A stretch of 64,000 nt of DNA, from NCBI GenBank assembly GCA_014377455.1, contig JACMPO010000046.1, forward strand, positions 1 to 64,000, given 5' to 3'. This document shows, in pieces, positions 1 to 64,000 of the stretch (position 1 is its first letter; each line of letters opens with the position of its first letter). Under the pieces are notes generated by a model that was given only the letters and a program-made list of their open reading frames with translations, was not told the DNA's origin and searched no databases. This DNA comes from Flavobacterium sp. (GTDB lineage: Bacteria; Bacteroidota; Bacteroidia; Flavobacteriales; Flavobacteriaceae). The position numbers and the translations under genes are program-made.

Positions 1-135
1 GCAACCCCGGGGCTCATTGGTCCCGAATTTTTTAAGGACATCGCAAAAATTGTTAATACTGGCGGACCTCCTGACATCGAAAAAATGAAATTAGTTTTTA
101 AAAAACACGGACTTGTCCCAACTATCAATAAATAA
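1..135 (+). CDS. Cupin-domain protein, C-terminal fragment (cut by window start)
   Basis: The frame is open from base 1 to the TAA at 133-135 and encodes the last 44 residues. They contain the stretch GGPPDIEKMK followed by KKHGLVPT. This tail (Gly-Gly-Pro-Pro-Asp, then a Lys/Met helix and HGLVP) is the usual ending of small stand-alone cupin proteins related to quercetin dioxygenase-like cupins. The barrel that would carry the metal-binding histidines lies upstream of the window, so no activity can be assigned. An attC-like folded element follows directly, so this gene may have been the body of one mobile cassette. The family call rests only on the tail. Confidence 0.6.
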   Translation, partial: ATPGLIGPEFFKDIAKIVNTGGPPDIEKMKLVFKKHGLVPTINK

Positions 136-140
136 AACCA

Positions 141-274
141 GCTGCTAACACACGCTACAAGCAATTTGGGCATTAGGCTTAATTTAAAAATGGTTTTGTA
201 TTTGGAAGATTTGGCAAATCCGAATAATGGGCTTAATTTAGTCCCAAACCCGATGTAGTGCCAGAACGTTATGC
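141..274 (+). repeat. attC-like imperfect inverted-repeat element
   Basis: This non-coding element of about 134 bases sits between the cupin stop and the next gene. CTACA (155-159) and TTTGGG (165-170) pair with CCCAAA (243-248) and TGTAG (254-258), leaving a symmetric 5-by-5 mismatch. Farther out, TAAC (146-149) pairs with GTTA (268-271). Inside the loop GGCTTAATTTA occurs twice (176-186 and 230-240). The outer boxes end in AAC and begin with GTT, as in the R'' and R' boxes of integron attC sites, and the length is within the attC range, but several consensus bases of the boxes do not fit. No integrase is in the window. It could instead be a dispersed Bacteroidetes intergenic repeat. Confidence 0.5.
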
Positions 275-310
275 GTCATGCTAACAGAATTCGCTCAAAA
301 TAAGAAAACA

Positions 311-889
311 ATGAAAATGAAAATTACAATCTATGCTTTGCTTTTTCAATTTTGTATCTATGGACAAACCAAAGAAATCATTTCGAAATTTCAATTTAAA
401 AGTTTACCTCATTGCATTTCGTATTCTGAAAGTGAATCAGATTCTACAGAAGTAAGAAATTATAATGAAGTAGACTCATTATCATTATCTCCGGAAAAAG
501 TTAAAAAATTTTTCACTCCAAAAAGAAAATCGAAACTTGATCAGGGATTTAAAGGGGATTATGAATACAGTTTTTATGCTGGTAATTTAATTGCTAATAA
601 AAAAGGGTTTTATGTTTTGACATATGAAAGAATGTTTTCTCCTGTAGTCGAATGCGCAGAAACCTTTCTATGCACTATAGATAAAAAAGGAAATTGTATT
701 TCAAGAGTTTTAATTGCTTCAAGTATGTATGCGGGAATGGGAAGGTTTGATGATGGACAGCAATTTCCATATTACGAGGATGTCGAAAGTTGCATAGAAA
801 AAAATCTTATTGTAAAAGTGAAATTATTTGGAGGTAATGAAATAAAATATCAAATTAAAACTAGTGGCGAAATTGTTCAACTAAAATAA
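311..889 (+). CDS. Hypothetical secreted protein
   Basis: I do not recognise a family. From the ATG at 311 the protein is 192 aa and begins with a short lysine-rich n-region, a hydrophobic core (ITIYALLFQFCIYG) and a Q at the likely signal-peptidase site, typical of exported flavobacterial proteins. An upstream ATG at 278 would add 11 residues that spoil the signal peptide and overlap the end of the attC-like element, so 311 is preferred. The mature part is acidic then lysine-rich, without transmembrane segments or obvious catalytic motifs. The gene is alone between the attC-like element and a matching GCATAAC box at 900-906, which suggests it came in as a cassette. Confidence 0.65.
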   Translation: MKMKITIYALLFQFCIYGQTKEIISKFQFKSLPHCISYSESESDSTEVRNYNEVDSLSLSPEKVKKFFTPKRKSKLDQGFKGDYEYSFYAGNLIANKKGFYVLTYERMFSPVVECAETFLCTIDKKGNCISRVLIASSMYAGMGRFDDGQQFPYYEDVESCIEKNLIVKVKLFGGNEIKYQIKTSGEIVQLK

Positions 890-951
890 AAGCACGAACG
901 CATAACAGCCATTCCAAAGTAAAGCATTAATACCATATCAACAATTTATAT

Positions 952-988
952 AAAAAAAAAGCAACTTCCTCTGAGTTGCTTTTTTTTT
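952..988. terminator. Bidirectional intrinsic terminator
   Basis: GCAACT (961-966) pairs with AGTTGC (974-979). The stem is extended by an A9 run on the left and a T9 run on the right, so it works as a terminator on both strands. It lies 17 bases past the stop of the large minus-strand adhesin gene and downstream of the plus-strand hypothetical gene, serving convergent transcripts. Confidence 0.85.
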
Positions 989-1005
989 GATATTGATAAA
1001 TAACA

Positions 1006-4000
1006 TTATCGTTTCAAACTAAAATGTCCTTTGGCACTGCGACCATCGTCAAATTTTATCGAATACCAATAATCGTCAGATGGTGCAAGGTTACCATCTA
1101 TAGTCCCGTCCCAGCCATCACCAAGAGGTGTAATTTGCTTGATTAATTTTCCGTAACGGTCAAATATTTGAATTACAGACTCAGTATGATAATTTTTAGC
1201 AATGCCTTTTACCCCTTTAATATTCCAGGTATCATTAAATCCGTCACCGTTTGGCGTAAAATATTGTGGTGCGCCAAGCACCGATATTTCTTGTTGCACA
1301 GTGCCACAACCTTTCAAATCTTTAATGTAGACGGTATAAACCCCCATCGGTAAATTTTCAAATACATTCGATGTTTGATACGGTCCATACGGTTCTTGAA
1401 TGCTATAAACATAGTCGCCCGTCCCGGTTACAGTAATTGCAACGGTATTGATATCGGTCAAATCTACCACGGCTATGTCTTGAAGATGTGCAATATCGGA
1501 TGCTGTAACTTCAATGATTCGGGTACTTGGGCAACCAAAACTATTAAAAACTTTAACGGTATACGTTCCTGCTACGCTTACATTTATAGTGTAAGTAGTG
1601 GCTATCGGAGTAGTCAAATTTGTATTTAAAAACCACTGATAAGTATAGTTTGATTGTGGTGACCCATCATTAATTCCGGCATCAATAGTAACTGCAAACG
1701 TTGGAATGTTTGAACAAACCAGTTGATTTGCTAAGCCGTTTGTATTTAAATCAATTTTCGGAATTGGGTTTACAATAAAATGAAGCACTGTAGATGCAGT
1801 ACATATTAGATTTGTCAAATTTGAAACTGTAACATTCACATCTTGAGTAGCAGTATTAAATGGGTTTGGCAAAGCATTAGTGTACACTGTCCCGTTCTGT
1901 AAAGTATAGGTTACTTTCATACCGGTTTGTCCTTGCAAAATATCATTTTGAATGGTTGAAGTATCAAAATTATATTTCCCATCTTGATTTGCAGGATCTG
2001 GTTCGTCGTCACAAATGGTAAGTTGAGTTGCAGGCAGTGCATTTGCTTGTGGCAAATCGTCTACTATAAACTTGAAACTACCTTCAATGTAACAGGCTTT
2101 GGTAGTATTATTTGTCAATCGTACCGTTATAATTTGTGAGCCAGACACTGCAAACGGGTTTGGTAGAGCATTGTTATAAACTGTACCTGCTTGGTCTGTA
2201 AAAGTGATAGTTTTGTTAGTCTGACCTTGTAAAATAGTTGCGTTTATAGTCGAGGTATCAAAATTATGTGTATTGGTATCTATTTGATCGTCATCACATT
2301 CTCGAATGATATCGTTAGTCCCTACAGTGTGAATTATTGGTAGCGCTTCAACCACTAAATTAAATTTTGTGTTTCCAAAACATCCGTTGATGATAGTACT
2401 ATTTACCCTAACATATATTGTTTGTGTATTTGGATACCCTATATTTCGATAGTTGGTAAGGTTAGTAATTGCCAATGAGTTTCCTGCGGCATCATTTTCT
2501 GCAAGCAAATCGGCATAGGTCTTATAATAACTTACGGTAAAAGTTGAAGGATTTGGCAGCAAAATACTATTTATCTGATTTATTGCTGGCGTAAAATCAA
2601 ATTTAGAAATCCCGTCTCGATTATCGTTTACAGCGTCAAGATAATCATCACATTCTACAATATCGGGAATGATAAACGTTGGCGGAATTTGAGTAACGGA
2701 AACAATCAAGTTTAAAGTGGCTACTCTAAAACAACCATTTGCATTTTGAACCCGAGCGTAAACGGTTTGTGAATATTGGGTAGTGTTTGCAAACGTGAGT
2801 GGATTTGGAATTAAAAAAGTTGCATCTGCGGTATTAGCTGCATTGGAATTTAAATAATAGGTAAAGGTTTCGTTAGCTGAATTTGCCGATATCGTTGGAT
2901 TTTTGATCGTTAAATTAAAAGCGGAGTAACCATCAGTATCGTTATCACATTGAATGATACTAACAGGAGTCGTAATAACGGGCAAAGGATAAACTGTTAA
3001 AACCACCTCGTTTGAATATTTGCCACAGCTGTTTCCAGTTCTGTTTAAAAACACACGGTATTTATAATTATTAAAACTCGCTGGAGTATTTGTAATAGTC
3101 AGTGCTGTAGTTGCAACACCAGAATAAGTAGCATTATTGATTATATTACTGTAAGTAGCACCACCATCGGTAGAAACTTGCCATTGATAACTAGTAATCG
3201 CTGTTGCGGTAATGCTAAACGTTACATTTTGAAGTTCGCACACATTTTTAGCAGCTACAGGAGTTGTAATTACAATAGGTGCTGCAGTGATATAATTTGG
3301 ATTTGGTGATGTATATCCAGTGCCACTGGTAACAACTCCAGTGTTGGGATTGAAAGTAGGCGGTGCAGGAGTTCCCAGAATTCCATCGTTATTAGAATCG
3401 GCAAAGCCAGCTTCTATTACATCGTTGCAACCATCGTTATCACTGTCGAGTTGTACATAATTATTTGCAGTTCCTCCATCAGTATTGGCAATGGTATAAT
3501 TTAAAGTGCCGCTGTTAGGTGCAGTTTGTACGCTGGTTGCTAAACCACTAGTACCAAAACTCGTCCCATCAATTACTCCGTTAGTATTAGCATCAGATGC
3601 TCCACTTCCTGATTCTACTAAATCATAAATACCATCGTTGTCTGAATCTAAATCTAAATAGTCAGGAACAGAATCAGTATCAGAATTTGCAGGTGTTAAT
3701 CCATTGCCAAAAGCATTATCGATTCCATCACCATTTGTATCGCTATTGGTTAATGGAACAAATGGAGCTAATCCGCCTTGTGCTTCGATAGCATCTGGAA
3801 TTCCATCGTTGTCAGAATCTAAATCGAGATCGTCAGAAATACCATCATTATCAGAATCTTTTGGAACACAAACGGCATAAATTTTCATTGTAGATTTATT
3901 GCCAGCAGTATCAGATAAATTTTCTTCGGTAAAACTAATTGAGTTTGATAAATAAGTCAAAAACTTAAAATTTCCTGTTCCTGCAGGTAATGATACGCCA

Positions 4001-6177
4001 CTATTAAGTCGAAACCGGATTTCAAATGATGAAAACTGCGTAATTCCTGATTCATAATTTCCATCATAATTTGTATCAATTAACAATTGATTATTAGGAT
4101 TTAATACTGTAATGGTTGAGTTTATCGACGCATTAATTTTATAATTTGCATTCGGATTTAATAAATCAGTAGCATTTGCCGTAGTGATATACTCTATTCC
4201 TACAGATATTGGGTTTGCAAATGTGAGTTTATAAGTTACCGAATTTCCTTTTCCTGCAGGAACTTCGGTTACAAAACTTCCGTCTGAATTTCCTGCATAG
4301 GGAATCGCACTTGCTGTTCCAGAGGTAGAAACGACACCCGTAAATGAGTTAGAATAATTGCCAACGCTAATAGTTCCCGAGGCACTATTGGATAAATTTA
4401 AATTCAAATCACCATACGATTCAGTACAATTTGTAATTCCGTCGTTATCATTATCTAAATCAATATTATCATTTGCTACATCGTTATCTCGATTTGTTGG
4501 ACAATTACTTACAGGAATATCGTCAGAAATTAATTGTGGACCACAATTATTTATACCCGCAGAAACGTGATAATATCCTGGAATAGTAGGAAAAAAGATA
4601 TTTGAAGTTCCTTGCGGTGCTGCAATAAGAGTAGAACCAGAATACCACTGATAGGAATCAAAACCACTCAAAGTACTTACTTTTAATTCCACATTTGGAA
4701 TGCAAAACGACTGCGTTGCTACTAAGGGTTGAAATGAAATTTCGGGTTTAAAGGTAAAACCAGAATAATAGCCACCAAAAGTTGCTGCGCCTCCAGTTCC
4801 ATAAGCTGCAACATAAAGTTCTGTAGTAGAAAAAATCGAAACATTGCCTGTTAAACCCGTAAGTACATAACATTCGTAGATAGAATTGCCAGTTACAGCA
4901 ATAGGTCCTACATAATTAACCCCTATTGCTGCAAGCCCTGCTAAAGTATAATTAGTACCATTAATTATGAATGTAACTGGAGATCCTACTTTTGTAGTAA
5001 TAGTGGCTCTACCAATATCAAAGGTTATGTTCCCTATTTTGTCTATAAATGGGATATTATTTATTTCTTTAGGAGTTTTACAACTCAAAGGTGGAACAAA
5101 AAATAATTGTTGATTAGCTTGATCCCCTCTAGTACCATCACCAACACTTTGATAAGCAAATACAGTTTCTTCAATTGTTGGAGTTGCAGGATTATCAGAA
5201 TTTATGTACATAACACCGTTCAAATCGAAATCGCTTCCTGTAAGAGCAATATACTGTCCTGCATTTAAGGTTGTTATAGGTGTTGTGCTTCCATTTTTAT
5301 AAATTGGGGTGTTGTTTTTATTTGCAATTAATAAAACGCGCTCTACATTATCCTGACCTGTACTTTTAATAAAAATATATTCATGACCAGTTCGCTCAGC
5401 TGACACAATTTGATCATAACCTAAATCAAGATTTCCTAATTCGCCATTTGTACCGCCAAATGAACCACAATTTACGGCAATAGGTTTATCTGATGTTACT
5501 AACGATCCTATTAAACCATCTTTATTTGGGAGTGGTGTAGGACCTTTGACAGCCATAACAAAACTTTGACCTGCATTTAACATTATACTCGAAGGAGTAT
5601 TTCCAGCAGTAGCATTATTCAGCAAGCTTACTCCTGGTTTAATATTACTAAAATTTACTGTTGTATTGTTTTCGGTAGCAAGAATGGATACAAAAGTGTA
5701 ATGCCTATCAGAGTAATTAGATGTTAAAGTATTTAAAAAGGCTCCAATTCTAAATTCAGTACCTAGTGCAGCTAAACCTTTAGAAACAACTGCACCAGCT
5801 TGATTACCTGAAACATCTATGGTGCGTCCCGTTACATAAACTACATCTTCTGCCTCTATAATATAACCTCGATTTGATAATATTGTATTTACTGAATTTT
5901 CTTCTACAATAAATTGATTCGGGTTTCCATTGGCAGCAGTATCAAATACATAAGGAGTATCTCGAGAAACAGTTCCAGAAATTGTAGTACTACCAAGTTG
6001 TTTTATGACAAAATTTACGGGAGTAATACTTGGTGTAGAAATGTATAAATCTTGATCTCCAGGAACAACGCTATTCGAATTTGAAATTGGTGGCATAAAA
6101 TGTGTTTTGCTAAATTGGGCAAAACCACACATAGAAAATAGGAAGGTGAACAGGAAAATAATTGGACTCTTTTTCAT
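1006..6177 (-). CDS. T9SS type B secreted adhesin-like protein with IgGFc-binding and thrombospondin type 3 regions
   Basis: A 1723-aa cell-surface or secreted protein. Residues 1-21 are a signal peptide ending in GFAQ. About 110-475 resemble the IgGFc-binding N-terminal domain. About 560-935 hold several calcium-binding type 3 repeats of the form D-x-D-N-D-G. About 968-1058 is Ig-like. From about 1075 to 1470 there are four modules each opening with a CDD or CDN motif, then a PKD-like region. Residues 1636-1723 are a gliding-motility/T9SS type B sorting domain (FTPNGDGFNDTW ... IFDRYGKLI ... GHFSLKR). The family is exported by the type IX secretion system; the ligand is unknown. It lies 30 bases downstream of a second T9SS protein, probably in one operon, and ends at a strong terminator. 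Confidence 0.9.
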   Translation of the reverse strand: MKKSPIIFLFTFLFSMCGFAQFSKTHFMPPISNSNSVVPGDQDLYISTPSITPVNFVIKQLGSTTISGTVSRDTPYVFDTAANGNPNQFIVEENSVNTILSNRGYIIEAEDVVYVTGRTIDVSGNQAGAVVSKGLAALGTEFRIGAFLNTLTSNYSDRHYTFVSILATENNTTVNFSNIKPGVSLLNNATAGNTPSSIMLNAGQSFVMAVKGPTPLPNKDGLIGSLVTSDKPIAVNCGSFGGTNGELGNLDLGYDQIVSAERTGHEYIFIKSTGQDNVERVLLIANKNNTPIYKNGSTTPITTLNAGQYIALTGSDFDLNGVMYINSDNPATPTIEETVFAYQSVGDGTRGDQANQQLFFVPPLSCKTPKEINNIPFIDKIGNITFDIGRATITTKVGSPVTFIINGTNYTLAGLAAIGVNYVGPIAVTGNSIYECYVLTGLTGNVSIFSTTELYVAAYGTGGAATFGGYYSGFTFKPEISFQPLVATQSFCIPNVELKVSTLSGFDSYQWYSGSTLIAAPQGTSNIFFPTIPGYYHVSAGINNCGPQLISDDIPVSNCPTNRDNDVANDNIDLDNDNDGITNCTESYGDLNLNLSNSASGTISVGNYSNSFTGVVSTSGTASAIPYAGNSDGSFVTEVPAGKGNSVTYKLTFANPISVGIEYITTANATDLLNPNANYKINASINSTITVLNPNNQLLIDTNYDGNYESGITQFSSFEIRFRLNSGVSLPAGTGNFKFLTYLSNSISFTEENLSDTAGNKSTMKIYAVCVPKDSDNDGISDDLDLDSDNDGIPDAIEAQGGLAPFVPLTNSDTNGDGIDNAFGNGLTPANSDTDSVPDYLDLDSDNDGIYDLVESGSGASDANTNGVIDGTSFGTSGLATSVQTAPNSGTLNYTIANTDGGTANNYVQLDSDNDGCNDVIEAGFADSNNDGILGTPAPPTFNPNTGVVTSGTGYTSPNPNYITAAPIVITTPVAAKNVCELQNVTFSITATAITSYQWQVSTDGGATYSNIINNATYSGVATTALTITNTPASFNNYKYRVFLNRTGNSCGKYSNEVVLTVYPLPVITTPVSIIQCDNDTDGYSAFNLTIKNPTISANSANETFTYYLNSNAANTADATFLIPNPLTFANTTQYSQTVYARVQNANGCFRVATLNLIVSVTQIPPTFIIPDIVECDDYLDAVNDNRDGISKFDFTPAINQINSILLPNPSTFTVSYYKTYADLLAENDAAGNSLAITNLTNYRNIGYPNTQTIYVRVNSTIINGCFGNTKFNLVVEALPIIHTVGTNDIIRECDDDQIDTNTHNFDTSTINATILQGQTNKTITFTDQAGTVYNNALPNPFAVSGSQIITVRLTNNTTKACYIEGSFKFIVDDLPQANALPATQLTICDDEPDPANQDGKYNFDTSTIQNDILQGQTGMKVTYTLQNGTVYTNALPNPFNTATQDVNVTVSNLTNLICTASTVLHFIVNPIPKIDLNTNGLANQLVCSNIPTFAVTIDAGINDGSPQSNYTYQWFLNTNLTTPIATTYTINVSVAGTYTVKVFNSFGCPSTRIIEVTASDIAHLQDIAVVDLTDINTVAITVTGTGDYVYSIQEPYGPYQTSNVFENLPMGVYTVYIKDLKGCGTVQQEISVLGAPQYFTPNGDGFNDTWNIKGVKGIAKNYHTESVIQIFDRYGKLIKQITPLGDGWDGTIDGNLAPSDDYWYSIKFDDGRSAKGHFSLKR

Positions 6178-6207
6178 GTTATAAAATTAATAAATATTTA
6201 CTAATTT

Positions 6208-8502
6208 TTATCTTTTTAGTGAAAAATGTCCTTTTACAATTTTGCCAGTTTCTAAAGTGGTTACAAACCAATAATCGGTTGCAGGCATTTGGTTTGAATT
6301 TAATAATCCATTCCAGCCAAAATCAGTTCCGTTAAATGTATAAATAAGTTTTCCAAATCGATCAAAAATCGAGGTTATATCGTTACTATTTAAATTTTTA
6401 ATTTGCCATTTGTCATTGATTCCATCTCCATTTGGAGTAAAAAATATCGGATAATCTAAAACCTCTATAGTTTGATTAGCGGTACCACAGCCATTTTTAT
6501 CTCTTACTACAAAAGTATATTGACCGATTAATACATTTGAAAAAAAAGGACTATCCTGAAAGTTTGTTCCGTTTAAAGAATATTCATAAACTCCCGAGCC
6601 TGAAACAGTTATCAAAACTGAATTTTCGTTTTCCGAAAAATCAGAAATTTCAATTGCTGTAATTGTAGGTTCGCTCGAGCCAGCTACTATAAATTTTTTA
6701 GTAGCTACACATCCATAAGAGTTGGTAATTGTAACGGTATAATTTCCTGTTGCATTCGTCGTTATCGATGGCAAAATAGCTCCTGTTGACCATAAATAAG
6801 AATTAAATCCTATTGCGACAGCTAAATTAATCGAACTTCCTGCACATAAATATACTGTTTGATCATTAAAATCGGCTACATTAAAAGTAACTATTTGAAG
6901 CGTTACGGGAATAATTCCGTAACAATCTGGACCATTAACAATTCGAGCATATAGTATTTGATTGTTGGCTGTTGTATTTGTAAAGTTGTTTGAAAGTGTA
7001 TTGTTTTGAATCACAGCATCGTTAATAGTGTTGTAATATTCAACAATCAAACCGCTTGGTAAACCAGAAGTTATTTGTGGCGTAACCAATGTTGCAAGAT
7101 CAATTGATGTGATTCCATCAAAAGTTCCATCATCATCACATTTTGTAATTGTATTTATTACAGGCAATACATTATTTGCTATTTGAAGTAATACAGTTGC
7201 AAATGCTGGACATCCGTTAGAATTAGTTACTCTTGCAATTAATGAATTTGTAGTTGTATTTTGAAATGAAGTAGGATTCAAAACTGGATTATTTTGATTT
7301 GTTGCGTCATTTTGATTTTGATAATACGTTACCGCACTTAATCCTGTAGCACCTTGTTTGATGATTGCATCAAGCTTAGTCAAATTGAAAGTTGAAATCC
7401 CATCATTATTATCATCACATTGAACCAAAGTTACTGGAGATGCTAAAACAGGTGGATTTGAATATTCAATAGTAACCGATCCACTTGCTGTACAAATTGT
7501 ATTTCCTAAAGTAATTTCGACACTATAAATTCCAGAACTTGAAACCAAGTATGATGATGACGTTTCTGTTTGAAGAACTCCATTTTTAAACCATTTATAG
7601 GTATTTATTCCAGCTTCGTTGGCTGTTAAAACATAAGTTTCGCCAGTACATAAAGCATTATTTGTTGCTATAAGTCGGTTTGGACCTAAATTAGTTCCAA
7701 CATCAAAACTACCACCACCTAAAAAAATTGCGGAATCATATTTGTAATTTTGTTCATCTGCTATAACTAATTTTATATGATAGGTAGTTCCAGGAATCAC
7801 ATTGGATTTAGCAGTCATTTTTACAGTTTGACCATTTAAATTTATTGGACTTGCTGTACCATTGTAACTACCAAAATAGGTTTCATTTTCGGCAACACAA
7901 CTTCCTGGAATATCAGGATGAACCGATGTTACTTTAACTGGAATTGTAGTATTTGGGATTAAAGCTAAATTTTGATAAGGTGTTGTACTTCCGGCAACTT
8001 TTAATAAAAAAGCAAATCCGTCAGAATAAGTACACGGTGCAGCATCGTGATATTCTTCGGATGCAAAAATGTAATCAAAACTAATTTGGCTGGTTAAAGG
8101 TGTAAAATCAAATTCTAGCGAAGTTGCATTTATGGTTCCACTTATTGAAAGTGCTTGCTCCAAATCGGAATCACCAAGCCAACTTGTACTGCCTTCACTT
8201 ATTAAATCGGTGTTTGGACCTGCCGTACGATGTGCTCTCGAAGTGCTTAAAACAACACCACTTGAAAAAGGAAAATCTGTACCACTGTAAGTAAATTTTC
8301 CGTAACTCTGTTCGCCTGGACTAAAATTATCACCGGTTACAGCAGCATTTGCCGATGTGGCGCAACCGCTATTATTTAATAATACATTTTGAACAAGTTG
8401 TGTAGCAGAAAAAGTATCGTCAACAACTATATTTTGTGAAAAAATAAGTTGGGAAAAAAGTAATTGAAATAAGGTGAAAACGAATATTTTACAACTTTTC
8501 AT
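6208..8502 (-). CDS. T9SS type B secreted protein with choice-of-anchor L domain
   Basis: A 764-aa secreted protein. Residues 1-23 are a signal peptide ending FSQ. About 25-270 match the choice-of-anchor L domain (features include FDYIFASEEYHD and SDGFAFLLK). An Ig-like stretch follows, then two modules opening with CDDNNDG (near 361) and CDDDG (near 454), similar to the modules in the downstream neighbour. The last 80 residues are a type B sorting domain (FFTPNGDGINDKW ... GKLIYTF ... KGHFSLKR) for export by the type IX system. The final eight residues are the same as those of the neighbour, supporting common ancestry. The role is probably adhesion or matrix, by inference only. Confidence 0.9.
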   Translation of the reverse strand: MKSCKIFVFTLFQLLFSQLIFSQNIVVDDTFSATQLVQNVLLNNSGCATSANAAVTGDNFSPGEQSYGKFTYSGTDFPFSSGVVLSTSRAHRTAGPNTDLISEGSTSWLGDSDLEQALSISGTINATSLEFDFTPLTSQISFDYIFASEEYHDAAPCTYSDGFAFLLKVAGSTTPYQNLALIPNTTIPVKVTSVHPDIPGSCVAENETYFGSYNGTASPINLNGQTVKMTAKSNVIPGTTYHIKLVIADEQNYKYDSAIFLGGGSFDVGTNLGPNRLIATNNALCTGETYVLTANEAGINTYKWFKNGVLQTETSSSYLVSSSGIYSVEITLGNTICTASGSVTIEYSNPPVLASPVTLVQCDDNNDGISTFNLTKLDAIIKQGATGLSAVTYYQNQNDATNQNNPVLNPTSFQNTTTNSLIARVTNSNGCPAFATVLLQIANNVLPVINTITKCDDDGTFDGITSIDLATLVTPQITSGLPSGLIVEYYNTINDAVIQNNTLSNNFTNTTANNQILYARIVNGPDCYGIIPVTLQIVTFNVADFNDQTVYLCAGSSINLAVAIGFNSYLWSTGAILPSITTNATGNYTVTITNSYGCVATKKFIVAGSSEPTITAIEISDFSENENSVLITVSGSGVYEYSLNGTNFQDSPFFSNVLIGQYTFVVRDKNGCGTANQTIEVLDYPIFFTPNGDGINDKWQIKNLNSNDITSIFDRFGKLIYTFNGTDFGWNGLLNSNQMPATDYWFVTTLETGKIVKGHFSLKR

Positions 8503-8518
8503 AGCATCGGCAAAGATA

Positions 8519-9358
8519 CTACAAATCGCGTTTTTTCAAAAGTTTAAAAGATAGAAATATAAAAATTGCAGTCCAGCAAAGTACTATCAATATGGAATAC
8601 CAATGAACAGCATAATCTTTTGTGCCTGCAACGCCTATTTGAGTGCCAATATTTTTTACAATCGACAATCTGGAAAAAGGTTCGATTATCAAATTACTCA
8701 TAGATTGTAAGGGCAAAAACTGGGTAATATTAGAAGCTGTATCATGATTATCTGGAAAAACTTTAAAAGTTAAAATTCCAGAAATTATACCTTCAATAAT
8801 ATTCCAAACCAACAAAAAGCCTAAAGCAAATGCCGATTTTTTAACAAATATTCCCAGAAATAAACAAAAAGAAAAGAAACCAACGAGCTTCACAAAATAA
8901 GCTAACAGATACTCCATTTGCGAAAATATGATTGAAATTTCAGTATAGGATGAAAAAATCAAACCTAAAATTAGCGAAATTGTAAAGATGAATAGAGTTG
9001 AAATTCCCGAGAAAACAACAACGGTCAAAAATTTAGATTCAATAAATTCTCTTTTCGACAAACCATCAATCAAATTTTGTTTTAATGTTCCATAGCTGTA
9101 TTCGTTTGCCATCATTGATACAATTACAACTGCCAAAAAGAATTTTAAAATGGCGGCAATATAAGTATTGAAGTGCCAGATGTACGGAAAATTAAAAATT
9201 CCTTCATCAGCTAGATGAAATTTTATAGGTCCAATATCAAATTTTATAGCTGCTATCAATGCAATAAATGTGAGCAAAATAAAATAGGTTGAAGTTAAAA
9301 CTCTGCTAGCTTTATTTTTCCATATTTTTTGTAATTCAATTGCTAAAAGTCGATTCAT
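8519..9358 (-). CDS. ABC-2 type transporter permease
   Basis: A 279-aa integral membrane protein with about six hydrophobic segments, including a long pair between residues 110 and 200 and a C-terminal one before the KKRDL end. The N-terminus (NRLLAIELQKIWKNKASR) followed by a first membrane helix, and the NEYSYGTLKQNLIDG motif, are typical of ABC-2 permeases of the NatB/BcrB type. The ATP-binding gene lies 53 bases upstream on the same strand, so the two form an exporter. The substrate is not evident; relatives move lipids, antibiotics or peptides. Confidence 0.88.
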   Translation of the reverse strand: MNRLLAIELQKIWKNKASRVLTSTYFILLTFIALIAAIKFDIGPIKFHLADEGIFNFPYIWHFNTYIAAILKFFLAVVIVSMMANEYSYGTLKQNLIDGLSKREFIESKFLTVVVFSGISTLFIFTISLILGLIFSSYTEISIIFSQMEYLLAYFVKLVGFFSFCLFLGIFVKKSAFALGFLLVWNIIEGIISGILTFKVFPDNHDTASNITQFLPLQSMSNLIIEPFSRLSIVKNIGTQIGVAGTKDYAVHWYSILIVLCWTAIFIFLSFKLLKKRDL

Positions 9359-9411
9359 TTTGTTTGTTTTTAAGAGTAGGAATTGTTGATTTTAGATAAA
9401 TAGCCAAAAAA

Positions 9412-10305
9412 TTATTGCGCTGTAAGTTCCAAAAACTGTTCTTCTAAACTGTGTTTTCGTTGTACCAAATGATTTAAAAATATGGCTCTTTCAGCCAGAT
9501 ATTTATTTATAGTTGCTGGATTGATTGGTTCTTTGGAATACACATAAATTTTTCCCATTTCCTCTTTAACAGATTCTATGTTGGGAAATTGTTGTAAAAC
9601 GGTTATCAGTTTATCATTATCATCTGATTGAAGTTCTAAAAAATCAGAATTATTCGACATGCCACCAACAAGTCCTGAATATAAAATTTCTCCTTTTCGC
9701 AAAACCAAAACATGAGTACAAACTTTTTCAACTTCATCAAGTAGGTGAGAAGCTAATAAAATCGTCGTTCCTTGTGAGGCAATATATTTTATTATATCTC
9801 TAATTTGATGAATTCCTTGTGGATCGAGTCCGTTTGTAGGTTCGTCTAAAATTAAAATTTCAGGGTCGTTTAAAAGAGCCGATGCGATGGCAAGCCTTTG
9901 TTTCATTCCTAACGAAAACGTATTGAATTTACTGTCTTTTCTATCTATTAAACCAACGATTTCAAGTTTTTCTTGAACTTTTGAACTTTTTATATTTTTA
10001 ATTTTACAAACCAGTTCCAAATTTTCCTTGGCAGTCATGTAAGGATAAAAATTTGGACGCTCTATAATTGCACCAACTTTCTTTAAAGCATCATGAGTTT
10101 CCATTGAGCCACCAAACCAACTGTAACTTCCCGATGTTTTATTTACAACATTTAAAACAATGCCTAAAGTTGTGGATTTTCCGCTTCCATTTGGGCCTAA
10201 AATTCCGTAAACATTACCTTTCTGGATTTCCAGAGAAACATTATTTACAGCATGAACTTTACCGTAACGTTTATTTAAATTCTGAATTGATAAGATGGTT
10301 TCCAA
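9412..10305 (-). CDS. ABC transporter ATP-binding protein (exporter type)
   Basis: ATPase partner of the ABC-2 permease just downstream. Walker A is GPNGSGKST, the signature is the variant SLGMKQRLAIA, Walker B is ILILDEPTNGLDP, and the switch histidine is in LLASHLLDEVE. The C-terminal 80 residues form the extra domain usual in ABC-2 exporter ATPases. I place the start at a TTG at 10303-10305, giving METILSIQNLNKRYG, which matches where the family normally begins (297 aa). An in-frame GTG at 10347 would add 14 residues that look like leader sequence. Confidence 0.88.
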   Translation of the reverse strand: METILSIQNLNKRYGKVHAVNNVSLEIQKGNVYGILGPNGSGKSTTLGIVLNVVNKTSGSYSWFGGSMETHDALKKVGAIIERPNFYPYMTAKENLELVCKIKNIKSSKVQEKLEIVGLIDRKDSKFNTFSLGMKQRLAIASALLNDPEILILDEPTNGLDPQGIHQIRDIIKYIASQGTTILLASHLLDEVEKVCTHVLVLRKGEILYSGLVGGMSNNSDFLELQSDDNDKLITVLQQFPNIESVKEEMGKIYVYSKEPINPATINKYLAERAIFLNHLVQRKHSLEEQFLELTAQ

Positions 10306-10392
10306 GTGTGAAATTTTTAAATTATGAAAGTAAGACGTACCAAGCACGTTTTTGTTACGACCTTTTTAATTTAAAAAATACAGGGTTTTGTT

Positions 10393-12122
10393 TTATAATT
10401 CTAAATCGAACATTTTTTTAAATAGCTCTAAATTTGGATTTATCTCGTTAAGTCGGTTGTATCGATCTTGAGGTGTAAAAGCAACTTTACTCTTTATAGT
10501 TTCGTTTACAACAACCTCAATACTAATGTCATGATTGTGCAAATGACTTCTTAAATAAGCAAGAAGTTCGCTTTTTTCGCGGTCGAAATCTATCTTAGAA
10601 CCTTCGTTTGGGAGTTCATAAATTATATTGAATCCATCTAATTTTGGATCACTTATTCGCAACAACGATTCCATAATCATGTATCCTTTATCGTTTAAAC
10701 GTTGCGCATATTTGTACCAAAAAGTCAACATTTCGTTTTCGGTGAATGTTTCGGTAGGTAATTTTTCTTCTACTTTTACAATTCCTTTTTGAGATTCCAG
10801 CAATGCTTTTTTGGCTCGAATACTTGCCATAGAAAACGCAGAAACACCAGCTGAATCCTGTGGAATCAGTAAAGTTGAATGAATAGGAGTTACAATTTCT
10901 GTGTCGGTTTTGATTTCAACATTTTCTGAAATTTGTTTTACAACATCACCTTTTGGTTCTTCAACTCTAGTAGTTTCAACTTTAGCAGTTTGAGTTTCAA
11001 CGATCGAATACGAAGTGTTTTTAAAATGTGTAGATGGAATTATGAAATCAACTTTTTTTTTTCACCATCAAAGGTGATTGAAGCTAACTGCATCAAGCAA
11101 AGTTCTATAAGAAGTCGTTGATTTTGAGATAATTTGTATTTTAAATCACAATCGTTTGCTATTTCAATACCTTTCAAAAGAAATTCTTGATTGCATTTCT
11201 GAGATTGCATTTCATACATTTTTTGAGCTTGTTCACCAACTTCTAATAATGAAAGTGTTGCAGGATTTTTCGCCACTAACAAATCCCTAAAATGACTTGC
11301 AAGACCAGCTATAAAATGATGACTATCAAAACCTTTAGATAAAATTTCATTGAAAGAAATTAAAAGGTCGGGAATTTTATTTTCTAAAATTAAATCAGTG
11401 ATGTTGATATAGGTTTCATAATCTAAAACATTCAAGTTTTCAGTAACTGCTTGACGTGTTAAATTGTTCCCACAATATGAAACTACTCTATCAAAAATTG
11501 AAAGCGCATCTCGCATCGCTCCATCTGCTTTTTGCGCAATAATATGCAGCGCATCATCTTCAAAAATAACACCTTGACTTTGTGCAACTTCCGCTAAATG
11601 TTCTTTAGCATCTTTAACCGTAATTCGCTTAAAATCGAATATTTGACAACGAGATAAAATGGTCGGAATTATTTTGTGCTTTTCAGTTGTGGCTAAGATA
11701 AAAATCGCATGTTTTGGCGGTTCTTCTAGTGTTTTTAAAAATGCATTAAACGCCGAAGAAGATAACATGTGAACTTCATCAATAATATAAACTTTATATT
11801 GTCCTGTTTGTGGTGGAATTCGAACTTGATCTATTAAACTTCTAATATCATCTACCGAATTATTAGATGCAGCATCGAGTTCAAAAACATTAAATGCAAA
11901 ATCCTCTAGTGGATCATCGTATCCAGGTTGATTTATTTTTCGAGCTAAAATGCGAGCGCAAGTTGTTTTTCCAACTCCTCTTGGACCAGTAAAAAGTAAT
12001 GCTGAAGCTAAATGATTAGTTTCTATTGCATTGAGTAAAGTATTTGTAATAGCCTGTTGCCCAACGACATCTTTAAATGTTTGTGGTCGGTATTTTCGAG
12101 CTGATACTACAAATTGTTCCAT
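10393..12122 (-). CDS. dnaX: DNA polymerase III subunit gamma/tau, reading frame split at an A10 run
   Basis: Clamp-loader ATPase. The 5' part reads MEQFVVSARKYRPQTF with Walker A GPRGVGKTT (46-54), DEVHML (Walker B) and the SRC sensor motif; domains I-III end near residue 355. The four-cysteine zinc module between Walker A and domain II of many DnaX proteins is absent. After GAT GGT G there is an A10 run (forward 11053-11062) and frame 0 stops four codons later at 11040, giving a 360-aa gamma-like protein. One base of -1 shift (or one extra A in the mRNA) opens an uninterrupted frame to 10393, giving 576 aa with a tau-like C-terminal domain. Either programmed slippage or an assembly/real frameshift explains this; the position right after domain III favours slippage. 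Confidence 0.9.
11053..11062 (-). promoter_or_regulatory. Candidate slippery A10 site in dnaX
   Basis: Ten consecutive A residues on the coding strand, between GATGGTG and GTTGATTTC. Frame 0 reads K-K-K-L-I-S-stop; the -1 frame reads on through more than 200 sense codons. Runs of nine or more A are known to cause RNA-polymerase slippage in Thermus dnaX, and E. coli dnaX uses A AAA AAG for ribosomal -1 shifting. I see no convincing downstream stimulatory hairpin here, so transcriptional slippage would be the more likely mechanism. Confidence 0.6.
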
Positions 12123-12139
12123 AGAAATTTATTCGATAG

Positions 12140-12147
12140 CAAATGTA
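12140..12147 (-). promoter_or_regulatory. Putative -7 box upstream of dnaX
   Basis: On the minus strand the sequence TACATTTG fits the Bacteroidetes -7 consensus TAnnTTTG and ends 17 bases before the dnaX ATG. I could not find a TTG at the usual 17-23 base spacing, so only the -7 half is supported. Confidence 0.4.
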
Positions 12148-12206
12148 AGGAAAACTTTAAAACTTTAAAAACTAGATTGGCTAATTACAGAAACAAAAAT
12201 TGAATT

Positions 12207-13994
12207 TTAATATTCACTAAACTGTAAATTACTTAAATTTTTATAAATCCCGTTTTCAATTTCCAGTAATTCTTTGTGAGTTCCTTTTTCGGCTATTTTA
12301 CCTTCGTTTAAAACTAAAATTGCATCAGCACTTCTTATTGTGGCTAATCTGTGAGCGATGATGATGCTTGTTCTACCGTGCATCAAAGTTTCCAAAGCTT
12401 CTTGAACTAATTTTTCACTTTCACTATCTAGAGATGATGTGGCTTCGTCTAAAATTAAAATACTTGGATTTTTCAATAATGCTCGAGCAATAGCAATGCG
12501 TTGGCGTTGTCCACCAGAAAGTTTAATGCCTCTTTCACCAACTAAAGTTTCAAATTTTTCGGGAAATCCATTTACAAAATCTAACGCGTTAGCTTGTTTT
12601 GCTGCTAAAAATATTTCTTCTTCGGAAGCATCTGGTTTTCCGTAAGCAATGTTTTCTCTAATTGTTCCTCCAAATAAAATCACATCTTGCGGTACAATAC
12701 TCATATTACCTCGAAGATTTTCTAAATCATAGTCATAAATATTTTTATCATCAATCAAAATTTGTCCGCCATCAATAGAGTAAAAACGTAGCAGAAGTGA
12801 TGAAATAGTTGATTTTCCAGCGCCACTTGGACCAACTATCGCTACTTTTTGACCAAAATTTGCTGTGAAATTCACATCTTTTAAAACTTGAATTTCTGGT
12901 CTCGATGGATAGCTAAAGGCAACATTTTTAAAAGTAACATTCCCTTTAATTTTTTCGGTGACAACTTGATGCTTACTGGAAATTTTTTCGGGTTTCTCTT
13001 CTAATAATTCAAAAATACGTTCAGTTGAGCCTATAGCTTTTTGCAGTTGAGAATACAATTCGGCGATGCCGCCAAAAGAGGCGCCAATAAATGCAGAATA
13101 CAATACAAATGAAATAAGTTGCCCTACGTTTTTCATGTCACCAGTTATGGTTAAAGTCACGCCATACCAAACTACAGCTACAACGGCTCCAAAAAGACAA
13201 ATAATAATAAACGATGCAAAAAATCCACGATATTGACCACCTTTTATTGCGATTTTGACAATTTCATTTATTTTATTTTTATATCGTTGTATTTCATACC
13301 ATTCGTTTGCAAAAGCTTTTACATTAGTAATACCTTGCAGGGTTTCTTCAACAACAACTTGACTTTCGGCAACTTTATCTTGTGTTTTCTTTCCATATTT
13401 TCGAATAAATCGACCAAAAATTACCGCAGCAACTGCAACAATTGGCACAATCGACATCATCATTAGTGTAAGTTTTGGACTTATTGTGGCTAAAATTATA
13501 AATCCTCCAATGATTAAAATAAATTGTCTTAAAAATTCTGCAATTGTACTCGTTAAAGTATCTTGTAGTTGCGAAATATCGGCACTCAGGCGACTGTTAA
13601 GTTCGCCAACTCTTTTTTGAGAGTAAAATGACATGGGTAACTTTATCAGATTTTCATACAATGCAAACCGAATATTTGCTAACGTATTTTCGGTAAAATT
13701 TATAAATAAGGACAATCTGAAAAATGAAAATAAGGACTGTAAAAGCAAAACACCAAACAAACCCAGCGCGATTTTGTTTGCCATAGCTAAATTTTTACTT
13801 GCAACACAATCCACTAACATTCCAAGAAATTTTGGAAAAGCTAATGCAGTAATACTTGTAAGTAACAAAAAAACCAGTCCAACATAAAATTTCCATTTAT
13901 TCTTTCCAGCATATTTAAAGATTAATATAGCTTTGCTTAGAGAACTTGCGTTTAGTTTTGCTTTAGGTAAATCGTTTTCAACAAATCGAGCCAT
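12207..13994 (-). CDS. ABC transporter, fused permease/ATPase (MsbA-like)
   Basis: A 595-aa half transporter of the exporter class. Residues 1-330 form the six-helix membrane domain. The nucleotide-binding domain has Walker A GPSGAGKST near residue 388, signature LSGGQRQRIAIARAL, Walker B SILILDEATSSLD and the H-loop in IIIAHRLATI. The architecture matches MsbA/LmrA-type lipid or drug exporters that act as homodimers. It is a single gene with its own upstream gap, next to dnaX on the same strand. The substrate cannot be told from sequence. Confidence 0.9.
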   Translation of the reverse strand: MARFVENDLPKAKLNASSLSKAILIFKYAGKNKWKFYVGLVFLLLTSITALAFPKFLGMLVDCVASKNLAMANKIALGLFGVLLLQSLFSFFRLSLFINFTENTLANIRFALYENLIKLPMSFYSQKRVGELNSRLSADISQLQDTLTSTIAEFLRQFILIIGGFIILATISPKLTLMMMSIVPIVAVAAVIFGRFIRKYGKKTQDKVAESQVVVEETLQGITNVKAFANEWYEIQRYKNKINEIVKIAIKGGQYRGFFASFIIICLFGAVVAVVWYGVTLTITGDMKNVGQLISFVLYSAFIGASFGGIAELYSQLQKAIGSTERIFELLEEKPEKISSKHQVVTEKIKGNVTFKNVAFSYPSRPEIQVLKDVNFTANFGQKVAIVGPSGAGKSTISSLLLRFYSIDGGQILIDDKNIYDYDLENLRGNMSIVPQDVILFGGTIRENIAYGKPDASEEEIFLAAKQANALDFVNGFPEKFETLVGERGIKLSGGQRQRIAIARALLKNPSILILDEATSSLDSESEKLVQEALETLMHGRTSIIIAHRLATIRSADAILVLNEGKIAEKGTHKELLEIENGIYKNLSNLQFSEY

Positions 13995-14068
13995 TTGATT
14001 TTTTTTGTAAAAGTAGTATTATATAGTTTGTTAATTATTTATCAAATTATAAATTTTTGTGAAAATAA

Positions 14069-14101
14069 AAAATCCGTTTTGTTCAATTCAAAACGGATTT
14101 T
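14069..14101. terminator. Intrinsic terminator after yebC
   Basis: A 13-base perfect stem, AAAATCCGTTTTG (14069-14081) with CAAAACGGATTTT (14089-14101), around a 7-base loop. It has A/T-rich flanks on both sides. It lies 25 bases past the yebC stop on the minus strand and ahead of the ABC transporter gene. Confidence 0.85.
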
Positions 14102-14125
14102 ATTTAAAAAAAGTGATGTATTCTT

Positions 14126-14842
14126 TTATTCTGATTCATCCATAGTGTGATAAACGTTCATCACATCATCATCTTCTTCAATCTTTTCGATAAGTTTTTC
14201 CACGTCGGCAACTTCGGCTGGAGTTAATTTTTTGGTTACTTGCGGAATTCTTTCAAATCCAGAAGATAAAATTTCGATACCACGATTTTCTAATTCTTTT
14301 TGAATAGCTCCAAAACTCTCGAAAGGTGCATAAATTAAAATTCCGTCTTCGTCAGCAAAAATTTCTTCAGCGCCAAAATCGATGAATTCTAATTCCATTT
14401 CTTCAATATCTTGATTGTTATTTGGAATTCTGAAGTTACAGGTGTGATCAAACATAAATTCCACCGAACCTTGTGTTCCCAGAGTTCCATTACATTTGTT
14501 GAAATAACTTCTTACGTTAGCAACAGTTCTGTTATTATTATCAGTTGCAGTTTCAATTAAAATTGCAATTCCGTGTGGTGCGTAACCTTCAAACAATTGC
14601 TCTTTATAGTTGGCTGTATCTTTGTCGGTTGCTTTTTTAATCGCTCTTTCAACGTTTTCTTTTGGCATATTTACAGCCTTAGAATTCTGAATAACAGCAC
14701 GCAGACGAGAGTTGGCCTCAGGATTTGGACCACCTTCCTTAACTGCCATTACAATATCTTTTCCAATACGAGTAAACGCCTTAGCCATTGCTGACCAACG
14801 TTTCATTTTTCGTCCTTTTCTAAATTCGAATGCTCTTCCCAT
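14126..14842 (-). CDS. yebC: YebC/PmpR-family protein
   Basis: A 238-aa protein beginning MGRAFEFRKGRKMKRW, close to the invariant YebC start (AGHSKW...RK). It carries the family pattern NPEANSRLRAVIQNSKA, then MPKENVERAIKKA and YEGYAPHGIAILIETATDN-type sequence. The family was described as DNA-binding regulators; recent work on the YebC2 branch links members to translation of proline-rich stretches, so the role here is open. The acidic C-terminal third (EKIEEDDDVMNVYHTM) is intact. It has its own well-formed promoter (14889-14918) and terminator, so it is monocistronic. Confidence 0.93.
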   Translation of the reverse strand: MGRAFEFRKGRKMKRWSAMAKAFTRIGKDIVMAVKEGGPNPEANSRLRAVIQNSKAVNMPKENVERAIKKATDKDTANYKEQLFEGYAPHGIAILIETATDNNNRTVANVRSYFNKCNGTLGTQGSVEFMFDHTCNFRIPNNNQDIEEMELEFIDFGAEEIFADEDGILIYAPFESFGAIQKELENRGIEILSSGFERIPQVTKKLTPAEVADVEKLIEKIEEDDDVMNVYHTMDESE

Positions 14843-14888
14843 TTCTATTTTTAATCTGATATTATTTCAGAATTTATTTAATTGTTTG

Positions 14889-14918
14889 CAAATATAAGTT
14901 TTTCAATTTCAAAATCAA
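14889..14918 (-). promoter_or_regulatory. Promoter of yebC (Bacteroidetes sigma-ABfr type)
   Basis: On the minus strand TTG (forward 14916-14918) is followed after 19 bases by TATATTTG (forward 14889-14896), an exact match to TTG-N17-23-TAnnTTTG. Transcription would start about 40 bases before the yebC ATG. Confidence 0.6.
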
Positions 14919-14948
14919 TTTCATTTTAGTTGTTGCATTTGAACTTAT

Positions 14949-16031
14949 CTACTTCTTGTAAAATGGCATTTTTACAATTTTTGTTGCAATTTTTTTATCT
15001 CTTATAACTATAAAAATTTCACTATCGACAGTTGCAAATTCTGATTTTACATATCCCATTCCGATAGCTTTACCTAAACTTGGTGCCATTGTTCCCGAGG
15101 TTACAATTCCGATATTAGTTCCATTTTTATCAACAATATCATAATCATGACGCGGAATTCCTCTGTCTATCAATTCAAAACCAACTAATTTTCTAGAAAC
15201 TCCTGCTTCTTTTTGAGCTTTCAAATTTTCTGAATTTATAAACGCTTTATTAAATTTTGTAATCCATCCTAATCCTGCTTCCAATGGAGAAGTTGAATCG
15301 TTGATGTCGTTTCCGTACAAACAAAATCCCATTTCCAATCTCAAAGTATCTCGTGCTGCTAATCCAACGGGCTTTATTCCGAACGCTTTTCCAGCTTCAA
15401 AAACGTTGTTCCAAACTTGTTCTACTTCCGAATTTTTACAATAAATCTCAAATCCACCAGAACCTGTATATCCTGTTGCCGAGATTATTACATGCTCAAT
15501 TCCTGCAAAGTCCGCAACCTCAAAATTATAATATTTTATTTCACTCAAATCAACCGAAGTTAGCGATTGCATGGCTTCAATTGCTTTTGGACCTTGAATT
15601 GCGAGTAATGAATAATCATCAGAAAGATTTTTCATGTCAACATTCAAATCATTGTATTTTGAAATCCAATCCCAATCTTTTTCGATATTAGATGCATTTA
15701 CAACCAGTAAATATTGATTTTCTTTTATTTTATAAATAATTAAATCATCTACAATTCCACCAGTTTCATTAGGTAAACAAGAATATTGTGCACGACCAAT
15801 TTCTAAAACTGATGCATCATTAGAAGTTACTTTTTGGATGAGTGCCAAAGCATTTTCGCCAGATAACAAAAATTCTCCCATGTGCGAAACATCAAAAACT
15901 CCAACCGAATTTCTCACGGTTTCATGTTCCGCATTAACGCCTTCGTAAGATACAGGCATATTGTAACCCGCAAACGGAACCATTTTTGCACCAAGACTTT
16001 CGTGAATGTGAGTTAAAGCAGTATTTTTCAT
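14949..16031 (-). CDS. gcvT: Aminomethyltransferase, glycine cleavage T-protein
   Basis: A 360-aa T-protein of the glycine cleavage system, which transfers the methylene group from aminomethyl-lipoyl GcvH to tetrahydrofolate and releases ammonia. It shows the family start [24 protein letters not shown] (split across the first 30 residues), the FDVSHMGEF motif, [29 protein letters not shown] and the [16 protein letters not shown] segment. Full length with no defect. The gcvH and gcvP genes are not in this window, as is common in flavobacteria. Confidence 0.95.
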
Positions 16032-16132
16032 AGATTTTTTTTAATTTTTAAGTTGGCTAATTTATGTAAAAACTATAAAAAAAACTAATAAAAATGTTGA
16101 TTTACACTTTCCAATATCTTCTTTAATAGTTG

Positions 16133-16140
16133 TATTTTTG
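16133..16140 (+). promoter_or_regulatory. Putative -7 box of the acyl-ACP thioesterase gene
   Basis: TATTTTTG is an exact match to TAnnTTTG, 43 bases before the ATG at 16184. No TTG is found at the right distance upstream, so this is only a half match. Confidence 0.4.
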
Positions 16141-16183
16141 ACTTTTATTGAATCATTTGTTTTATTTTATTTAATTAAAATTT

Positions 16184-16921
16184 ATGTCGATTTCAGCAAA
16201 TTTTACATCGGTTTATTCACAAGAATGGGAGATTAATTTCTTGCAATGTTACCCAAACGGATATTTAAAATATACTGATTTATGTAATATTTTTCAACTT
16301 ACCGCAGGATTTCATGCTGAACTTGGAGGTATAAGTTTTACAGATATGCAACATTATAATCAAGCTTGGGTTTTGAGCAGAATGAGAGTTGAAATAAATA
16401 ATTTACCCAAATGGAGAGATGTTGTTACAGTAAAAACTTGGATTAAATCGCTCGAAAACTCGAGATCTATTCGATGTTTAGAAATGTATCTTGGTACAGA
16501 AAAAATAATAGGTTGCGAGACTTTTTGGGCCGTTTTTAATACCAATACTCGGCGTCCAGAAAATTTGGCTTTGCCGAATGAACATTTTGAAAAATTCCCA
16601 AATCATGATGCTACCCTTATTAAATTTTCTAAAATAAATAGTGAAGGAATTTTTGAAAATTCAACCCAAAAAAAAGTTGCTTTGTCCGATTTAGATATTA
16701 TAAATCATGCAAATAGCGTAAAATATCTTGAATGGTGTTTGGATACAACTGACATTAATTTAATAATAAACCTAAAGATAAAATCGTTAGAAATGAACTA
16801 TTTAAAAGAAGTAGCTTTAGGAGAAAAATTAGAAATTAAAGTATTAGAAAACGAAGATATTATATTATACAAAATTTGCAAAAATGAAGCAGTTTGTTTT
16901 GCTCTGAAATTAGAAATTTAA
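16184..16921 (+). CDS. Acyl-ACP thioesterase (FatA/FatB family)
   Basis: A 245-aa double hot-dog thioesterase that hydrolyses acyl-ACP to free fatty acid. The N-terminal hot-dog (residues 10-140) has CYPNGYLKYTDL and AWVLSRMRVEI. The second half has DLDIINHANSVKYLEW near residue 170, aligned with the plant motif D-L-D-x-N-x-H-x-N-N in which the Asn and His are catalytic. It stands alone on the plus strand, divergent from gcvT, and meets ridA tail to tail with three bases between stops. It may serve membrane lipid turnover or lipoate/fatty-acid recycling; the true chain-length preference is unknown. Confidence 0.88.
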   Translation: MSISANFTSVYSQEWEINFLQCYPNGYLKYTDLCNIFQLTAGFHAELGGISFTDMQHYNQAWVLSRMRVEINNLPKWRDVVTVKTWIKSLENSRSIRCLEMYLGTEKIIGCETFWAVFNTNTRRPENLALPNEHFEKFPNHDATLIKFSKINSEGIFENSTQKKVALSDLDIINHANSVKYLEWCLDTTDINLIINLKIKSLEMNYLKEVALGEKLEIKVLENEDIILYKICKNEAVCFALKLEI

Positions 16922-16924
16922 AAA

Positions 16925-17305
16925 TTACTGCACTGCAATCATTGATATTTCTATAGAAACATTTTTTGGTAAACAAGCAACTTGAACGGTTTCTCTAGCA
17001 GGTGCTGTTTTTTCATCGAAATAAGTTTCATAAACAGAATTTATTTTAGAAAAATCGTTCATATTCATTATGAAAATGGTTGTTTTAGCAACATTTTCAA
17101 AACTCATTTCCGCAGCTTCTAGTACTGCTTTCAAATTTTCCATGACTTGCTTGGTCTCACTTTCAATAGAATCCTGAATTAATTCCATTGTATCTGGATT
17201 TAGAGCAATTTGTCCAGAAGTATACAAGGTTCCGTTTATTAAAATCGCTTGGTTATATGGTCCAATAGGAGCTGGAGCTTTATCTGTAAAAATAATTTTT
17301 TTCAT
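16925..17305 (-). CDS. ridA: RidA-family reactive imine/enamine deaminase
   Basis: A 126-aa trimeric YjgF/YER057c/UK114 protein. Family features are APAPIGPYNQAI, LYTSGQIALNP, AVLEAAEMSFENVAKTTIF and the C-terminal RETVQVACLPKNVSIEI, which includes the arginine that holds the substrate carboxylate. RidA hydrolyses 2-aminoacrylate and related products of PLP enzymes. It lies 8 bases downstream of lptD on the same strand, so the two are probably cotranscribed; the metabolic link is not obvious. Confidence 0.92.
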   Translation of the reverse strand: MKKIIFTDKAPAPIGPYNQAILINGTLYTSGQIALNPDTMELIQDSIESETKQVMENLKAVLEAAEMSFENVAKTTIFIMNMNDFSKINSVYETYFDEKTAPARETVQVACLPKNVSIEISMIAVQ

Positions 17306-17313
17306 TTCATTTT

Positions 17314-20010
17314 TTATTTTAAAATTCGGTCAGCTTGATAACGTTTGTCGTATTTAATATCTTTTAACACACCTGCTTTTATCCCAATAAAAAATCCCCA
17401 ATAGGAATTTTGACCAAATGGATTCCAGTTAAAACTCATGTTCCAACTCATTAAATCACGATTTAAACGAAGTTGTGTAAACGTAACTCCTTTTTGTACT
17501 AAATCGTAACCGGTTGAAACTCCAATTTTCCATTTAGGAGTCAAATCAGTATTGGCTGAAATCATCAAAGTGTTTCCAGATATTTTTTTCTCATTACTAA
17601 AATTGGAGTAGGTAATTGTGTAAGCAAAAGTCATATCCCAAGGTATTTTTACATTGTAAAATCCTGCAAATTCATCCTCTTTTGCATCGTCTTTTTTAAA
17701 TTGGCTGTCTCTATTGTCGCCAATATCTGTATTTGTTCCAAACAAATCGTCTTTTCGACCACCATTTAGTGCACCTTGTTTATTTTCTTTTTCCTTGTCT
17801 TTTCCTGAACTGCTTATGGAATATCCAATAGTCATGTTTGCAGAAGTTACTCGAAACGGATCTGCAATTACCTCATTTGTAGTTTGATTTCTTAAAGCGT
17901 AAGGTGAAATAACAGTTCTAAAATTGACGTTCATTTTTTGGTTAAAAAGTAATGTTCCGCCTGTAATTCCAATATCTGACCATCGAGCTTGAGCCAAATC
18001 ATAATTTGAAGAAAAGTTTAAGTTATTTAACAACATTATTTTTTTAGGTTCTACTTTAGTCGAATCTCTATCAGTCACTTTAGCTTCAAAAGTATTGCTT
18101 AAATTTACTCCAATCGAATTTGAATATCCGTTATTTGGTGAACTGATGCTTCCCTCAAACCGAGTATAATCAGCATAACCAGATGCTGTTTCATATTGTT
18201 GAAAATATCTAGAAAAACTTGGACCATAACTGTGAGAAACACTTGGTCTCATGACGTGTCTGATGGATTGAATGCGACTATTTTTAAAATTAAACGTTCC
18301 GTAAATAGTAGTTCCAATGCTGTTTGAAAACGAATAGGTTCTAAAAGCGTCAAAACCATTCACGCGAGTGTCAACAATTTTATTGGTAACAAAATCACTA
18401 CTTCTTTTAATGGTTTGTAAGGTCCAAACTTCACTGTAATTTACAGATGATGTCGCACTGAAATATTTAAAAACCTTGAAATTTGTACTCAGAGGAATAG
18501 TGTGTAAAAAACCAGTCTTTGCATTGGCAAACATCTCTTTCTTAAAGAAAAATTCTTCGGTGGTTTGAATGTCATTTTTAGCGTTAAGATTGTATTGTAA
18601 ATTGATGTTTTTTATAAATCCTTTTTTCAAACCATCTTTAGGAGCAAATGGATAAATTCGATCAACACTGGTTGTTAAAGTTGGCAATGTCATGCTAATT
18701 TGCTGTGTACGCGTATTTTGAGAATGAGTTGCCGATAACGACATACTTACTTGAGGTACAGTGTTAAAAACTTTTGAATACGAAATGGAAGAGCTTAAGG
18801 TATTGTTTAGTGACGAACCAATATTGGCTTGATTTATGGATTGTTGAAAATAATTACTACTTCCAAGATTTACTGATGCGGAGAATCTTGAGTTTGGATT
18901 TGATTTTCCATCTTTAGTATGTGACCATTGGATGTTGTACAAATTACTCCTTGCATAATCTGGAAAACCACGTTCGCTGTTTATAAGATTTTCGTACCTT
19001 ATATTTATATTTCCGTTAAACTTATATTTTTTGGCATAAGCCGATTCAAATCGCATGGCATAACTTCCATTGGTATAATAATCTCCTAAAACTGCCAAAT
19101 CATAATTGTCACTCAAAGCAAAATAATAACCTCCGTTTTGAAGCGAATAACCACGTTGCGCGCTTTGACCATAAGTAGGAAGTAAAATTCCAGAATGGCT
19201 TTTTGTGGTTATTGGAAAAAAAGCAAATGGCAAAGCAACTGGAGTTGGTACGCCAGCAATGACTAGATTTGTTAACCCTACCACAATTTTCTTTCCAGGG
19301 ACAAATTTTGCTTTATCAGTTATAAAATAATATTCTGGATCATCTAAATCTTTAGCGGTTGTAAATCGGGCATTTTTCATAAAATAAACCGAATCATTTT
19401 CCTTTTTTGTAATATCAGATTTGATGTTCATTTCTTGTTGCGAGGTTCTTGAATTCCAGACAAGAGCGCGTTTAGTTTTAAAATTAAAACGTATGGAATC
19501 GGGTTCTACAACATTTGAACCTTGTTTGAAATTTGGATATTGTGTATATTTTCCAGCACTGTCTTTCAATCTTCCAGCATAAACTTCATTTTTAGCGTAA
19601 TCAAAAACAATGATTCCTGCCTTTAATATGTACTCTTGGTAATATAATTCGGCTTCGTTATAAAGTATTAGAATTTTTTTCTTTTGGTCAAATTTCGCCG
19701 ATGTTTTGGCTTTATACTTGACTTTACCTTCTAGTAGAGGTTTCTTTTTATTTGTAGAATCTGGAGTAATGGTAATTACTTTTTCAGTTGTATTTACCTT
19801 GATATCAGTTTCTTTTTTTTCTACTTTTTGCTTTGTATTAATTTGATTTTTAACAGATAAAGTTCTTATTTTTGAGGGTTGCTCTTGTCCAAACATCGAT
19901 TCAGTTCCTAATGTTAGGAAAATAGCTGATAAAACGATAAAAAATAAGTTTGTACGCAACGGTTTAAATACTATTTTTGTAAAATTATGGCTTGGTATTT
20001 GAACTGCCAA
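17314..20010 (-). CDS. lptD: Putative LPS-assembly outer-membrane protein LptD
   Basis: An 898-aa protein. Residues about 20-42 form a membrane/signal segment. About 95-250 resemble the OstA/LptA-like periplasmic jellyroll (KAKTSAKFDQKKKILILYNEAELYYQ, split, and EVYAGRLKDSAGKYTQ). The rest is a beta-barrel of alternating aromatic strands ending with the WGFFIGIKAGVLKDIKYDKRYQ region. LptD delivers lipopolysaccharide to the outer leaflet. The flavobacterial branch is distant from E. coli LptD and cysteine pairs are lacking. The start is a TTG at 20008-20010 (MAVQIPSHNFTKI), since no later methionine keeps the signal segment. It is divergent from the amidase gene. Confidence 0.82.
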   Translation of the reverse strand: MAVQIPSHNFTKIVFKPLRTNLFFIVLSAIFLTLGTESMFGQEQPSKIRTLSVKNQINTKQKVEKKETDIKVNTTEKVITITPDSTNKKKPLLEGKVKYKAKTSAKFDQKKKILILYNEAELYYQEYILKAGIIVFDYAKNEVYAGRLKDSAGKYTQYPNFKQGSNVVEPDSIRFNFKTKRALVWNSRTSQQEMNIKSDITKKENDSVYFMKNARFTTAKDLDDPEYYFITDKAKFVPGKKIVVGLTNLVIAGVPTPVALPFAFFPITTKSHSGILLPTYGQSAQRGYSLQNGGYYFALSDNYDLAVLGDYYTNGSYAMRFESAYAKKYKFNGNINIRYENLINSERGFPDYARSNLYNIQWSHTKDGKSNPNSRFSASVNLGSSNYFQQSINQANIGSSLNNTLSSSISYSKVFNTVPQVSMSLSATHSQNTRTQQISMTLPTLTTSVDRIYPFAPKDGLKKGFIKNINLQYNLNAKNDIQTTEEFFFKKEMFANAKTGFLHTIPLSTNFKVFKYFSATSSVNYSEVWTLQTIKRSSDFVTNKIVDTRVNGFDAFRTYSFSNSIGTTIYGTFNFKNSRIQSIRHVMRPSVSHSYGPSFSRYFQQYETASGYADYTRFEGSISSPNNGYSNSIGVNLSNTFEAKVTDRDSTKVEPKKIMLLNNLNFSSNYDLAQARWSDIGITGGTLLFNQKMNVNFRTVISPYALRNQTTNEVIADPFRVTSANMTIGYSISSSGKDKEKENKQGALNGGRKDDLFGTNTDIGDNRDSQFKKDDAKEDEFAGFYNVKIPWDMTFAYTITYSNFSNEKKISGNTLMISANTDLTPKWKIGVSTGYDLVQKGVTFTQLRLNRDLMSWNMSFNWNPFGQNSYWGFFIGIKAGVLKDIKYDKRYQADRILK

Positions 20011-20093
20011 AACTACATATTATTTCTTGTCAAAAATAGACATTTAATAATTTTATAACCGATTGGTTTTAATTAAAATTAACTTTATCACCT

Positions 20094-21263
20094 ATGATTA
20101 CCTACATAAAAATTAGAAAAAGCCTTGTTTTTATTGTGATGCTAATCGCAACTAATTCATTTTCACAATCTAATAAATTTAAAGTCACGTTAGATGCAGG
20201 TCATGGAGCACACGATTTTGGCGCAGTTTACAACGGGCATATTGAAAAAAATATCACTTTAGCATTGGTACTTAAAGTAGGCAAAATATTAGAAAAAAAT
20301 CCAAATATTGATGTTATTTTTACTAGAAAAACGGATGTATTTATTGATTTAGTCGAACGTGCAAATATTGCAAATCGAGCTGATGCTTCGATTTTTGTAT
20401 CAATTCATTGCAACGCAAATAAAAATACGGTTGCTGATGGAACCGAGACTTATGTAATGGGTATGTCCAAAAATGCATCAAATTTAGAAGCGGCAAAACG
20501 CGAGAATCAGGTAATTACGATGGAAAAGGATTATAAAACTAAATATGAAGGTTATGATCCAGGTAAACCTGAATCTATGTTGGGAATGACCATAATGCAA
20601 GAGGAATTTCTGGAAAACAGTATTGTGCTAGCAGGAAAAATTCAAGACCGATTTGTTGCCGATTTAGGCAAAAAAAGTCGTGGTGGTGGCGTAAAACAAG
20701 CACCATATATGGTTTTACACAAAGCATATATGCCACGAGTTTTGATTGAAACTGGATTTATTTCAAATCCAGTTGAAGGAGCAAAATTAGATTCAGAAGA
20801 AGGGCAACAAGAAGTTGCCGATGCAATTGCAAAGGCCATAATTGGATACAAAAAAGATTATTTTGATGGTGGCACAAATGATTATCAAGGAGAAAAACCA
20901 TCTGAAAGAGTTCAAGAGCAACCTATCAAAACAAAAAATGAATCTAAAAATCCGGATTCTATAAAACTTGATAATCCTAAAAAAGCAGAATTTAAAACGT
21001 CTGATTCAGGAATAATTTATAAAGTACAACTATCAGCAAGCAATAAGAAAGTCGCTTTAAACCCAAGTAATTTTAAAGGTTTAAAAGATGTATCTATCGA
21101 TCAAACAAATTCGCTTTATAAATACATCTACGGTGAAACTTCAAACTATGAAGAAGCCAAAAATTTGCTAGAAACTGCAAAAACTAAAGGTTATAAAACA
21201 GCTTTTTTAATAGCTTTTAAAAACGGAAAAAGTATTTCGGTTCGAGAAGCAGTTAGTCAATAA
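20094..21263 (+). CDS. N-acetylmuramoyl-L-alanine amidase with C-terminal SPOR-like region
   Basis: A 389-aa secreted Amidase_3 enzyme that cuts the amide bond between MurNAc and the stem peptide. A signal peptide (1-25, ending SFSQ) is followed by zinc ligands His37 (DAGHG), Glu51 (HIEKNI) and the His of SIHCNAN, and by the catalytic Glu in LIETGFISNP. After a lysine/serine-rich linker (about 265-310), the last 80 residues (IIYKVQLSAS ... LETAKTKGYKTAFLIAF) look like a SPOR-type peptidoglycan-binding domain. It lies divergent from lptD and is followed by an MlaD gene, a common flavobacterial order for envelope maintenance. Confidence 0.92.
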   Translation: MITYIKIRKSLVFIVMLIATNSFSQSNKFKVTLDAGHGAHDFGAVYNGHIEKNITLALVLKVGKILEKNPNIDVIFTRKTDVFIDLVERANIANRADASIFVSIHCNANKNTVADGTETYVMGMSKNASNLEAAKRENQVITMEKDYKTKYEGYDPGKPESMLGMTIMQEEFLENSIVLAGKIQDRFVADLGKKSRGGGVKQAPYMVLHKAYMPRVLIETGFISNPVEGAKLDSEEGQQEVADAIAKAIIGYKKDYFDGGTNDYQGEKPSERVQEQPIKTKNESKNPDSIKLDNPKKAEFKTSDSGIIYKVQLSASNKKVALNPSNFKGLKDVSIDQTNSLYKYIYGETSNYEEAKNLLETAKTKGYKTAFLIAFKNGKSISVREAVSQ

Positions 21264-21300
21264 TTAAACTATTTTATTAAATTTGTAAAAAATTACTATT

Positions 21301-22257
21301 TTGAAATTAACACGCGAAATTAAAACCGCAATATTAATTATTGCATCCATATTATTGTTTATTTGGGGTTACAGCTTTTTAAGAGGAAGTGATTTATTTA
21401 CCGATTACCGAAAATTTTATGTAGTATATGATAATGTAGAGGGAATTGCACCATCGTCTATGGTTACTTTAAATGGATTAAATATCGGAAAAGTAAAAAA
21501 AATTGATTTGGAGAAAAATGGAAAGTTAGTGGTAGAACTTCAAATAAAAAACGATTTTCCAATCTCAAAAGGAAGCATAGCCGAGATTTATTCGCCAAGT
21601 CCAATTGGCGGGAAACAAATTTCAATTATTCCAAACTTTAAAGAAACCACGCCTGCTGTATCAGGAGATTTTTTAGTTTCTAGCACCAAAACTGGTTTAA
21701 TTGAAAGTTTAGCGGGTCAAATAGATCCTTTAAAGAAAAAATTAGAAAAACTTTTGGACAATACAAATGCGATGATGCTAAGCGTTAATGAGGTTTTAGA
21801 TACTAAAACAAAGCAAAATATTCATAAAAGTCTCGAAAATTTAAATCAAACTTTAGCACAATTTAAAGTAGCATCAAACGAGGTAAATACGCTTCTTGCA
21901 GATAATAAATCTAAAATAGGAAATTCGATAAAAAATGTAGAACATGCTTCTGCCAATTTTTCTAAAATTTCCGATTCAATATCAAAAGCAAATATTGGAA
22001 AAGCAGTTAAATCTCTGGAGAAGTCTATTGCAAATGTTGACAAAATCATACTAGGATTAGAATCAGGAAAAGGTACTATGGGCAAATTGCTTAACGATGA
22101 ATCTCTTTTTAATAATTTTGGAAAAACATCCAAAGAGTTGGAATTACTGTTACAAGATTTTCGATTATATCCAACACGATATATAAATGTATCACTTTTT
22201 GGTAAGAAAAATAAACCATACGTAGGTCCAGCAGGAGCGGAAGCTGAGAAAAAATAA
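21301..22257 (+). CDS. MlaD/MCE-domain phospholipid-transport substrate-binding protein
   Basis: A 318-aa membrane-anchored periplasmic protein. One N-terminal helix (TAILIIASILLFIWGYSFL) is followed by the MCE domain (residues about 38-120; VVYDNVEGIAPSSMVTLNGL, SPSPIGGKQISI), then a long helical part with heptad-like spacing and an EKSIANVDKIILGLESGKGTMGKLL segment. MCE proteins form hexamers that ferry phospholipids between membranes with MlaE/F partners, which are not in this window. The start is a TTG at 21301, since the helix begins immediately. It follows the amidase by 37 bases, likely in one operon. Confidence 0.9.
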   Translation: MKLTREIKTAILIIASILLFIWGYSFLRGSDLFTDYRKFYVVYDNVEGIAPSSMVTLNGLNIGKVKKIDLEKNGKLVVELQIKNDFPISKGSIAEIYSPSPIGGKQISIIPNFKETTPAVSGDFLVSSTKTGLIESLAGQIDPLKKKLEKLLDNTNAMMLSVNEVLDTKTKQNIHKSLENLNQTLAQFKVASNEVNTLLADNKSKIGNSIKNVEHASANFSKISDSISKANIGKAVKSLEKSIANVDKIILGLESGKGTMGKLLNDESLFNNFGKTSKELELLLQDFRLYPTRYINVSLFGKKNKPYVGPAGAEAEKK

Positions 22258-22276
22258 TTTCAATTGAAAAAAATTT

Positions 22277-23608
22277 ATGCATTATTTAGATAATATATTT
22301 TTTGCTATACTGTTGAGTATCGGATTTGGTTATTTTGCTATCAATGTAAAAAAGCTGTTGCGAAATATCAATTTGGGTAACGATGTGGACCGAAAAGATA
22401 ATGCTACTGCTCGATGGAAAAATATGGCTATGATAGCTCTTGGACAATCTAAAATGGTTAAAAAACCAATTGCTGGAGCGCTTCATGTAATTGTTTATGT
22501 TGGTTTTGTAATTATAAATATTGAGTTGCTAGAAATTGTAATCGATGGACTTTTTGGAACCCATCGTGTATTTGCATTTTTGGGAGGTTTTTATAGTTTT
22601 TTAATTGGTTCTTTTGAAGTTTTAGCATTTCTAGTTTTATTTGCAGTTGTAGTTTTTTGGATTAGAAGAAATACAATAAAATTAAAACGTTTTGCTAGTT
22701 CAGATTTGAATGGAAAACCTAGAAAAGATGCAAATTATATTCTTTATTTTGAAGTTGTATTAATGTCGTTATTTCTGCTGATGAATGCTTCCGATTTTTG
22801 GTTGCAACAAGCTGGTTCACATCATTATATACAAGTTGGTTCTTTTCCTGTAAGTCATTTTCTAACTCCTTTATTTAATGGTATGTCCGAAGCAAAAGTG
22901 ATCCTGTTGGAGCGAACATTCTGGTGGTTACACATTTCAGGAATTTTGGTTTTTTTAAATTATCTTTATTTTTCAAAACATTTACATATCTTATTGGCAT
23001 TTCCAAATACTTATTATGCCGATTTAAACCCCAAAGGACAATTCGATAATTTAGAAAGTGTTACTAAAGAAGTACGATTAATGATGGATCCAAATGCTGA
23101 TCCTTTTGCAACACAACCAGCTGAAGTTACTGCTGTTCCTTCAAAATTTGGAGCCAGCGATGTTCAAGATTTAAACTGGGTACAATTATTAAATGCCTAC
23201 ACATGTACTGAATGTGGTCGGTGCACTGATGCTTGTCCAGCAAATCAAACTGGAAAAAAACTATCGCCAAGAAAAATCATGATGGATACTCGTGATAGGT
23301 TGGAAGAAGTGAGTCGAAATATTGATAAAAATAAGGGAGTTTTTATTCCAGACAATATTTCACTCCTTAATAATTATATTACCACCGAAGAACTTTGGGC
23401 TTGTACTTCATGTAATGCTTGTGTACAAGAATGTCCTGTAAACATAAGCCCATTATCTATTATCATGGATATGCGTCGCTTTTTAGTAATGGAACAAAGT
23501 GCAGCGCCAATGTCGTTAAATGCAATGATGACCAATATTGAAAATAATGGTGCGCCATGGCAATACAATCAGCAAGATCGACTGAATTGGAAAAATGAAT
23601 TAAATTAA
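22277..23608 (+). CDS. Membrane-bound 4Fe-4S oxidoreductase subunit
   Basis: A 443-aa protein with about five or six membrane helices in the first 250 residues (NarI/HdrE-like) and a soluble C-terminal ferredoxin part with two 4Fe-4S motifs, CTECGRCTDACP (near 312) and CTSCNACVQECP (near 376). It probably takes electrons from or to the quinone pool. A partner with two cysteine-rich CCG domains is encoded at 24202, so the pair resembles a split HdrD/GlpC/LutA-type system. The physiological donor is unknown. It starts 19 bases after mlaD. Confidence 0.88.
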   Translation: MHYLDNIFFAILLSIGFGYFAINVKKLLRNINLGNDVDRKDNATARWKNMAMIALGQSKMVKKPIAGALHVIVYVGFVIINIELLEIVIDGLFGTHRVFAFLGGFYSFLIGSFEVLAFLVLFAVVVFWIRRNTIKLKRFASSDLNGKPRKDANYILYFEVVLMSLFLLMNASDFWLQQAGSHHYIQVGSFPVSHFLTPLFNGMSEAKVILLERTFWWLHISGILVFLNYLYFSKHLHILLAFPNTYYADLNPKGQFDNLESVTKEVRLMMDPNADPFATQPAEVTAVPSKFGASDVQDLNWVQLLNAYTCTECGRCTDACPANQTGKKLSPRKIMMDTRDRLEEVSRNIDKNKGVFIPDNISLLNNYITTEELWACTSCNACVQECPVNISPLSIIMDMRRFLVMEQSAAPMSLNAMMTNIENNGAPWQYNQQDRLNWKNELN

Positions 23609-23681
23609 TTTTAATAATAAATAATTTGCAAAATACTATAAGTGAGGTTAGTAGATTGCATAATTAAAAATAAATAAAAAA

Positions 23682-24128
23682 ATGAAGACCGAAGACATTG
23701 ACAAAACCTTACTAGTTGCAACAGAAAATGGACAAAAAATTAGTCCGATTTTACCCGAAGGTGTAAAAAATTATTTAATAGATATTGATGGTACTGTTTG
23801 TGATGACATTCCAAATGAAGAACCAGATCGAATGTTAACAGCAGAGGTTTATCCGGATGCTTTAATCACTTTAAATAAATGGTTTGATGAAGGTCATATT
23901 ATTTTCTTTTTTACTTCAAGGACAGAAGCACACAGAGAATATACTGAAATATGGTTGAAAAAACACGGTTTTAAATACCACGGCATTTTATTTGGAAAAC
24001 CACGTGGTGGCAATTATCATTGGATTGATAATCACTTAGTAAAAGCAACTCGTTATCGCGGGAAATTTACCGATTTAATTGAAAAAGAAGTAACCATCGA
24101 AGTTTTTGACGATGGACAACATGAATGA
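23682..24128 (+). CDS. HAD-like phosphatase-fold protein
   Basis: A 148-aa protein with the HAD nucleophile motif DIDGTVCDD (residues 34-42), motif II at FFTSRTEAHREYT and a later WIDNH that could be the acidic motif. Flavobacterial relatives are often labelled phosphoheptose isomerase, but there is no SIS fold, so HAD-family phosphatase/phosphotransferase is the supported description. It lies between the two Fe-S oxidoreductase genes, and the whole set is on one strand with 70-base gaps. The substrate is unknown. Confidence 0.75.
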   Translation: MKTEDIDKTLLVATENGQKISPILPEGVKNYLIDIDGTVCDDIPNEEPDRMLTAEVYPDALITLNKWFDEGHIIFFFTSRTEAHREYTEIWLKKHGFKYHGILFGKPRGGNYHWIDNHLVKATRYRGKFTDLIEKEVTIEVFDDGQHE

Positions 24129-24201
24129 TATTAAATGTATGATTACAGATATTAGATTTTCAAAATATCAAATATCAGTTATCTTAAATCTAAAATAAAA
24201 G

Positions 24202-24993
24202 ATGTCAGAAAGTTTAGTTGTGCCCACAATGGCCGAAATGTTAGCTCAAGGAAAGCAACCCGAAGTTTTATTTTGGGTAGGTTGTGCTGGTAGTTTTGAT
24301 GACAGAGCCAAAAAAATTACAAAAGCATTTGTTAAAATATTAAATCGTGCCAACGTAGCGTTTGCAGTTTTAGGAACCGAAGAAAGTTGTACTGGCGATC
24401 CAGCAAAACGTGCTGGAAACGAATTCTTGTTTCAAATGCAAGCCATGATGAATATTGAGGTTTTAAATGCATACGAGGCAAAAAAAATTGTAACTGCTTG
24501 TCCACATTGTTTCAATACTTTAAAAAATGAATATCCAGAACTTGGCGGAAAATATGAAGTAATTCATCATACTGAGTTTTTGAAATCGCTTTTAGATTCT
24601 GGAAGATTAACAATAGAAGGAGGACAGTTTAAAGGTAAAAAAATAACTTTTCACGATCCTTGTTATCTTGGTCGAGCAAATAATATTTATGAAGCACCAC
24701 GCGATTTAATTAAAAAATTAGATGCTGAATTGGTAGAAATGAAACGTTCAAAAGCAAATGGTCTTTGTTGTGGTGCCGGAGGAGCACAAATGTTTAAAGA
24801 TGCTGAAAAAGGTTCCAAAGAAATCAATATTGAACGAACTGAAGATGCATTGGAAACTAATCCAGAAATAATTGCAGCTGCATGTCCTTTTTGTAACACA
24901 ATGATGAGCGATGGTGTAAAAAATAAAGAGCAAGAAGCCAATGTAAAAGTTATGGATATTGCCGAACTCATTGCAAATGCTCAAGATTTATAA
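24202..24993 (+). CDS. (Fe-S)-binding protein with two CCG domains
   Basis: A 263-aa soluble protein of the LutA/GlpC/HdrB type. Two cysteine-rich CCG domains are visible: the first with WVGCAGSFD and ACPHCFNTL, the second with CYLGRANN, LCCGAGGAQMF and AACPFCNTMM. Such domains hold non-cubane 4Fe-4S clusters and act with ferredoxin-type subunits in heterodisulfide reductase-like, glycolate or lactate oxidases. The partner is most likely the membrane protein at 22277. The start is the ATG at 24202, followed by MSESLVVPTMAEM. Confidence 0.9.
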   Translation: MSESLVVPTMAEMLAQGKQPEVLFWVGCAGSFDDRAKKITKAFVKILNRANVAFAVLGTEESCTGDPAKRAGNEFLFQMQAMMNIEVLNAYEAKKIVTACPHCFNTLKNEYPELGGKYEVIHHTEFLKSLLDSGRLTIEGGQFKGKKITFHDPCYLGRANNIYEAPRDLIKKLDAELVEMKRSKANGLCCGAGGAQMFKDAEKGSKEINIERTEDALETNPEIIAAACPFCNTMMSDGVKNKEQEANVKVMDIAELIANAQDL

Positions 24994-25038
24994 ATTTTAA
25001 TTGTAATAAATTCCTACCTAAAATAATAAAATACCGTA

Positions 25039-25521
25039 ATGTATATCCCTTTTGAAAACCTACCGGAAGATTCCAGAATTTGGATTTATCAGTCCAACAG
25101 AAAATTTTCTGATGATGAAGTTACCTCAATTCATGGTGATTTGGTTGCGTTTATTTCCGATTGGTCCGCACATGGTGCATCTTTAGAAGCGTCTTTTCAA
25201 ATACGATACAATCGTTTTATTATTTTGGCTGTAAACCAAAATGTGCAACAAGTTACGGGTTGTTCCATCGATAAATCAGTAGAATTTATTCAAAATTTGG
25301 AAAATAAATTTGAAGTTGATTTACTTGATAAAATGAATGTTGCTTTTAAACAAGGCGAATTTGTCACGTACAAAACTTTAATCGAATTTAAAAAACTTGC
25401 TAAAGAAAAGGCGGTATCTGAAAACACAATAGTTTTTAACAATTTAGTAAATACTGTTGAAGAATTTAACGATGGTTGGGAAATTCCAGCAAGCGAAAGT
25501 TGGCACAGCAGATTTTTTTAA
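25039..25521 (+). CDS. Conserved flavobacterial protein of unknown function
   Basis: A 160-aa soluble protein (MYIPFENLPEDSRIWIYQSNRK) found with the Fe-S gene cluster in flavobacteria. Databases often call it ABC transporter ATPase, but no Walker A, signature or Walker B motif is present, so that name is unsupported. The middle part has a conserved-looking SWSAHGAS-like region (DWSAHGASLEASF) and a Cys in VTGCSIDKS. It follows the CCG-domain gene by 45 bases and is probably its operon partner. Confidence 0.7.
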   Translation: MYIPFENLPEDSRIWIYQSNRKFSDDEVTSIHGDLVAFISDWSAHGASLEASFQIRYNRFIILAVNQNVQQVTGCSIDKSVEFIQNLENKFEVDLLDKMNVAFKQGEFVTYKTLIEFKKLAKEKAVSENTIVFNNLVNTVEEFNDGWEIPASESWHSRFF

Positions 25522-25587
25522 TTTAATTAAATCATCCAATCAATAATTTAATAGCACTTTATTAAATTTTATCAACATTAATTTTCA

Positions 25588-28500
25588 ATGCAAACAAAGG
25601 CAAATCTTATATTTTTATTTTTAATTTCTTTTTTTGTTATCAACTGTAGCACCTTAAAAACGCCAACATTAGATTCAAATAAAGTCATTGATAATTTAAA
25701 TTTAACTCCTGAAATTGCATACAATCAGCACGCTAAATCCGAACGTAAAAATTATTTTCCAGATTCTGATTTGGAAAAAAAATGGGTTGACAGTATTTAT
25801 TCTAAATTGTCACTTGAAGAAAAAATTGGACAACTTTTTATGGTTGCGGCTTATTCTAATAAAGATTCTGTTCATGTAAATGATGTTGACAAATTAATAA
25901 AAGAAAATAATATTGGAGGGTTAATTTTTTTTCAAGGCGGACCAAACAGACAAGTAAAATTGACAAATAGATTTCAATCGAAGTCTAAAATTCCATTATT
26001 TATTGGAATTGATGCTGAGTGGGGATTGAACATGCGATTAGATTCTACGTATAAATATCCTTGGAATATGACTCTTGGAGCCGTTAGAGATTTGAATTTA
26101 ATTAAGCAAGTAGGTATTAATATGGCTGATGAAACTAAGCGTATTGGTGCCCAGTTTAATTTTGCACCGGTTTTAGACATCAATACTAATCCAAAAAATC
26201 CTATTATTGGTCATCGTTCTTTTGGTGAAGACAAAGTCAATGTAACTGAACATGCCATTGCACTTATGGATGGTGCTCAAAGTCAAGGAATTTTTTCTAC
26301 GGGTAAACATTTCCCTGGTCATGGCGATACTGCATTGGATTCTCATTACGCATTACCATTAGTAAATTTCCCTAAAGACAGATTGGAACTTGTGGAATTA
26401 TATCCATACAAACGACTTTTTGATGAAGGATTAGTTTCAGTAATGGTGGCTCATCTTAATATTCCAAGTTTGGAACCTCGCGAAAATTTTCCAACATCGG
26501 TTTCCTATAATGTGGTTACAAATTTGCTTCAAAAAGAACTCGGTTTTGACGGTTTAATTTTTACTGATGCGCTAAACATGAAAGCTGCGAGTAAATTTAT
26601 GAAACCTGGAGATATTGATTTAGAAGCATTTATGGCTGGAAATGACATTTTACTTTTTCCAGAAAATGTTCCATTAGCAACTGAAAAAATTTGCAGAGCT
26701 TATCAAGATAGTATTATTTCTGAGGAGCGATTGTCTCATTCTGTCAAAAAGATTTTGCATTATAAATTCAAATCTGGTTTAAATCATTATAAACCTATTT
26801 CAGATAAAAATTTAGTGCAAGATTTGAATGCTTCCTCGAAAGATGCACTTCAATATCGATTGTACGAAAATGGAATCACAGTGCTAAAAAATGAGGAAAA
26901 TATACTTCCCATTAAAAATTTGAATCAAAAAATTGCGTATATAAAACTAGGCGATGATTTAAATGGAACATTTGTTACCACATTGAAAGAATATACCGAT
27001 GTAACAGAAATTTCTGAGACAAATATCGATTCGTTAAAAGTAAAACTTAAAGATTTTTCAACTGTAATTATTGGTTTTCATAAATCAGATAAAGCGTGGA
27101 AAAAGCATGATTTTACAGATTCTGAATTAGCACTTATTCAGGAAATTTCTAAAACTAATTCTGTCATTTTAGACGCCTTTACTAAACCATATTCACTGTC
27201 TGCAATAGCAAGTTTTCAAAATATAAAAGGGGTTATCTTATCGTATCAAAATAGCGATATTGCTCAAGAAGTTTCTGCCGAATTAATTTTTGGTGCTATA
27301 GCATCTAAAGGGAAATTGCCGGTTTCTATTAATGATGATTTCAAAGTAAATTTTGGACTAGAAACTCAAAAATTAAATAGATTAGGTTTTACATCGCCCG
27401 AAAATGTAGGAATGAGTTTGGAAGTTTTATCAAAAATTGACGGTGTTGCACAAAAAGCTATTGATGCTAAAATGACTCCTGGAATTCAATTACTTGTAGC
27501 TAGGCGAGGAAAAGTTATTTATCAAAAATCCTATGGATATCATACTTATTACAATCAGAAAAAAGTTCAAAATGGAGATATTTATGATGTGGCATCGGTA
27601 ACTAAAATGGTTTCTACATTACCTAATATCATGCAACTGTATGATAAGAAAAAGGTTAATTTGGATTCTAAACTTGGCGAAATGCTTCCAATTTTTGAGA
27701 ATACTGATAAAAAAGATATTCCATTCAAAGATTTATTGTCTCATTATGCTCGTTTGCAAGCGTGGATTCCTTTTTACAAAGCAACTTTGGATAGCTTGAA
27801 ATATCCTATGGAAAAGTATTATAGAAAAACACTTACAGATGGATTTTCAAAGCAAGTTGACGAAAATTTATTTCTTCGAGATGATTATCACGATACAATA
27901 ATGAAGCAAATTGCAAACAGTAAATTACTTGATAAAAAAGAATATATATACAGTGATTTTACTTTTATAGTTCTTAAAGAATATCTTGAAAAAGTAACAG
28001 GAAAAACTATCGATGAATTGAGTCAAGATAATTTTTACAAATCACTCGGGATGAATAATACAATGTACAATCCGCTTCGGAAATATGATTGTAGTTTAAT
28101 TCCTCCAACAGAAATTGATACTTATTTCCGTCACACTACCGTTCAAGGTTACGTTCACGATATGGAAGCTGCAATGGAAGGTGGCGTTGCTGGTCATGCT
28201 GGAATTTTTTCCAATAGCATTGACATTGCAAAAATGATGCAAATGTATCTTCAAAAAGGAAATTATGGCGAAGTAAATTATTTTTCGCCAGCGACTTTTG
28301 ATACTTTTAATACGTGTTATTTTTGTGCCGAAGGAAATCGAAGAGGATTAGGATTTGACAAACCACAACTTACCAAAGAAGGACCAACTTGTGGTTGTGT
28401 AAGTAAGTCAAGCTTTGGACACACGGGTTTTACTGGAACTATGGCTTGGGCTGATCCTGAAACTGAAATTATATATGTTTTTTTATCCAACAGAACCTAT

Positions 28501-28590
28501 CCTGATTCCAATGCTTCAAACCGTTTATCGAAAGAAAATATTCGGGAAGATATCCAAAAAATAATTCAAGATGCTATTCTTGATAAATAG
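25588..28590 (+). CDS. GH3 glycosidase fused to a class C beta-lactamase-type serine hydrolase (lipoprotein)
   Basis: A 1000-aa lipoprotein (lipobox ending FFVINC at Cys20). Residues about 60-400 are a GH3/NagZ-like barrel with KIGQLFMV, KHFPGHGDT and DGLIFTDALNM; the GH3 C-terminal domain follows to about 590. Residues about 610-1000 are a penicillin-binding-protein-like serine hydrolase with nucleophile motif SVTK (VASVTKMV), YSD (ymotif) and HTGFTGT in place of KTG. The fusion joins a likely beta-N-acetylhexosaminidase with an esterase or D,D-peptidase, suggesting combined action on peptidoglycan fragments. This architecture is known in Bacteroidetes. No promoter box is clear. Confidence 0.9.
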   Translation: MQTKANLIFLFLISFFVINCSTLKTPTLDSNKVIDNLNLTPEIAYNQHAKSERKNYFPDSDLEKKWVDSIYSKLSLEEKIGQLFMVAAYSNKDSVHVNDVDKLIKENNIGGLIFFQGGPNRQVKLTNRFQSKSKIPLFIGIDAEWGLNMRLDSTYKYPWNMTLGAVRDLNLIKQVGINMADETKRIGAQFNFAPVLDINTNPKNPIIGHRSFGEDKVNVTEHAIALMDGAQSQGIFSTGKHFPGHGDTALDSHYALPLVNFPKDRLELVELYPYKRLFDEGLVSVMVAHLNIPSLEPRENFPTSVSYNVVTNLLQKELGFDGLIFTDALNMKAASKFMKPGDIDLEAFMAGNDILLFPENVPLATEKICRAYQDSIISEERLSHSVKKILHYKFKSGLNHYKPISDKNLVQDLNASSKDALQYRLYENGITVLKNEENILPIKNLNQKIAYIKLGDDLNGTFVTTLKEYTDVTEISETNIDSLKVKLKDFSTVIIGFHKSDKAWKKHDFTDSELALIQEISKTNSVILDAFTKPYSLSAIASFQNIKGVILSYQNSDIAQEVSAELIFGAIASKGKLPVSINDDFKVNFGLETQKLNRLGFTSPENVGMSLEVLSKIDGVAQKAIDAKMTPGIQLLVARRGKVIYQKSYGYHTYYNQKKVQNGDIYDVASVTKMVSTLPNIMQLYDKKKVNLDSKLGEMLPIFENTDKKDIPFKDLLSHYARLQAWIPFYKATLDSLKYPMEKYYRKTLTDGFSKQVDENLFLRDDYHDTIMKQIANSKLLDKKEYIYSDFTFIVLKEYLEKVTGKTIDELSQDNFYKSLGMNNTMYNPLRKYDCSLIPPTEIDTYFRHTTVQGYVHDMEAAMEGGVAGHAGIFSNSIDIAKMMQMYLQKGNYGEVNYFSPATFDTFNTCYFCAEGNRRGLGFDKPQLTKEGPTCGCVSKSSFGHTGFTGTMAWADPETEIIYVFLSNRTYPDSNASNRLSKENIREDIQKIIQDAILDK

Positions 28591-28799
28591 AGATAAAATC
28601 ATTTTTACCTTAATTTTTTATTAATGTATTAAACTTTTAATTTTTTGAAAAGCTCAAAAAATCATAATTAAATAGATATTATTTTCTAAAAATTTAGATT
28701 TAAAATCTCCTATAGATTTTATAATTAGTCGTTCTTTTATTTTTCTTGTAAAACAAAACCTAGTAATTTAGCAATAAAAATTTTATCAAATTAATTGTT

Positions 28800-29444
28800 A
28801 TGAAAGACTTATCTAATTACCGTAAATCCTACTCAAAAAGTGAATTAATAGAAACCAATATTCCCAAAAATCCAATGGATTTATTTAATTCTTGGTTTCA
28901 AGAAGTAGAAGCATTTGGTGGAGTTGAGGAAGTAAATGCAATGACAATTTCGACAATTGGATTGGATAATTTTCCGAAATCGAGAGTAGTTCTTTTAAAA
29001 AAAATCGAATCTGACGGATTTATTTTTTACACAAATTATGAATCAGAAAAAGGAAAAGCAATAGTGTCAAACCCAAATGTATGTTTATCTTTTTTTTGGG
29101 AATCTATCGAACGTCAAGTAATTATTAAAGGAGTTGCCGCAAAAACATCAGTAGAAACATCGGATACTTATTTCAAATCGCGTCCAGATGGAAGCAAACT
29201 AGGTGCTTTAGCATCTGCACAAAGCGAAGTTATTCCTGATAGATTATTTCTAGAAACTAAATTACACGATTTGGAATTACAATTTGATGGAAAAGAAATT
29301 CCAAGACCTGAAATTTGGGGTGGATTTTTGGTTAAACCAATTGAAATTGAATTTTGGCAAGGTCGTCCAAATCGACTTCATGACCGAATTCGATATAAAA
29401 AAATATCAAATTTTGATTGGAAAATTGTTCGTTTATCATCATAA
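28800..29444 (+). CDS. pdxH: Pyridoxamine 5'-phosphate oxidase
   Basis: A 214-aa FMN enzyme that oxidises pyridoxine or pyridoxamine 5'-phosphate to PLP. Motifs: MDLFNSWFQEV near the start, NAMTISTI and SRVVLLKKIESDGFIFYTNYESEKG for FMN binding, ERQVIIKGVA, SRPDGSKLGALAS and the C-terminal EFWQGRPNRLHDRIRY. Full length. It is alone on the plus strand; the 209-base gap upstream holds only an A/T-rich 9-base hairpin (28640-28662) that is too weak to call a terminator. Confidence 0.95.
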   Translation: MKDLSNYRKSYSKSELIETNIPKNPMDLFNSWFQEVEAFGGVEEVNAMTISTIGLDNFPKSRVVLLKKIESDGFIFYTNYESEKGKAIVSNPNVCLSFFWESIERQVIIKGVAAKTSVETSDTYFKSRPDGSKLGALASAQSEVIPDRLFLETKLHDLELQFDGKEIPRPEIWGGFLVKPIEIEFWQGRPNRLHDRIRYKKISNFDWKIVRLSS

Positions 29445-29614
29445 CGTAAGAATATATCCTATAAATTTATAAATTATATGTATTTCATCGATTTTATTTG
29501 TCACTTAAACGGTTTAGTAGTAATATTGTATAACAATAAAGGAACAAGCTCATATCAATATTAATCATAAAGAAATTTGCCCCACATCTATCTTTAAAAA
29601 CTTAACCTACTACT

Positions 29615-30106
29615 ATGAAAACAACTTTACGCAATTTATTAATGCCATTAGTTTTGGTGTTTACAATGGTTTCATGTACAAAAAATGCTGATGAATCTAA
29701 AGTTGATGAAACTCTGATTACAAAATATAATTACTCTCAAGATGAGTTGCAATTAGCTCAATTGATAAATCAATATAGAGTTAGTCAAGGAAAAAATCCA
29801 TTAGAAATTGTAAATCATATTTCTTATAAATCTGAGGAACACAATCAGTATATGATTGATAATAACGTGGTAAATCACGATTATTTTGAAGAACGGTCTA
29901 ACAATATAATTGCAGTTTTAGGAGCTGTAAAAGTAGGTGAGAATATTGCTTATAATTTTTCTACACCAAATTCAGCTTTATATGCTTGGTTGCAAAGTCC
30001 AGGTCACAAAGCAAATTTAGATGGCGATTACACACATTTTGGAATTGCAATTGCAGTAAATGCTGCAGGTAAAAAATATTATACTAACATGTTTATGAAA
30101 AAATAG
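29615..30106 (+). CDS. CAP/SCP-domain lipoprotein
   Basis: A 163-aa lipoprotein with lipobox FTMVSC (Cys near residue 21). The rest is a CAP (cysteine-rich secretory/PR-1) domain: LAQLINQYRVSQGKNPL, SEEHNQYMIDNNVVNHDYF, GENIAYNFS, ALYAWLQSPGHKANLDGDYTHFGIA. The CAP pocket histidines (in NHDYF and SPGHKANL) are present. Bacterial CAP proteins act outside the cell and their activity is mostly unknown. It is convergent with the PLP-protein gene and ends at a bidirectional terminator. Confidence 0.9.
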   Translation: MKTTLRNLLMPLVLVFTMVSCTKNADESKVDETLITKYNYSQDELQLAQLINQYRVSQGKNPLEIVNHISYKSEEHNQYMIDNNVVNHDYFEERSNNIIAVLGAVKVGENIAYNFSTPNSALYAWLQSPGHKANLDGDYTHFGIAIAVNAAGKKYYTNMFMKK

Positions 30107-30144
30107 TTTTTTTTGATTAATAGTTTTTGTTTGATTTTGAAATT

Positions 30145-30174
30145 AATCACGCTTTTAGGGAGCGTGATTTTTTT
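30145..30174. terminator. Bidirectional terminator between CAP and YggS genes
   Basis: AATCACGCT (30145-30153) pairs with AGCGTGATT (30161-30169), followed by a T-rich tract on the plus strand. The two genes it separates are convergent. Confidence 0.85.
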
Positions 30175-30188
30175 ATTTAAAAATTTAT

Positions 30189-30848
30189 TTATCTACTACC
30201 AAAAATACTACTTCCAATTCGAACCATAGTACTCCCACAATCGATTGCAATTTTATAATCGCCAGACATACCCATCGAAAGTATTTCAATTTTATGATTC
30301 GTAAGATTTTGTGTTTTCAATTTATCATAAATTGTTTTCAAATTTTGAAATTCAAGTTTAATTTTTTCATCATCATCAGTAAATGTAGCCATTCCCATCA
30401 GACCTACAATTCTAATATTATTCAAGTTTTTAAAGGCATCTGATGCTATTAATTCAAAAAGTTCGTGTTCATCAAGTCCAAATTTTGTTGCTTCATCTGC
30501 TATAAACAACTGTAATAAACAGTCTATAATACGATTATTTTTTTTAGCTTGTTTGTTTATTTCTTCAAGTAACTTTAAACTTTCCACACCGTGAATTAAA
30601 TTTACATAAGGAGCCATAAACTTTACCTTGTTGCTTTGAACATGACCTATCATGTGCCACTCGATATCTTTTGGCATTTCGGTCCATTTGGTTGTCATTT
30701 CTTGAATTTTATTTTCACCAAAAATGCGTTGACCACTTTCATAAGCTTCCATCAAGTCGGCAATAGGTTTAGTTTTTGAAACAGCAACAAGAGTTACATG
30801 AGCTGGAAGTTGTGATTTTATCTGAAGTAAATTATTTTTGATAGACAT
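30189..30848 (-). CDS. YggS-family PLP homeostasis protein
   Basis: A 219-aa single-domain PLP-binding protein of the alanine-racemase-like fold (YggS/PLPBP). The PLP lysine is in VAVSKTKP; other marks are FGENKIQE, WHMIGHVQSNKVK, GLMGMATF and the phosphate-binding C-terminus SMGMSGDYKIAIDCGSTMVRIGSSIFG (in parts). It binds PLP but has no known catalytic role and keeps B6 vitamers balanced. The nearness to pdxH fits this B6 role, although the genes are not in one operon. Confidence 0.93.
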   Translation of the reverse strand: MSIKNNLLQIKSQLPAHVTLVAVSKTKPIADLMEAYESGQRIFGENKIQEMTTKWTEMPKDIEWHMIGHVQSNKVKFMAPYVNLIHGVESLKLLEEINKQAKKNNRIIDCLLQLFIADEATKFGLDEHELFELIASDAFKNLNNIRIVGLMGMATFTDDDEKIKLEFQNLKTIYDKLKTQNLTNHKIEILSMGMSGDYKIAIDCGSTMVRIGSSIFGSR

Positions 30849-30882
30849 TTTAAAATCTTAAATTTTGGGTTAATTTATTTAG

Positions 30883-30890
30883 TAAATTTG
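30883..30890 (+). promoter_or_regulatory. Putative -7 box of the S41 peptidase gene
   Basis: TAAATTTG matches TAnnTTTG and lies 25 bases before the ATG at 30916. A TTG at 30865-30867 is 15 bases upstream, slightly short of the usual 17-23. Confidence 0.4.
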
Positions 30891-30915
30891 AATAAAAATA
30901 AGCTAAAAAGCAACA

Positions 30916-32322
30916 ATGAAAATCAAATATATTTTAATATTAATTGCTTTGCTACTGTCGGTTTCAAATTGTGCGATAAAAGATGATTTAAACGTTCCCG
31001 AGTCAGTACAAGTCAATAATTTTGTTTGGAAAGGTTTGAATTTATATTATTTGTGGCAAGCAGATGTAACAAATTTAGATGATAATCGATTTGAAAATCA
31101 AAGTCAATTAAACGATTTTTTGTCAGGATATTCAGATCCTAAAGTTCTTTTTAATAGTTTAAGAGTAGATGCAACTATTGACAGATTTAGTGTTATTTTC
31201 AATGATTATGATGCGCTCGAAGGAATTTTATCTGGAAATACATTAAATAATGGTGTTGATTATGGTTTAAAATATAAATCAGGAAGCACAACAGATATTT
31301 TTGGTTGGGTTCGATATATAATTCCAAATTCGGATGCATCTACTAAAAATATCAATCGTGGCGCAATTTTTTATGCAGTAGATGGAATTCCGTTAACAAG
31401 TTCAAATTATAAATCGTTATTAGCAAATACAATTTACACGTTAAATTTTGCAGATTATGATAATGGATTGATTACTCCAAACGGACTGTCAATTCAAGTT
31501 ACAAAAAGTAATTTATCTGAAAATCCAGTTTTAATTTCAAATGTCATTAACCAAGGTTCACACAAAGTAGGTTATGTTATGTATAATGGTTTTTTCTCTG
31601 GATTTGAAACCCAACTTAACGATGCTTTTGCGCAGCTTAAAGCACAACAAGTCTCAGATTTAGTATTAGACTTGCGTTACAATTCTGGTGGATCAATTGC
31701 AACGGCAACTCGATTGGCATCTATGATTACGGGTCAATTTCAAGGTCAAATTTTCGCAAAAGAACAATGGAATTCTAAATTGCAAGCGTACTGGAATACT
31801 ACAAATCCTTCCCAATTAACTGATGTTTTTACTAATGTTTTAGGAAATGGTGCCTCAATATCAAGTTTAAATTTAACTAAAATATACATCTTAACATCTA
31901 AAAGTACAGCATCGGCTAGTGAATTAGTAATAAACGGATTGAAACCTTACATCAATGTTATTCAAATTGGTGATGTAACCATTGGCAAAAATGTAGGATC
32001 AATTACATTATATGATTCTCCTAATTTTGCAAGAGAAGGCAGGAGTACAAAACACAAATATGCAATGCAACCTATTGTTTTAAAAACTCAAAACAAAGCA
32101 GATTTTGGAGATTATCAAAATGGTTTACAACCAAATTATCTTTTAGTTGAAGATTTAGGAAATTTAGGAATTTTAGGAAATAGCAACGAACCTTTATTGC
32201 AAAAAGCGTTACAGATTATAGGAGTTAATAAAACGAGCAATAACTATAAAAATTTGAAAACCTTTATCGATGTACAATGTCATGATGCTTTAGAAAGCGA
32301 AATGTACAAGGAAATTAAATAA
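30916..32322 (+). CDS. S41 family peptidase (C-terminal processing protease-like) lipoprotein
   Basis: A 468-aa lipoprotein with lipobox LSVSNC (Cys near 19). The N-terminal 75 residues carry the FVWKGLNLYYLW helix typical of Bacteroidetes S41 proteins, then a PDZ-like part, then the protease core: LVLDLRYNSGGS and ILTSKSTASASE, whose central serine is the expected nucleophile, with IGKNVGSIT later for the lysine. It probably degrades or processes envelope or imported proteins. It is monocistronic and ends at a convergent terminator. The substrate is unknown. Confidence 0.88.
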   Translation: MKIKYILILIALLLSVSNCAIKDDLNVPESVQVNNFVWKGLNLYYLWQADVTNLDDNRFENQSQLNDFLSGYSDPKVLFNSLRVDATIDRFSVIFNDYDALEGILSGNTLNNGVDYGLKYKSGSTTDIFGWVRYIIPNSDASTKNINRGAIFYAVDGIPLTSSNYKSLLANTIYTLNFADYDNGLITPNGLSIQVTKSNLSENPVLISNVINQGSHKVGYVMYNGFFSGFETQLNDAFAQLKAQQVSDLVLDLRYNSGGSIATATRLASMITGQFQGQIFAKEQWNSKLQAYWNTTNPSQLTDVFTNVLGNGASISSLNLTKIYILTSKSTASASELVINGLKPYINVIQIGDVTIGKNVGSITLYDSPNFAREGRSTKHKYAMQPIVLKTQNKADFGDYQNGLQPNYLLVEDLGNLGILGNSNEPLLQKALQIIGVNKTSNNYKNLKTFIDVQCHDALESEMYKEIK

Positions 32323-32364
32323 AAAATGAATTCTAATTTTGAAATAAATAGGATTCATTTTTAT
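32322..32364. terminator. AT-rich terminator between convergent genes
   Basis: AAAAATGAAT (32322-32331) pairs with ATTCATTTTT (32353-32362) around a 21-base loop. The first A is the last base of the S41 stop codon. It is followed by a T-rich stretch and serves the convergent S41 and beta-propeller genes. Confidence 0.6.
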
Positions 32365-32370
32365 TAAATA

Positions 32371-33447
32371 TTAGTTGAAATAAAATCCTGCAGGAATTAT
32401 ACCTACTATGCTGGAGTGGATTAAATTGCCAGAGCTGTTGTAAACATAAATTTTTCCGTTAGAATTAAAATCGCCAGCATCACCAACATAGATGGTATTA
32501 TTTTTAAAATTCAAGGCAAAACTATAAATAGAATTTACTCCTTGTGGTGCAACCGAAAATAAACTTGTAGTAGGTAACATAGTTGCACCTAAAGTAGTTT
32601 TATAAACACTTGAGTTTACAGTGTAATACATTGAATTAATTAAAATATCTAAATTTGCTGGATGCGTATTTGCAGGAAAATCTAGTGTACTCGAAACAGT
32701 ATTTGAACTCAAATTTATAGTTACAAGTTTTCCAGGAGTTTCTACAGGTGCATAATTTGGTTTGCCACTACAAAGAACGTATAAAGTATTATTGTAATCT
32801 ATTATCGAATTTGGGACATCGCCAACATCTATTGTACCTTGAACAATATTTGTGTCTGGATTTATAATAGAAATTTTATTTCCAAAATTAAAACCACCTG
32901 CTTGAGCAACATATAATTTGCCATTAGACGATATAATTTTTTCTGGACCTTCGAGAACCGAAATAGTGTTCGTTACAGTGTAATTTGCTAAATCTATAAC
33001 TGCAACAAAATCGTCAGACGGGTTACTTCCAAACCCCCAGTTTGTTACATATCCTTTTCCGTTGTAGAAAGCTATATATCTAGGATTATTTAGTCCACCA
33101 GAAATTGTTGCTACATATCCCATTGTATACCTATTTACAATTTCAATTTTATTAGAATTATTTACAACGATAAAGGCATAGTTTTGATAAAATCCAATAT
33201 CTTGAGCAGTATCACCGAGTGTGATTGACGGATTTGCAGTTGCAAAAATATTATTTTTTTGAACTGTAAAATCATTTGACAAATAGGAAATAGAAGCATT
33301 TCCGTTACCAAAACCTCCTTGATTAAGAATTAAGGTTCCGTTATCGTAAGTTGAGGCTGGAATTTCAGTTTGCAAATTTTCCCGACAACAGGAAGTAAAA
33401 AGTAATGTGCTTGATAAAGTAATAGTAAGTAATTTAATGATTTTCAT
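32371..33447 (-). CDS. Beta-propeller surface lipoprotein (YncE/DUF5074-like, BtuG-type by context)
   Basis: A 358-aa lipoprotein (lipobox LLFTSC at residues 15-20) with repeated blade-like segments of about 40-45 residues, such as YNGKGYVTNWGFG, SNGKLYVAQAGGF, YNNTLYVLCSGKP and FKNNTIYVGDAGDF. These fit a seven-bladed YncE-like propeller. It follows the TonB-dependent receptor gene by three bases and shares its cobalamin riboswitch. In Bacteroides, BtuG is such a propeller lipoprotein that captures B12 and caps BtuB; by position and fold this is the likely counterpart, but cobalamin binding is inferred, not seen. Confidence 0.75.
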   Translation of the reverse strand: MKIIKLLTITLSSTLLFTSCCRENLQTEIPASTYDNGTLILNQGGFGNGNASISYLSNDFTVQKNNIFATANPSITLGDTAQDIGFYQNYAFIVVNNSNKIEIVNRYTMGYVATISGGLNNPRYIAFYNGKGYVTNWGFGSNPSDDFVAVIDLANYTVTNTISVLEGPEKIISSNGKLYVAQAGGFNFGNKISIINPDTNIVQGTIDVGDVPNSIIDYNNTLYVLCSGKPNYAPVETPGKLVTINLSSNTVSSTLDFPANTHPANLDILINSMYYTVNSSVYKTTLGATMLPTTSLFSVAPQGVNSIYSFALNFKNNTIYVGDAGDFNSNGKIYVYNSSGNLIHSSIVGIIPAGFYFN

Positions 33448-33450
33448 TGT

Positions 33451-35280
33451 TTAAAAATTAAAGGTTATATTAAAATTATAATTTATTCCCGGCATTGGTC
33501 TTGTGCTTACGCTTTGATATTTTTCGTTAAATATGTTCAAAACATCAAACCCTAGTTTTATTTTATTTTTACTACTTATACTATATTTTATGCCTGCATT
33601 CGATACGAAATAATTATCTAAAACATAGGAATTATCTGAAGATGTAAAAACTTTTCCATTAAACAAATATTGATAATAAGCAGTAAAATTTTTGATGGAA
33701 TACGCTAACGAACTTGTAAATTTGTGAAAGGGAACATAAATCAATTGTTTCTTTTTTTCATCATCTTCAGATACCGTATAAGCATAAGTTAACGCCAATT
33801 CAAAATTATTTGCACCAAACTTTTGTACATGATTCATTAAAATTTCTGCACCGTAAGTGGTTACTTTCGATACGTTATTTGGAGTCCAATTTCCACCAGA
33901 TGTTGGCGACCATCGCAGTAAATCTGATATTTTAATGTAATAACTCGTAACTGAAAAAGTTGTTTTTTTAAACTTTATTTCGTGTCCAATTTCGCCTTGG
34001 TAGGAACTTTCGGGTTTTAATTCTGGATTGCCACTTCCTTGATAATACAAATCGTTAAAAGATGGAATTCGGAAATTATGAGAAGCATTAATTTTTAAAT
34101 GATACCAGTTTACAGGTGAAAAATTGCCCCCAACAGAAAATAATAATGGACTTTTATAATTATTGGTACGTTCTTTTCTTAGCGTTGCTTCGTACAAAAA
34201 ATATTTTGATACACTATGTTTCAACAGTAATGTACTGGAACTAATTTCCCTTGTAGTTGATGCTATTTCGGTTCCAAAACCTTTAGTATTTGTGTAATCT
34301 AAAACTACATTCAATTCTAAATTATTTTTAATTTTATAATTTACATCATACTTCGCAATTACAGTTTCAGCTTTTGCATCGGTAAAGAATGAGGAAGCAA
34401 AATTTTCAAAATATTTATATTTTTCGCTCAAAAAAGCGAGTTTAACTTTAGTAGTAAACTGGTTTTGATTTAGTGTATATTCCACTAAATTTCGAAAATT
34501 TAAATCGTCATATTTACTTTTGGAAGGAGCAGTAAGTGTGCCAGAAAAATGTCGTTTACTTTCGTAAAAAGTGCTGTAAAGCCTTAAACTACTGAATTTA
34601 TTAAATAAATAACCTATGTTAAAATTTAAGCTGGAATTTTCATATTGCCCATTTTCATTTTTTTTATCGGTACTTAAATAAGGATAATCATTATTCGATT
34701 TATTCCTTGAAAAACTGATTTGAGTACTAATTTTTTTTGTAGCGATGCTGATTTTATAGTTGAAGCCAGAGGTATTAAAACTGCTATAATTAATCTGTAA
34801 ATTATTGGAAAACAAATTTTTAAAAATCAATTCGTTATTTAAATGAACGCTTCCGCCGATGGCACTACTTCCATAAATGGCACTTCCACCACCAGCTCTA
34901 ACTGAAATAGAGTTATAATCTTTAGTATTAATGGTATTAAAATCTGTTTGACCGTTAAGTTGTGAATTGATATTTATGCCGTTCCAAATTACAGCGGTTT
35001 GTTGCGCAGTTGTACCTCTAAATGAAGGAGATGAAACCATTCCGAGTCCATTTTCTTTAAAATAGATAACCGAATTATAGTTTAAAAGTCCAGTAAGCGA
35101 GGATTTATTTACTGATATTATGGAGTCAGTAATCTTTAAAACAGATTGTGAATTAGAAAATTTTTTTAAATTAGTATCTGATATGATAACTTCATCGAGT
35201 ACTTCAATAGATTTTTTCTGCGCACAAATATATTGGCACAAAAGTGTGAAAATCAGAACATTTACTATTTTAAAAGTCAT
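33451..35280 (-). CDS. btuB: TonB-dependent outer-membrane receptor, BtuB-like (cobalamin)
   Basis: A 609-aa receptor with signal peptide ending CAQ near residue 20, a TonB-box-like VLDEVIIS, plug domain (FRGTTAQQTAVIWNGININSQLNG, GGGSAIYGSSAIGGSVHLNNE in two parts) and a 22-strand barrel ending PMPGINYNFNITFNF, with a C-terminal aromatic residue. The length is typical of BtuB and smaller than SusC-type receptors; no carboxypeptidase-like N-terminal domain is present. The cobalamin riboswitch directly upstream is the main reason to assign B12 as the substrate. The beta-propeller lipoprotein gene follows three bases downstream. Confidence 0.85.
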   Translation of the reverse strand: MTFKIVNVLIFTLLCQYICAQKKSIEVLDEVIISDTNLKKFSNSQSVLKITDSIISVNKSSLTGLLNYNSVIYFKENGLGMVSSPSFRGTTAQQTAVIWNGININSQLNGQTDFNTINTKDYNSISVRAGGGSAIYGSSAIGGSVHLNNELIFKNLFSNNLQINYSSFNTSGFNYKISIATKKISTQISFSRNKSNNDYPYLSTDKKNENGQYENSSLNFNIGYLFNKFSSLRLYSTFYESKRHFSGTLTAPSKSKYDDLNFRNLVEYTLNQNQFTTKVKLAFLSEKYKYFENFASSFFTDAKAETVIAKYDVNYKIKNNLELNVVLDYTNTKGFGTEIASTTREISSSTLLLKHSVSKYFLYEATLRKERTNNYKSPLLFSVGGNFSPVNWYHLKINASHNFRIPSFNDLYYQGSGNPELKPESSYQGEIGHEIKFKKTTFSVTSYYIKISDLLRWSPTSGGNWTPNNVSKVTTYGAEILMNHVQKFGANNFELALTYAYTVSEDDEKKKQLIYVPFHKFTSSLAYSIKNFTAYYQYLFNGKVFTSSDNSYVLDNYFVSNAGIKYSISSKNKIKLGFDVLNIFNEKYQSVSTRPMPGINYNFNITFNF

Positions 35281-35325
35281 AATTTCTGAATCTTTTTTCC
35301 CGAAGATTCGATATTGGTTACAAAA

Positions 35326-35500
35326 AAGGCAGGTATCCTGGCTTGCGTCTTGTTGTTGGTCTTCCCAAGTTTAAAAACTCAGTGACAATGTAGATAACAA
35401 CAAGCGTTATAGCTTACAGTTGCGGGAACAGCTTAGGTTTTGAACCTAATTCCCTTTTAATGTGATTTCTTAAAATTTTAAAATCACAACCTTATTTCGG
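35326..35500 (-). promoter_or_regulatory. Cobalamin (AdoCbl-type) riboswitch
   Basis: On the minus strand the leader contains the hallmark order AAGGGAAT, AAGCTGTTCCCGCAACTG, a GTCACTG segment, GGGAAG and the B12 box AAGCCAGGATACCTGCC (forward 35327-35343). The element starts just after the promoter at 35503-35531 and ends about 45 bases before the btuB-like start, close enough to control translation as well as transcription. Confidence 0.95.
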
Positions 35501-35502
35501 TG

Positions 35503-35531
35503 TAAATGTAGTTTAATTTAGATAATTTCAA
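35503..35531 (-). promoter_or_regulatory. Promoter of the riboswitch-btuB transcript
   Basis: On the minus strand TTG (forward 35529-35531) is followed after 18 bases by TACATTTA (forward 35503-35510), one base off TAnnTTTG. The predicted start is near 35498, at the 5' edge of the riboswitch. Confidence 0.5.
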
Positions 35532-35550
35532 ACTATTGGCAACAATAATC

Positions 35551-35558
35551 TATTTTTG
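35551..35558 (+). promoter_or_regulatory. Putative -7 box of the btuF-like gene
   Basis: TATTTTTG matches TAnnTTTG exactly and lies 15 bases before the ATG at 35574. No TTG sits at the standard spacing. The leader would be about 10 bases long, so this gene is not under the riboswitch. Confidence 0.4.
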
Positions 35559-35573
35559 TAAAAAATTTAATCA

Positions 35574-36710
35574 ATGAAATTCTTAACAAAGGCAATAATC
35601 TTATTTTCAATTTTCATATTTGCTACAAGCTGTAAAAAAGAGGTTGCAACTACAAATACAATAGCTCCAGAAAATGAAATTCATTTTGCTAAAGGATTTA
35701 CTCTTATAAATTATGATGGATATACAGTGGTAAAAGTTTCAAATCCTTGGCCAAAAGCAAATAAAAGTTATACTTATATTTTGAAAGAAAGTAGTGGTAT
35801 AATTCCAGATACGCTAAAGCAATTTACCACAATAAATGTCCCAATAAAGTCAATAGTTGTTACATCTACCACACATATTCCATCGTTAGAAATGCTTGGT
35901 GTGGAAGAATCTTTAATTGGATTTCCAAATTTAAATTATATTTCCTCCGAAAAAGTTAGAGCATTAATCGATGCAAAAAAAGTAAAAGAAGTAGGTTTAA
36001 ATAATTCTTTAAACACTGAAGTTGTGATTGATTTGCAACCAGAAGTTATTATAGGTTATGGAATAGATAATACAAATCCCACTTTAGATAATCTTGAGAA
36101 AAATGGATTAAAAGTTTTGCTTAATGGCGATTGGAATGAGCAAACACCTTTAGGAAAATCAGAATGGATAAAATTTTTTGGAGCACTTTACGGAAAGCAA
36201 AAAAAAGCAGATGAAATTTTCTCTAAAATAGAAACTGATTATTTAAAAACTGTGGCAATAGCAAAAATGGCATTGGGAAAACCAACAATTTTAGCAGGCG
36301 ATATGTTTCAAGATAAATGGTACATGCCAAGCGGTACAAGTTGGGGATCTCAATTGCTGAATGAAGCTGGTGGAAATTATTTATGGGCTTCAACTGCGGG
36401 AACAGGAAGTTTATCCTTGTCGTTTGAAACTGTTTTGGAAAAAGCAAAAGATGCCGAAATTTGGATCACATCAGGTCAATTTGCAACTTTGAAAGAAATG
36501 TCTGATTCTAATCCGCATTATGAAGAATTTAAGGCATTTCAAACTAAAAATGTGTATTCTTTTGCAGGAAAAAAAGGAAAAACAGGCGGAATTTTGTATT
36601 ATGAATTGGCTCCAAACAGACCCGATATTGTATTAAAAGATATCGTAAAAATTTTACATCCAGAATTACTAGTTGGTTATGAACCTTACTTTTTTCAAAA
36701 GCTAAAATAA
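35574..36710 (+). CDS. ABC transporter substrate-binding lipoprotein, BtuF/FepB-like
   Basis: A 378-aa lipoprotein (lipobox IFATSC at residues 15-20) with the helical-backbone metal-receptor fold. Motifs: IVVTSTTHIPSLEMLGVEESLIGFPN in parts, EVVIDLQPEVIIGYG, LNGDWNEQTPLGKSEWIKFFGALYGK and GGILYYELAPNRPDIVLKDIVKILHP. Such proteins hand vitamin B12, haem or siderophores to a BtuCD/FecCD permease. It lies divergent from the riboswitch-controlled btuB unit and 22 kb from the BtuC/BtuD-like pair, supporting a B12 role by context. Confidence 0.82.
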   Translation: MKFLTKAIILFSIFIFATSCKKEVATTNTIAPENEIHFAKGFTLINYDGYTVVKVSNPWPKANKSYTYILKESSGIIPDTLKQFTTINVPIKSIVVTSTTHIPSLEMLGVEESLIGFPNLNYISSEKVRALIDAKKVKEVGLNNSLNTEVVIDLQPEVIIGYGIDNTNPTLDNLEKNGLKVLLNGDWNEQTPLGKSEWIKFFGALYGKQKKADEIFSKIETDYLKTVAIAKMALGKPTILAGDMFQDKWYMPSGTSWGSQLLNEAGGNYLWASTAGTGSLSLSFETVLEKAKDAEIWITSGQFATLKEMSDSNPHYEEFKAFQTKNVYSFAGKKGKTGGILYYELAPNRPDIVLKDIVKILHPELLVGYEPYFFQKLK

Positions 36711-36714
36711 AACC

Positions 36715-38112
36715 TTACTTCAATTCTTTTTCAAAATTGATATCATACAAATTTGAAAATCCATTTTTGATGGTTTTGTCTGCATTTACAATGATAACAC
36801 GATGAACTTTAGTAATTGCCCATTTGGATTTAATATCTTCAAAATTATTACAACGTAATTCGGTATTAGTAAAATTATGTTGTGCTAAATTTGATCTCCA
36901 GTCTTTTTCTGAATCATTTAAGTTTATTGCAACAAAATTGTAACTCGGATATTTAGCTTTTAATTCGATTATTTTTTTATGACTAGCAATAAAGTGTGAA
37001 TTTAATTTTTCAGACCAAAAGAAAAATAAGGTTTTACCTTTTATCAAATCGTTTGAGGAAACCATTTTACCTGATAAATCCATCAGTTTAACTTCGGGTA
37101 ATATTTTTCCGACGGTGAGTAACTGTATTGCATCACCAATTTTCAAAATTTCATTTTTCTTACTTTTATCAGTCGAAATTTTATGGTAGGTATCTAAAAA
37201 TTCTTTATTATTTACCATATTTTGATCTTCTAACAAATATTGAAACGCAATATTATTTAAAACAATATTTTTTACTTTTTCATTTTTGATAAGCGTATCT
37301 GCTATTTTGAGTTTGTTAATATTGGTTTTTAAAGCCAAATCAATTTCCGAAAAATGATTGTGATAATTTATAGCTCCAGCATTGTTTAACATATAGTTTA
37401 AATACATTGCAAAAGGCGAAAAATCAGTCAATGATTCGTTACTATAATCTATATTTTTTCGAAAATCATAATAATCTTTTGGAAGCTTGTCAAGAACATC
37501 TTCACCAGTTCTCATTTTATGAATTACTGGATAAATTTCTTTTTTTGTGTAATAAGGAAATTTTACTATTGCCGATGCGTAAATATCAAAAGCTTCATTC
37601 CATCGAATTTCTTCTTTTTTGGATTTATAAAAATTGATGTTTTTCTGGTTTGTATTTTCTATACTTTCATTAAATTGTTGTACATCATAATCAAAAACTT
37701 CAAACATTTTATCTTTGTCTTTTTCATTTTTAAGATACATGTCCATTAAATAATTATTTTTTTCATCGCCTCGACCACAAAACATTAACGATTGGTCAAA
37801 ATCTTTGCAATCTAGGTGAATTTTTATACTGTCGTTTTTATCAAAGTATACATATTGATATTCGGGATCGTTTTTAAAAGTGTACAATCCTGGGGTAAGC
37901 GAATCAAATTTTTTGAGAAAAGTATTATCGCTTCGCAACGGAATTGTATCTAAAACAACATTGTTTTTACAAAACAAAATGTATCTGGTTGTTGGATTTA
38001 GGACTTCTCCACCAAAATAAGCTACATAGTTATTATTAAAAAAATCTTTTTTACAAGAGATTAACAATGACAATAAAATAATGGGAACTATGTAAGTTTT
38101 AGAAAATGACAA
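36715..38112 (-). CDS. Lipoprotein with thioredoxin/TlpA-like fold lacking CxxC
   Basis: A lipoprotein (lipobox LLISC) of 465 aa from a TTG at 38112; a further TTG at 38154 would add 14 residues, but TATTTTTG (forward 38137-38144) fits a -7 box inside that extension, so the shorter start is preferred. Residues 30-350 form a Bacteroidetes-type N-terminal domain (DUF4369-like in layout, unsure). The C-terminal third is thioredoxin-like: PEVKLMDLSGKMV, KTLFFFWSEKLNSH, FVAINLNDSEKDW, VHRVIIVNADKTI. The redox CxxC is replaced (SEKLNSH follows the W), so it cannot act as a normal thiol-disulfide oxidoreductase. It is convergent with the btuF-like gene. Confidence 0.75.
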   Translation of the reverse strand: MSFSKTYIVPIILLSLLISCKKDFFNNNYVAYFGGEVLNPTTRYILFCKNNVVLDTIPLRSDNTFLKKFDSLTPGLYTFKNDPEYQYVYFDKNDSIKIHLDCKDFDQSLMFCGRGDEKNNYLMDMYLKNEKDKDKMFEVFDYDVQQFNESIENTNQKNINFYKSKKEEIRWNEAFDIYASAIVKFPYYTKKEIYPVIHKMRTGEDVLDKLPKDYYDFRKNIDYSNESLTDFSPFAMYLNYMLNNAGAINYHNHFSEIDLALKTNINKLKIADTLIKNEKVKNIVLNNIAFQYLLEDQNMVNNKEFLDTYHKISTDKSKKNEILKIGDAIQLLTVGKILPEVKLMDLSGKMVSSNDLIKGKTLFFFWSEKLNSHFIASHKKIIELKAKYPSYNFVAINLNDSEKDWRSNLAQHNFTNTELRCNNFEDIKSKWAITKVHRVIIVNADKTIKNGFSNLYDINFEKELK

Positions 38113-38324
38113 TATTTTTTTTTTGAATGTTATTACCAAAAATAGATGTATCAAGATGATTTCTCTGTTAAGTTATAGTTAAATTAAAAATTTGTCTTTT
38201 AAAACAAATTTGTATTTTATGCATTTAAATTTTGAGAATTTTAGTAAAACACAAATTGTTAAATCTAAAAAATTTAATATCAAAAAATAATGTATTTTTA
38301 CATATCAAAGAAACACTTCGTTTT

Positions 38325-38882
38325 ATGAGTCAAAAAACATTACTCACTTCAAAAGAAGTTACCATAATTTTAAATCGTTTAGCATGTCAGTTAATTGAAA
38401 AACACCATGATTTTTCTGAAACAATTTTGATTGGCTTACAACCCAGAGGAAAATTTTTAGCACAAAGAATCAAACTAATTTTAGAAACTAACTGTAACAT
38501 TAAAAATGTAAAACTTGGTTTTTTGGACATAACTTTTTTTAGAGATGATTTCCGAAGAGGTGAGAAATCGCTTGAGGCGAATAAAACAGAAATCGATTTT
38601 ATTGTTGAAGATAAAAAAGTAGTGTTTATAGACGATGTTTTGTACACAGGTAGAAGTATAAATGCAGCATTAACCGCAATCCAATCCTTTGGGCGACCTT
38701 CAGAAATTGAACTTTTAACTTTAATTGACAGACGTTTTAGCCGACATTTACCTATTCAACCCGATTATCGAGGTCGTCAAGTTGATTCTATAAATAACGA
38801 AAAAGTTAAAGTTTGTTGGCTTGAGAATGAAGGTGAAGATGCAGTTTATCTGGTTATGAATACTAATATTTCAACAACTTAA
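38325..38882 (+). CDS. pyrR: Pyrimidine operon regulator / uracil phosphoribosyltransferase
   Basis: A 185-aa PyrR. The PRPP-binding motif is VVFIDDVLYTGRSINAAL (residues about 100-117), with ILIGLQPRGKFLAQRI and LLTLIDRRFSRHLPIQPDYRGRQ. PyrR binds pyr mRNA with UMP/UTP to control pyrimidine genes and has weak UPRTase activity. An in-frame upstream ATG at 38232 would add 31 basic residues that do not belong to the family, so 38325 is chosen. pyrB follows with three bases between, clearly one operon. Confidence 0.93.
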   Translation: MSQKTLLTSKEVTIILNRLACQLIEKHHDFSETILIGLQPRGKFLAQRIKLILETNCNIKNVKLGFLDITFFRDDFRRGEKSLEANKTEIDFIVEDKKVVFIDDVLYTGRSINAALTAIQSFGRPSEIELLTLIDRRFSRHLPIQPDYRGRQVDSINNEKVKVCWLENEGEDAVYLVMNTNISTT

Positions 38883-38885
38883 AAA

Positions 38886-39815
38886 ATGAGTGAATTAAGT
38901 GTTAACCATTTATTAGGTATCAAATATCTCAAAAAAAGTGATATTGAATTGATTTTTGAAACTGCAGATCATTTTAAAGAAGTAATTAACAGACCTATAA
39001 AAAAAGTCCCTTCGTTAAGAGATATTACGATCGCAAATATATTTTTTGAGAATAGTACGCGAACTAAATTATCATTTGAGTTGGCACAAAAGCGACTTTC
39101 TGCAGATGTAATTAGTTTTTCAGTAGCACAATCGTCTGTTAAAAAAGGAGAAACACTTATCGATACGGTTAATAATATTTTAGCAATGAAAGTCGATATG
39201 GTTGTAATGCGACATCCTAATCCTGGAGCAGCTTATTTTTTGTCAAAAAATGTCGATGCAAGTATCATAAATGCAGGCGATGGCGCACATGAGCATCCTA
39301 CTCAAGCATTGTTAGACAGTTATTCTATTAGAGAAAAACTGGGTGATATTGCCGGAAAAAAAGTAGTAATTGTTGGTGATATTTTACATTCCAGAGTTGC
39401 ACTTTCCAACATTTATGCACTTCAAATGCAAGGTGCAATTGTAAAAGTTTGCGGTCCTAAAACATTAATCCCAAAATATATAGAAAGTCTGGGAGTTTCA
39501 ATAGAATCAGATTTGCAAAAAGCTTTAGAATGGTGTGATGTTGCTAATATGCTTCGGGTTCAAAATGAACGTATGGACGTTAACTTTTTTCCTTCTACTC
39601 GAGAATATGCACAACAATATGGAGTTGATAAAAAAAGATTAGATAGTTTGAATAAAGAAATTATTATTATGCATCCAGGACCAATAAACAGAGGCGTTGA
39701 GATAACATCTGACGTTGCCGATTCCAAACAATCTGTAATTTTAAATCAAGTAGAAAATGGTGTGGCTATTAGAATGGCAGTTACCTATTTGCTTGCTTCT
39801 AAACTAACAAAATAA
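38886..39815 (+). CDS. pyrB: Aspartate carbamoyltransferase catalytic subunit
   Basis: A 309-aa ATCase that makes N-carbamoyl-aspartate, the committed step of pyrimidine synthesis. The carbamoyl-phosphate motif FFENSTRTKLSFELA (residues 50-64), the VVMRHPNPGAA segment and GDGAHEHPTQALLDSYSI are all present, and MHPGPINRGVEI is near the C-terminus. There is no pyrI regulatory gene next to it. Cotranscribed with pyrR. Confidence 0.96.
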   Translation: MSELSVNHLLGIKYLKKSDIELIFETADHFKEVINRPIKKVPSLRDITIANIFFENSTRTKLSFELAQKRLSADVISFSVAQSSVKKGETLIDTVNNILAMKVDMVVMRHPNPGAAYFLSKNVDASIINAGDGAHEHPTQALLDSYSIREKLGDIAGKKVVIVGDILHSRVALSNIYALQMQGAIVKVCGPKTLIPKYIESLGVSIESDLQKALEWCDVANMLRVQNERMDVNFFPSTREYAQQYGVDKKRLDSLNKEIIIMHPGPINRGVEITSDVADSKQSVILNQVENGVAIRMAVTYLLASKLTK

Positions 39816-39835
39816 TTAAAAAGCATACACTTTTG

Positions 39836-40156
39836 ATGGCAACTAAAACTCAAATAATACCATACCAAGAAAGTAGTTTTCCAAATTTTTTATCAAAATT
39901 AAATTCTATTTGTGATGAAAATAAAAATAATAATTTAATTGTAGATCTTTCGGAAATTGATAATTTAAGTCTCAGTGATATTAAATTATTTATAGATTTT
40001 TCAAAAGAACATCAAAAATTAAAAAAGTCATTTGTAATAGTTGCAAAAAATGTAGATTTTAATAAAATTCCAGTTAAATTAACGGTTGTTCCAACGCTTC
40101 AAGAGGCAAAAGACAGCATTGAAATGGAAGAAATTGAACGCGATTTAGGTTTCTAA
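39836..40156 (+). CDS. Small STAS-like protein
   Basis: A 106-aa soluble protein. NLIVDLSEIDNLSLSDIKLFIDFSKEHQKLKKSF (in parts) and SFVIVAKNVDFNKIPVKLTVVPTLQEAKDSIEMEEIERDLGF resemble STAS/anti-sigma-factor-antagonist folds: a conserved beta strand, a D-x-S turn, then helix and strand. Some databases label this family ribonuclease Z because it sits next to rnz, but it lacks all metal ligands. The start is the ATG at 39836; a TTG at 39833 is just upstream. It follows pyrB by 20 bases. Confidence 0.65.
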   Translation: MATKTQIIPYQESSFPNFLSKLNSICDENKNNNLIVDLSEIDNLSLSDIKLFIDFSKEHQKLKKSFVIVAKNVDFNKIPVKLTVVPTLQEAKDSIEMEEIERDLGF

Positions 40157-40167
40157 AAAAAGCACTT

Positions 40168-40368
40168 ATGAACAGTAAATACACCATTTATTTTTATGTA
40201 GCACTTCTATTTGTTTTAACTTATTTATTTGCAAGTAGGGTTTTTACCAGTTTAAAAACTAATGAATTTGATTTTGTGAAATTAGGAATCAATGCAGTTT
40301 TGCTGGCTTATATAATTTATCAGATAGTAAAGCTGGGTAAAATAAATAACGACAAAACAGATTTGTAA
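40168..40368 (+). CDS. Small two-helix membrane protein
   Basis: A 66-aa protein with hydrophobic segments near residues 5-24 (TIYFYVALLFVLTYLFASRVF) and 40-58 (LGINAVLLAYIIYQIVKLG) and a charged C-terminus. I do not recognise a family. It is 11 bases after the STAS-like gene and 17 before rnz, all on the same strand, so it is probably translated as part of the pyrR-pyrB-rnz operon. Confidence 0.6.
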   Translation: MNSKYTIYFYVALLFVLTYLFASRVFTSLKTNEFDFVKLGINAVLLAYIIYQIVKLGKINNDKTDL

Positions 40369-40385
40369 TTTTTAATAAAATAAAA

Positions 40386-41294
40386 TTGAAGCTAACAATT
40401 TTAGGCTGTTATGCCGCAACGCCACGAACCATTTCCAACCCAACTTCGCAAGTTTTAGAAATAAAAAACAAAACTTTTTTAATAGATTGTGCCGAAGGAA
40501 CTCAGGTTCAATTGCGCAAAAGTAAAGTTAAATTTACTAAAATCAGTCACGTTTTTATTTCCCATCTGCATGGCGATCATTTTTATGGCTTAATAGGCTT
40601 GATTTCTACCTTTATGTTGCTCAATCGGGAAAATGATTTAACAATTTTTGGTCCTAAAGGCATAAAAGAAATTATATTAATGCAACTCAAATATTCTTGC
40701 TCTTTTACTGGATATAAATTAATTTTTCACGAATTAGAATCTAAAGAATCTGAAATTATATTTGAAGATGATAAAGTAATCGTCAGCACGATTCCATTGT
40801 CTCACCGAATTTACACAAACGGATTTTTGTTTCGGGAGAAAAATGTAATAAGAAAAATAAATATAGATCAGGTTGAAGCGTATAACATTGAAAAAGTGTA
40901 TTTTAATAAAATTAAAAATGGTGGAAATATAACTTTAGAAAATAGTCAAATAATTGAAAACAGTGAGTTAACTTTCGATCCGCAACCTTCCAAAAGTTAT
41001 GCGTTTTGTAGTGATACAAGATATGACGAATCAATAATTCCGATAATTAAGAATGTTGATGTTTTATATCATGAAAGCACATTTTTAGAAAAAGATGAAT
41101 CACTTTCGGGAAAAACGATGCATTCAACTGCTAAGCAAGCTGCGACAATTGCACAAAAAGCAAATGTAAAAAATTTAATTCTTGGGCATTTTTCTACACG
41201 ATACAACGATATTGAATTATTTAAGAGTGAAGCAAAAACCATATTTGCCAATTCTGAAATCGCAGCCGACGGTAAAGTGTTTGATTTTAATTAA
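40386..41294 (+). CDS. rnz: Ribonuclease Z
   Basis: A 302-aa tRNA 3'-processing endonuclease. Metal site SHLHGDHFYGL (HxHxDH, near residue 60), LSHRIYTNGF, FCSDTRYDE, HESTF and ILGHFSTRY are the canonical ligands and motif order of the short form. The start is a TTG at 40386 (MKLTILGCYAATPRT), the normal family start. It ends one base before the stop of the convergent symporter gene; the joint stops form an 18-base A/T palindrome at 41284-41301. Confidence 0.95.
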   Translation: MKLTILGCYAATPRTISNPTSQVLEIKNKTFLIDCAEGTQVQLRKSKVKFTKISHVFISHLHGDHFYGLIGLISTFMLLNRENDLTIFGPKGIKEIILMQLKYSCSFTGYKLIFHELESKESEIIFEDDKVIVSTIPLSHRIYTNGFLFREKNVIRKINIDQVEAYNIEKVYFNKIKNGGNITLENSQIIENSELTFDPQPSKSYAFCSDTRYDESIIPIIKNVDVLYHESTFLEKDESLSGKTMHSTAKQAATIAQKANVKNLILGHFSTRYNDIELFKSEAKTIFANSEIAADGKVFDFN

Positions 41295-42797
41295 TTAAAA
41301 TTTAGTTTGGTTAACAGCTGGTTTGCTAATGATTAGTAATCCTAAAAATGTAATCAGTCCGTTTACAATAATTAATTCGTTATCGAAAGTATATTTTCCA
41401 AATAGAAAAACAGAATTACTACTTATTAAAAAGCAAATTGCAGGCGAAATCAGGCAAACTAATGGTACAAATTGATCGTGTACCGTTTTTGATTTCATAA
41501 ATAGTCCAAAAGTGTATAATCCTAAAAGTGGACCATAAGTATAACTTGCAACTTTAAAAATCATTGTCACCACAGAAGCATCGTTTATGTAATTGAAAAT
41601 GATAATTACTAAAAACATTAAAAATGAAAAACCAAGATGTACTAAATGTCTTTTTTTGACTTGATTATTTTTCATTGTATTCTCAGCTTTATCCATATTT
41701 AAAAAATCGACACAAAATGATGTTGTAAGTGCTGTAAGTGCTGAATCTGTGGTTGCGAAAGTTGCTGCAGTTAATCCTAACAAAAACACTACACTAGGAA
41801 TTAAAGCAAGATGATGAAATGCAATTTCAGGAAAAAGCAAATCTGTTCGAGGTTTTCCAGTTAGTAAATCAGTTGGAATTGCGATGTTATTTTTACTTGC
41901 AAAAAGGTACAGTAAAGCACCAACGCTTAGAAAGAAAATATTGATAATTACAAAAATTCCAGTAAACGTAAACATGTTTTTTTGAGCTTCGCCAATAGTT
42001 GCGCAACTTAAATTTTTCTGCATTAAATCTTGATCCAAACCTACCATGGCGATGGTAACAAAAATTCCACCCAAAATTTGCTTTATAAAATAAGTCCCTT
42101 TTAAATAATCTTCGTAAAAAAATATTTTAGAATAATTACTGTTTTTCACTGCTTCAAATGCCTGAATTGGACTAAATTCCAGACTATTACAAATGAAAAT
42201 TATGGTTAAAAATACCGATGATACCAGGAAAACAGTTTGTAAAGTATCTGTAATTATTATGGTTTTTAATCCGCCTCGATAGGTGTAAGCAAATATTAAA
42301 ATAAGTGAAATTAAAACCGTAATCGCAAAGGGAATTTTGTAAAAATCAAACACATAGCGTTGTAAAACAATTACAACAAGATAGAGCCTAAAAGAAGATC
42401 CAATAGTTCGAGAAATAAGAAAAATAGTTGCTGCAGTTTTATAACTCACAATTCCCAAACGCTGTTCGATGTAACTGTAAATAGAAGTTAAATTCATTCG
42501 GTAATAAAGTGGTAATAGTATTTTTGCTATAATTAAAAACCCAATTGCATTGCCAAGAACAAATTGAAAATATGAAAATTGAGTTTCTGGCGACCCAACA
42601 TTCCCTGGAACCGATATAAATGTTACGCCCGAAAGTGCTGTACCAATCATTCCAAAAGCTACTAAATACCATTTTGAATTTTTATTCGCTTTAAAAAAGG
42701 TGTCATTATCACTTTTTTTTCTGCTGACTATGTTTGAAATTAATATTAAAATTCCAAAATAAATCAGGATAATGATTAAAATTGTAGTAGCGTTCAT
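41295..42797 (-). CDS. Sodium:solute symporter (SSS family)
   Basis: A 500-aa integral membrane protein with about 13 helices. Features include GTALSGVTFISVPGNVG (helix 1 sodium-site region), YIEQRLGIVSYK, YRGGLKTIIITDTLQTV and GLTAATFATTDSALTALTTSFCVDFLNM in parts, which match the sodium-binding helices of the SSS family. Flavobacterial members are usually unassigned; the substrate could be a sugar, amino acid or sialic-acid-like solute. The gene is transcribed alone, convergent with rnz. Confidence 0.9.
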   Translation of the reverse strand: MNATTILIIILIYFGILILISNIVSRKKSDNDTFFKANKNSKWYLVAFGMIGTALSGVTFISVPGNVGSPETQFSYFQFVLGNAIGFLIIAKILLPLYYRMNLTSIYSYIEQRLGIVSYKTAATIFLISRTIGSSFRLYLVVIVLQRYVFDFYKIPFAITVLISLILIFAYTYRGGLKTIIITDTLQTVFLVSSVFLTIIFICNSLEFSPIQAFEAVKNSNYSKIFFYEDYLKGTYFIKQILGGIFVTIAMVGLDQDLMQKNLSCATIGEAQKNMFTFTGIFVIINIFFLSVGALLYLFASKNNIAIPTDLLTGKPRTDLLFPEIAFHHLALIPSVVFLLGLTAATFATTDSALTALTTSFCVDFLNMDKAENTMKNNQVKKRHLVHLGFSFLMFLVIIIFNYINDASVVTMIFKVASYTYGPLLGLYTFGLFMKSKTVHDQFVPLVCLISPAICFLISSNSVFLFGKYTFDNELIIVNGLITFLGLLIISKPAVNQTKF

Positions 42798-42871
42798 TGC
42801 TATCGGTTTTTATTGATTGCCAAAATACAAAAAAGTTCATAGTTTGCAAATTATGAAGGTATAAACGCAAA

Positions 42872-42899
42872 TTGAATCTTAAAACTTTATTTATCTTTG
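42872..42899 (+). promoter_or_regulatory. Promoter of recR, close to the start codon
   Basis: TTG (42872-42874), 17 bases, then TATCTTTG (42892-42899): an exact fit to the Bacteroidetes promoter. The recR ATG is at 42904, only four bases after the box, so the predicted transcript start falls at or next to the A of the ATG. Confidence 0.65.
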
Positions 42900-42903
42900 C
42901 GTA

Positions 42904-43524
42904 ATGGAATTTTCGTCAAAATTATTAGAAAAAGCAGTTAATGAAGTGTCTCAATTGCCTGGTATTGGTAAGCGAACTGCTCTACGATTGATGTTACATT
43001 TATTAAAACAACCATCTGAGCAAACCCAATTTTTATCGCAAGCGCTGACAGCAATGAGAGAAGAAATAAAATTTTGCACAGAATGTCACAATATTTCTGA
43101 CGTGAATATTTGTGAAATTTGTTCTAATTCCTCTCGAAATCATAAAATTATTTGTGTTGTCGAAGATATTCGGGACGTTATGGCAATAGAAAATACAAAC
43201 CAGTACAAAGGAATCTATCATGTATTGGGTGGTAAAATTTCGCCAATTGATGGAGTTGGTCCAAGTCAATTAAATATCAATACACTAACCGATAAAGCAA
43301 AAAGTGGCATAATTGAAGAAGTAATTTTCGCGTTGAGCTCAACAATGGAAGGTGATACTACTAATTTTTATATTTACAAACAATTGAAAGATTTTAATAT
43401 TAAGACTTCAACTATAGCACGCGGAATAGCAGTTGGCGACGAGTTAGAATATGCTGATGAAGTTACCTTAGGCAGAAGTATTGTACAACGAGTTCCTTTT
43501 GAAAATTCAATTAAAAATATTTAA
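42904..43524 (+). CDS. recR: Recombination mediator protein RecR
   Basis: A 206-aa DNA-repair protein acting with RecF/RecO to load RecA at gaps. The N-terminal HhH is [17 protein letters not shown], the zinc finger is [16 protein letters not shown], and the Toprim domain starts with [14 protein letters not shown] and holds [21 protein letters not shown]. The start at 42904 matches E. coli RecR. The 5' leader would be nearly absent. It has no operon partner; the polysaccharide locus begins 71 bases downstream. Confidence 0.95.
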
Positions 43525-43566
43525 GTCATTAGTGAGGCATTATTTTTTTAATTTGATTTGAAAAAC

Positions 43567-43574
43567 TATCTTTG
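43567..43574 (+). promoter_or_regulatory. Putative -7 box at the head of the polysaccharide locus
   Basis: TATCTTTG matches TAnnTTTG exactly and lies 21 bases before the Wza-type ATG at 43596. The nearest TTG triplets (43553, 43558) are too close for the standard spacing. No other promoter-like site is seen until the locus ends. Confidence 0.4.
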
Positions 43575-43595
43575 TTTGCTTAATTAATTTATGAA

Positions 43596-44378
43596 ATGAA
43601 CTATCGAATTTTTTATATTTTATTTTTTATTGGATTTATTTTTACTTCTTGTGTACCTACAAAAGATTTAGTTTACTTACAAAATAATGGGAAAGACTCG
43701 CAGATAGCTTTGAACCAAGTTGCCTCTAAACCATACAGACTACAAACTGCAGATATTTTGAGTATAAACATTAAAGCTATTGATCCAAAGGTAGTTGAAA
43801 TTTTTAATATTACTTCTGTGCAAACTTCTTCGTCTGAACAGGAATTGTATTTAAAAGGATATGTTATAGACGATCACGGCAATATTAGAATGCCAATACT
43901 TGGAGAAGTAAATGTTTTAGGTTTTACTTTAGATGAAGTAAGAATTAAAATTGAAAAAGAACTTTTAACTGATCATTTTACAGATAAGGCAGGAATTTTT
44001 GTTAATGTAAAATTAGCAGGATTTAGATATACTATAAATGGAGAGGTAACTAGTCCTGGATCAAAAACTTTATATCATGATAAAATATCGATACTGGAAG
44101 CAGTAGCAAACTCTGGTGACATTACAATATTAGGCGATAGAAAAGATGTAAAAGTAATTCGTCAATTCCCGCAAGGAGCTGAAACATTTAGCATAGATTT
44201 GACCGATTCTAAAGCAGTTAACAATCCTTGTTATTATTTGCAACCTAACGACTATATTTATGTAAAACCTCTTAAGCAGAAGTCGTGGGGAACTGGAAAA
44301 ACTGGAATAGAGTCTTTAGGAACCATAATTACTTTACTTTCATTAGCTACAACTACCTATTTATTAATAAAAAAATAA
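43596..44378 (+). CDS. Polysaccharide export outer-membrane lipoprotein (Wza-like)
   Basis: A 260-aa lipoprotein (lipobox GFIFTSC near residue 19) with the poly-export domain (YRLQTADILSINIKAIDP ... YVIDDHGNIRMPILGEVNVLGFTLDEV, in parts), an SLBB domain (FRYTINGEVTSPGSKTLYHDKISILEAVANSGDI in parts) and a C-terminal membrane helix (IITLLSLATTTYLLIKK). That end differs from E. coli Wza, whose C-terminal helix forms the outer-membrane pore. It is the first gene of the polysaccharide locus and probably works with the tyrosine autokinase that follows by 12 bases. Confidence 0.92.
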   Translation: MNYRIFYILFFIGFIFTSCVPTKDLVYLQNNGKDSQIALNQVASKPYRLQTADILSINIKAIDPKVVEIFNITSVQTSSSEQELYLKGYVIDDHGNIRMPILGEVNVLGFTLDEVRIKIEKELLTDHFTDKAGIFVNVKLAGFRYTINGEVTSPGSKTLYHDKISILEAVANSGDITILGDRKDVKVIRQFPQGAETFSIDLTDSKAVNNPCYYLQPNDYIYVKPLKQKSWGTGKTGIESLGTIITLLSLATTTYLLIKK

Positions 44379-44390
44379 AGAGATTTAATA

Positions 44391-46856
44391 ATGTTAGATT
44401 CAAAAGACTTTTCTTTTTTTGAAAATCAAAATAGTTTTGATTTTAAAGGATTTTTAATTAAAACGGGAAGTTATTGGCGGTGGTTTATTTTTGGATTAAT
44501 TTTTTGTTTGACAGTTGCGCACCAAATAAATATTAGAAAACAAAAAATATATTCTTTAGAAACTACAATCGCAGTAAGCGAGCAAGATAATCCATTGTTC
44601 ACTTCTAATACTAGTTTAACTTTCAATTGGGGAGGAACTTCAGATCAAGTTCAAACGATAGCTTCAACTTTAAAATCGCGATCACACAATGAAATTGTTG
44701 TGGATAAGTTAGATTTCTATATTGATTATTTGCAAAAACAAAAGTATTTTATTCAAGATGTTTATGGTAGCACACCATTTTTGATAAAAATTGATAAATC
44801 TAAAAATCAGTTAGCACAATCACAAATATTTATAAAGTTTATTTCTGCATACGAATTCATTTTGAGTACAGAGTTTAACTCAAGTACAGCTAACGTGATC
44901 AATTATTCAAATAATAGTATAAAATCCATAAATGTAGTTACGGGAAATTTTAAAAAAAAATTTAAAGTAGGACAACAAATTAATTTACCTTTCTTTCATG
45001 GTACAGTTGTTTTAAAATCAGTTCCAACAAATTTTATTAATTCAGAATTTATAATAGTTTTTAATCCCTTTGATGATACTGTTTCAAGATTTAGAAATAT
45101 TAAAGTAATCATTGACGAAAAAGCAGCATCGATTTTAAAACTATCTATGGAGGGAACAAATAAAGCCCGAATAGTAGATTATTTGAATGAAACTGTTGCT
45201 ACTTTAATCAAAAGACAACTAGATAGTAAAAATCTTTTTGCAGAAAACACGATTCTTTTTATTGACAAAACCTTAGCAATAGCTGATGATAGTTTAAGAA
45301 CTTCCAATAACGATTTAAGAAATTTTAGCAAAGGTAAAAATATTTTAGATATAGAAAATGGAGGTAAAGATTTTCAAGAACAACTTTTGAAGATGGACGT
45401 TAACAAGGACGAAGTTGATAGAAAACTAAATTATTATAACACATTAGAAAATTATTTAAGAAAAAGTACTGATTATTCAAAACTTCCTGCTCCGTCAGTT
45501 GCCGGGATTGAAGATCCTAATATTATTAGTAATGTAAAAAACATCATAGACCTTTCTGTTCAACGATCAGAAATGATATATTCGGTAAAAAGCAAAATTT
45601 TATTGAATAATATTGATAATGAAATTTCGGCTGTAAAAAAAGTATTGCTAGAAAATATTAACGCATCAAAAAACGCAGTAGGCTATGAATATAGTCAAGT
45701 AAATGGAAAACTTAATCGGGCTCAATCTCAAATAAATCAATTGCCAGAACAAAAGCAAAAGCTTTTTAAAATAATGCGTAAATATAATTTGAGCGAGAAT
45801 ATATATCAAACCTATCTTCAAAAAAGGAGTGAAGCTCAAATTGTAAAAGCTGCAAATTTATCAGACATTCAGTTTATAGATCCTGCAAAAGATATAGGTG
45901 GAGGTTTAATAGGTCCTCGAACTCAAGTTAATTATGTTATAGCATTATTCTTAGGAATATTGCTTCCTTTAATTATAGTATTTTTAATATTTTTTATTAA
46001 TAATTCAGTTCAAAATACAAATGATATAAGTTCTGCAACTACAATTCCGTTAATTGGGGTTGTGGGACTTAAGCATACTGATACTAATTTATCTGTATTT
46101 GAAAAACCAAAATCTGCTTTATCTGAATCTTTTAGGGCAATTCGATCTTCGTTACAATTTTTATATAAAAAACAAAATATAAATGGTTCCAAAACATTAA
46201 TGTTGACATCTTCGGTAAGTGGTGAAGGTAAAACATTTTGTTCGATAAACATTGCAACTGTATTTGCATTAAGCGAAAAGAAAACAGTGATAATTGGTTT
46301 AGATTTAAGAAAACCTAAAATATTCGATGATTTCAATATAAAAAATGATGTTGGTGCTGTAAATTATTTAATTGGTCAAAAAAATCTAGACGAAGTAACT
46401 CAAAAAACCCATATTCCATTTTTGGATGCAATCACATCAGGCCCTGTTCCTCCAAACCCATCAGAATTAATAATGGGCGACTCAATGAAAGAATTTATGG
46501 AAGAACTAAAAAATAAATATGATTATATAATTCTAGATACGCCACCAGTCGGATTAGTTACCGATGCAGTGGAAATTTCAAATTTTGCTGATGTCACTTT
46601 ATATATTACCAGACAAAATTTCACCAAAAAGGAAATGATTAATTTACTTAATAATCGTGTAAAAAGAGGTGAGCTTAACAATGTCAGCATTATTTTAAAC
46701 GGTTTTCAAAATAAAGCAAAGTATGGTGCAGGTTACGGTTACGGCTATGGTTACGGCTACGGAGCCTATTCTAACGGATATCATGAAGAAGATACACCAC
46801 CCAATATTTTTGTGAAATTATATAGAAAATATTTTAAATCTAAAAAGCAAAATTAA
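44391..46856 (+). CDS. Polysaccharide co-polymerase / tyrosine autokinase (Wzc-like)
   Basis: An 821-aa inner-membrane protein that controls chain length and export. The first helix is near residues 25-42; a long periplasmic Wzz/coiled-coil part follows; the second helix is near 510-535; the C-terminal BY-kinase domain has Walker A SSVSGEGKT, A' VIIGLDLRKPK and Walker B YDYIILDTPP. The tail is YGAGYGYGYGYGYGAYSNGY, a tyrosine cluster for autophosphorylation, coded by a GGT-TAC hexanucleotide repeat (46731-46760). It overlaps the operon flow: the stop is two bases before the next ATG. Confidence 0.93.
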   Translation: MLDSKDFSFFENQNSFDFKGFLIKTGSYWRWFIFGLIFCLTVAHQINIRKQKIYSLETTIAVSEQDNPLFTSNTSLTFNWGGTSDQVQTIASTLKSRSHNEIVVDKLDFYIDYLQKQKYFIQDVYGSTPFLIKIDKSKNQLAQSQIFIKFISAYEFILSTEFNSSTANVINYSNNSIKSINVVTGNFKKKFKVGQQINLPFFHGTVVLKSVPTNFINSEFIIVFNPFDDTVSRFRNIKVIIDEKAASILKLSMEGTNKARIVDYLNETVATLIKRQLDSKNLFAENTILFIDKTLAIADDSLRTSNNDLRNFSKGKNILDIENGGKDFQEQLLKMDVNKDEVDRKLNYYNTLENYLRKSTDYSKLPAPSVAGIEDPNIISNVKNIIDLSVQRSEMIYSVKSKILLNNIDNEISAVKKVLLENINASKNAVGYEYSQVNGKLNRAQSQINQLPEQKQKLFKIMRKYNLSENIYQTYLQKRSEAQIVKAANLSDIQFIDPAKDIGGGLIGPRTQVNYVIALFLGILLPLIIVFLIFFINNSVQNTNDISSATTIPLIGVVGLKHTDTNLSVFEKPKSALSESFRAIRSSLQFLYKKQNINGSKTLMLTSSVSGEGKTFCSINIATVFALSEKKTVIIGLDLRKPKIFDDFNIKNDVGAVNYLIGQKNLDEVTQKTHIPFLDAITSGPVPPNPSELIMGDSMKEFMEELKNKYDYIILDTPPVGLVTDAVEISNFADVTLYITRQNFTKKEMINLLNNRVKRGELNNVSIILNGFQNKAKYGAGYGYGYGYGYGAYSNGYHEEDTPPNIFVKLYRKYFKSKKQN

Positions 46857-46858
46857 TC

Positions 46859-47830
46859 ATGAGTAATTCCATATTAATTACTGGTGGTGCTGGTTTTATA
46901 GGTTCCAACTTATGCGAATATTTTCTTGAAAAAGGTAATAAAGTAGTTTGTTTAGATAATTTTTCTACAGGATTTAAACATAACATTGAATCATTTTTTA
47001 ATAATAAAAATTTTAAGCTTATTGAGGGTGATATCCGAAATTTTTCAGATTGTTTTTTAGCAACAAAAAACGTAGATTATGTTTTGCATCAAGCAGCACT
47101 GGGATCTGTTCCACGCTCAATATCAGACCCTATAGCAACAAATGAAGTTAATGTAACAGGGTTTTTAAATATGCTCGTTGCCTCACGAGATAATAATATA
47201 AAACGTTTTATTTATGCAGCAAGTTCTTCTGTTTACGGAGATTCAGCACTATTGCCTAAGGTTGAAAATGTTATTGGAAAACCACTTTCTCCTTATGCGA
47301 TTACTAAATATGTAAACGAACTTTATGCAGAAATTTTCAGCAATACTTATAATTTACAAACCATAGGATTGCGATATTTTAATGTTTTTGGGAAAAATCA
47401 AGATCCAAATGGAGCATATGCAGCAGTAATTCCAAAATTTGTTTCACAACTTATAAATAAGCAAAGTCCCATTATAAATGGTGATGGTACTTTTTCGAGA
47501 GATTTCACTTACATCAAAAATATAATATTGATGAATGAGTTAGCAATGACAACTCAGAATAATGATGCTCTTAATACAGTTTACAATACTGCTTTTGGAG
47601 ATACAACTACCCTGAATGAAATGGTTTTTTTACTTAAAAAGTTTTTGTCCAAATATGATCAATCCATTTTAGATGTTGTAGTTAAGTATGGGCAAAATAG
47701 AGTAGGAGATATTCCACATTCATTTGCAAATATTGATAAAGCAAAAAAATTATTAAACTATAATCCACAATTTTCATTTGAACAAGGATTGGAAGTAGCT
47801 GTCGATTGGTATTGGAAAAATTTAAAATAA
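46859..47830 (+). CDS. UDP-N-acetylglucosamine 4-epimerase (WbpP/TviC type)
   Basis: A 323-aa extended SDR enzyme. NAD-binding [11 protein letters not shown] (residues 8-18), catalytic SSSVYG and YAITK (YxxxK), [24 protein letters not shown] in parts. The family turns UDP-GlcNAc into UDP-GalNAc. With the nucleotide-sugar dehydrogenase at 49278 this gives a route to UDP-GalNAcA as in the Vi-antigen or WbpO/WbpP pathway. Epimerase specificity is inferred from the resemblance; UDP-Glc epimerase activity is a possible alternative. Confidence 0.85.
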
Positions 47831-47840
47831 ATTTGTAATA

Positions 47841-49232
47841 ATGAAAATAACTTCAATTTGTTGCATCGGTGCTGGTTATGTTGGAGGACCAACAATGAGT
47901 ATTATAGCGCAAAAATGCCCACATATAAAAGTTACCGTGGTAGACTTAAACGAAAATCGTATAGCCAGATGGAATGATATTGATGTAAATAATATTCCTA
48001 TTTACGAACCAGGATTATCCAATATTGTAGCAGAATCACGAGATAGAAATTTATTTTTTTCTACCCAAGTAGACAAAGCAATAGATGAAGCACAACTAAT
48101 TTTTATTTCTGTAAATACGCCTACAAAAACCTATGGCTCAGGAAAAGGTATGGCTGCTGATTTAAAATATATTGAACTTTGTGCCCGGCAAATAGCCCGA
48201 GTATCAAAAAATGATAAAATAGTAGTTGAAAAATCTACTTTGCCAGTACGAACAGCCGAAGCAATTAAAAATATTCTTGATAATACTGGAAATGGAGTTC
48301 AATTTCAAATACTTTCAAATCCTGAATTTTTAGCCGAAGGAACAGCAGTTCAAGATTTACTTAATCCAGATCGTGTATTAATAGGTGGAGACGAAAGTAC
48401 TGAAGGTCAAGAAGCTATTGCATCTTTAGTTGAAATTTATGCAAATTGGGTACCGTTAGATAAAATTTTAACCACAAATGTTTGGTCTTCCGAACTCTCT
48501 AAACTAACTGCTAATGCGTTTTTGGCACAACGGGTTTCGTCTATCAATGCTATTTCTGAATTGTGTGAAAAAACCGGAGCTAATATAAGCGAGGTTTCTA
48601 AAGCAATTGGAATGGATAGCAGAATAGGCGATAAATTTTTGAAAGCATCTGTAGGTTTTGGTGGGTCTTGTTTCCAAAAAGATATCTTAAATCTTGTTTA
48701 TATTTCAAAATCTTTTGGATTGAATGAAGTAGCAGATTACTGGGAACAAGTAATCATTATGAATGATCATCAAAAAAGAAGATTTTCTAAAAAAATAGTA
48801 ACAACTTTATATAACACAGTTTCCGATAAAAAAATTGCATTTCTAGGATGGGCTTTTAAGAAAGACACAAATGATACAAGAGAATCTGCTGCAATTTTTG
48901 TAGCAAACGATTTGATTAACGAGCAAGCTAAAATAGCTGTTTTTGATCCTAAAGTAAGTTATTCTCAAATTATTTCTGATTTAAATTATCTAGAGACACG
49001 AGATGAAAACATCAATAGTAAATTGTTAAAATCATTTCCAAATCCTTACGAAGCTTGCCAAAATGCTCATGCTATTGCCATTTTAACTGAGTGGGACGAG
49101 TTTAATAATTTAGATTGGGAAAAAATATATAATGAGATGCACAAACCTGCATTTATATTTGATGGAAGAAATTTATTAGATAAAAAAAAGTTAGAAAAAA
49201 TAGGATTTAACTATCAAGCTATTGGTTCTTAA
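47841..49232 (+). CDS. ugd: UDP-glucose 6-dehydrogenase, eukaryote-like type
   Basis: A 463-aa enzyme oxidising UDP-glucose to UDP-glucuronate. The NAD fold is [15 protein letters not shown]; the catalytic cysteine is in [43 protein letters not shown] and [11 protein letters not shown], and the overall length of about 460, are closer to animal/plant UGDH than to the usual bacterial Ugd (about 390-450 aa, shorter linkers). This subtype occurs in some Bacteroidetes. It supplies UDP-GlcA for the polysaccharide. Confidence 0.9.
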
Positions 49233-49277
49233 AAAATAAAATGTAGTTTTGTGACTACAAAATAAAATTAAATTTTA

Positions 49278-50555
49278 ATGGAAATTAAAATAGGAATTAT
49301 AGGATTAGGATACGTTGGCTTACCATTAGCAAGACTTTTTGCGACAAAGTTTCCTGTTGTAGGCTTTGATATCAATCAAAAAAGGGTTGATAATTTAAAC
49401 AATGGTGACGATTATACTTTGGAAATTGAGAAAGAAGTATTGTTAAAAGTGTTGGTTCCAAATTCTTCCCATCAAAACGGTTTGTTTTGTACAACCGACA
49501 TAAATTATTTAAAAGATTGTAATTATTATATCATTACCGTTCCGACTCCAGTTGATAAAAACAATCGTCCCGATTTAGAAGCCTTATATAAATCCAGTAC
49601 TACTGTTGCTAAAGTTCTTAAAAAAGGAGATATTGTTATCTATGAATCAACAGTTTATCCAGGGTTAACCGAAGAAGAATGTGTCCCAGTTTTAGAAAAA
49701 TATAGTAATTTAAAATATAATATTGATTTTTTTGCTGGATATTCGCCGGAAAGAATCAATCCAGGAGATAAAGAACATACTATAGATAAAATTTTAAAAA
49801 TAACAGCTGGTTCAACTCCAGAAACTGGAATTAAAGTTAATGAATTATACAAATCGGTAATAACCGCTGGAACTCACTTAGCTCCATCTATTAAAGTTGC
49901 TGAGGCAGCAAAGGTTATAGAAAATTCTCAACGAGATATTAATATTGCTTTTGTAAACGAATTGGCCAAAATTTTTAATATCTTAGAAATTGATACACAA
50001 GCAGTTCTTGAAGCTGCAGGGACCAAATGGAATTTTTTGAATTTTAAACCAGGTTTGGTCGGTGGACATTGCATAGGCGTTGATCCTTATTATCTAGCTC
50101 AAAAAGCTCAAGAAGCTGGTTATCATCCAGAAATTATTTTAGCAGGAAGAAGATTAAATGATACAATGGGAGAATATGTTGCTTCAAGAATAGTCAAGTT
50201 GATGATAAAAAAAGGAATACCTGTAAACAATTCAAAACTATTAATGTTGGGTATTACATTTAAGGAGAATTGTCCTGATGTAAGAAATACTAAAATTGTA
50301 GATGTAATTAAGGCATTAACCGATTATGGAATAGAAATCACAATATATGATCCGCTGGCAAATCCAGATGAAGTACACCACGAATATAATCTGATTACCA
50401 CAAAATCTTTACCTAATAATACATTTGATACAATAGTTTTGGGTGTTGCTCACAATTTATTTTTAGACTTAAATTTAGATCCCTTAAAAAATCAAAATTC
50501 AGTAATTTATGATGTAAAAGGCGTGTTAAAATCAAAAATCGATGGTAAATTATAA
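49278..50555 (+). CDS. UDP-N-acetyl-hexosamine 6-dehydrogenase (TviB/WbpO-like)
   Basis: A 425-aa nucleotide-sugar dehydrogenase. NAD-binding IGLGYVGLPLARLFA, the substrate-contact VPTPVDKNNRPDLEAL, ESTVYPGLTEEECVPVLE and the catalytic cysteine in VGGHCIGVDPYYLAQKA. The motif set matches enzymes that oxidise UDP-GlcNAc/GalNAc (TviB, WbpO), so the expected product is UDP-GalNAcA or UDP-GlcNAcA; a UDP-ManNAc role is possible. It completes the amino-uronic acid branch with the 4-epimerase at 46859. Confidence 0.88.
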   Translation: MEIKIGIIGLGYVGLPLARLFATKFPVVGFDINQKRVDNLNNGDDYTLEIEKEVLLKVLVPNSSHQNGLFCTTDINYLKDCNYYIITVPTPVDKNNRPDLEALYKSSTTVAKVLKKGDIVIYESTVYPGLTEEECVPVLEKYSNLKYNIDFFAGYSPERINPGDKEHTIDKILKITAGSTPETGIKVNELYKSVITAGTHLAPSIKVAEAAKVIENSQRDINIAFVNELAKIFNILEIDTQAVLEAAGTKWNFLNFKPGLVGGHCIGVDPYYLAQKAQEAGYHPEIILAGRRLNDTMGEYVASRIVKLMIKKGIPVNNSKLLMLGITFKENCPDVRNTKIVDVIKALTDYGIEITIYDPLANPDEVHHEYNLITTKSLPNNTFDTIVLGVAHNLFLDLNLDPLKNQNSVIYDVKGVLKSKIDGKL

Positions 50556-50564
50556 TTTTATAAA

Positions 50565-51620
50565 ATGAAAAAAATAGTAATTACTGGAGGTGCAGGTTTT
50601 ATAGGTTCACACGTTGTTAGACTTTTTGTAAACAAATATCCTGATTATCAAATTTTTAATCTTGATGCATTGACTTATGCTGGAAATTTAGAAAATATAG
50701 CTGATATTCAAGATAAGCCCAATTATACTTTCATTAAAGGAGATATTGTAGATGCTAATTTTATAAACAATTTATTTGAAAAACATAATTTTGACGGCGT
50801 AATTCATCTTGCTGCAGAATCTCATGTAGATAGATCCATTTCAGACCCATTAAGTTTTGTAAAAACAAACGTAATAGGAACAATGAATTTATTAAATGCT
50901 TCAAAAAATATTTGGAAAAATAATTTTAATGGTAAACGATTTTATCACGTTTCGACCGATGAAGTCTATGGATCACTAGGGTTAACTGGACTATTTACTG
51001 AATCTACAGCTTATGATCCAAACTCACCTTATTCAGCATCAAAAGCAAGCTCAGATCATTTTGTTCGTGCTTATGGTGAAACTTATAATTTACCTTATGT
51101 AATTACAAACTGTTCAAACAACTACGGTACTTATCATTTTCCTGAGAAATTAATTCCGCTTTTTATCAATAATATTATAGAAAATAAACAGCTTCCAGTT
51201 TATGGTGACGGCAATTACACACGTGATTGGTTATTTGTAGAAGATCATGCAACGGCTATCGATTTGGTATTTCATAAAGGTGAAAATCATGAAACTTATA
51301 ATATTGGAGGATTTAACGAATGGAAAAATATTGATCTTGTTAAATTGTTATGTCAATTGATGGATCAAAAATTAGGTCGAAAAGAAGGTACTTCCGCTTC
51401 GCTTATTACTTACGTAAAAGATCGTCCCGGACATGATTTGCGTTATGCGATAGATGCCTCAAAAATTAATTCAAAGTTGGGATGGAAACCATCAGTGACT
51501 TTTGAGCAAGGATTAGAACGAACTATCGATTGGTATTTGGCAAATGAAAAATGGTTAAAGAATGTAACATCTGGCGATTATCAAAAATATTATGATAAAC
51601 AATATGATTCAAATAATTAA
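50565..51620 (+). CDS. rfbB: dTDP-glucose 4,6-dehydratase
   Basis: A 351-aa extended [28 protein letters not shown], the catalytic STDEVYGSLG (Thr-Asp-Glu) and YSASKASSDH (YxxxK) are all present, plus TNCSNNYG and HNYNIGG-like ETYNIGGFNEWKN. The product is dTDP-4-keto-6-deoxyglucose, the precursor of rhamnose and other deoxysugars. The usual partners RmlA, RmlC and RmlD are not in this window, so they must lie elsewhere or the product is used by another enzyme. Confidence 0.93.
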   Translation: MKKIVITGGAGFIGSHVVRLFVNKYPDYQIFNLDALTYAGNLENIADIQDKPNYTFIKGDIVDANFINNLFEKHNFDGVIHLAAESHVDRSISDPLSFVKTNVIGTMNLLNASKNIWKNNFNGKRFYHVSTDEVYGSLGLTGLFTESTAYDPNSPYSASKASSDHFVRAYGETYNLPYVITNCSNNYGTYHFPEKLIPLFINNIIENKQLPVYGDGNYTRDWLFVEDHATAIDLVFHKGENHETYNIGGFNEWKNIDLVKLLCQLMDQKLGRKEGTSASLITYVKDRPGHDLRYAIDASKINSKLGWKPSVTFEQGLERTIDWYLANEKWLKNVTSGDYQKYYDKQYDSNN

Positions 51621-51671
51621 TTAATAATAAATCAACTTTAGAAGCCTAAGCTCTGGGTTTTAGTTAGTAAA

Positions 51672-52700
51672 ATGGTTTCAATTTCAGTAATTATTCCTGT
51701 TTTTAACTCTGATAAACATCTTGCAATCTGCATAGAATCATTATTGTGTCAAACATTTACTGACTTTGAACTAATTTTTATAAATGATGGCTCTACAGAT
51801 TCTAGCCAGAATATTATACAATCATACCAAAAAAATAATTCCAAAATACATCTTCTGAATCAAGAAAATAAAGGCGTTAGTGTTGCTAGAAATAATGGAA
51901 TTGAATTTTCAAAAGGTACTTTTTTATGTTTTGTAGATTCTGACGACTATGTTGAAAAAGACTTTTTAAAGATTTTATATAATGAAATAACTGAGAATAA
52001 CTGCGAAATTATTACTTCAAATTTTATTTCAGAACAGGATGGAATTATAAAAAATAACAAACCGTTGTTTGAAGTTAATAAACTCTTTTTTAAAGAAGAA
52101 ATTAAATCGAAAATCATTCCTTTTTTTATCGAAAATGATGCAATGAATACAGCTTGTAATAAAATATATTCTAGCAAATTGATAAAAAATAATTCAATTC
52201 AATTTCCCGCAGGAGTTTCAATGGGTGAAGATGGCTTATTTAATATTCAGGCATTTAATAAGGCAAATGCAGTATTTTTTATAGATTATAATGGTTATTA
52301 TTACCGAGAAGTTGCTAACAGTGCTACAAGAAATTCTGTTTCTAAAGACTATTTTAAAAGCGCAATTGAATCTTATTTTTTAGACGTAAAAGAAAAATAT
52401 GAAATAGATATTGATTCTAAAAATTTTCAAAAATTAAAATCTATAAGGCTTATAGATATGGTTTGTTCGCTTATCCACATCTATTTAAGACCGAATCCAG
52501 AAACTAGTTTTTCCTTTAAGTATAAATATGTAAAAAAAATGATTTATGATAAAAATGTACAATTTTCAATCAAAAATTATTGGAATGAAACCATTAAAAA
52601 TAAAACTAAATACCAACAATTCATTTTGAACTGCATAAGACACAAGTCAATTTTTTTTTTAGTATTGGCAACTAACTATAGCAATTTAAGAAGCAAATAA
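51672..52700 (+). CDS. Family 2 glycosyltransferase
   Basis: A 342-aa GT-A enzyme: VSISVIIPVFNSDKHLAICIESLL, CQTFTDFELIFINDGSTD, VSVARNNGI and CFVDSDDYVE (DxD motif for metal/nucleotide). The C-terminal half (about 200 residues) contains no membrane segment. It adds one sugar to the growing lipid-linked repeat unit; the donor is unknown. It follows rfbB by 51 bases. Confidence 0.9.
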   Translation: MVSISVIIPVFNSDKHLAICIESLLCQTFTDFELIFINDGSTDSSQNIIQSYQKNNSKIHLLNQENKGVSVARNNGIEFSKGTFLCFVDSDDYVEKDFLKILYNEITENNCEIITSNFISEQDGIIKNNKPLFEVNKLFFKEEIKSKIIPFFIENDAMNTACNKIYSSKLIKNNSIQFPAGVSMGEDGLFNIQAFNKANAVFFIDYNGYYYREVANSATRNSVSKDYFKSAIESYFLDVKEKYEIDIDSKNFQKLKSIRLIDMVCSLIHIYLRPNPETSFSFKYKYVKKMIYDKNVQFSIKNYWNETIKNKTKYQQFILNCIRHKSIFFLVLATNYSNLRSK

Positions 52701-52712
52701 AGTAAAGAAGCA

Positions 52713-53867
52713 ATGAAAATATTAATGTTTTTTCACGGAGGTAGTACTAATCGAGGTTGTGAGGCAATCGTTAGATCGGGAGTAGCATTAATAAAAAATC
52801 AATATCCAACCGCAACGGTAGATTTAATATCGTGGGATCCAAAATCTGATAAAATAATACCGCTTGTTGACAACATTTTTTTAGACCGAAACCAAACGAT
52901 AAAAAAATATACATATAGTTGGTTAGTTAGTGCTTTTAAATTAAAATTATTTAAAGACGAGTCTTATTCCCTTCAGTATATTCACAAATCTATAATAGAT
53001 AAAATTTCAAACTATGATATTTTAATGTCAATTGGTGGAGACAATTATTGTTATGGGGAACAGCCAACCATTTATGAATTAGATAAATTAATAAAAAAAT
53101 CTGGGAAAAAATTAGTGCTTTGGGGCGCTTCTATAGGTCAAGAAGATTTATCACCTCAAAAAATTGAAGATTTAAAAACATTTGATTTAATATTAGCTCG
53201 CGAGAGTTTAACATTTGAAGTTTTAAAAAATAATGGAATACAAAATGTAAAACTTTGCGCTGATGGTGCTTTTACAATGGAAAAAGAAGAGTTGCCACTT
53301 CCTGACAATTGGCAAATTAGCAACACAATTGGTTTTAATTTTAGTCCATTAGTCTGGAAAAAAAATAAAGATTCTCGGCAAGCAGCTTTCGATTTAGTAC
53401 GGCATATTTTGAAAACTACTAATTATACCATCGCTTTTACACCACATGTTATTCAAGCAGATAATGATGATTATGAATGTTTACTAGATTTCTATAATGA
53501 ATTTAAGGAAACAAACCGAGTCCTCATTCTTCCTAATAATCTAAATGCTATTCAATATAAAGGTTACATAGCTCGAATGAAATTTTTTATTGGAGCACGA
53601 ACACATGCTACAATTGCGGCATATTCCTGTCTAGTTCCAACATTAGTTTTAGGATATAGTGTTAAGTCTAAAGGAATTGCTAAAGATATTTTTGGAGAAG
53701 AAAAGCTAGTGTTGAGTTTGAAAGATATTTCTGATAGTAAAAAATTGATTGAAAAATTTGAGGAAATGAAAAATCAGGAACAAGAAATTATAAATACATT
53801 AGCCAACAGAATTCCAGAAATAAAAAAAATGTCCAAAAAAGCGGTCTATTATCTTTTAGAGGCATAA
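52713..53867 (+). CDS. Polysaccharide pyruvyl transferase family protein
   Basis: A 384-aa WcaK/CsaB-type enzyme: FFHGGSTNRGCEAIVRSGV near the start, then LMSIGGDNYCYGE, LILARESLTFEVLKNNG and FIGARTHATIAAYSCLVPTLVLGYSVKSKGIAKDIFG in parts. The family uses phosphoenolpyruvate to add pyruvate ketals to polysaccharide sugars. A pyruvylated, acidic product is therefore likely. It sits between two classes of glycosyltransferase genes in the same strand, 13 bases after the GT2 gene. Confidence 0.9.
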   Translation: MKILMFFHGGSTNRGCEAIVRSGVALIKNQYPTATVDLISWDPKSDKIIPLVDNIFLDRNQTIKKYTYSWLVSAFKLKLFKDESYSLQYIHKSIIDKISNYDILMSIGGDNYCYGEQPTIYELDKLIKKSGKKLVLWGASIGQEDLSPQKIEDLKTFDLILARESLTFEVLKNNGIQNVKLCADGAFTMEKEELPLPDNWQISNTIGFNFSPLVWKKNKDSRQAAFDLVRHILKTTNYTIAFTPHVIQADNDDYECLLDFYNEFKETNRVLILPNNLNAIQYKGYIARMKFFIGARTHATIAAYSCLVPTLVLGYSVKSKGIAKDIFGEEKLVLSLKDISDSKKLIEKFEEMKNQEQEIINTLANRIPEIKKMSKKAVYYLLEA

Positions 53868-53887
53868 TTTTAAAATTTTCAACAAAA

Positions 53888-55078
53888 ATGAAAAAAAATA
53901 TAGTATTTGTTATTCCAAGTTTATCTGCCGGCGGAGCTGAGAAAAGCTTGGTTAATTTATTGAATACTATCGATTTTGATCGCTATAATGTTGATTTAAT
54001 ATTGTTTAAACAAGGCGGAATTTTTCAATCTATGGTTCCAAAAGAGGTTACTATTTTAAACCTTGGTACGAATTATTCCATATTTGCAAAACGATTACTT
54101 TCCTCAAGTTTCCATTTTTTATTTTCACTTAAATTTTTATTGTTTTGGAATAGAATTATTTTTTCATTTAAAAATATTGAAAAAAATAATATTTCAGTAA
54201 CCGAACAAAAATCTTGGAAAAATTTCAGAACGAGCCTTCCAGATTTTAACAAAAAATATGATGCCGCTATTGGATTTTTAGAAAAATCGTCTATTTACTG
54301 TGTAATTGATAAAATTCAGGCTAAAAATAAATTGGGATGGATTCATACTAATTATTCAAGTTCCGGAATGGATATAAATTTTGATCGGTATTATTTTAAT
54401 AAACTTAACGCGATTATAACTGTTTCTCCAGAATGTAAAAATAATCTGTGTGATAATTTTCCTGAATATCATTCTAAAATCAAGATAATATATAATGTTG
54501 TTTCAGAATCAATTATTAAAAAATTATCGAGCCAAACTATTGTAAATAATTCTTTGATTTTCAATAATTCTCTGTTAACAATTGCTCGATTTAGTACTGA
54601 AAAAGGATGCGACTTAGCCATCGAAGCTGCAAAGATTTTACATGAAAATGCAATTGATTTTAAATGGATATTTATAGGTGATGGTACCATGAAAGATTTT
54701 ATTTTAAATAAAATAGATGATTATAATTTAGAACAAAATGTCTTCTTGATTGGATTAAAACAAAATCCGTATCCTTACATAAAAGAATGTACTATATATG
54801 TGCAACCATCAAGATATGAAGGAAAATCAATGGCAGTAGAAGAAGCAAAAATATTAGGTAAGCCAGTAATTGTCACAAATTTTGATTCTGCTAAAGATCA
54901 AATAGAATCATTTAAAACTGGAATTATTGCTGAGATGAATCCAAAATCTATCGCAGATGAAATTACTAAGTTATTGCAAAATAAAGATTTACAAAATCAA
55001 ATAAGTACTAATTTATCTAAAAATTCATACGGGACTGAATCAGAAATAAACAAACTTTATGATTTAATAAATGAGTAA
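53888..55078 (+). CDS. GT4-family glycosyltransferase (first of tandem pair)
   Basis: A 396-aa GT-B enzyme. The N-terminal GGAEKSLVNLL loop, later LLTIARFSTEKGCDLAIEAAK and VQPSRYEGKSMAVEEAKILGKPVIVTNF (parts) with the E-x7-E motif identify GT4. It overlaps the start of the next gene by eight bases. The two neighbours are clearly homologous along their full length (for example DRYNVDLILFKQGG versus SRYNVDLLLFKQEG), pointing to a tandem duplication. Donor and linkage unknown. Confidence 0.9.
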   Translation: MKKNIVFVIPSLSAGGAEKSLVNLLNTIDFDRYNVDLILFKQGGIFQSMVPKEVTILNLGTNYSIFAKRLLSSSFHFLFSLKFLLFWNRIIFSFKNIEKNNISVTEQKSWKNFRTSLPDFNKKYDAAIGFLEKSSIYCVIDKIQAKNKLGWIHTNYSSSGMDINFDRYYFNKLNAIITVSPECKNNLCDNFPEYHSKIKIIYNVVSESIIKKLSSQTIVNNSLIFNNSLLTIARFSTEKGCDLAIEAAKILHENAIDFKWIFIGDGTMKDFILNKIDDYNLEQNVFLIGLKQNPYPYIKECTIYVQPSRYEGKSMAVEEAKILGKPVIVTNFDSAKDQIESFKTGIIAEMNPKSIADEITKLLQNKDLQNQISTNLSKNSYGTESEINKLYDLINE

Positions 55079-56267
55079 TCATAAACAAGAGATATTATTT
55101 GTTGTTAATAATCTCAATTGTGGAGGTGCAGAAAAAGCGTTGATTTCGTTGTTACAAACTTTTGATTATTCACGATATAATGTGGACTTGCTATTGTTTA
55201 AACAAGAAGGACTTTTTTTAAATCAAATTCCCGAACAAGTTACACTTCTCTCAGAGCCAGATCGATATAAGTATTTTGATATGCCCATTAAAAAGGCAAT
55301 AGTTGAGAATCTTAAAAAATTTAATTTCAATACTATTATAAACCGAATTGGTGCTGCATTTGTTTTTAAAAATGAAACTATTAATGCGGTTGTCGAGCAA
55401 AAAATGTGGAAGTATTTACGAAATTCAATGTCTAAACTTCCCAAAAAATATGACGTTGCTATTGGTTTTTTAGAAAAAACACCTAATTATTTTGTAGTTG
55501 ATAAGGTTGATGCAAAAATAAAAATTGGATTTATTATGAATGATTATAATAAATTGCAAATGGATAAAACAATTGATGCACGTTACTTTTCAAAACTAGA
55601 TTTTATAGCACAAGATTCGCAAGAAAGTAACACTATTTTAGTTCAAAATTTCCCTGAATTTAAAGATAAATTTAAAATTATAAAAAGTATTATCGCATCT
55701 AAAACAATTAGAAAACTTGCTGACGAAGTAGTACATGATATTCCAACAGGGTTTAATATTGTTTCTGTAGGACGACTATCGTACCAAAAAGGGTACGATT
55801 TAGCTCTTGATGCACTTAAAATAATTCATTCGAAAGGAATTTTATTTCATTGGATTATTCTTGGAGTAGGCGAGGAAGAAAATAATTTAAAAGCTAAAGT
55901 TATAGAATATGGATTACATGATAAAATTAAATTTGTAGGAATAAAAGAAAATCATTATCCATATCTAAAAAAAGCTGATATTTTTCTGCATACTGCTCGA
56001 TTTGAAGGATTTGGTATTGTAATTCAAGAGGCAAAAATTTTGACAAAACCAATAGTCCTGACGGATTTTAATGTAGCAAAGTCACATATTGAACATGGTA
56101 AAAACGGACTTATAGCTTCAATGAATCCCGAATCGATAGCTGAAAATTTAGAAATGTTAATTTCTGATTTAAATTTAAGAAATCAGTTTTCAGCAGAATT
56201 AAATAAGTACGATTTTGGGACAGAAAATGAAATTGAAAATTTTTATAATTTGTTAATAAAATCATAA
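55071..56267 (+). CDS. GT4-family glycosyltransferase (second of tandem pair)
   Basis: A 398-aa paralogue of the upstream gene. GGAEKALISLLQ, IVSVGRLSYQKGYDLALDALK and HTARFEGFGIVIQEAKILTKPIVLTDF (parts) with E-x7-E mark the GT4 fold. The ATG at 55071 lies inside the upstream gene in another frame, so translation is probably coupled. The split suggests two consecutive sugars added by diverged copies. Confidence 0.9.
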   Translation: MSNHKQEILFVVNNLNCGGAEKALISLLQTFDYSRYNVDLLLFKQEGLFLNQIPEQVTLLSEPDRYKYFDMPIKKAIVENLKKFNFNTIINRIGAAFVFKNETINAVVEQKMWKYLRNSMSKLPKKYDVAIGFLEKTPNYFVVDKVDAKIKIGFIMNDYNKLQMDKTIDARYFSKLDFIAQDSQESNTILVQNFPEFKDKFKIIKSIIASKTIRKLADEVVHDIPTGFNIVSVGRLSYQKGYDLALDALKIIHSKGILFHWIILGVGEEENNLKAKVIEYGLHDKIKFVGIKENHYPYLKKADIFLHTARFEGFGIVIQEAKILTKPIVLTDFNVAKSHIEHGKNGLIASMNPESIAENLEMLISDLNLRNQFSAELNKYDFGTENEIENFYNLLIKS

Positions 56268-56309
56268 TTATTTCAAATAGTTATCACTACATTTGTTCAA
56301 AATAGTGCC

Positions 56310-57773
56310 GTGAATAGGATTCTTTGGATAGTTAACGATTTAAATGTTGAGGAATACATCCATCAATCAATTGTTAGTACGTTAATTTCTTTTCCTTTAG
56401 TTATTATTGAAGTTTTTGTAGAAAAAATATCTTTTACTACTAAATTTGATAAAACACTACAATTCATCAAACCTTTAGATATTCGTTTTAAATCTTACAA
56501 AAAATCGCCCTTTGAAAAAACAAATTTATCTAAAATTGAAAATACAAATCTCGTCTTTGTTCTTAAAAAAGACAGTTTATCAATCTATGATTATATAATT
56601 TTTTCTAATAATAAGAAAAATGATTATTCGTTTTATGAAAATAAAGCAAAAATAGGATTACTACAATTTGATTATGATAAAGAAAAAATAATCAATTATA
56701 AATTATCAGTAAAAAGAAGTATACCTATAATTTTTTCGCTTAAGCTTAAAGCGAGTTCTGATTGGAAATTTATTTCTAACATGACCATTAATTTAGAAAC
56801 TGGATTAGTAAATAGTATAGAAAAATATTTTTGGTTTCAGAAATTGAGTTTCATCAAATTTTTAAATAATCCAAACGAATTTGAAATTGTTAAAAATCGA
56901 AAATATGAAGTAAATTTTCATTCAATTCGAATAATTGCTTATTACAAAAGACTTGTAGTTACTATAATTAAAAGGAAAATTAATAAACCTGAAAAAAATT
57001 GGAAAATTGCTCTTAAAGAAGAATCAAAAGGATATTTATTTTTAAATCAACCTGAACATTCTTTTTGGGCAGATCCATTTTTGATTTCAAGAGATAATAA
57101 ACATTTTGTTTTTTTTGAAGAGTTAAATAAGACTACTAATCTTGGTGAAATTGCTTGTGTCCAGCTTGACGAAAGTTTCAATATAGAACTTAAAAAAACA
57201 ATTTTCAAAGATGATACCCACTTTTCATTTCCAAATGTTTTTTATCATAACGATGGCTTTTACATGCTTCCTGAAAATTCAGAGAAAAATAGTTTGTCAC
57301 TATACAAAGCAACTTTGTTTCCTTTTGAATGGAGTTTTCATAAAACAATAATCGATAATTGTAAACTGGTTGATGCAGTTTGGGTTTATCACAACGAATA
57401 TTATTGGTTGTTTGCCAACAAAGTTGAGGATTATGAGTATGATAATAATGATGCGCTTTATTTGTATTATTCTAAAAATTTAGACAGTAATCAATGGCTA
57501 TCACACAAACAAAATCCAATTTGTACTGATTCAAGTCGCTCCAGAGGTGCTGGTGCAATTTTCAAAAAAAATGGTAAATTATTCAGACCAGCTCAGAACT
57601 GTTCAAAATTTTATGGAGCTAACATAGTTTTAAATGAAATAATTGAATTAAGTATTGAAAATTATGAAGAAGAATACAATAAAGCAATTTTTCCAGCCCC
57701 AGAATATCATGGCATTCACACCATAAATTCTCAATTTGGAATAGAGATTTTTGATTTTCTTAAAGTCGAATAA
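56310..57773 (+). CDS. Polysaccharide-locus protein with GIPC glucosaminyltransferase-type N-terminal domain
   Basis: A 487-aa protein. Residues about 245-480 (HSFWADPFLISRDN, FFEELNKTTNLGEIACVQLD, DDTHFSFPNVF, GFYMLPENSEKNSLSLY, SRSRGAGAIFKKNGKLFRPAQ) match the beta-propeller domain that is N-terminal in plant glucosamine inositolphosphorylceramide transferase 1 and in bacterial formyltransferase-like proteins. The first 240 residues are lysine-rich with no clear match. The start is a GTG at 56310. In bacterial polysaccharide loci such domains are usually unassigned and may bind or modify sugar chains. Confidence 0.7.
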   Translation: MNRILWIVNDLNVEEYIHQSIVSTLISFPLVIIEVFVEKISFTTKFDKTLQFIKPLDIRFKSYKKSPFEKTNLSKIENTNLVFVLKKDSLSIYDYIIFSNNKKNDYSFYENKAKIGLLQFDYDKEKIINYKLSVKRSIPIIFSLKLKASSDWKFISNMTINLETGLVNSIEKYFWFQKLSFIKFLNNPNEFEIVKNRKYEVNFHSIRIIAYYKRLVVTIIKRKINKPEKNWKIALKEESKGYLFLNQPEHSFWADPFLISRDNKHFVFFEELNKTTNLGEIACVQLDESFNIELKKTIFKDDTHFSFPNVFYHNDGFYMLPENSEKNSLSLYKATLFPFEWSFHKTIIDNCKLVDAVWVYHNEYYWLFANKVEDYEYDNNDALYLYYSKNLDSNQWLSHKQNPICTDSSRSRGAGAIFKKNGKLFRPAQNCSKFYGANIVLNEIIELSIENYEEEYNKAIFPAPEYHGIHTINSQFGIEIFDFLKVE

Positions 57774-57816
57774 TACTAAACTTACCCAAAGTTTTTTGTA
57801 AACCTAAATAAACATT

Positions 57817-58986
57817 ATGTTGCTTAACTACGTTTTAATTTTTGCAATCTTTATTCTACTTCTAGTTTTTCTGATAGATTTATTTATACATTTCAATACA
57901 TGGCAAAGTCGAATTCACATTGGCAGATATGATTCAATTACCATTTGGGAAAAGGAGATTTTAACGAAATCCTGTCATTGGCTTAAAAAAACTCCAACAA
58001 TAAAACTTACTGATAATACTCGATTTATAATTTTAGATATTTTGCGAGGAAATTTCAAACGTGATGCCATTCAACATTGGCAGGAAGCATCATTGTTATT
58101 AGGTTTATATGAAAACTATAAAAAAACTTTTGATTTGCAAATTAAAAAGAATATCGATTTATTCATAAAATCTAAAATTGCAAATGGTAATTGGGTAAAA
58201 ACTCCCACAGAAATTGATGGTGTAATTTTAGCGTATGCAATTTTAAATGTAGATTGGATTAATCATCAGGAAAATAAACCGGCATATGATGCAATGTGGA
58301 ATTTAGTTCAAAATTTAATTGGAGAAGATGGAACTGCGCAATACCGAAAATCCATGAAAAACTACAGATATGTTGATACTATTGGTTTTATTTGTCCCTT
58401 TTTAATCACTTACGGAAAACTATTTAAAAATGAAGTTGCAATTGATTTAGGTATAAAGCAAATTACAAGTTTCAATCAAAATGGGATGTTTAAAGATTTG
58501 TTTTTGCCTTGTCATACCTATCGAATTGATAGCAAAATGCCCGTTGGTTTATTTGGTTGGGGAAGAGGTTTGGGTTGGTACGCTATTGGGCTTATCGATT
58601 CATGGAAAGAATTACCAAATGACCATCCCGAAAAAGTTATTTTAACAAATTCTGTGATCGCTTTTGCAAATACAATTATGAAATTTCAAAATCCAAACGG
58701 AAGCTGGAATTGGATAGTTTCAAGTCCAGAAGCACAAGCAGATTCATCTACCACGGCAACTTTAGCTTGGTTTTTGGCAAATGTAAGTTCAGAAAAAACA
58801 ATATCAGAACGAAGTTTGGAATCTAAAAATAGAGCGTTACAATTTTTAATGACCGTAACGCGTCGTGATGGTGCTATCGATTTTTCGCAAGGTGATACTA
58901 AAGCAATTGGCGTTCATTCGCAAACTTTTGATATTTTGCCATTTACGCAAGGATTTGCTTTAAGAACTGCTTGTAAATCAAATTAA
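57817..58986 (+). CDS. Membrane-anchored GH88/GH105-type unsaturated uronyl hydrolase
   Basis: A 389-aa protein with one N-terminal membrane helix (residues 3-26) and an alpha/alpha-barrel. RYVDTIGFICPFL carries the aspartate that acts as the general acid/base in YteR-type enzymes, and GWGRGLGWYAIGLID is the GRGNGW-like motif. The family releases unsaturated uronic acids left by polysaccharide lyases. It is the last gene of the locus, which also encodes uronic acid donors, so it may trim or recycle the product. No lyase gene is in the window. Confidence 0.8.
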   Translation: MLLNYVLIFAIFILLLVFLIDLFIHFNTWQSRIHIGRYDSITIWEKEILTKSCHWLKKTPTIKLTDNTRFIILDILRGNFKRDAIQHWQEASLLLGLYENYKKTFDLQIKKNIDLFIKSKIANGNWVKTPTEIDGVILAYAILNVDWINHQENKPAYDAMWNLVQNLIGEDGTAQYRKSMKNYRYVDTIGFICPFLITYGKLFKNEVAIDLGIKQITSFNQNGMFKDLFLPCHTYRIDSKMPVGLFGWGRGLGWYAIGLIDSWKELPNDHPEKVILTNSVIAFANTIMKFQNPNGSWNWIVSSPEAQADSSTTATLAWFLANVSSEKTISERSLESKNRALQFLMTVTRRDGAIDFSQGDTKAIGVHSQTFDILPFTQGFALRTACKSN

Positions 58987-58994
58987 AACATCAA

Positions 58995-59774
58995 TTATTT
59001 AATTACAAATTTTCCTTTCAAGTTATCAAAAACTATATTTTCGTCTTTAAATAAAGTATTGAATATTCCTTTTGAAATTAAATTACAAGGTTCATCTTGT
59101 ACAATAAAATCCTCAGTCATAACAATCATTTCATCAGATAGTTGAATGGCTAAATCGATATCATGAGTTGAAAACAAAATACATTTATCTGTAGTTGAAG
59201 CCAGTTTTTTTAAAAGTTTAAAAACGGATACTTTGTGAAATAAATCTAAATGAGTTGTTGGTTCATCTAAAATTATTAAAGGTGTATCTTGAGATAATGC
59301 TCTAGCAATCAATACTTTTTGTAGTTGTCCATCGCTTATTTCAAAATATTTTTTTTGTTGAAGAGATTCAATTTGGGTGAGTTGCATTGCCTCAGAAATT
59401 TTATCTAAATCTACTTTTGAAAGCGTTCCAATCCAATTAGTATATGGTTGTCTTCCTAAGGCTATTAATTCAAAAACGGTCAGATTACTTTGTGGTAATT
59501 TTTCGGTCAAAACTAAACTTAAATTTTGCGCAAGTTCTGACGATTGATAGTTTTGAATATTTTTGTCGTTTAATAATACAGTTCCCGAAATAGGTTTTAT
59601 AATCCCCGTTAACGTTTTTAATAAAGTAGATTTTCCAATTCCGTTTGCACCAATTAAGGATATTAATTTCCCACTATTCAAATTCAAATTTAAATTTTCG
59701 GCAATTAGCGTTTTACCTTTTTTAGAGGTGTATCCAATAGATAAATTTAAAGTAGAAAGTATATTTTTATTCAT
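58995..59774 (-). CDS. ABC transporter ATP-binding protein, BtuD/FecE-like
   Basis: A 259-aa importer ATPase: Walker A GANGIGKST, signature EISDGQLQKVLIARAL, Walker B LIILDEPTTHLD, H-loop LFSTHDIDLA. The family energises uptake of B12, haem or ferric siderophores. It lies 20 bases downstream of the FecCD/BtuC-like permease. With the riboswitch-controlled receptor and BtuF-like protein at 32.4-36.7 kb, B12 is the favoured substrate, though iron chelates are possible. It is convergent with the GH88 gene (eight bases apart). Confidence 0.9.
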   Translation of the reverse strand: MNKNILSTLNLSIGYTSKKGKTLIAENLNLNLNSGKLISLIGANGIGKSTLLKTLTGIIKPISGTVLLNDKNIQNYQSSELAQNLSLVLTEKLPQSNLTVFELIALGRQPYTNWIGTLSKVDLDKISEAMQLTQIESLQQKKYFEISDGQLQKVLIARALSQDTPLIILDEPTTHLDLFHKVSVFKLLKKLASTTDKCILFSTHDIDLAIQLSDEMIVMTEDFIVQDEPCNLISKGIFNTLFKDENIVFDNLKGKFVIK

Positions 59775-59794
59775 ATTTAGTTAGAAAATAATTG

Positions 59795-60817
59795 CTAAAA
59801 ACTTTTTCTTCTTACAATTAACCAAATCACTATTGGCGCACCAAAAATAGATGTAATGGCATTTATTGGTAACGTAAAATCGAAACCTGGCATTTGAGAA
59901 ATCATATCGCAAAAGAGCATTATAATTGCTCCAATTAAAATCGTACTCCAAAACAGTATTTTATGATTACTTGTTTGAAACATTAGTTTTGATAAATGTG
60001 GCACCGCAAGTCCTACAAATGCAATTGGTCCAGCAAATGCAGTAATACTTCCAGCCAAAATACTGGTTGCGAAAACAATTATTTTTCGGGATTGTTTTAA
60101 ATTTAAACCCAAGCTTTTCGCATAATTTTCTCCTAAAAGTAAGGCGTCTAAGGATTTTATAGAAAATAAACTTAAAATAAGTCCGATGCAAACGCAAACT
60201 GTCAAGATAGAAATATTTAGCCAAGTTAAATTTCCAAGACTTCCCATACTCCAGAAAGTGAATTTTTGCAATTCAGATGCAGTACTAAAATAAGTCAAAA
60301 TAGATACAATGGCACTTGTGAAACTACTAAACATCAAACCGACAATTAAAATTGTCATGGTATCTTTAAGCTTGTTAGATACTAATAATACTAGCAATAA
60401 AACCGCAAAACTGCCCAAACACGAAGCTAAAATTATTCCGTAAGGCGATATTAAAAATGGCGATAAAACTGATGGTAAAACTCCTGCTCCAAGAATTACA
60501 AATGCAACTCCAAGACTGGATCCAGAACTTAATCCTAGAACATAAGGTCCAGCCAGTGGATTTCTAAATAAGGTTTGCATTAACAATCCTGAAACCGACA
60601 AACCTACACCAACCAAAATCGCAGTAATAGCTTTAGGAAGTCTGAAATGAAGAATAATATAATACCAAGTTTCTTTGGAAATATTGACTCCTACTAGACT
60701 TTTCACAACTTCTTTAAAAGGAATGGAAACTTGACCCAAACTGATGCTTAGTACAAATGAGAATAGTAATAGTGTTAATAAAACAGAGAAATATACTACA
60801 TTTTTTCCTTTAACCAT
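59795..60817 (-). CDS. FecCD/BtuC-family ABC transporter permease
   Basis: A 340-aa permease with about ten helices. Motifs include FRLPKAITAILVGVGLSVSGLLMQTLFRNPLAGPYVLG in parts, GLMFSSFTSAIVSILTYF, WSMGSLGNLTW and AGPIAFVGLAVPHLSKLMF, the classic BtuC/FecD loop that contacts the ATPase. Its ATG is two bases from the stop of the upstream amino-acid permease, so it may be cotranscribed with it. No cobalamin riboswitch is present here. Confidence 0.92.
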   Translation of the reverse strand: MVKGKNVVYFSVLLTLLLFSFVLSISLGQVSIPFKEVVKSLVGVNISKETWYYIILHFRLPKAITAILVGVGLSVSGLLMQTLFRNPLAGPYVLGLSSGSSLGVAFVILGAGVLPSVLSPFLISPYGIILASCLGSFAVLLLVLLVSNKLKDTMTILIVGLMFSSFTSAIVSILTYFSTASELQKFTFWSMGSLGNLTWLNISILTVCVCIGLILSLFSIKSLDALLLGENYAKSLGLNLKQSRKIIVFATSILAGSITAFAGPIAFVGLAVPHLSKLMFQTSNHKILFWSTILIGAIIMLFCDMISQMPGFDFTLPINAITSIFGAPIVIWLIVRRKSF

Positions 60818-60818
60818 T

Positions 60819-62744
60819 TTACAAAGTTTTTGCTACTCCTAATTTGCTATTTCTGTAGCTAAAGCCAAAATAAATACACAAACCAATAAGCAACCAACAA
60901 GTAAAATAAATCCAATTCCAAATGCTCAATTCCGCCATCATGTAAAGACAACTTACTAAACCTAGCAGTGGAATTAGCGATAAATTTTGTTTCCAAGACC
61001 AAATAGCAAAGCAAATCAAAGCAATTAAAAAAATCCACATGGGAATTTTGTGTTTAAACAAACTAAAACCACTTTCGTATTTTTTAGAATCTGAAATGGG
61101 TAAATTACTAACTAAAGAATCGTATTTTGTTTCATCTTTTTCTAAAAACGTGTTCAATTCATGCTCTAAATCAATAGTATCTTTAGAAACTTGATTTGCT
61201 ATAAAATTTGTCACAGCTTTATTTTCTTTAACGTTTAATGATGTTACAATTGTTGCAGGATTATTAATTCGCTTTTCATTGGTCACAAAAGCCATTGTAT
61301 TTTTTTGAAATTTAGTCATTGAAACTCCTATTCCAATAAGTAGCAAAACTGGAAAAATATATTTTGAATTAACGTAAGGAGTTTTAAACTTACCTCTCGG
61401 AATATCAGGTTTATTTTGCAAAACTAAAACTCCAGCACAAACTAGTACAAAGGCAAATAAGGTTCCAATACTACACAAATCGGTAACCATGGTAAGGTTT
61501 AAAAATAAAGCAGGAATCGCAACTACAAAACCCGTTACTATTGTAGCATAAGATGGAGTTTTATATTTAGGATGAACTTTAGAAAATCGCTTTGGCAATA
61601 ATCCATCGCGACTCATACTCATCCATATTCTAGGTTGCCCCATTTGAAATACCAACAAAACAGATGCCATTGCAATAACTGCGCTTACACCTATAATCCA
61701 CGACATCCATTTTAAATGTAATTTATCAAATACAAAAGCTAGTGGATCACCAACATTTAAATCGGAATAACTTACCATACCTGTTAAAACTAAAGCGATG
61801 ACAATATATAAAACGGTACAAATTATAATTGCCCACATCATACCTCTTGGCAAATCACGTTGTGGATTTTTACATTCTTCTGCAGTTGTAGATATAGCAT
61901 CAAAACCAATATAAGCAAAAAACACTGCCGAAACTCCTTTAAGAATTCCACCCACACCATTAGGCGCAAAAGGTTTCCAATTTGCGGTATCAATATATCC
62001 AATACCAACTGCGATAACTAATAAAATGATGCACAATTTAACTACAACCATCAAGTTACTCGCATTTCGAGATTCCTTCATACCTCGATAAACTAATGCC
62101 GTAATCAAAACAATAATAAACAAAGCTGGGATATCTGCAACAAAATGAAAAGAACCAATAGTTGGAGCCGTTGTCCAAGCTGTGTGCGCTTCTTGCAAGC
62201 TATTGGATAAATTTTCGAACGATTTTCCACCTCTCATAAGTGCAGTTGCTTCGTCAAAACCCTTAGATGCTGATAAATAATCCATTTGAATCCATTGTGG
62301 CAAATGAATGCCGAAACTTTCGAGCAAACCTGTAAAATAATCGCTCCACGAAATGGCAACGGTTATATTGCCAATAGCATATTCCATGATTAAAGCCCAA
62401 CCAATAATCCAAGCTATAATTTCGCCAAAAGCAACATACGAATAGGTATAAGCACTTCCAGAAACGGGAACCATTGAGGCAAATTCTGCGTAAGCAAAAG
62501 CAGCAAAACCACATGCAATAGCTGTAAATAAAAAAAGAAATATAACTGCTGGACCACCATCAAAACTTGCTTTTCCAATAGTTGAAAAAATACCAGCACC
62601 AACAATAGCAGCAATTCCAAATGCAGTTAAATCTCTAGCAGTTAAGTGTTTTCCAAGTGAATTATGTCCATCAGCTTCATTTTTTTCTACTTGTTTGAGA
62701 ATATCTCGAACGGTCTTTTTTCGGAATAAATTGGAAAAATTCAT
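60819..62744 (-). CDS. APC-superfamily amino-acid permease
   Basis: A 641-aa transporter of the cationic amino-acid transporter (CAT) type. Twelve or more helices are visible, starting with LTAFGIAAIVGAGIFSTIG (helix 1 unwound site), then FAYAEFASMVPVSGSAYTYSYV, FFAYIGFDAISTTAEECKNPQRDLPRGM in parts and GQPRIWMSMSRDGLLP. Between helices there is a long soluble insert near residues 475-570 rich in charged residues (NEKRINNPATIVTS ... LEHELNTFLEKDETKYD), which is longer than in most relatives. The substrate is not determined. Confidence 0.93.
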   Translation of the reverse strand: MNFSNLFRKKTVRDILKQVEKNEADGHNSLGKHLTARDLTAFGIAAIVGAGIFSTIGKASFDGGPAVIFLFLFTAIACGFAAFAYAEFASMVPVSGSAYTYSYVAFGEIIAWIIGWALIMEYAIGNITVAISWSDYFTGLLESFGIHLPQWIQMDYLSASKGFDEATALMRGGKSFENLSNSLQEAHTAWTTAPTIGSFHFVADIPALFIIVLITALVYRGMKESRNASNLMVVVKLCIILLVIAVGIGYIDTANWKPFAPNGVGGILKGVSAVFFAYIGFDAISTTAEECKNPQRDLPRGMMWAIIICTVLYIVIALVLTGMVSYSDLNVGDPLAFVFDKLHLKWMSWIIGVSAVIAMASVLLVFQMGQPRIWMSMSRDGLLPKRFSKVHPKYKTPSYATIVTGFVVAIPALFLNLTMVTDLCSIGTLFAFVLVCAGVLVLQNKPDIPRGKFKTPYVNSKYIFPVLLLIGIGVSMTKFQKNTMAFVTNEKRINNPATIVTSLNVKENKAVTNFIANQVSKDTIDLEHELNTFLEKDETKYDSLVSNLPISDSKKYESGFSLFKHKIPMWIFLIALICFAIWSWKQNLSLIPLLGLVSCLYMMAELSIWNWIYFTCWLLIGLCIYFGFSYRNSKLGVAKTL

Positions 62745-62854
62745 AAATGGTTTGTGAAATAGAATTTATATTATCGTAAAAGTATCAGAAACAAATATAT
62801 AAACTTAGTGTTTAAAATTTGTGACTTCACGATAAAATTTCACTTCATACCGAA

Positions 62855-63469
62855 TTAATTTAGGATAATTTGAGAAAAAACATATTTCAGTTCTGTTGCA
62901 ATTTCATTGCTTTTTTCAAGATATTTTTCAATCTGTAAATCCGATTCATCATAAGCTTTTGGATCTTTATACGTAATAGGAATTCGTTTTGAAGCACCAA
63001 CAATAAATGGACACGCTTCATCTGCATTAGAACAAGTTAAAATTGCAATGAAATCATTTTTAGGATTAAAATTTGAATCGTATTTTTTTGAGAATCCTAG
63101 AATTGCTGGTTCATTATCGGCATATTTTATAATATAAATTGGATTATCGCCATCTGCTATATTATCAATAAAAAATCCTTGAGATTTAAATGTTTTTGTA
63201 ACTGTAGAAAATAATGCTGTAACTTCTGATCCACCAGAATAACAAGTGATATTTGGGATTTGATAGAAAAATGACAAAGTTTGTGCCCAAATTTGTGAAA
63301 AGTGACTGCGACGCGAATTGTGTGTACAAATAAAATTTAAGCGCACTGTTTTATTTTGATTCACTCTATCCTGAATAGCATCTATCAAAGGTTGCAGAAT
63401 AATTTTTCGACTCAATTGAATTGAATTTGTATTTAATTCATCAATAGATTTTGTTATATTTTCAAACAT
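62855..63469 (-). CDS. Low-molecular-weight phosphatase-fold protein, arsenate reductase-like
   Basis: A 204-aa protein with the LMW-PTP P-loop CTHNSRRS (C-x5-R) near residue 48 and a late aspartate in YKDPKAYDES, matching the DP loop. The family covers protein-tyrosine phosphatases and thioredoxin-linked arsenate reductases (ArsC). Cys in TCSNADEACPF could be the extra redox cysteines of ArsC, favouring arsenate reductase. It lies next to a DUF6428 gene, a common partner in flavobacterial arsenic operons, so arsenic detoxification is likely. Confidence 0.85.
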   Translation of the reverse strand: MFENITKSIDELNTNSIQLSRKIILQPLIDAIQDRVNQNKTVRLNFICTHNSRRSHFSQIWAQTLSFFYQIPNITCYSGGSEVTALFSTVTKTFKSQGFFIDNIADGDNPIYIIKYADNEPAILGFSKKYDSNFNPKNDFIAILTCSNADEACPFIVGASKRIPITYKDPKAYDESDLQIEKYLEKSNEIATELKYVFSQIILN

Positions 63470-63483
63470 TTTTTTAATTTAAA

Positions 63484-63609
63484 TTACACAAAAATCCAAA
63501 TAATATTGATGATACAAAATTTTGGATCAAATCCCCAAATTAATTGTAAAACAGTAATCGAAATTGTTATTACAATTAATTTTTTATATTTTAAAAACAA
63601 CTTTTTCAT
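63484..63609 (-). CDS. 41-residue membrane protein in the arsenic operon
   Basis: A short gene from ATG at 63609 to TAA at 63484, starting one base after the DUF6428 stop, so translation may be coupled. The protein begins MKKLFLKYKK, then has a hydrophobic helix (LIVITISITVLQLIW), GFDPKF, a single Cys and a second hydrophobic stretch (IINIIWIFV). It would span the membrane once or twice. I do not recognise a family. Position and composition support a real gene in the unit rather than chance. Confidence 0.6.
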   Translation of the reverse strand: MKKLFLKYKKLIVITISITVLQLIWGFDPKFCIINIIWIFV

Positions 63610-63610
63610 G

Positions 63611-64000
63611 TTAACAGCAATTACTTCCTGGACTGCAACTATTTGATTTTGTTGCTAATTCGCTCAGATTCACTTTTACTTTTTCAACAATGCCACAGTT
63701 GTTTTTAGCCAAACAATCGGTTTTTGTATTTGTCAATACAAATTGGTTGTTTATAAAGTCCAAACCATATTTTCCAATAGTTTCTTGTTGATATTCTATT
63801 TCGATGTCTAAGTCTTCTCCATTAAATAAAGCATCTGTTGATTCAATAATTTGAACTATTTTTTTGGGTTCCAATCGATGATCAAAATCAACAGAAGTCC
63901 AAAGTTGTAACGATGCATTTTTTGTAGTTCTAAAAGTATTGCCACAATCTGTAAATTGTTTTGTAATCATTCCCACTTCAGTAATGTGAAAATGTGAAGG
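63611..64000 (-). CDS. DUF6428-family protein of arsenic operons (5' end cut by window)
   Basis: The frame is open to the window edge (reading in from base 64000 gives PSHFHITEVG before the GTG at 63976 and ATG at 63970), so the start lies outside. The visible 129 residues contain TDCGNTFRTTKNASLQLWTSVDFDHRL in parts and a cysteine-rich end CSPGSNCC. This DUF occurs in flavobacterial arsenic operons between the ArsR regulator and arsenate reductase. The histidines and cysteines could bind metal or arsenite, but its activity is unknown to me. Confidence 0.8.
   Translation of the reverse strand, partial: PSHFHITEVGMITKQFTDCGNTFRTTKNASLQLWTSVDFDHRLEPKKIVQIIESTDALFNGEDLDIEIEYQQETIGKYGLDFINNQFVLTNTKTDCLAKNNCGIVEKVKVNLSELATKSNSCSPGSNCC

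Follow-up and report, generated by a model that had tools for sequence, protein, structure and literature searches.

A ten-adenine run in Bacteroidota dnaX as a candidate transcriptional slippage site for gamma and tau

In the 64,000-nucleotide stretch of Flavobacterium sp. DNA analysed here (the window; its genome, G000, is a 3.29-Mb draft assembly of 269 contigs), the dnaX gene is divided between two reading frames that meet at a run of ten A's. This arrangement raises the question of how the short (gamma) and long (tau) DnaX proteins could both be obtained from such a gene, and whether the break belongs to the gene or to its sequence record. The features of the site, all on the minus strand, are as follows.

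11040..12122, minus strand: dnaX frame-0 open reading frame (ORF), gamma-like, 360 residues, with AAA+ domains I-II and domain III (Pfam and NCBIfam PRK14971)
11062..11077, minus strand: hairpin abutting the run, UCACC-UUUGAU-GGUGA, −7.0 kcal/mol, whose last pair takes in the first A of the run
11053..11062, minus strand: A10 run, candidate slippery site; an A8-A13 run lies at the same place in 312 of 331 distinct sampled loci
11048..11050, minus strand: TGA closing the third frame (A9 or A12 transcripts); its T also serves as the last base of the first tau codon
11040..11042, minus strand: TAA closing frame 0 (A10 transcript, gamma); it overlaps the tau Ile codon ATA at 11041-11043
10393..11061, minus strand: shifted frame of 222 codons, tau-specific C-terminal part (NCBIfam PRK14971 positions 408-613)

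On the coding strand the run reads from 11062 to 11053, contains exactly ten A's, and is crossed by the codons GGT GAA AAA AAA AAG TTG ATT TCA TAA. The two non-tau frames stop after four codons and after one codon, and tau is split over two ORFs with no single open frame of its own; when both frames are joined by re-reading one base, which equals one extra A, a tau of 576 residues ending at the stop at 10393 is obtained. The original prediction had given the A10 run at this place, a 360-residue frame-0 gamma and a 576-residue tau, and all of these were reproduced exactly on recomputation from the sequence. It had also held that the −1 frame stays open to a typical DnaX C-terminal end and that gamma is the unshifted and tau the shifted product; the 222-codon frame with its profile match bears out the former, and the ORFs of the window confirm the latter.

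The NCBIfam DnaX profile PRK14971 (614 positions) matched ORF 1 over profile positions 1-369 (E 5.9e-184) with 613 bits, which lies below its cut-off of 685 bits, a threshold set for the whole protein. The downstream frame matched positions 408-613 (E 9.3e-20, 71 bits), and since this is the C-terminal third of the profile, the tail is a real DnaX C-terminus. Pfam detected DNA_pol3_delta2 and DNAX_ATPase_lid in the frame-0 product, with gamma3 slightly below its cut-off, and found no match in the tau-specific tail; an Rfam search of 10800-11300 returned no match either.

For comparison, 331 distinct Bacteroidota dnaX loci were assembled, after removal of 10 duplicates from 341. The genus search covered 249 genomes (245 with matches; 30 + 120 loci taken among the matches listed), the phylum search 392 genomes (388 with matches; 30 + 80 loci taken among the matches listed), and the search of named records contributed the best 80 of at least 593 matches. 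Distant Bacteroidota are under-sampled, because all sets were ranked by likeness to the window gene; the phylum group holds six loci, three of them with the run. All locus counts below cover related genomes and hence are not independent events. The N-terminal part is at least 87% identical to that of the window in 166 of the 168 same-genus loci, and the named Flavobacterium records among the best 80 of at least 593 match the window dnaX at 91-93%.

The break could in principle be an artefact of sequencing or assembly, or a frameshift mutation acquired recently by the window genome, given that the assembly is a draft in 269 contigs and that homopolymers are error-prone. However, when the run was compared in other Flavobacterium genomes, as had been proposed, the same split was found in 154 of the 168 distinct same-genus loci, including some from single-contig genomes, and 273 of the 312 runs are exactly A10. 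A miscounted run, with A11 or A8 in the genome, is excluded by this recurrence; error is ruled out by the genus-wide conservation of the split, and we regard this whole explanation as extremely improbable.

The run is kept after domain III well beyond the genus. A run of A8-A13 is present in 312 of the 331 loci, and one of A9 or more in 311. Outside the Flavobacteriaceae the flanks are unrelated and the run is still kept, even between GC-rich flanks (L228, L233 and L235). Its start falls in phase 1 in 239 of the 312 loci, in phase 2 in 46 and in phase 0 in 27, and the base that follows is G in 223, C in 55 and T in 34. What does change is the frame: tau is in frame with the upstream part in 112 run-bearing loci, needs +1 in 194 and +2 in six (200 shifted in all). 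Within the genus the corresponding numbers are 13 in frame, 154 needing +1 and one needing +2, and in an order-level group (f2, L313-L320), which keeps a run of A10-A12, all eight loci are split. The reversal of roles claimed for the window thus stands for this gene and for 154 of the 168 genus loci, but not as a conserved trait, the unshifted product flipping among relatives; the A run, rather than the reversal, is what relatives keep.

On a quick FastTree tree of the N-terminal proteins (331 rows), the basis of all our counts of frame change, tau changes between split and intact at least 25 times, and the presence of the run changes nine times. Homopolymer errors could add some of these flips, although scoring by the 3′ flank alone still gives many (42 over three states, four of them in the genus). 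Nineteen loci carry no run of eight or more A's, and 16 of these are uninterrupted to 567-671 residues; L321-L323, L186, L201, L202, L208 and others, from some Bacteroidales and class-level lineages, are run-less with one straight tau frame. The three exceptions are L229, a Bacteroidales metagenome-assembled genome whose dnaX frame ends at 383 residues with no A run of eight or more near the site; L212, where the frame runs off the contig; and L197, which has no run and a frame ending at 441. In L197 the gene is cut by an adapter-like sequence inside the deposited contig, about 200-300 bases past the end of the N-terminal match, which we take to resemble a Nextera adapter, and its early stop is discounted because this sequence lies at the contig end.

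We put the probability at about 85% that this is a cassette for programmed transcriptional slippage, in which mRNAs of mixed A number would give both gamma and tau. This reading is built on what is visible in the sequences (the run, the stops, the codon constraint, the hairpin potential and the frame flips), and from these we infer slippage itself, its rate and the production of both proteins. RNA polymerase would stutter on A10 and yield dnaX mRNAs with a varying number of A's. In modelled transcripts, A10, A9 and A12 give gamma-like proteins of 360, 357 and 358 residues, and A11, A8 and A14 give tau of 576, 575 and 577 residues; a stuttering polymerase would accordingly be expected to deliver products in just these two size classes, 357-360 and 575-577, with the stops in both non-tau frames clipping everything that is not tau to gamma. 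Relatives could then switch which product is in frame, tau or gamma, yet keep the run, because a mixed output would make the genomic frame nearly irrelevant.

The stops are far closer to the run than the rest of the gene would suggest. Both non-tau frames stop within five codons after the run in 260 of the 312 loci and within nine codons in 297, versus 7.5-14% and 18-34%, respectively, at in-gene control positions, depending on the group. By group, both stops lie within five codons in 167/168 genus loci, 49/70 named records, 13/20 other Flavobacteriaceae, 30/43 class-level loci, 1/3 of the phylum group and 0/8 of group f2, where the farther stop comes at eight or nine codons. In the genus, the Ile codon that holds the frame-0 TAA is ATA in all 167 loci with the motif (one of the 168 is without it), as compared with 15.7% ATA among the other Ile codons of dnaX and 63% at the next Ile column. 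At base three of the first tau codon, where the third-frame TGA begins, T stands in 166 of 168 genus loci; its share of 0.994 is the highest of 105 four-fold columns (median 0.31). The ten columns with the most invariant codon, among 362 conserved degenerate ones, include seven around the hairpin, the run and the stop (residues 349, 352-356 and 361); the other three are residues 285, 210 and 74. In the genus loci with tau in frame, the TAA derived from ATA serves the +2/−1 frame in 12 of 13, the remaining one (L121) being without the motif.

It might be argued that the run and the codon bias simply reflect an EKKK protein sequence and a preference for AT-rich codons, with no regulation and with tau re-initiated or unneeded. 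Outside the site, AAA does account for 86% of the Lys codons in genus dnaX (5783/6693), and A10 runs also occur within a few other genes of the window genome. This account is nevertheless very unlikely in our estimation: the run persists between unrelated and even GC-rich flanks outside the family, ATA is fixed at the site and uncommon elsewhere, and in the remainder of dnaX 526 kb of coding sequence contain 50 runs of A8-A9 and not a single run of ten or more. Runs of exactly A10 number 35 in the whole 3.29-Mb window genome, and the recurrence of a run at this one place of dnaX is beyond chance.

Programmed −1 ribosomal frameshifting at A_AAA_AAG, in the style of E. coli dnaX with tau as the shifted product, is a more serious competitor, yet we consider it improbable. 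In E. coli, gamma is made as the shifted product by a −1 ribosomal frameshift with a downstream stem-loop, and tRNA-Lys(UUU) is the only tRNA-Lys. The window gene shares with it the same two predicted products and the in-frame heptamer (codons AAA AAA AAG), which 162 of the 168 genus loci also have; among the 154 that need +1 for tau, 153 have it. Only the UUU anticodon was found for tRNA-Lys in the 30 tRNA loci examined (of 34). Some −1 ribosomal shifting is therefore possible, as the heptamer is in frame and tRNA-Lys(UUU) alone was found. However, the roles are reversed here, gamma being frame 0, and no stem follows the run in the genus: over 55 nt, 50 sampled loci average −4.6 versus −7.8 kcal/mol for a control of upstream coding sequence unmatched in base composition, which removes an E. 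coli-like downstream stem as a candidate. The same comparison gave a slightly stronger fold in the class-level sample (43 loci, −11.0 versus −9.4) and an about equal one in the named sample (−8.7 to −8.8 versus −8.3). A Shine-Dalgarno (SD)-like GGAG before the run was likewise rejected as a ribosomal stimulator, the window having GGTG; in the group that includes Flavobacterium johnsoniae, use of SD sequences is rare according to PMC8710568.

Further points speak against the ribosomal route. The phase of the run and the base after it vary among loci, the heptamer is in frame in only 12 of the 45 split loci outside the genus (33 are without it), six loci need the opposite shift, and a hairpin in the RNA immediately before the slip would be expected to sit in the ribosome's path. 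The third-frame stop is nearly fixed, although −1 shifting never reaches that frame. Transcriptional slippage should fit better than a −1 ribosomal shift because the third-frame stop is kept too, and slippage visits all frames.

On its 5′ side the run is abutted by a hairpin in all 168 genus loci, where the consensus stem CUCUAUCA-loop-UGAUGGAG ends at the run. The window genome has partly lost this consensus stem, and UCACC-UUUGAU-GGUGA replaces it there. Hairpins were scored as the best of several lengths, with the 3′ arm at most 2 nt from the end and the first one or two A's allowed, and controls were treated alike; with 40 controls, the best 5% means that at most 2/40 are as stable. By these rules the window hairpin (−7.0 kcal/mol) is more stable than 40 of 40 in-gene control positions, but 7% of 400 synonymous variants are equally stable and it is not exceptional by that control. 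Across the genus the signal is much clearer: the best abutting hairpin averages −9.65 kcal/mol versus −1.55 for controls, and it is among the best 5% of in-gene controls in 168 of 168 loci. In 40 sampled genus loci, synonymous variants average −3.57 versus the −9.67 observed; variants as stable as the observed hairpin make up 1.3% on average, and in 21 of the 40 none of 60 reached it. When folding was scanned by position in 40 genus loci, a sharp peak appeared at the run; in the 113 loci that lack the Flavobacteriaceae motif the peak was smaller.

Pair covariation in the stem is modest, two of five measures being not unusual. Counting used 45 of 54 distinct Flavobacteriaceae-like 22-mers, and its result is tilted towards the stem because the nine omitted 22-mers lacked a stem at that place or differed in register or loop. 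Paired cells amount to 83.3% (0/500 shuffles as high), the covariation score is 0.189 versus 0.154 shuffled (0/500 as high) and at most 0.148 when slid, and cells with double changes number 7 versus 2.6 (2/500 as high). The three pairs with a double change (101/500) and the ten further pair types (97/500) are the unremarkable measures. Outside the Flavobacteriaceae the hairpin is patchy. Beyond the genus it falls in the best 5% for 28 of 41 loci at 72% identity or more and for 27 of 103 below 72%. The 113 motif-less loci yield 29 by the in-gene control and 16 by the synonymous control (mean −4.0 versus −3.1), and group f2 0/8 (2/8 in the best 10%). Clear hairpins of unrelated sequence occur in L228, L213, L196 and L348. 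In the Flavobacteriaceae, slippage is probably raised or tuned by the hairpin formed in the nascent RNA just before the run. Should this hold, dnaX would to our knowledge be the first cellular gene in which a nascent hairpin drives slippage.

How does this site relate to known systems? In Thermus thermophilus dnaX, slippage on A9 produces mixed mRNA run lengths that give both products (PMC5009743, PMC1088944). The window's A10 is likewise a homopolymer A/T run of at least nine inside a gene, and both genes have the A run after the gamma part with stops in both other frames; unlike the window, where gamma is in frame, Thermus has tau in frame, an arrangement seen in 112 of the 312 run-bearing Bacteroidota loci, the other 200 being arranged otherwise. 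In the Roseiflexus insertion sequence, a nascent stem-loop stimulates slippage, and stem dependence was shown there (PMC5009743). Both have an RNA stem-loop adjoining the slippery motif on its 5′ side (168/168 in the best 5% for the genus, weak by the synonymous control in the window). The Roseiflexus case differs in being a U5C5 motif in a transposase gene, where one base is deleted, as opposed to A10 in a housekeeping gene with insertions or deletions expected, and for Bacteroidota dnaX a dependence on the stem is putative.

The closest precedent is that of Antonov et al. (2013), who presented 17 two-ORF dnaX genes from 12 genera as a separate structural type, nine of them with A10 and tau obtained by recoding, probably transcriptional realignment (PMC3711429). 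A 2016 review takes these genes up and notes, naming dnaX, that a single nucleotide can swap the two roles when efficiency is near 50% (PMC5009743). In the window, two adjacent ORFs are joined by −1 with poly-A at the junction, and the gene belongs to the 2013 type; the shared features are the pair of ORFs, the −1 offset in the DNA, the A10 and a tau that needs recoding. The central claim of the original prediction, a reversed A10 dnaX, was therefore already known, since two-ORF A10 dnaX genes had been described in 2013. The difference is that the two-ORF form appears here as one state of a phylum-wide site with a flipping frame, and the 2013 type would seem to be one of the forms taken by a frame-agnostic slippage cassette. 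The section of PMC3711429 on two-ORF dnaX mentions neither a third-frame stop constraint nor a 5′ hairpin, and its main text brings up stem-loops, hairpins or secondary structure solely in connection with the E. coli-type signal, apart from one reference. For phylum-wide frame flipping or a 5′ hairpin at dnaX, we found no report in a literature search of titles, abstracts and a few open-access papers; within that scope, neither the phylum-wide frame-agnostic pattern nor the hairpin was found in print. We give even odds to the broader proposal that a Bacteroidota-wide frame-agnostic cassette sets the tau:gamma ratio at transcription, with the genomic frame of this essential gene drifting freely and, in the Flavobacteriaceae, a terminator-like hairpin driving slippage ahead of the A10 and the stops in both other frames.

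If true, selection would act on the distribution of transcripts and not on one frame, and the genomic frame of a replication gene would be about neutral. The series of dnaX loci would offer natural material for testing hairpin-driven RNA polymerase slippage. Such a cassette would also suggest that gamma alongside tau matters in Bacteroidota; the need for gamma beside tau has long been debated in E. coli. Annotation pipelines may be predicted to cut the dnaX of most Flavobacterium genomes or flag it as broken.

Other exact A10 runs lie within open frames of the window genome at L268:767-2422, L275:186-1466, L295:547-2712 and L289:154-768; three of these frames encode a sulfatase/EptA-like protein, a glycosyltransferase and a DUF349 protein, and the remaining one has no Pfam match. 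These four would be expected to slip as well. At 52650-52661 of the window (L285), a 352-codon open frame has ten T's on its coding strand, 16 codons short of its end, and slippage at this T run could yield alternative C-termini.
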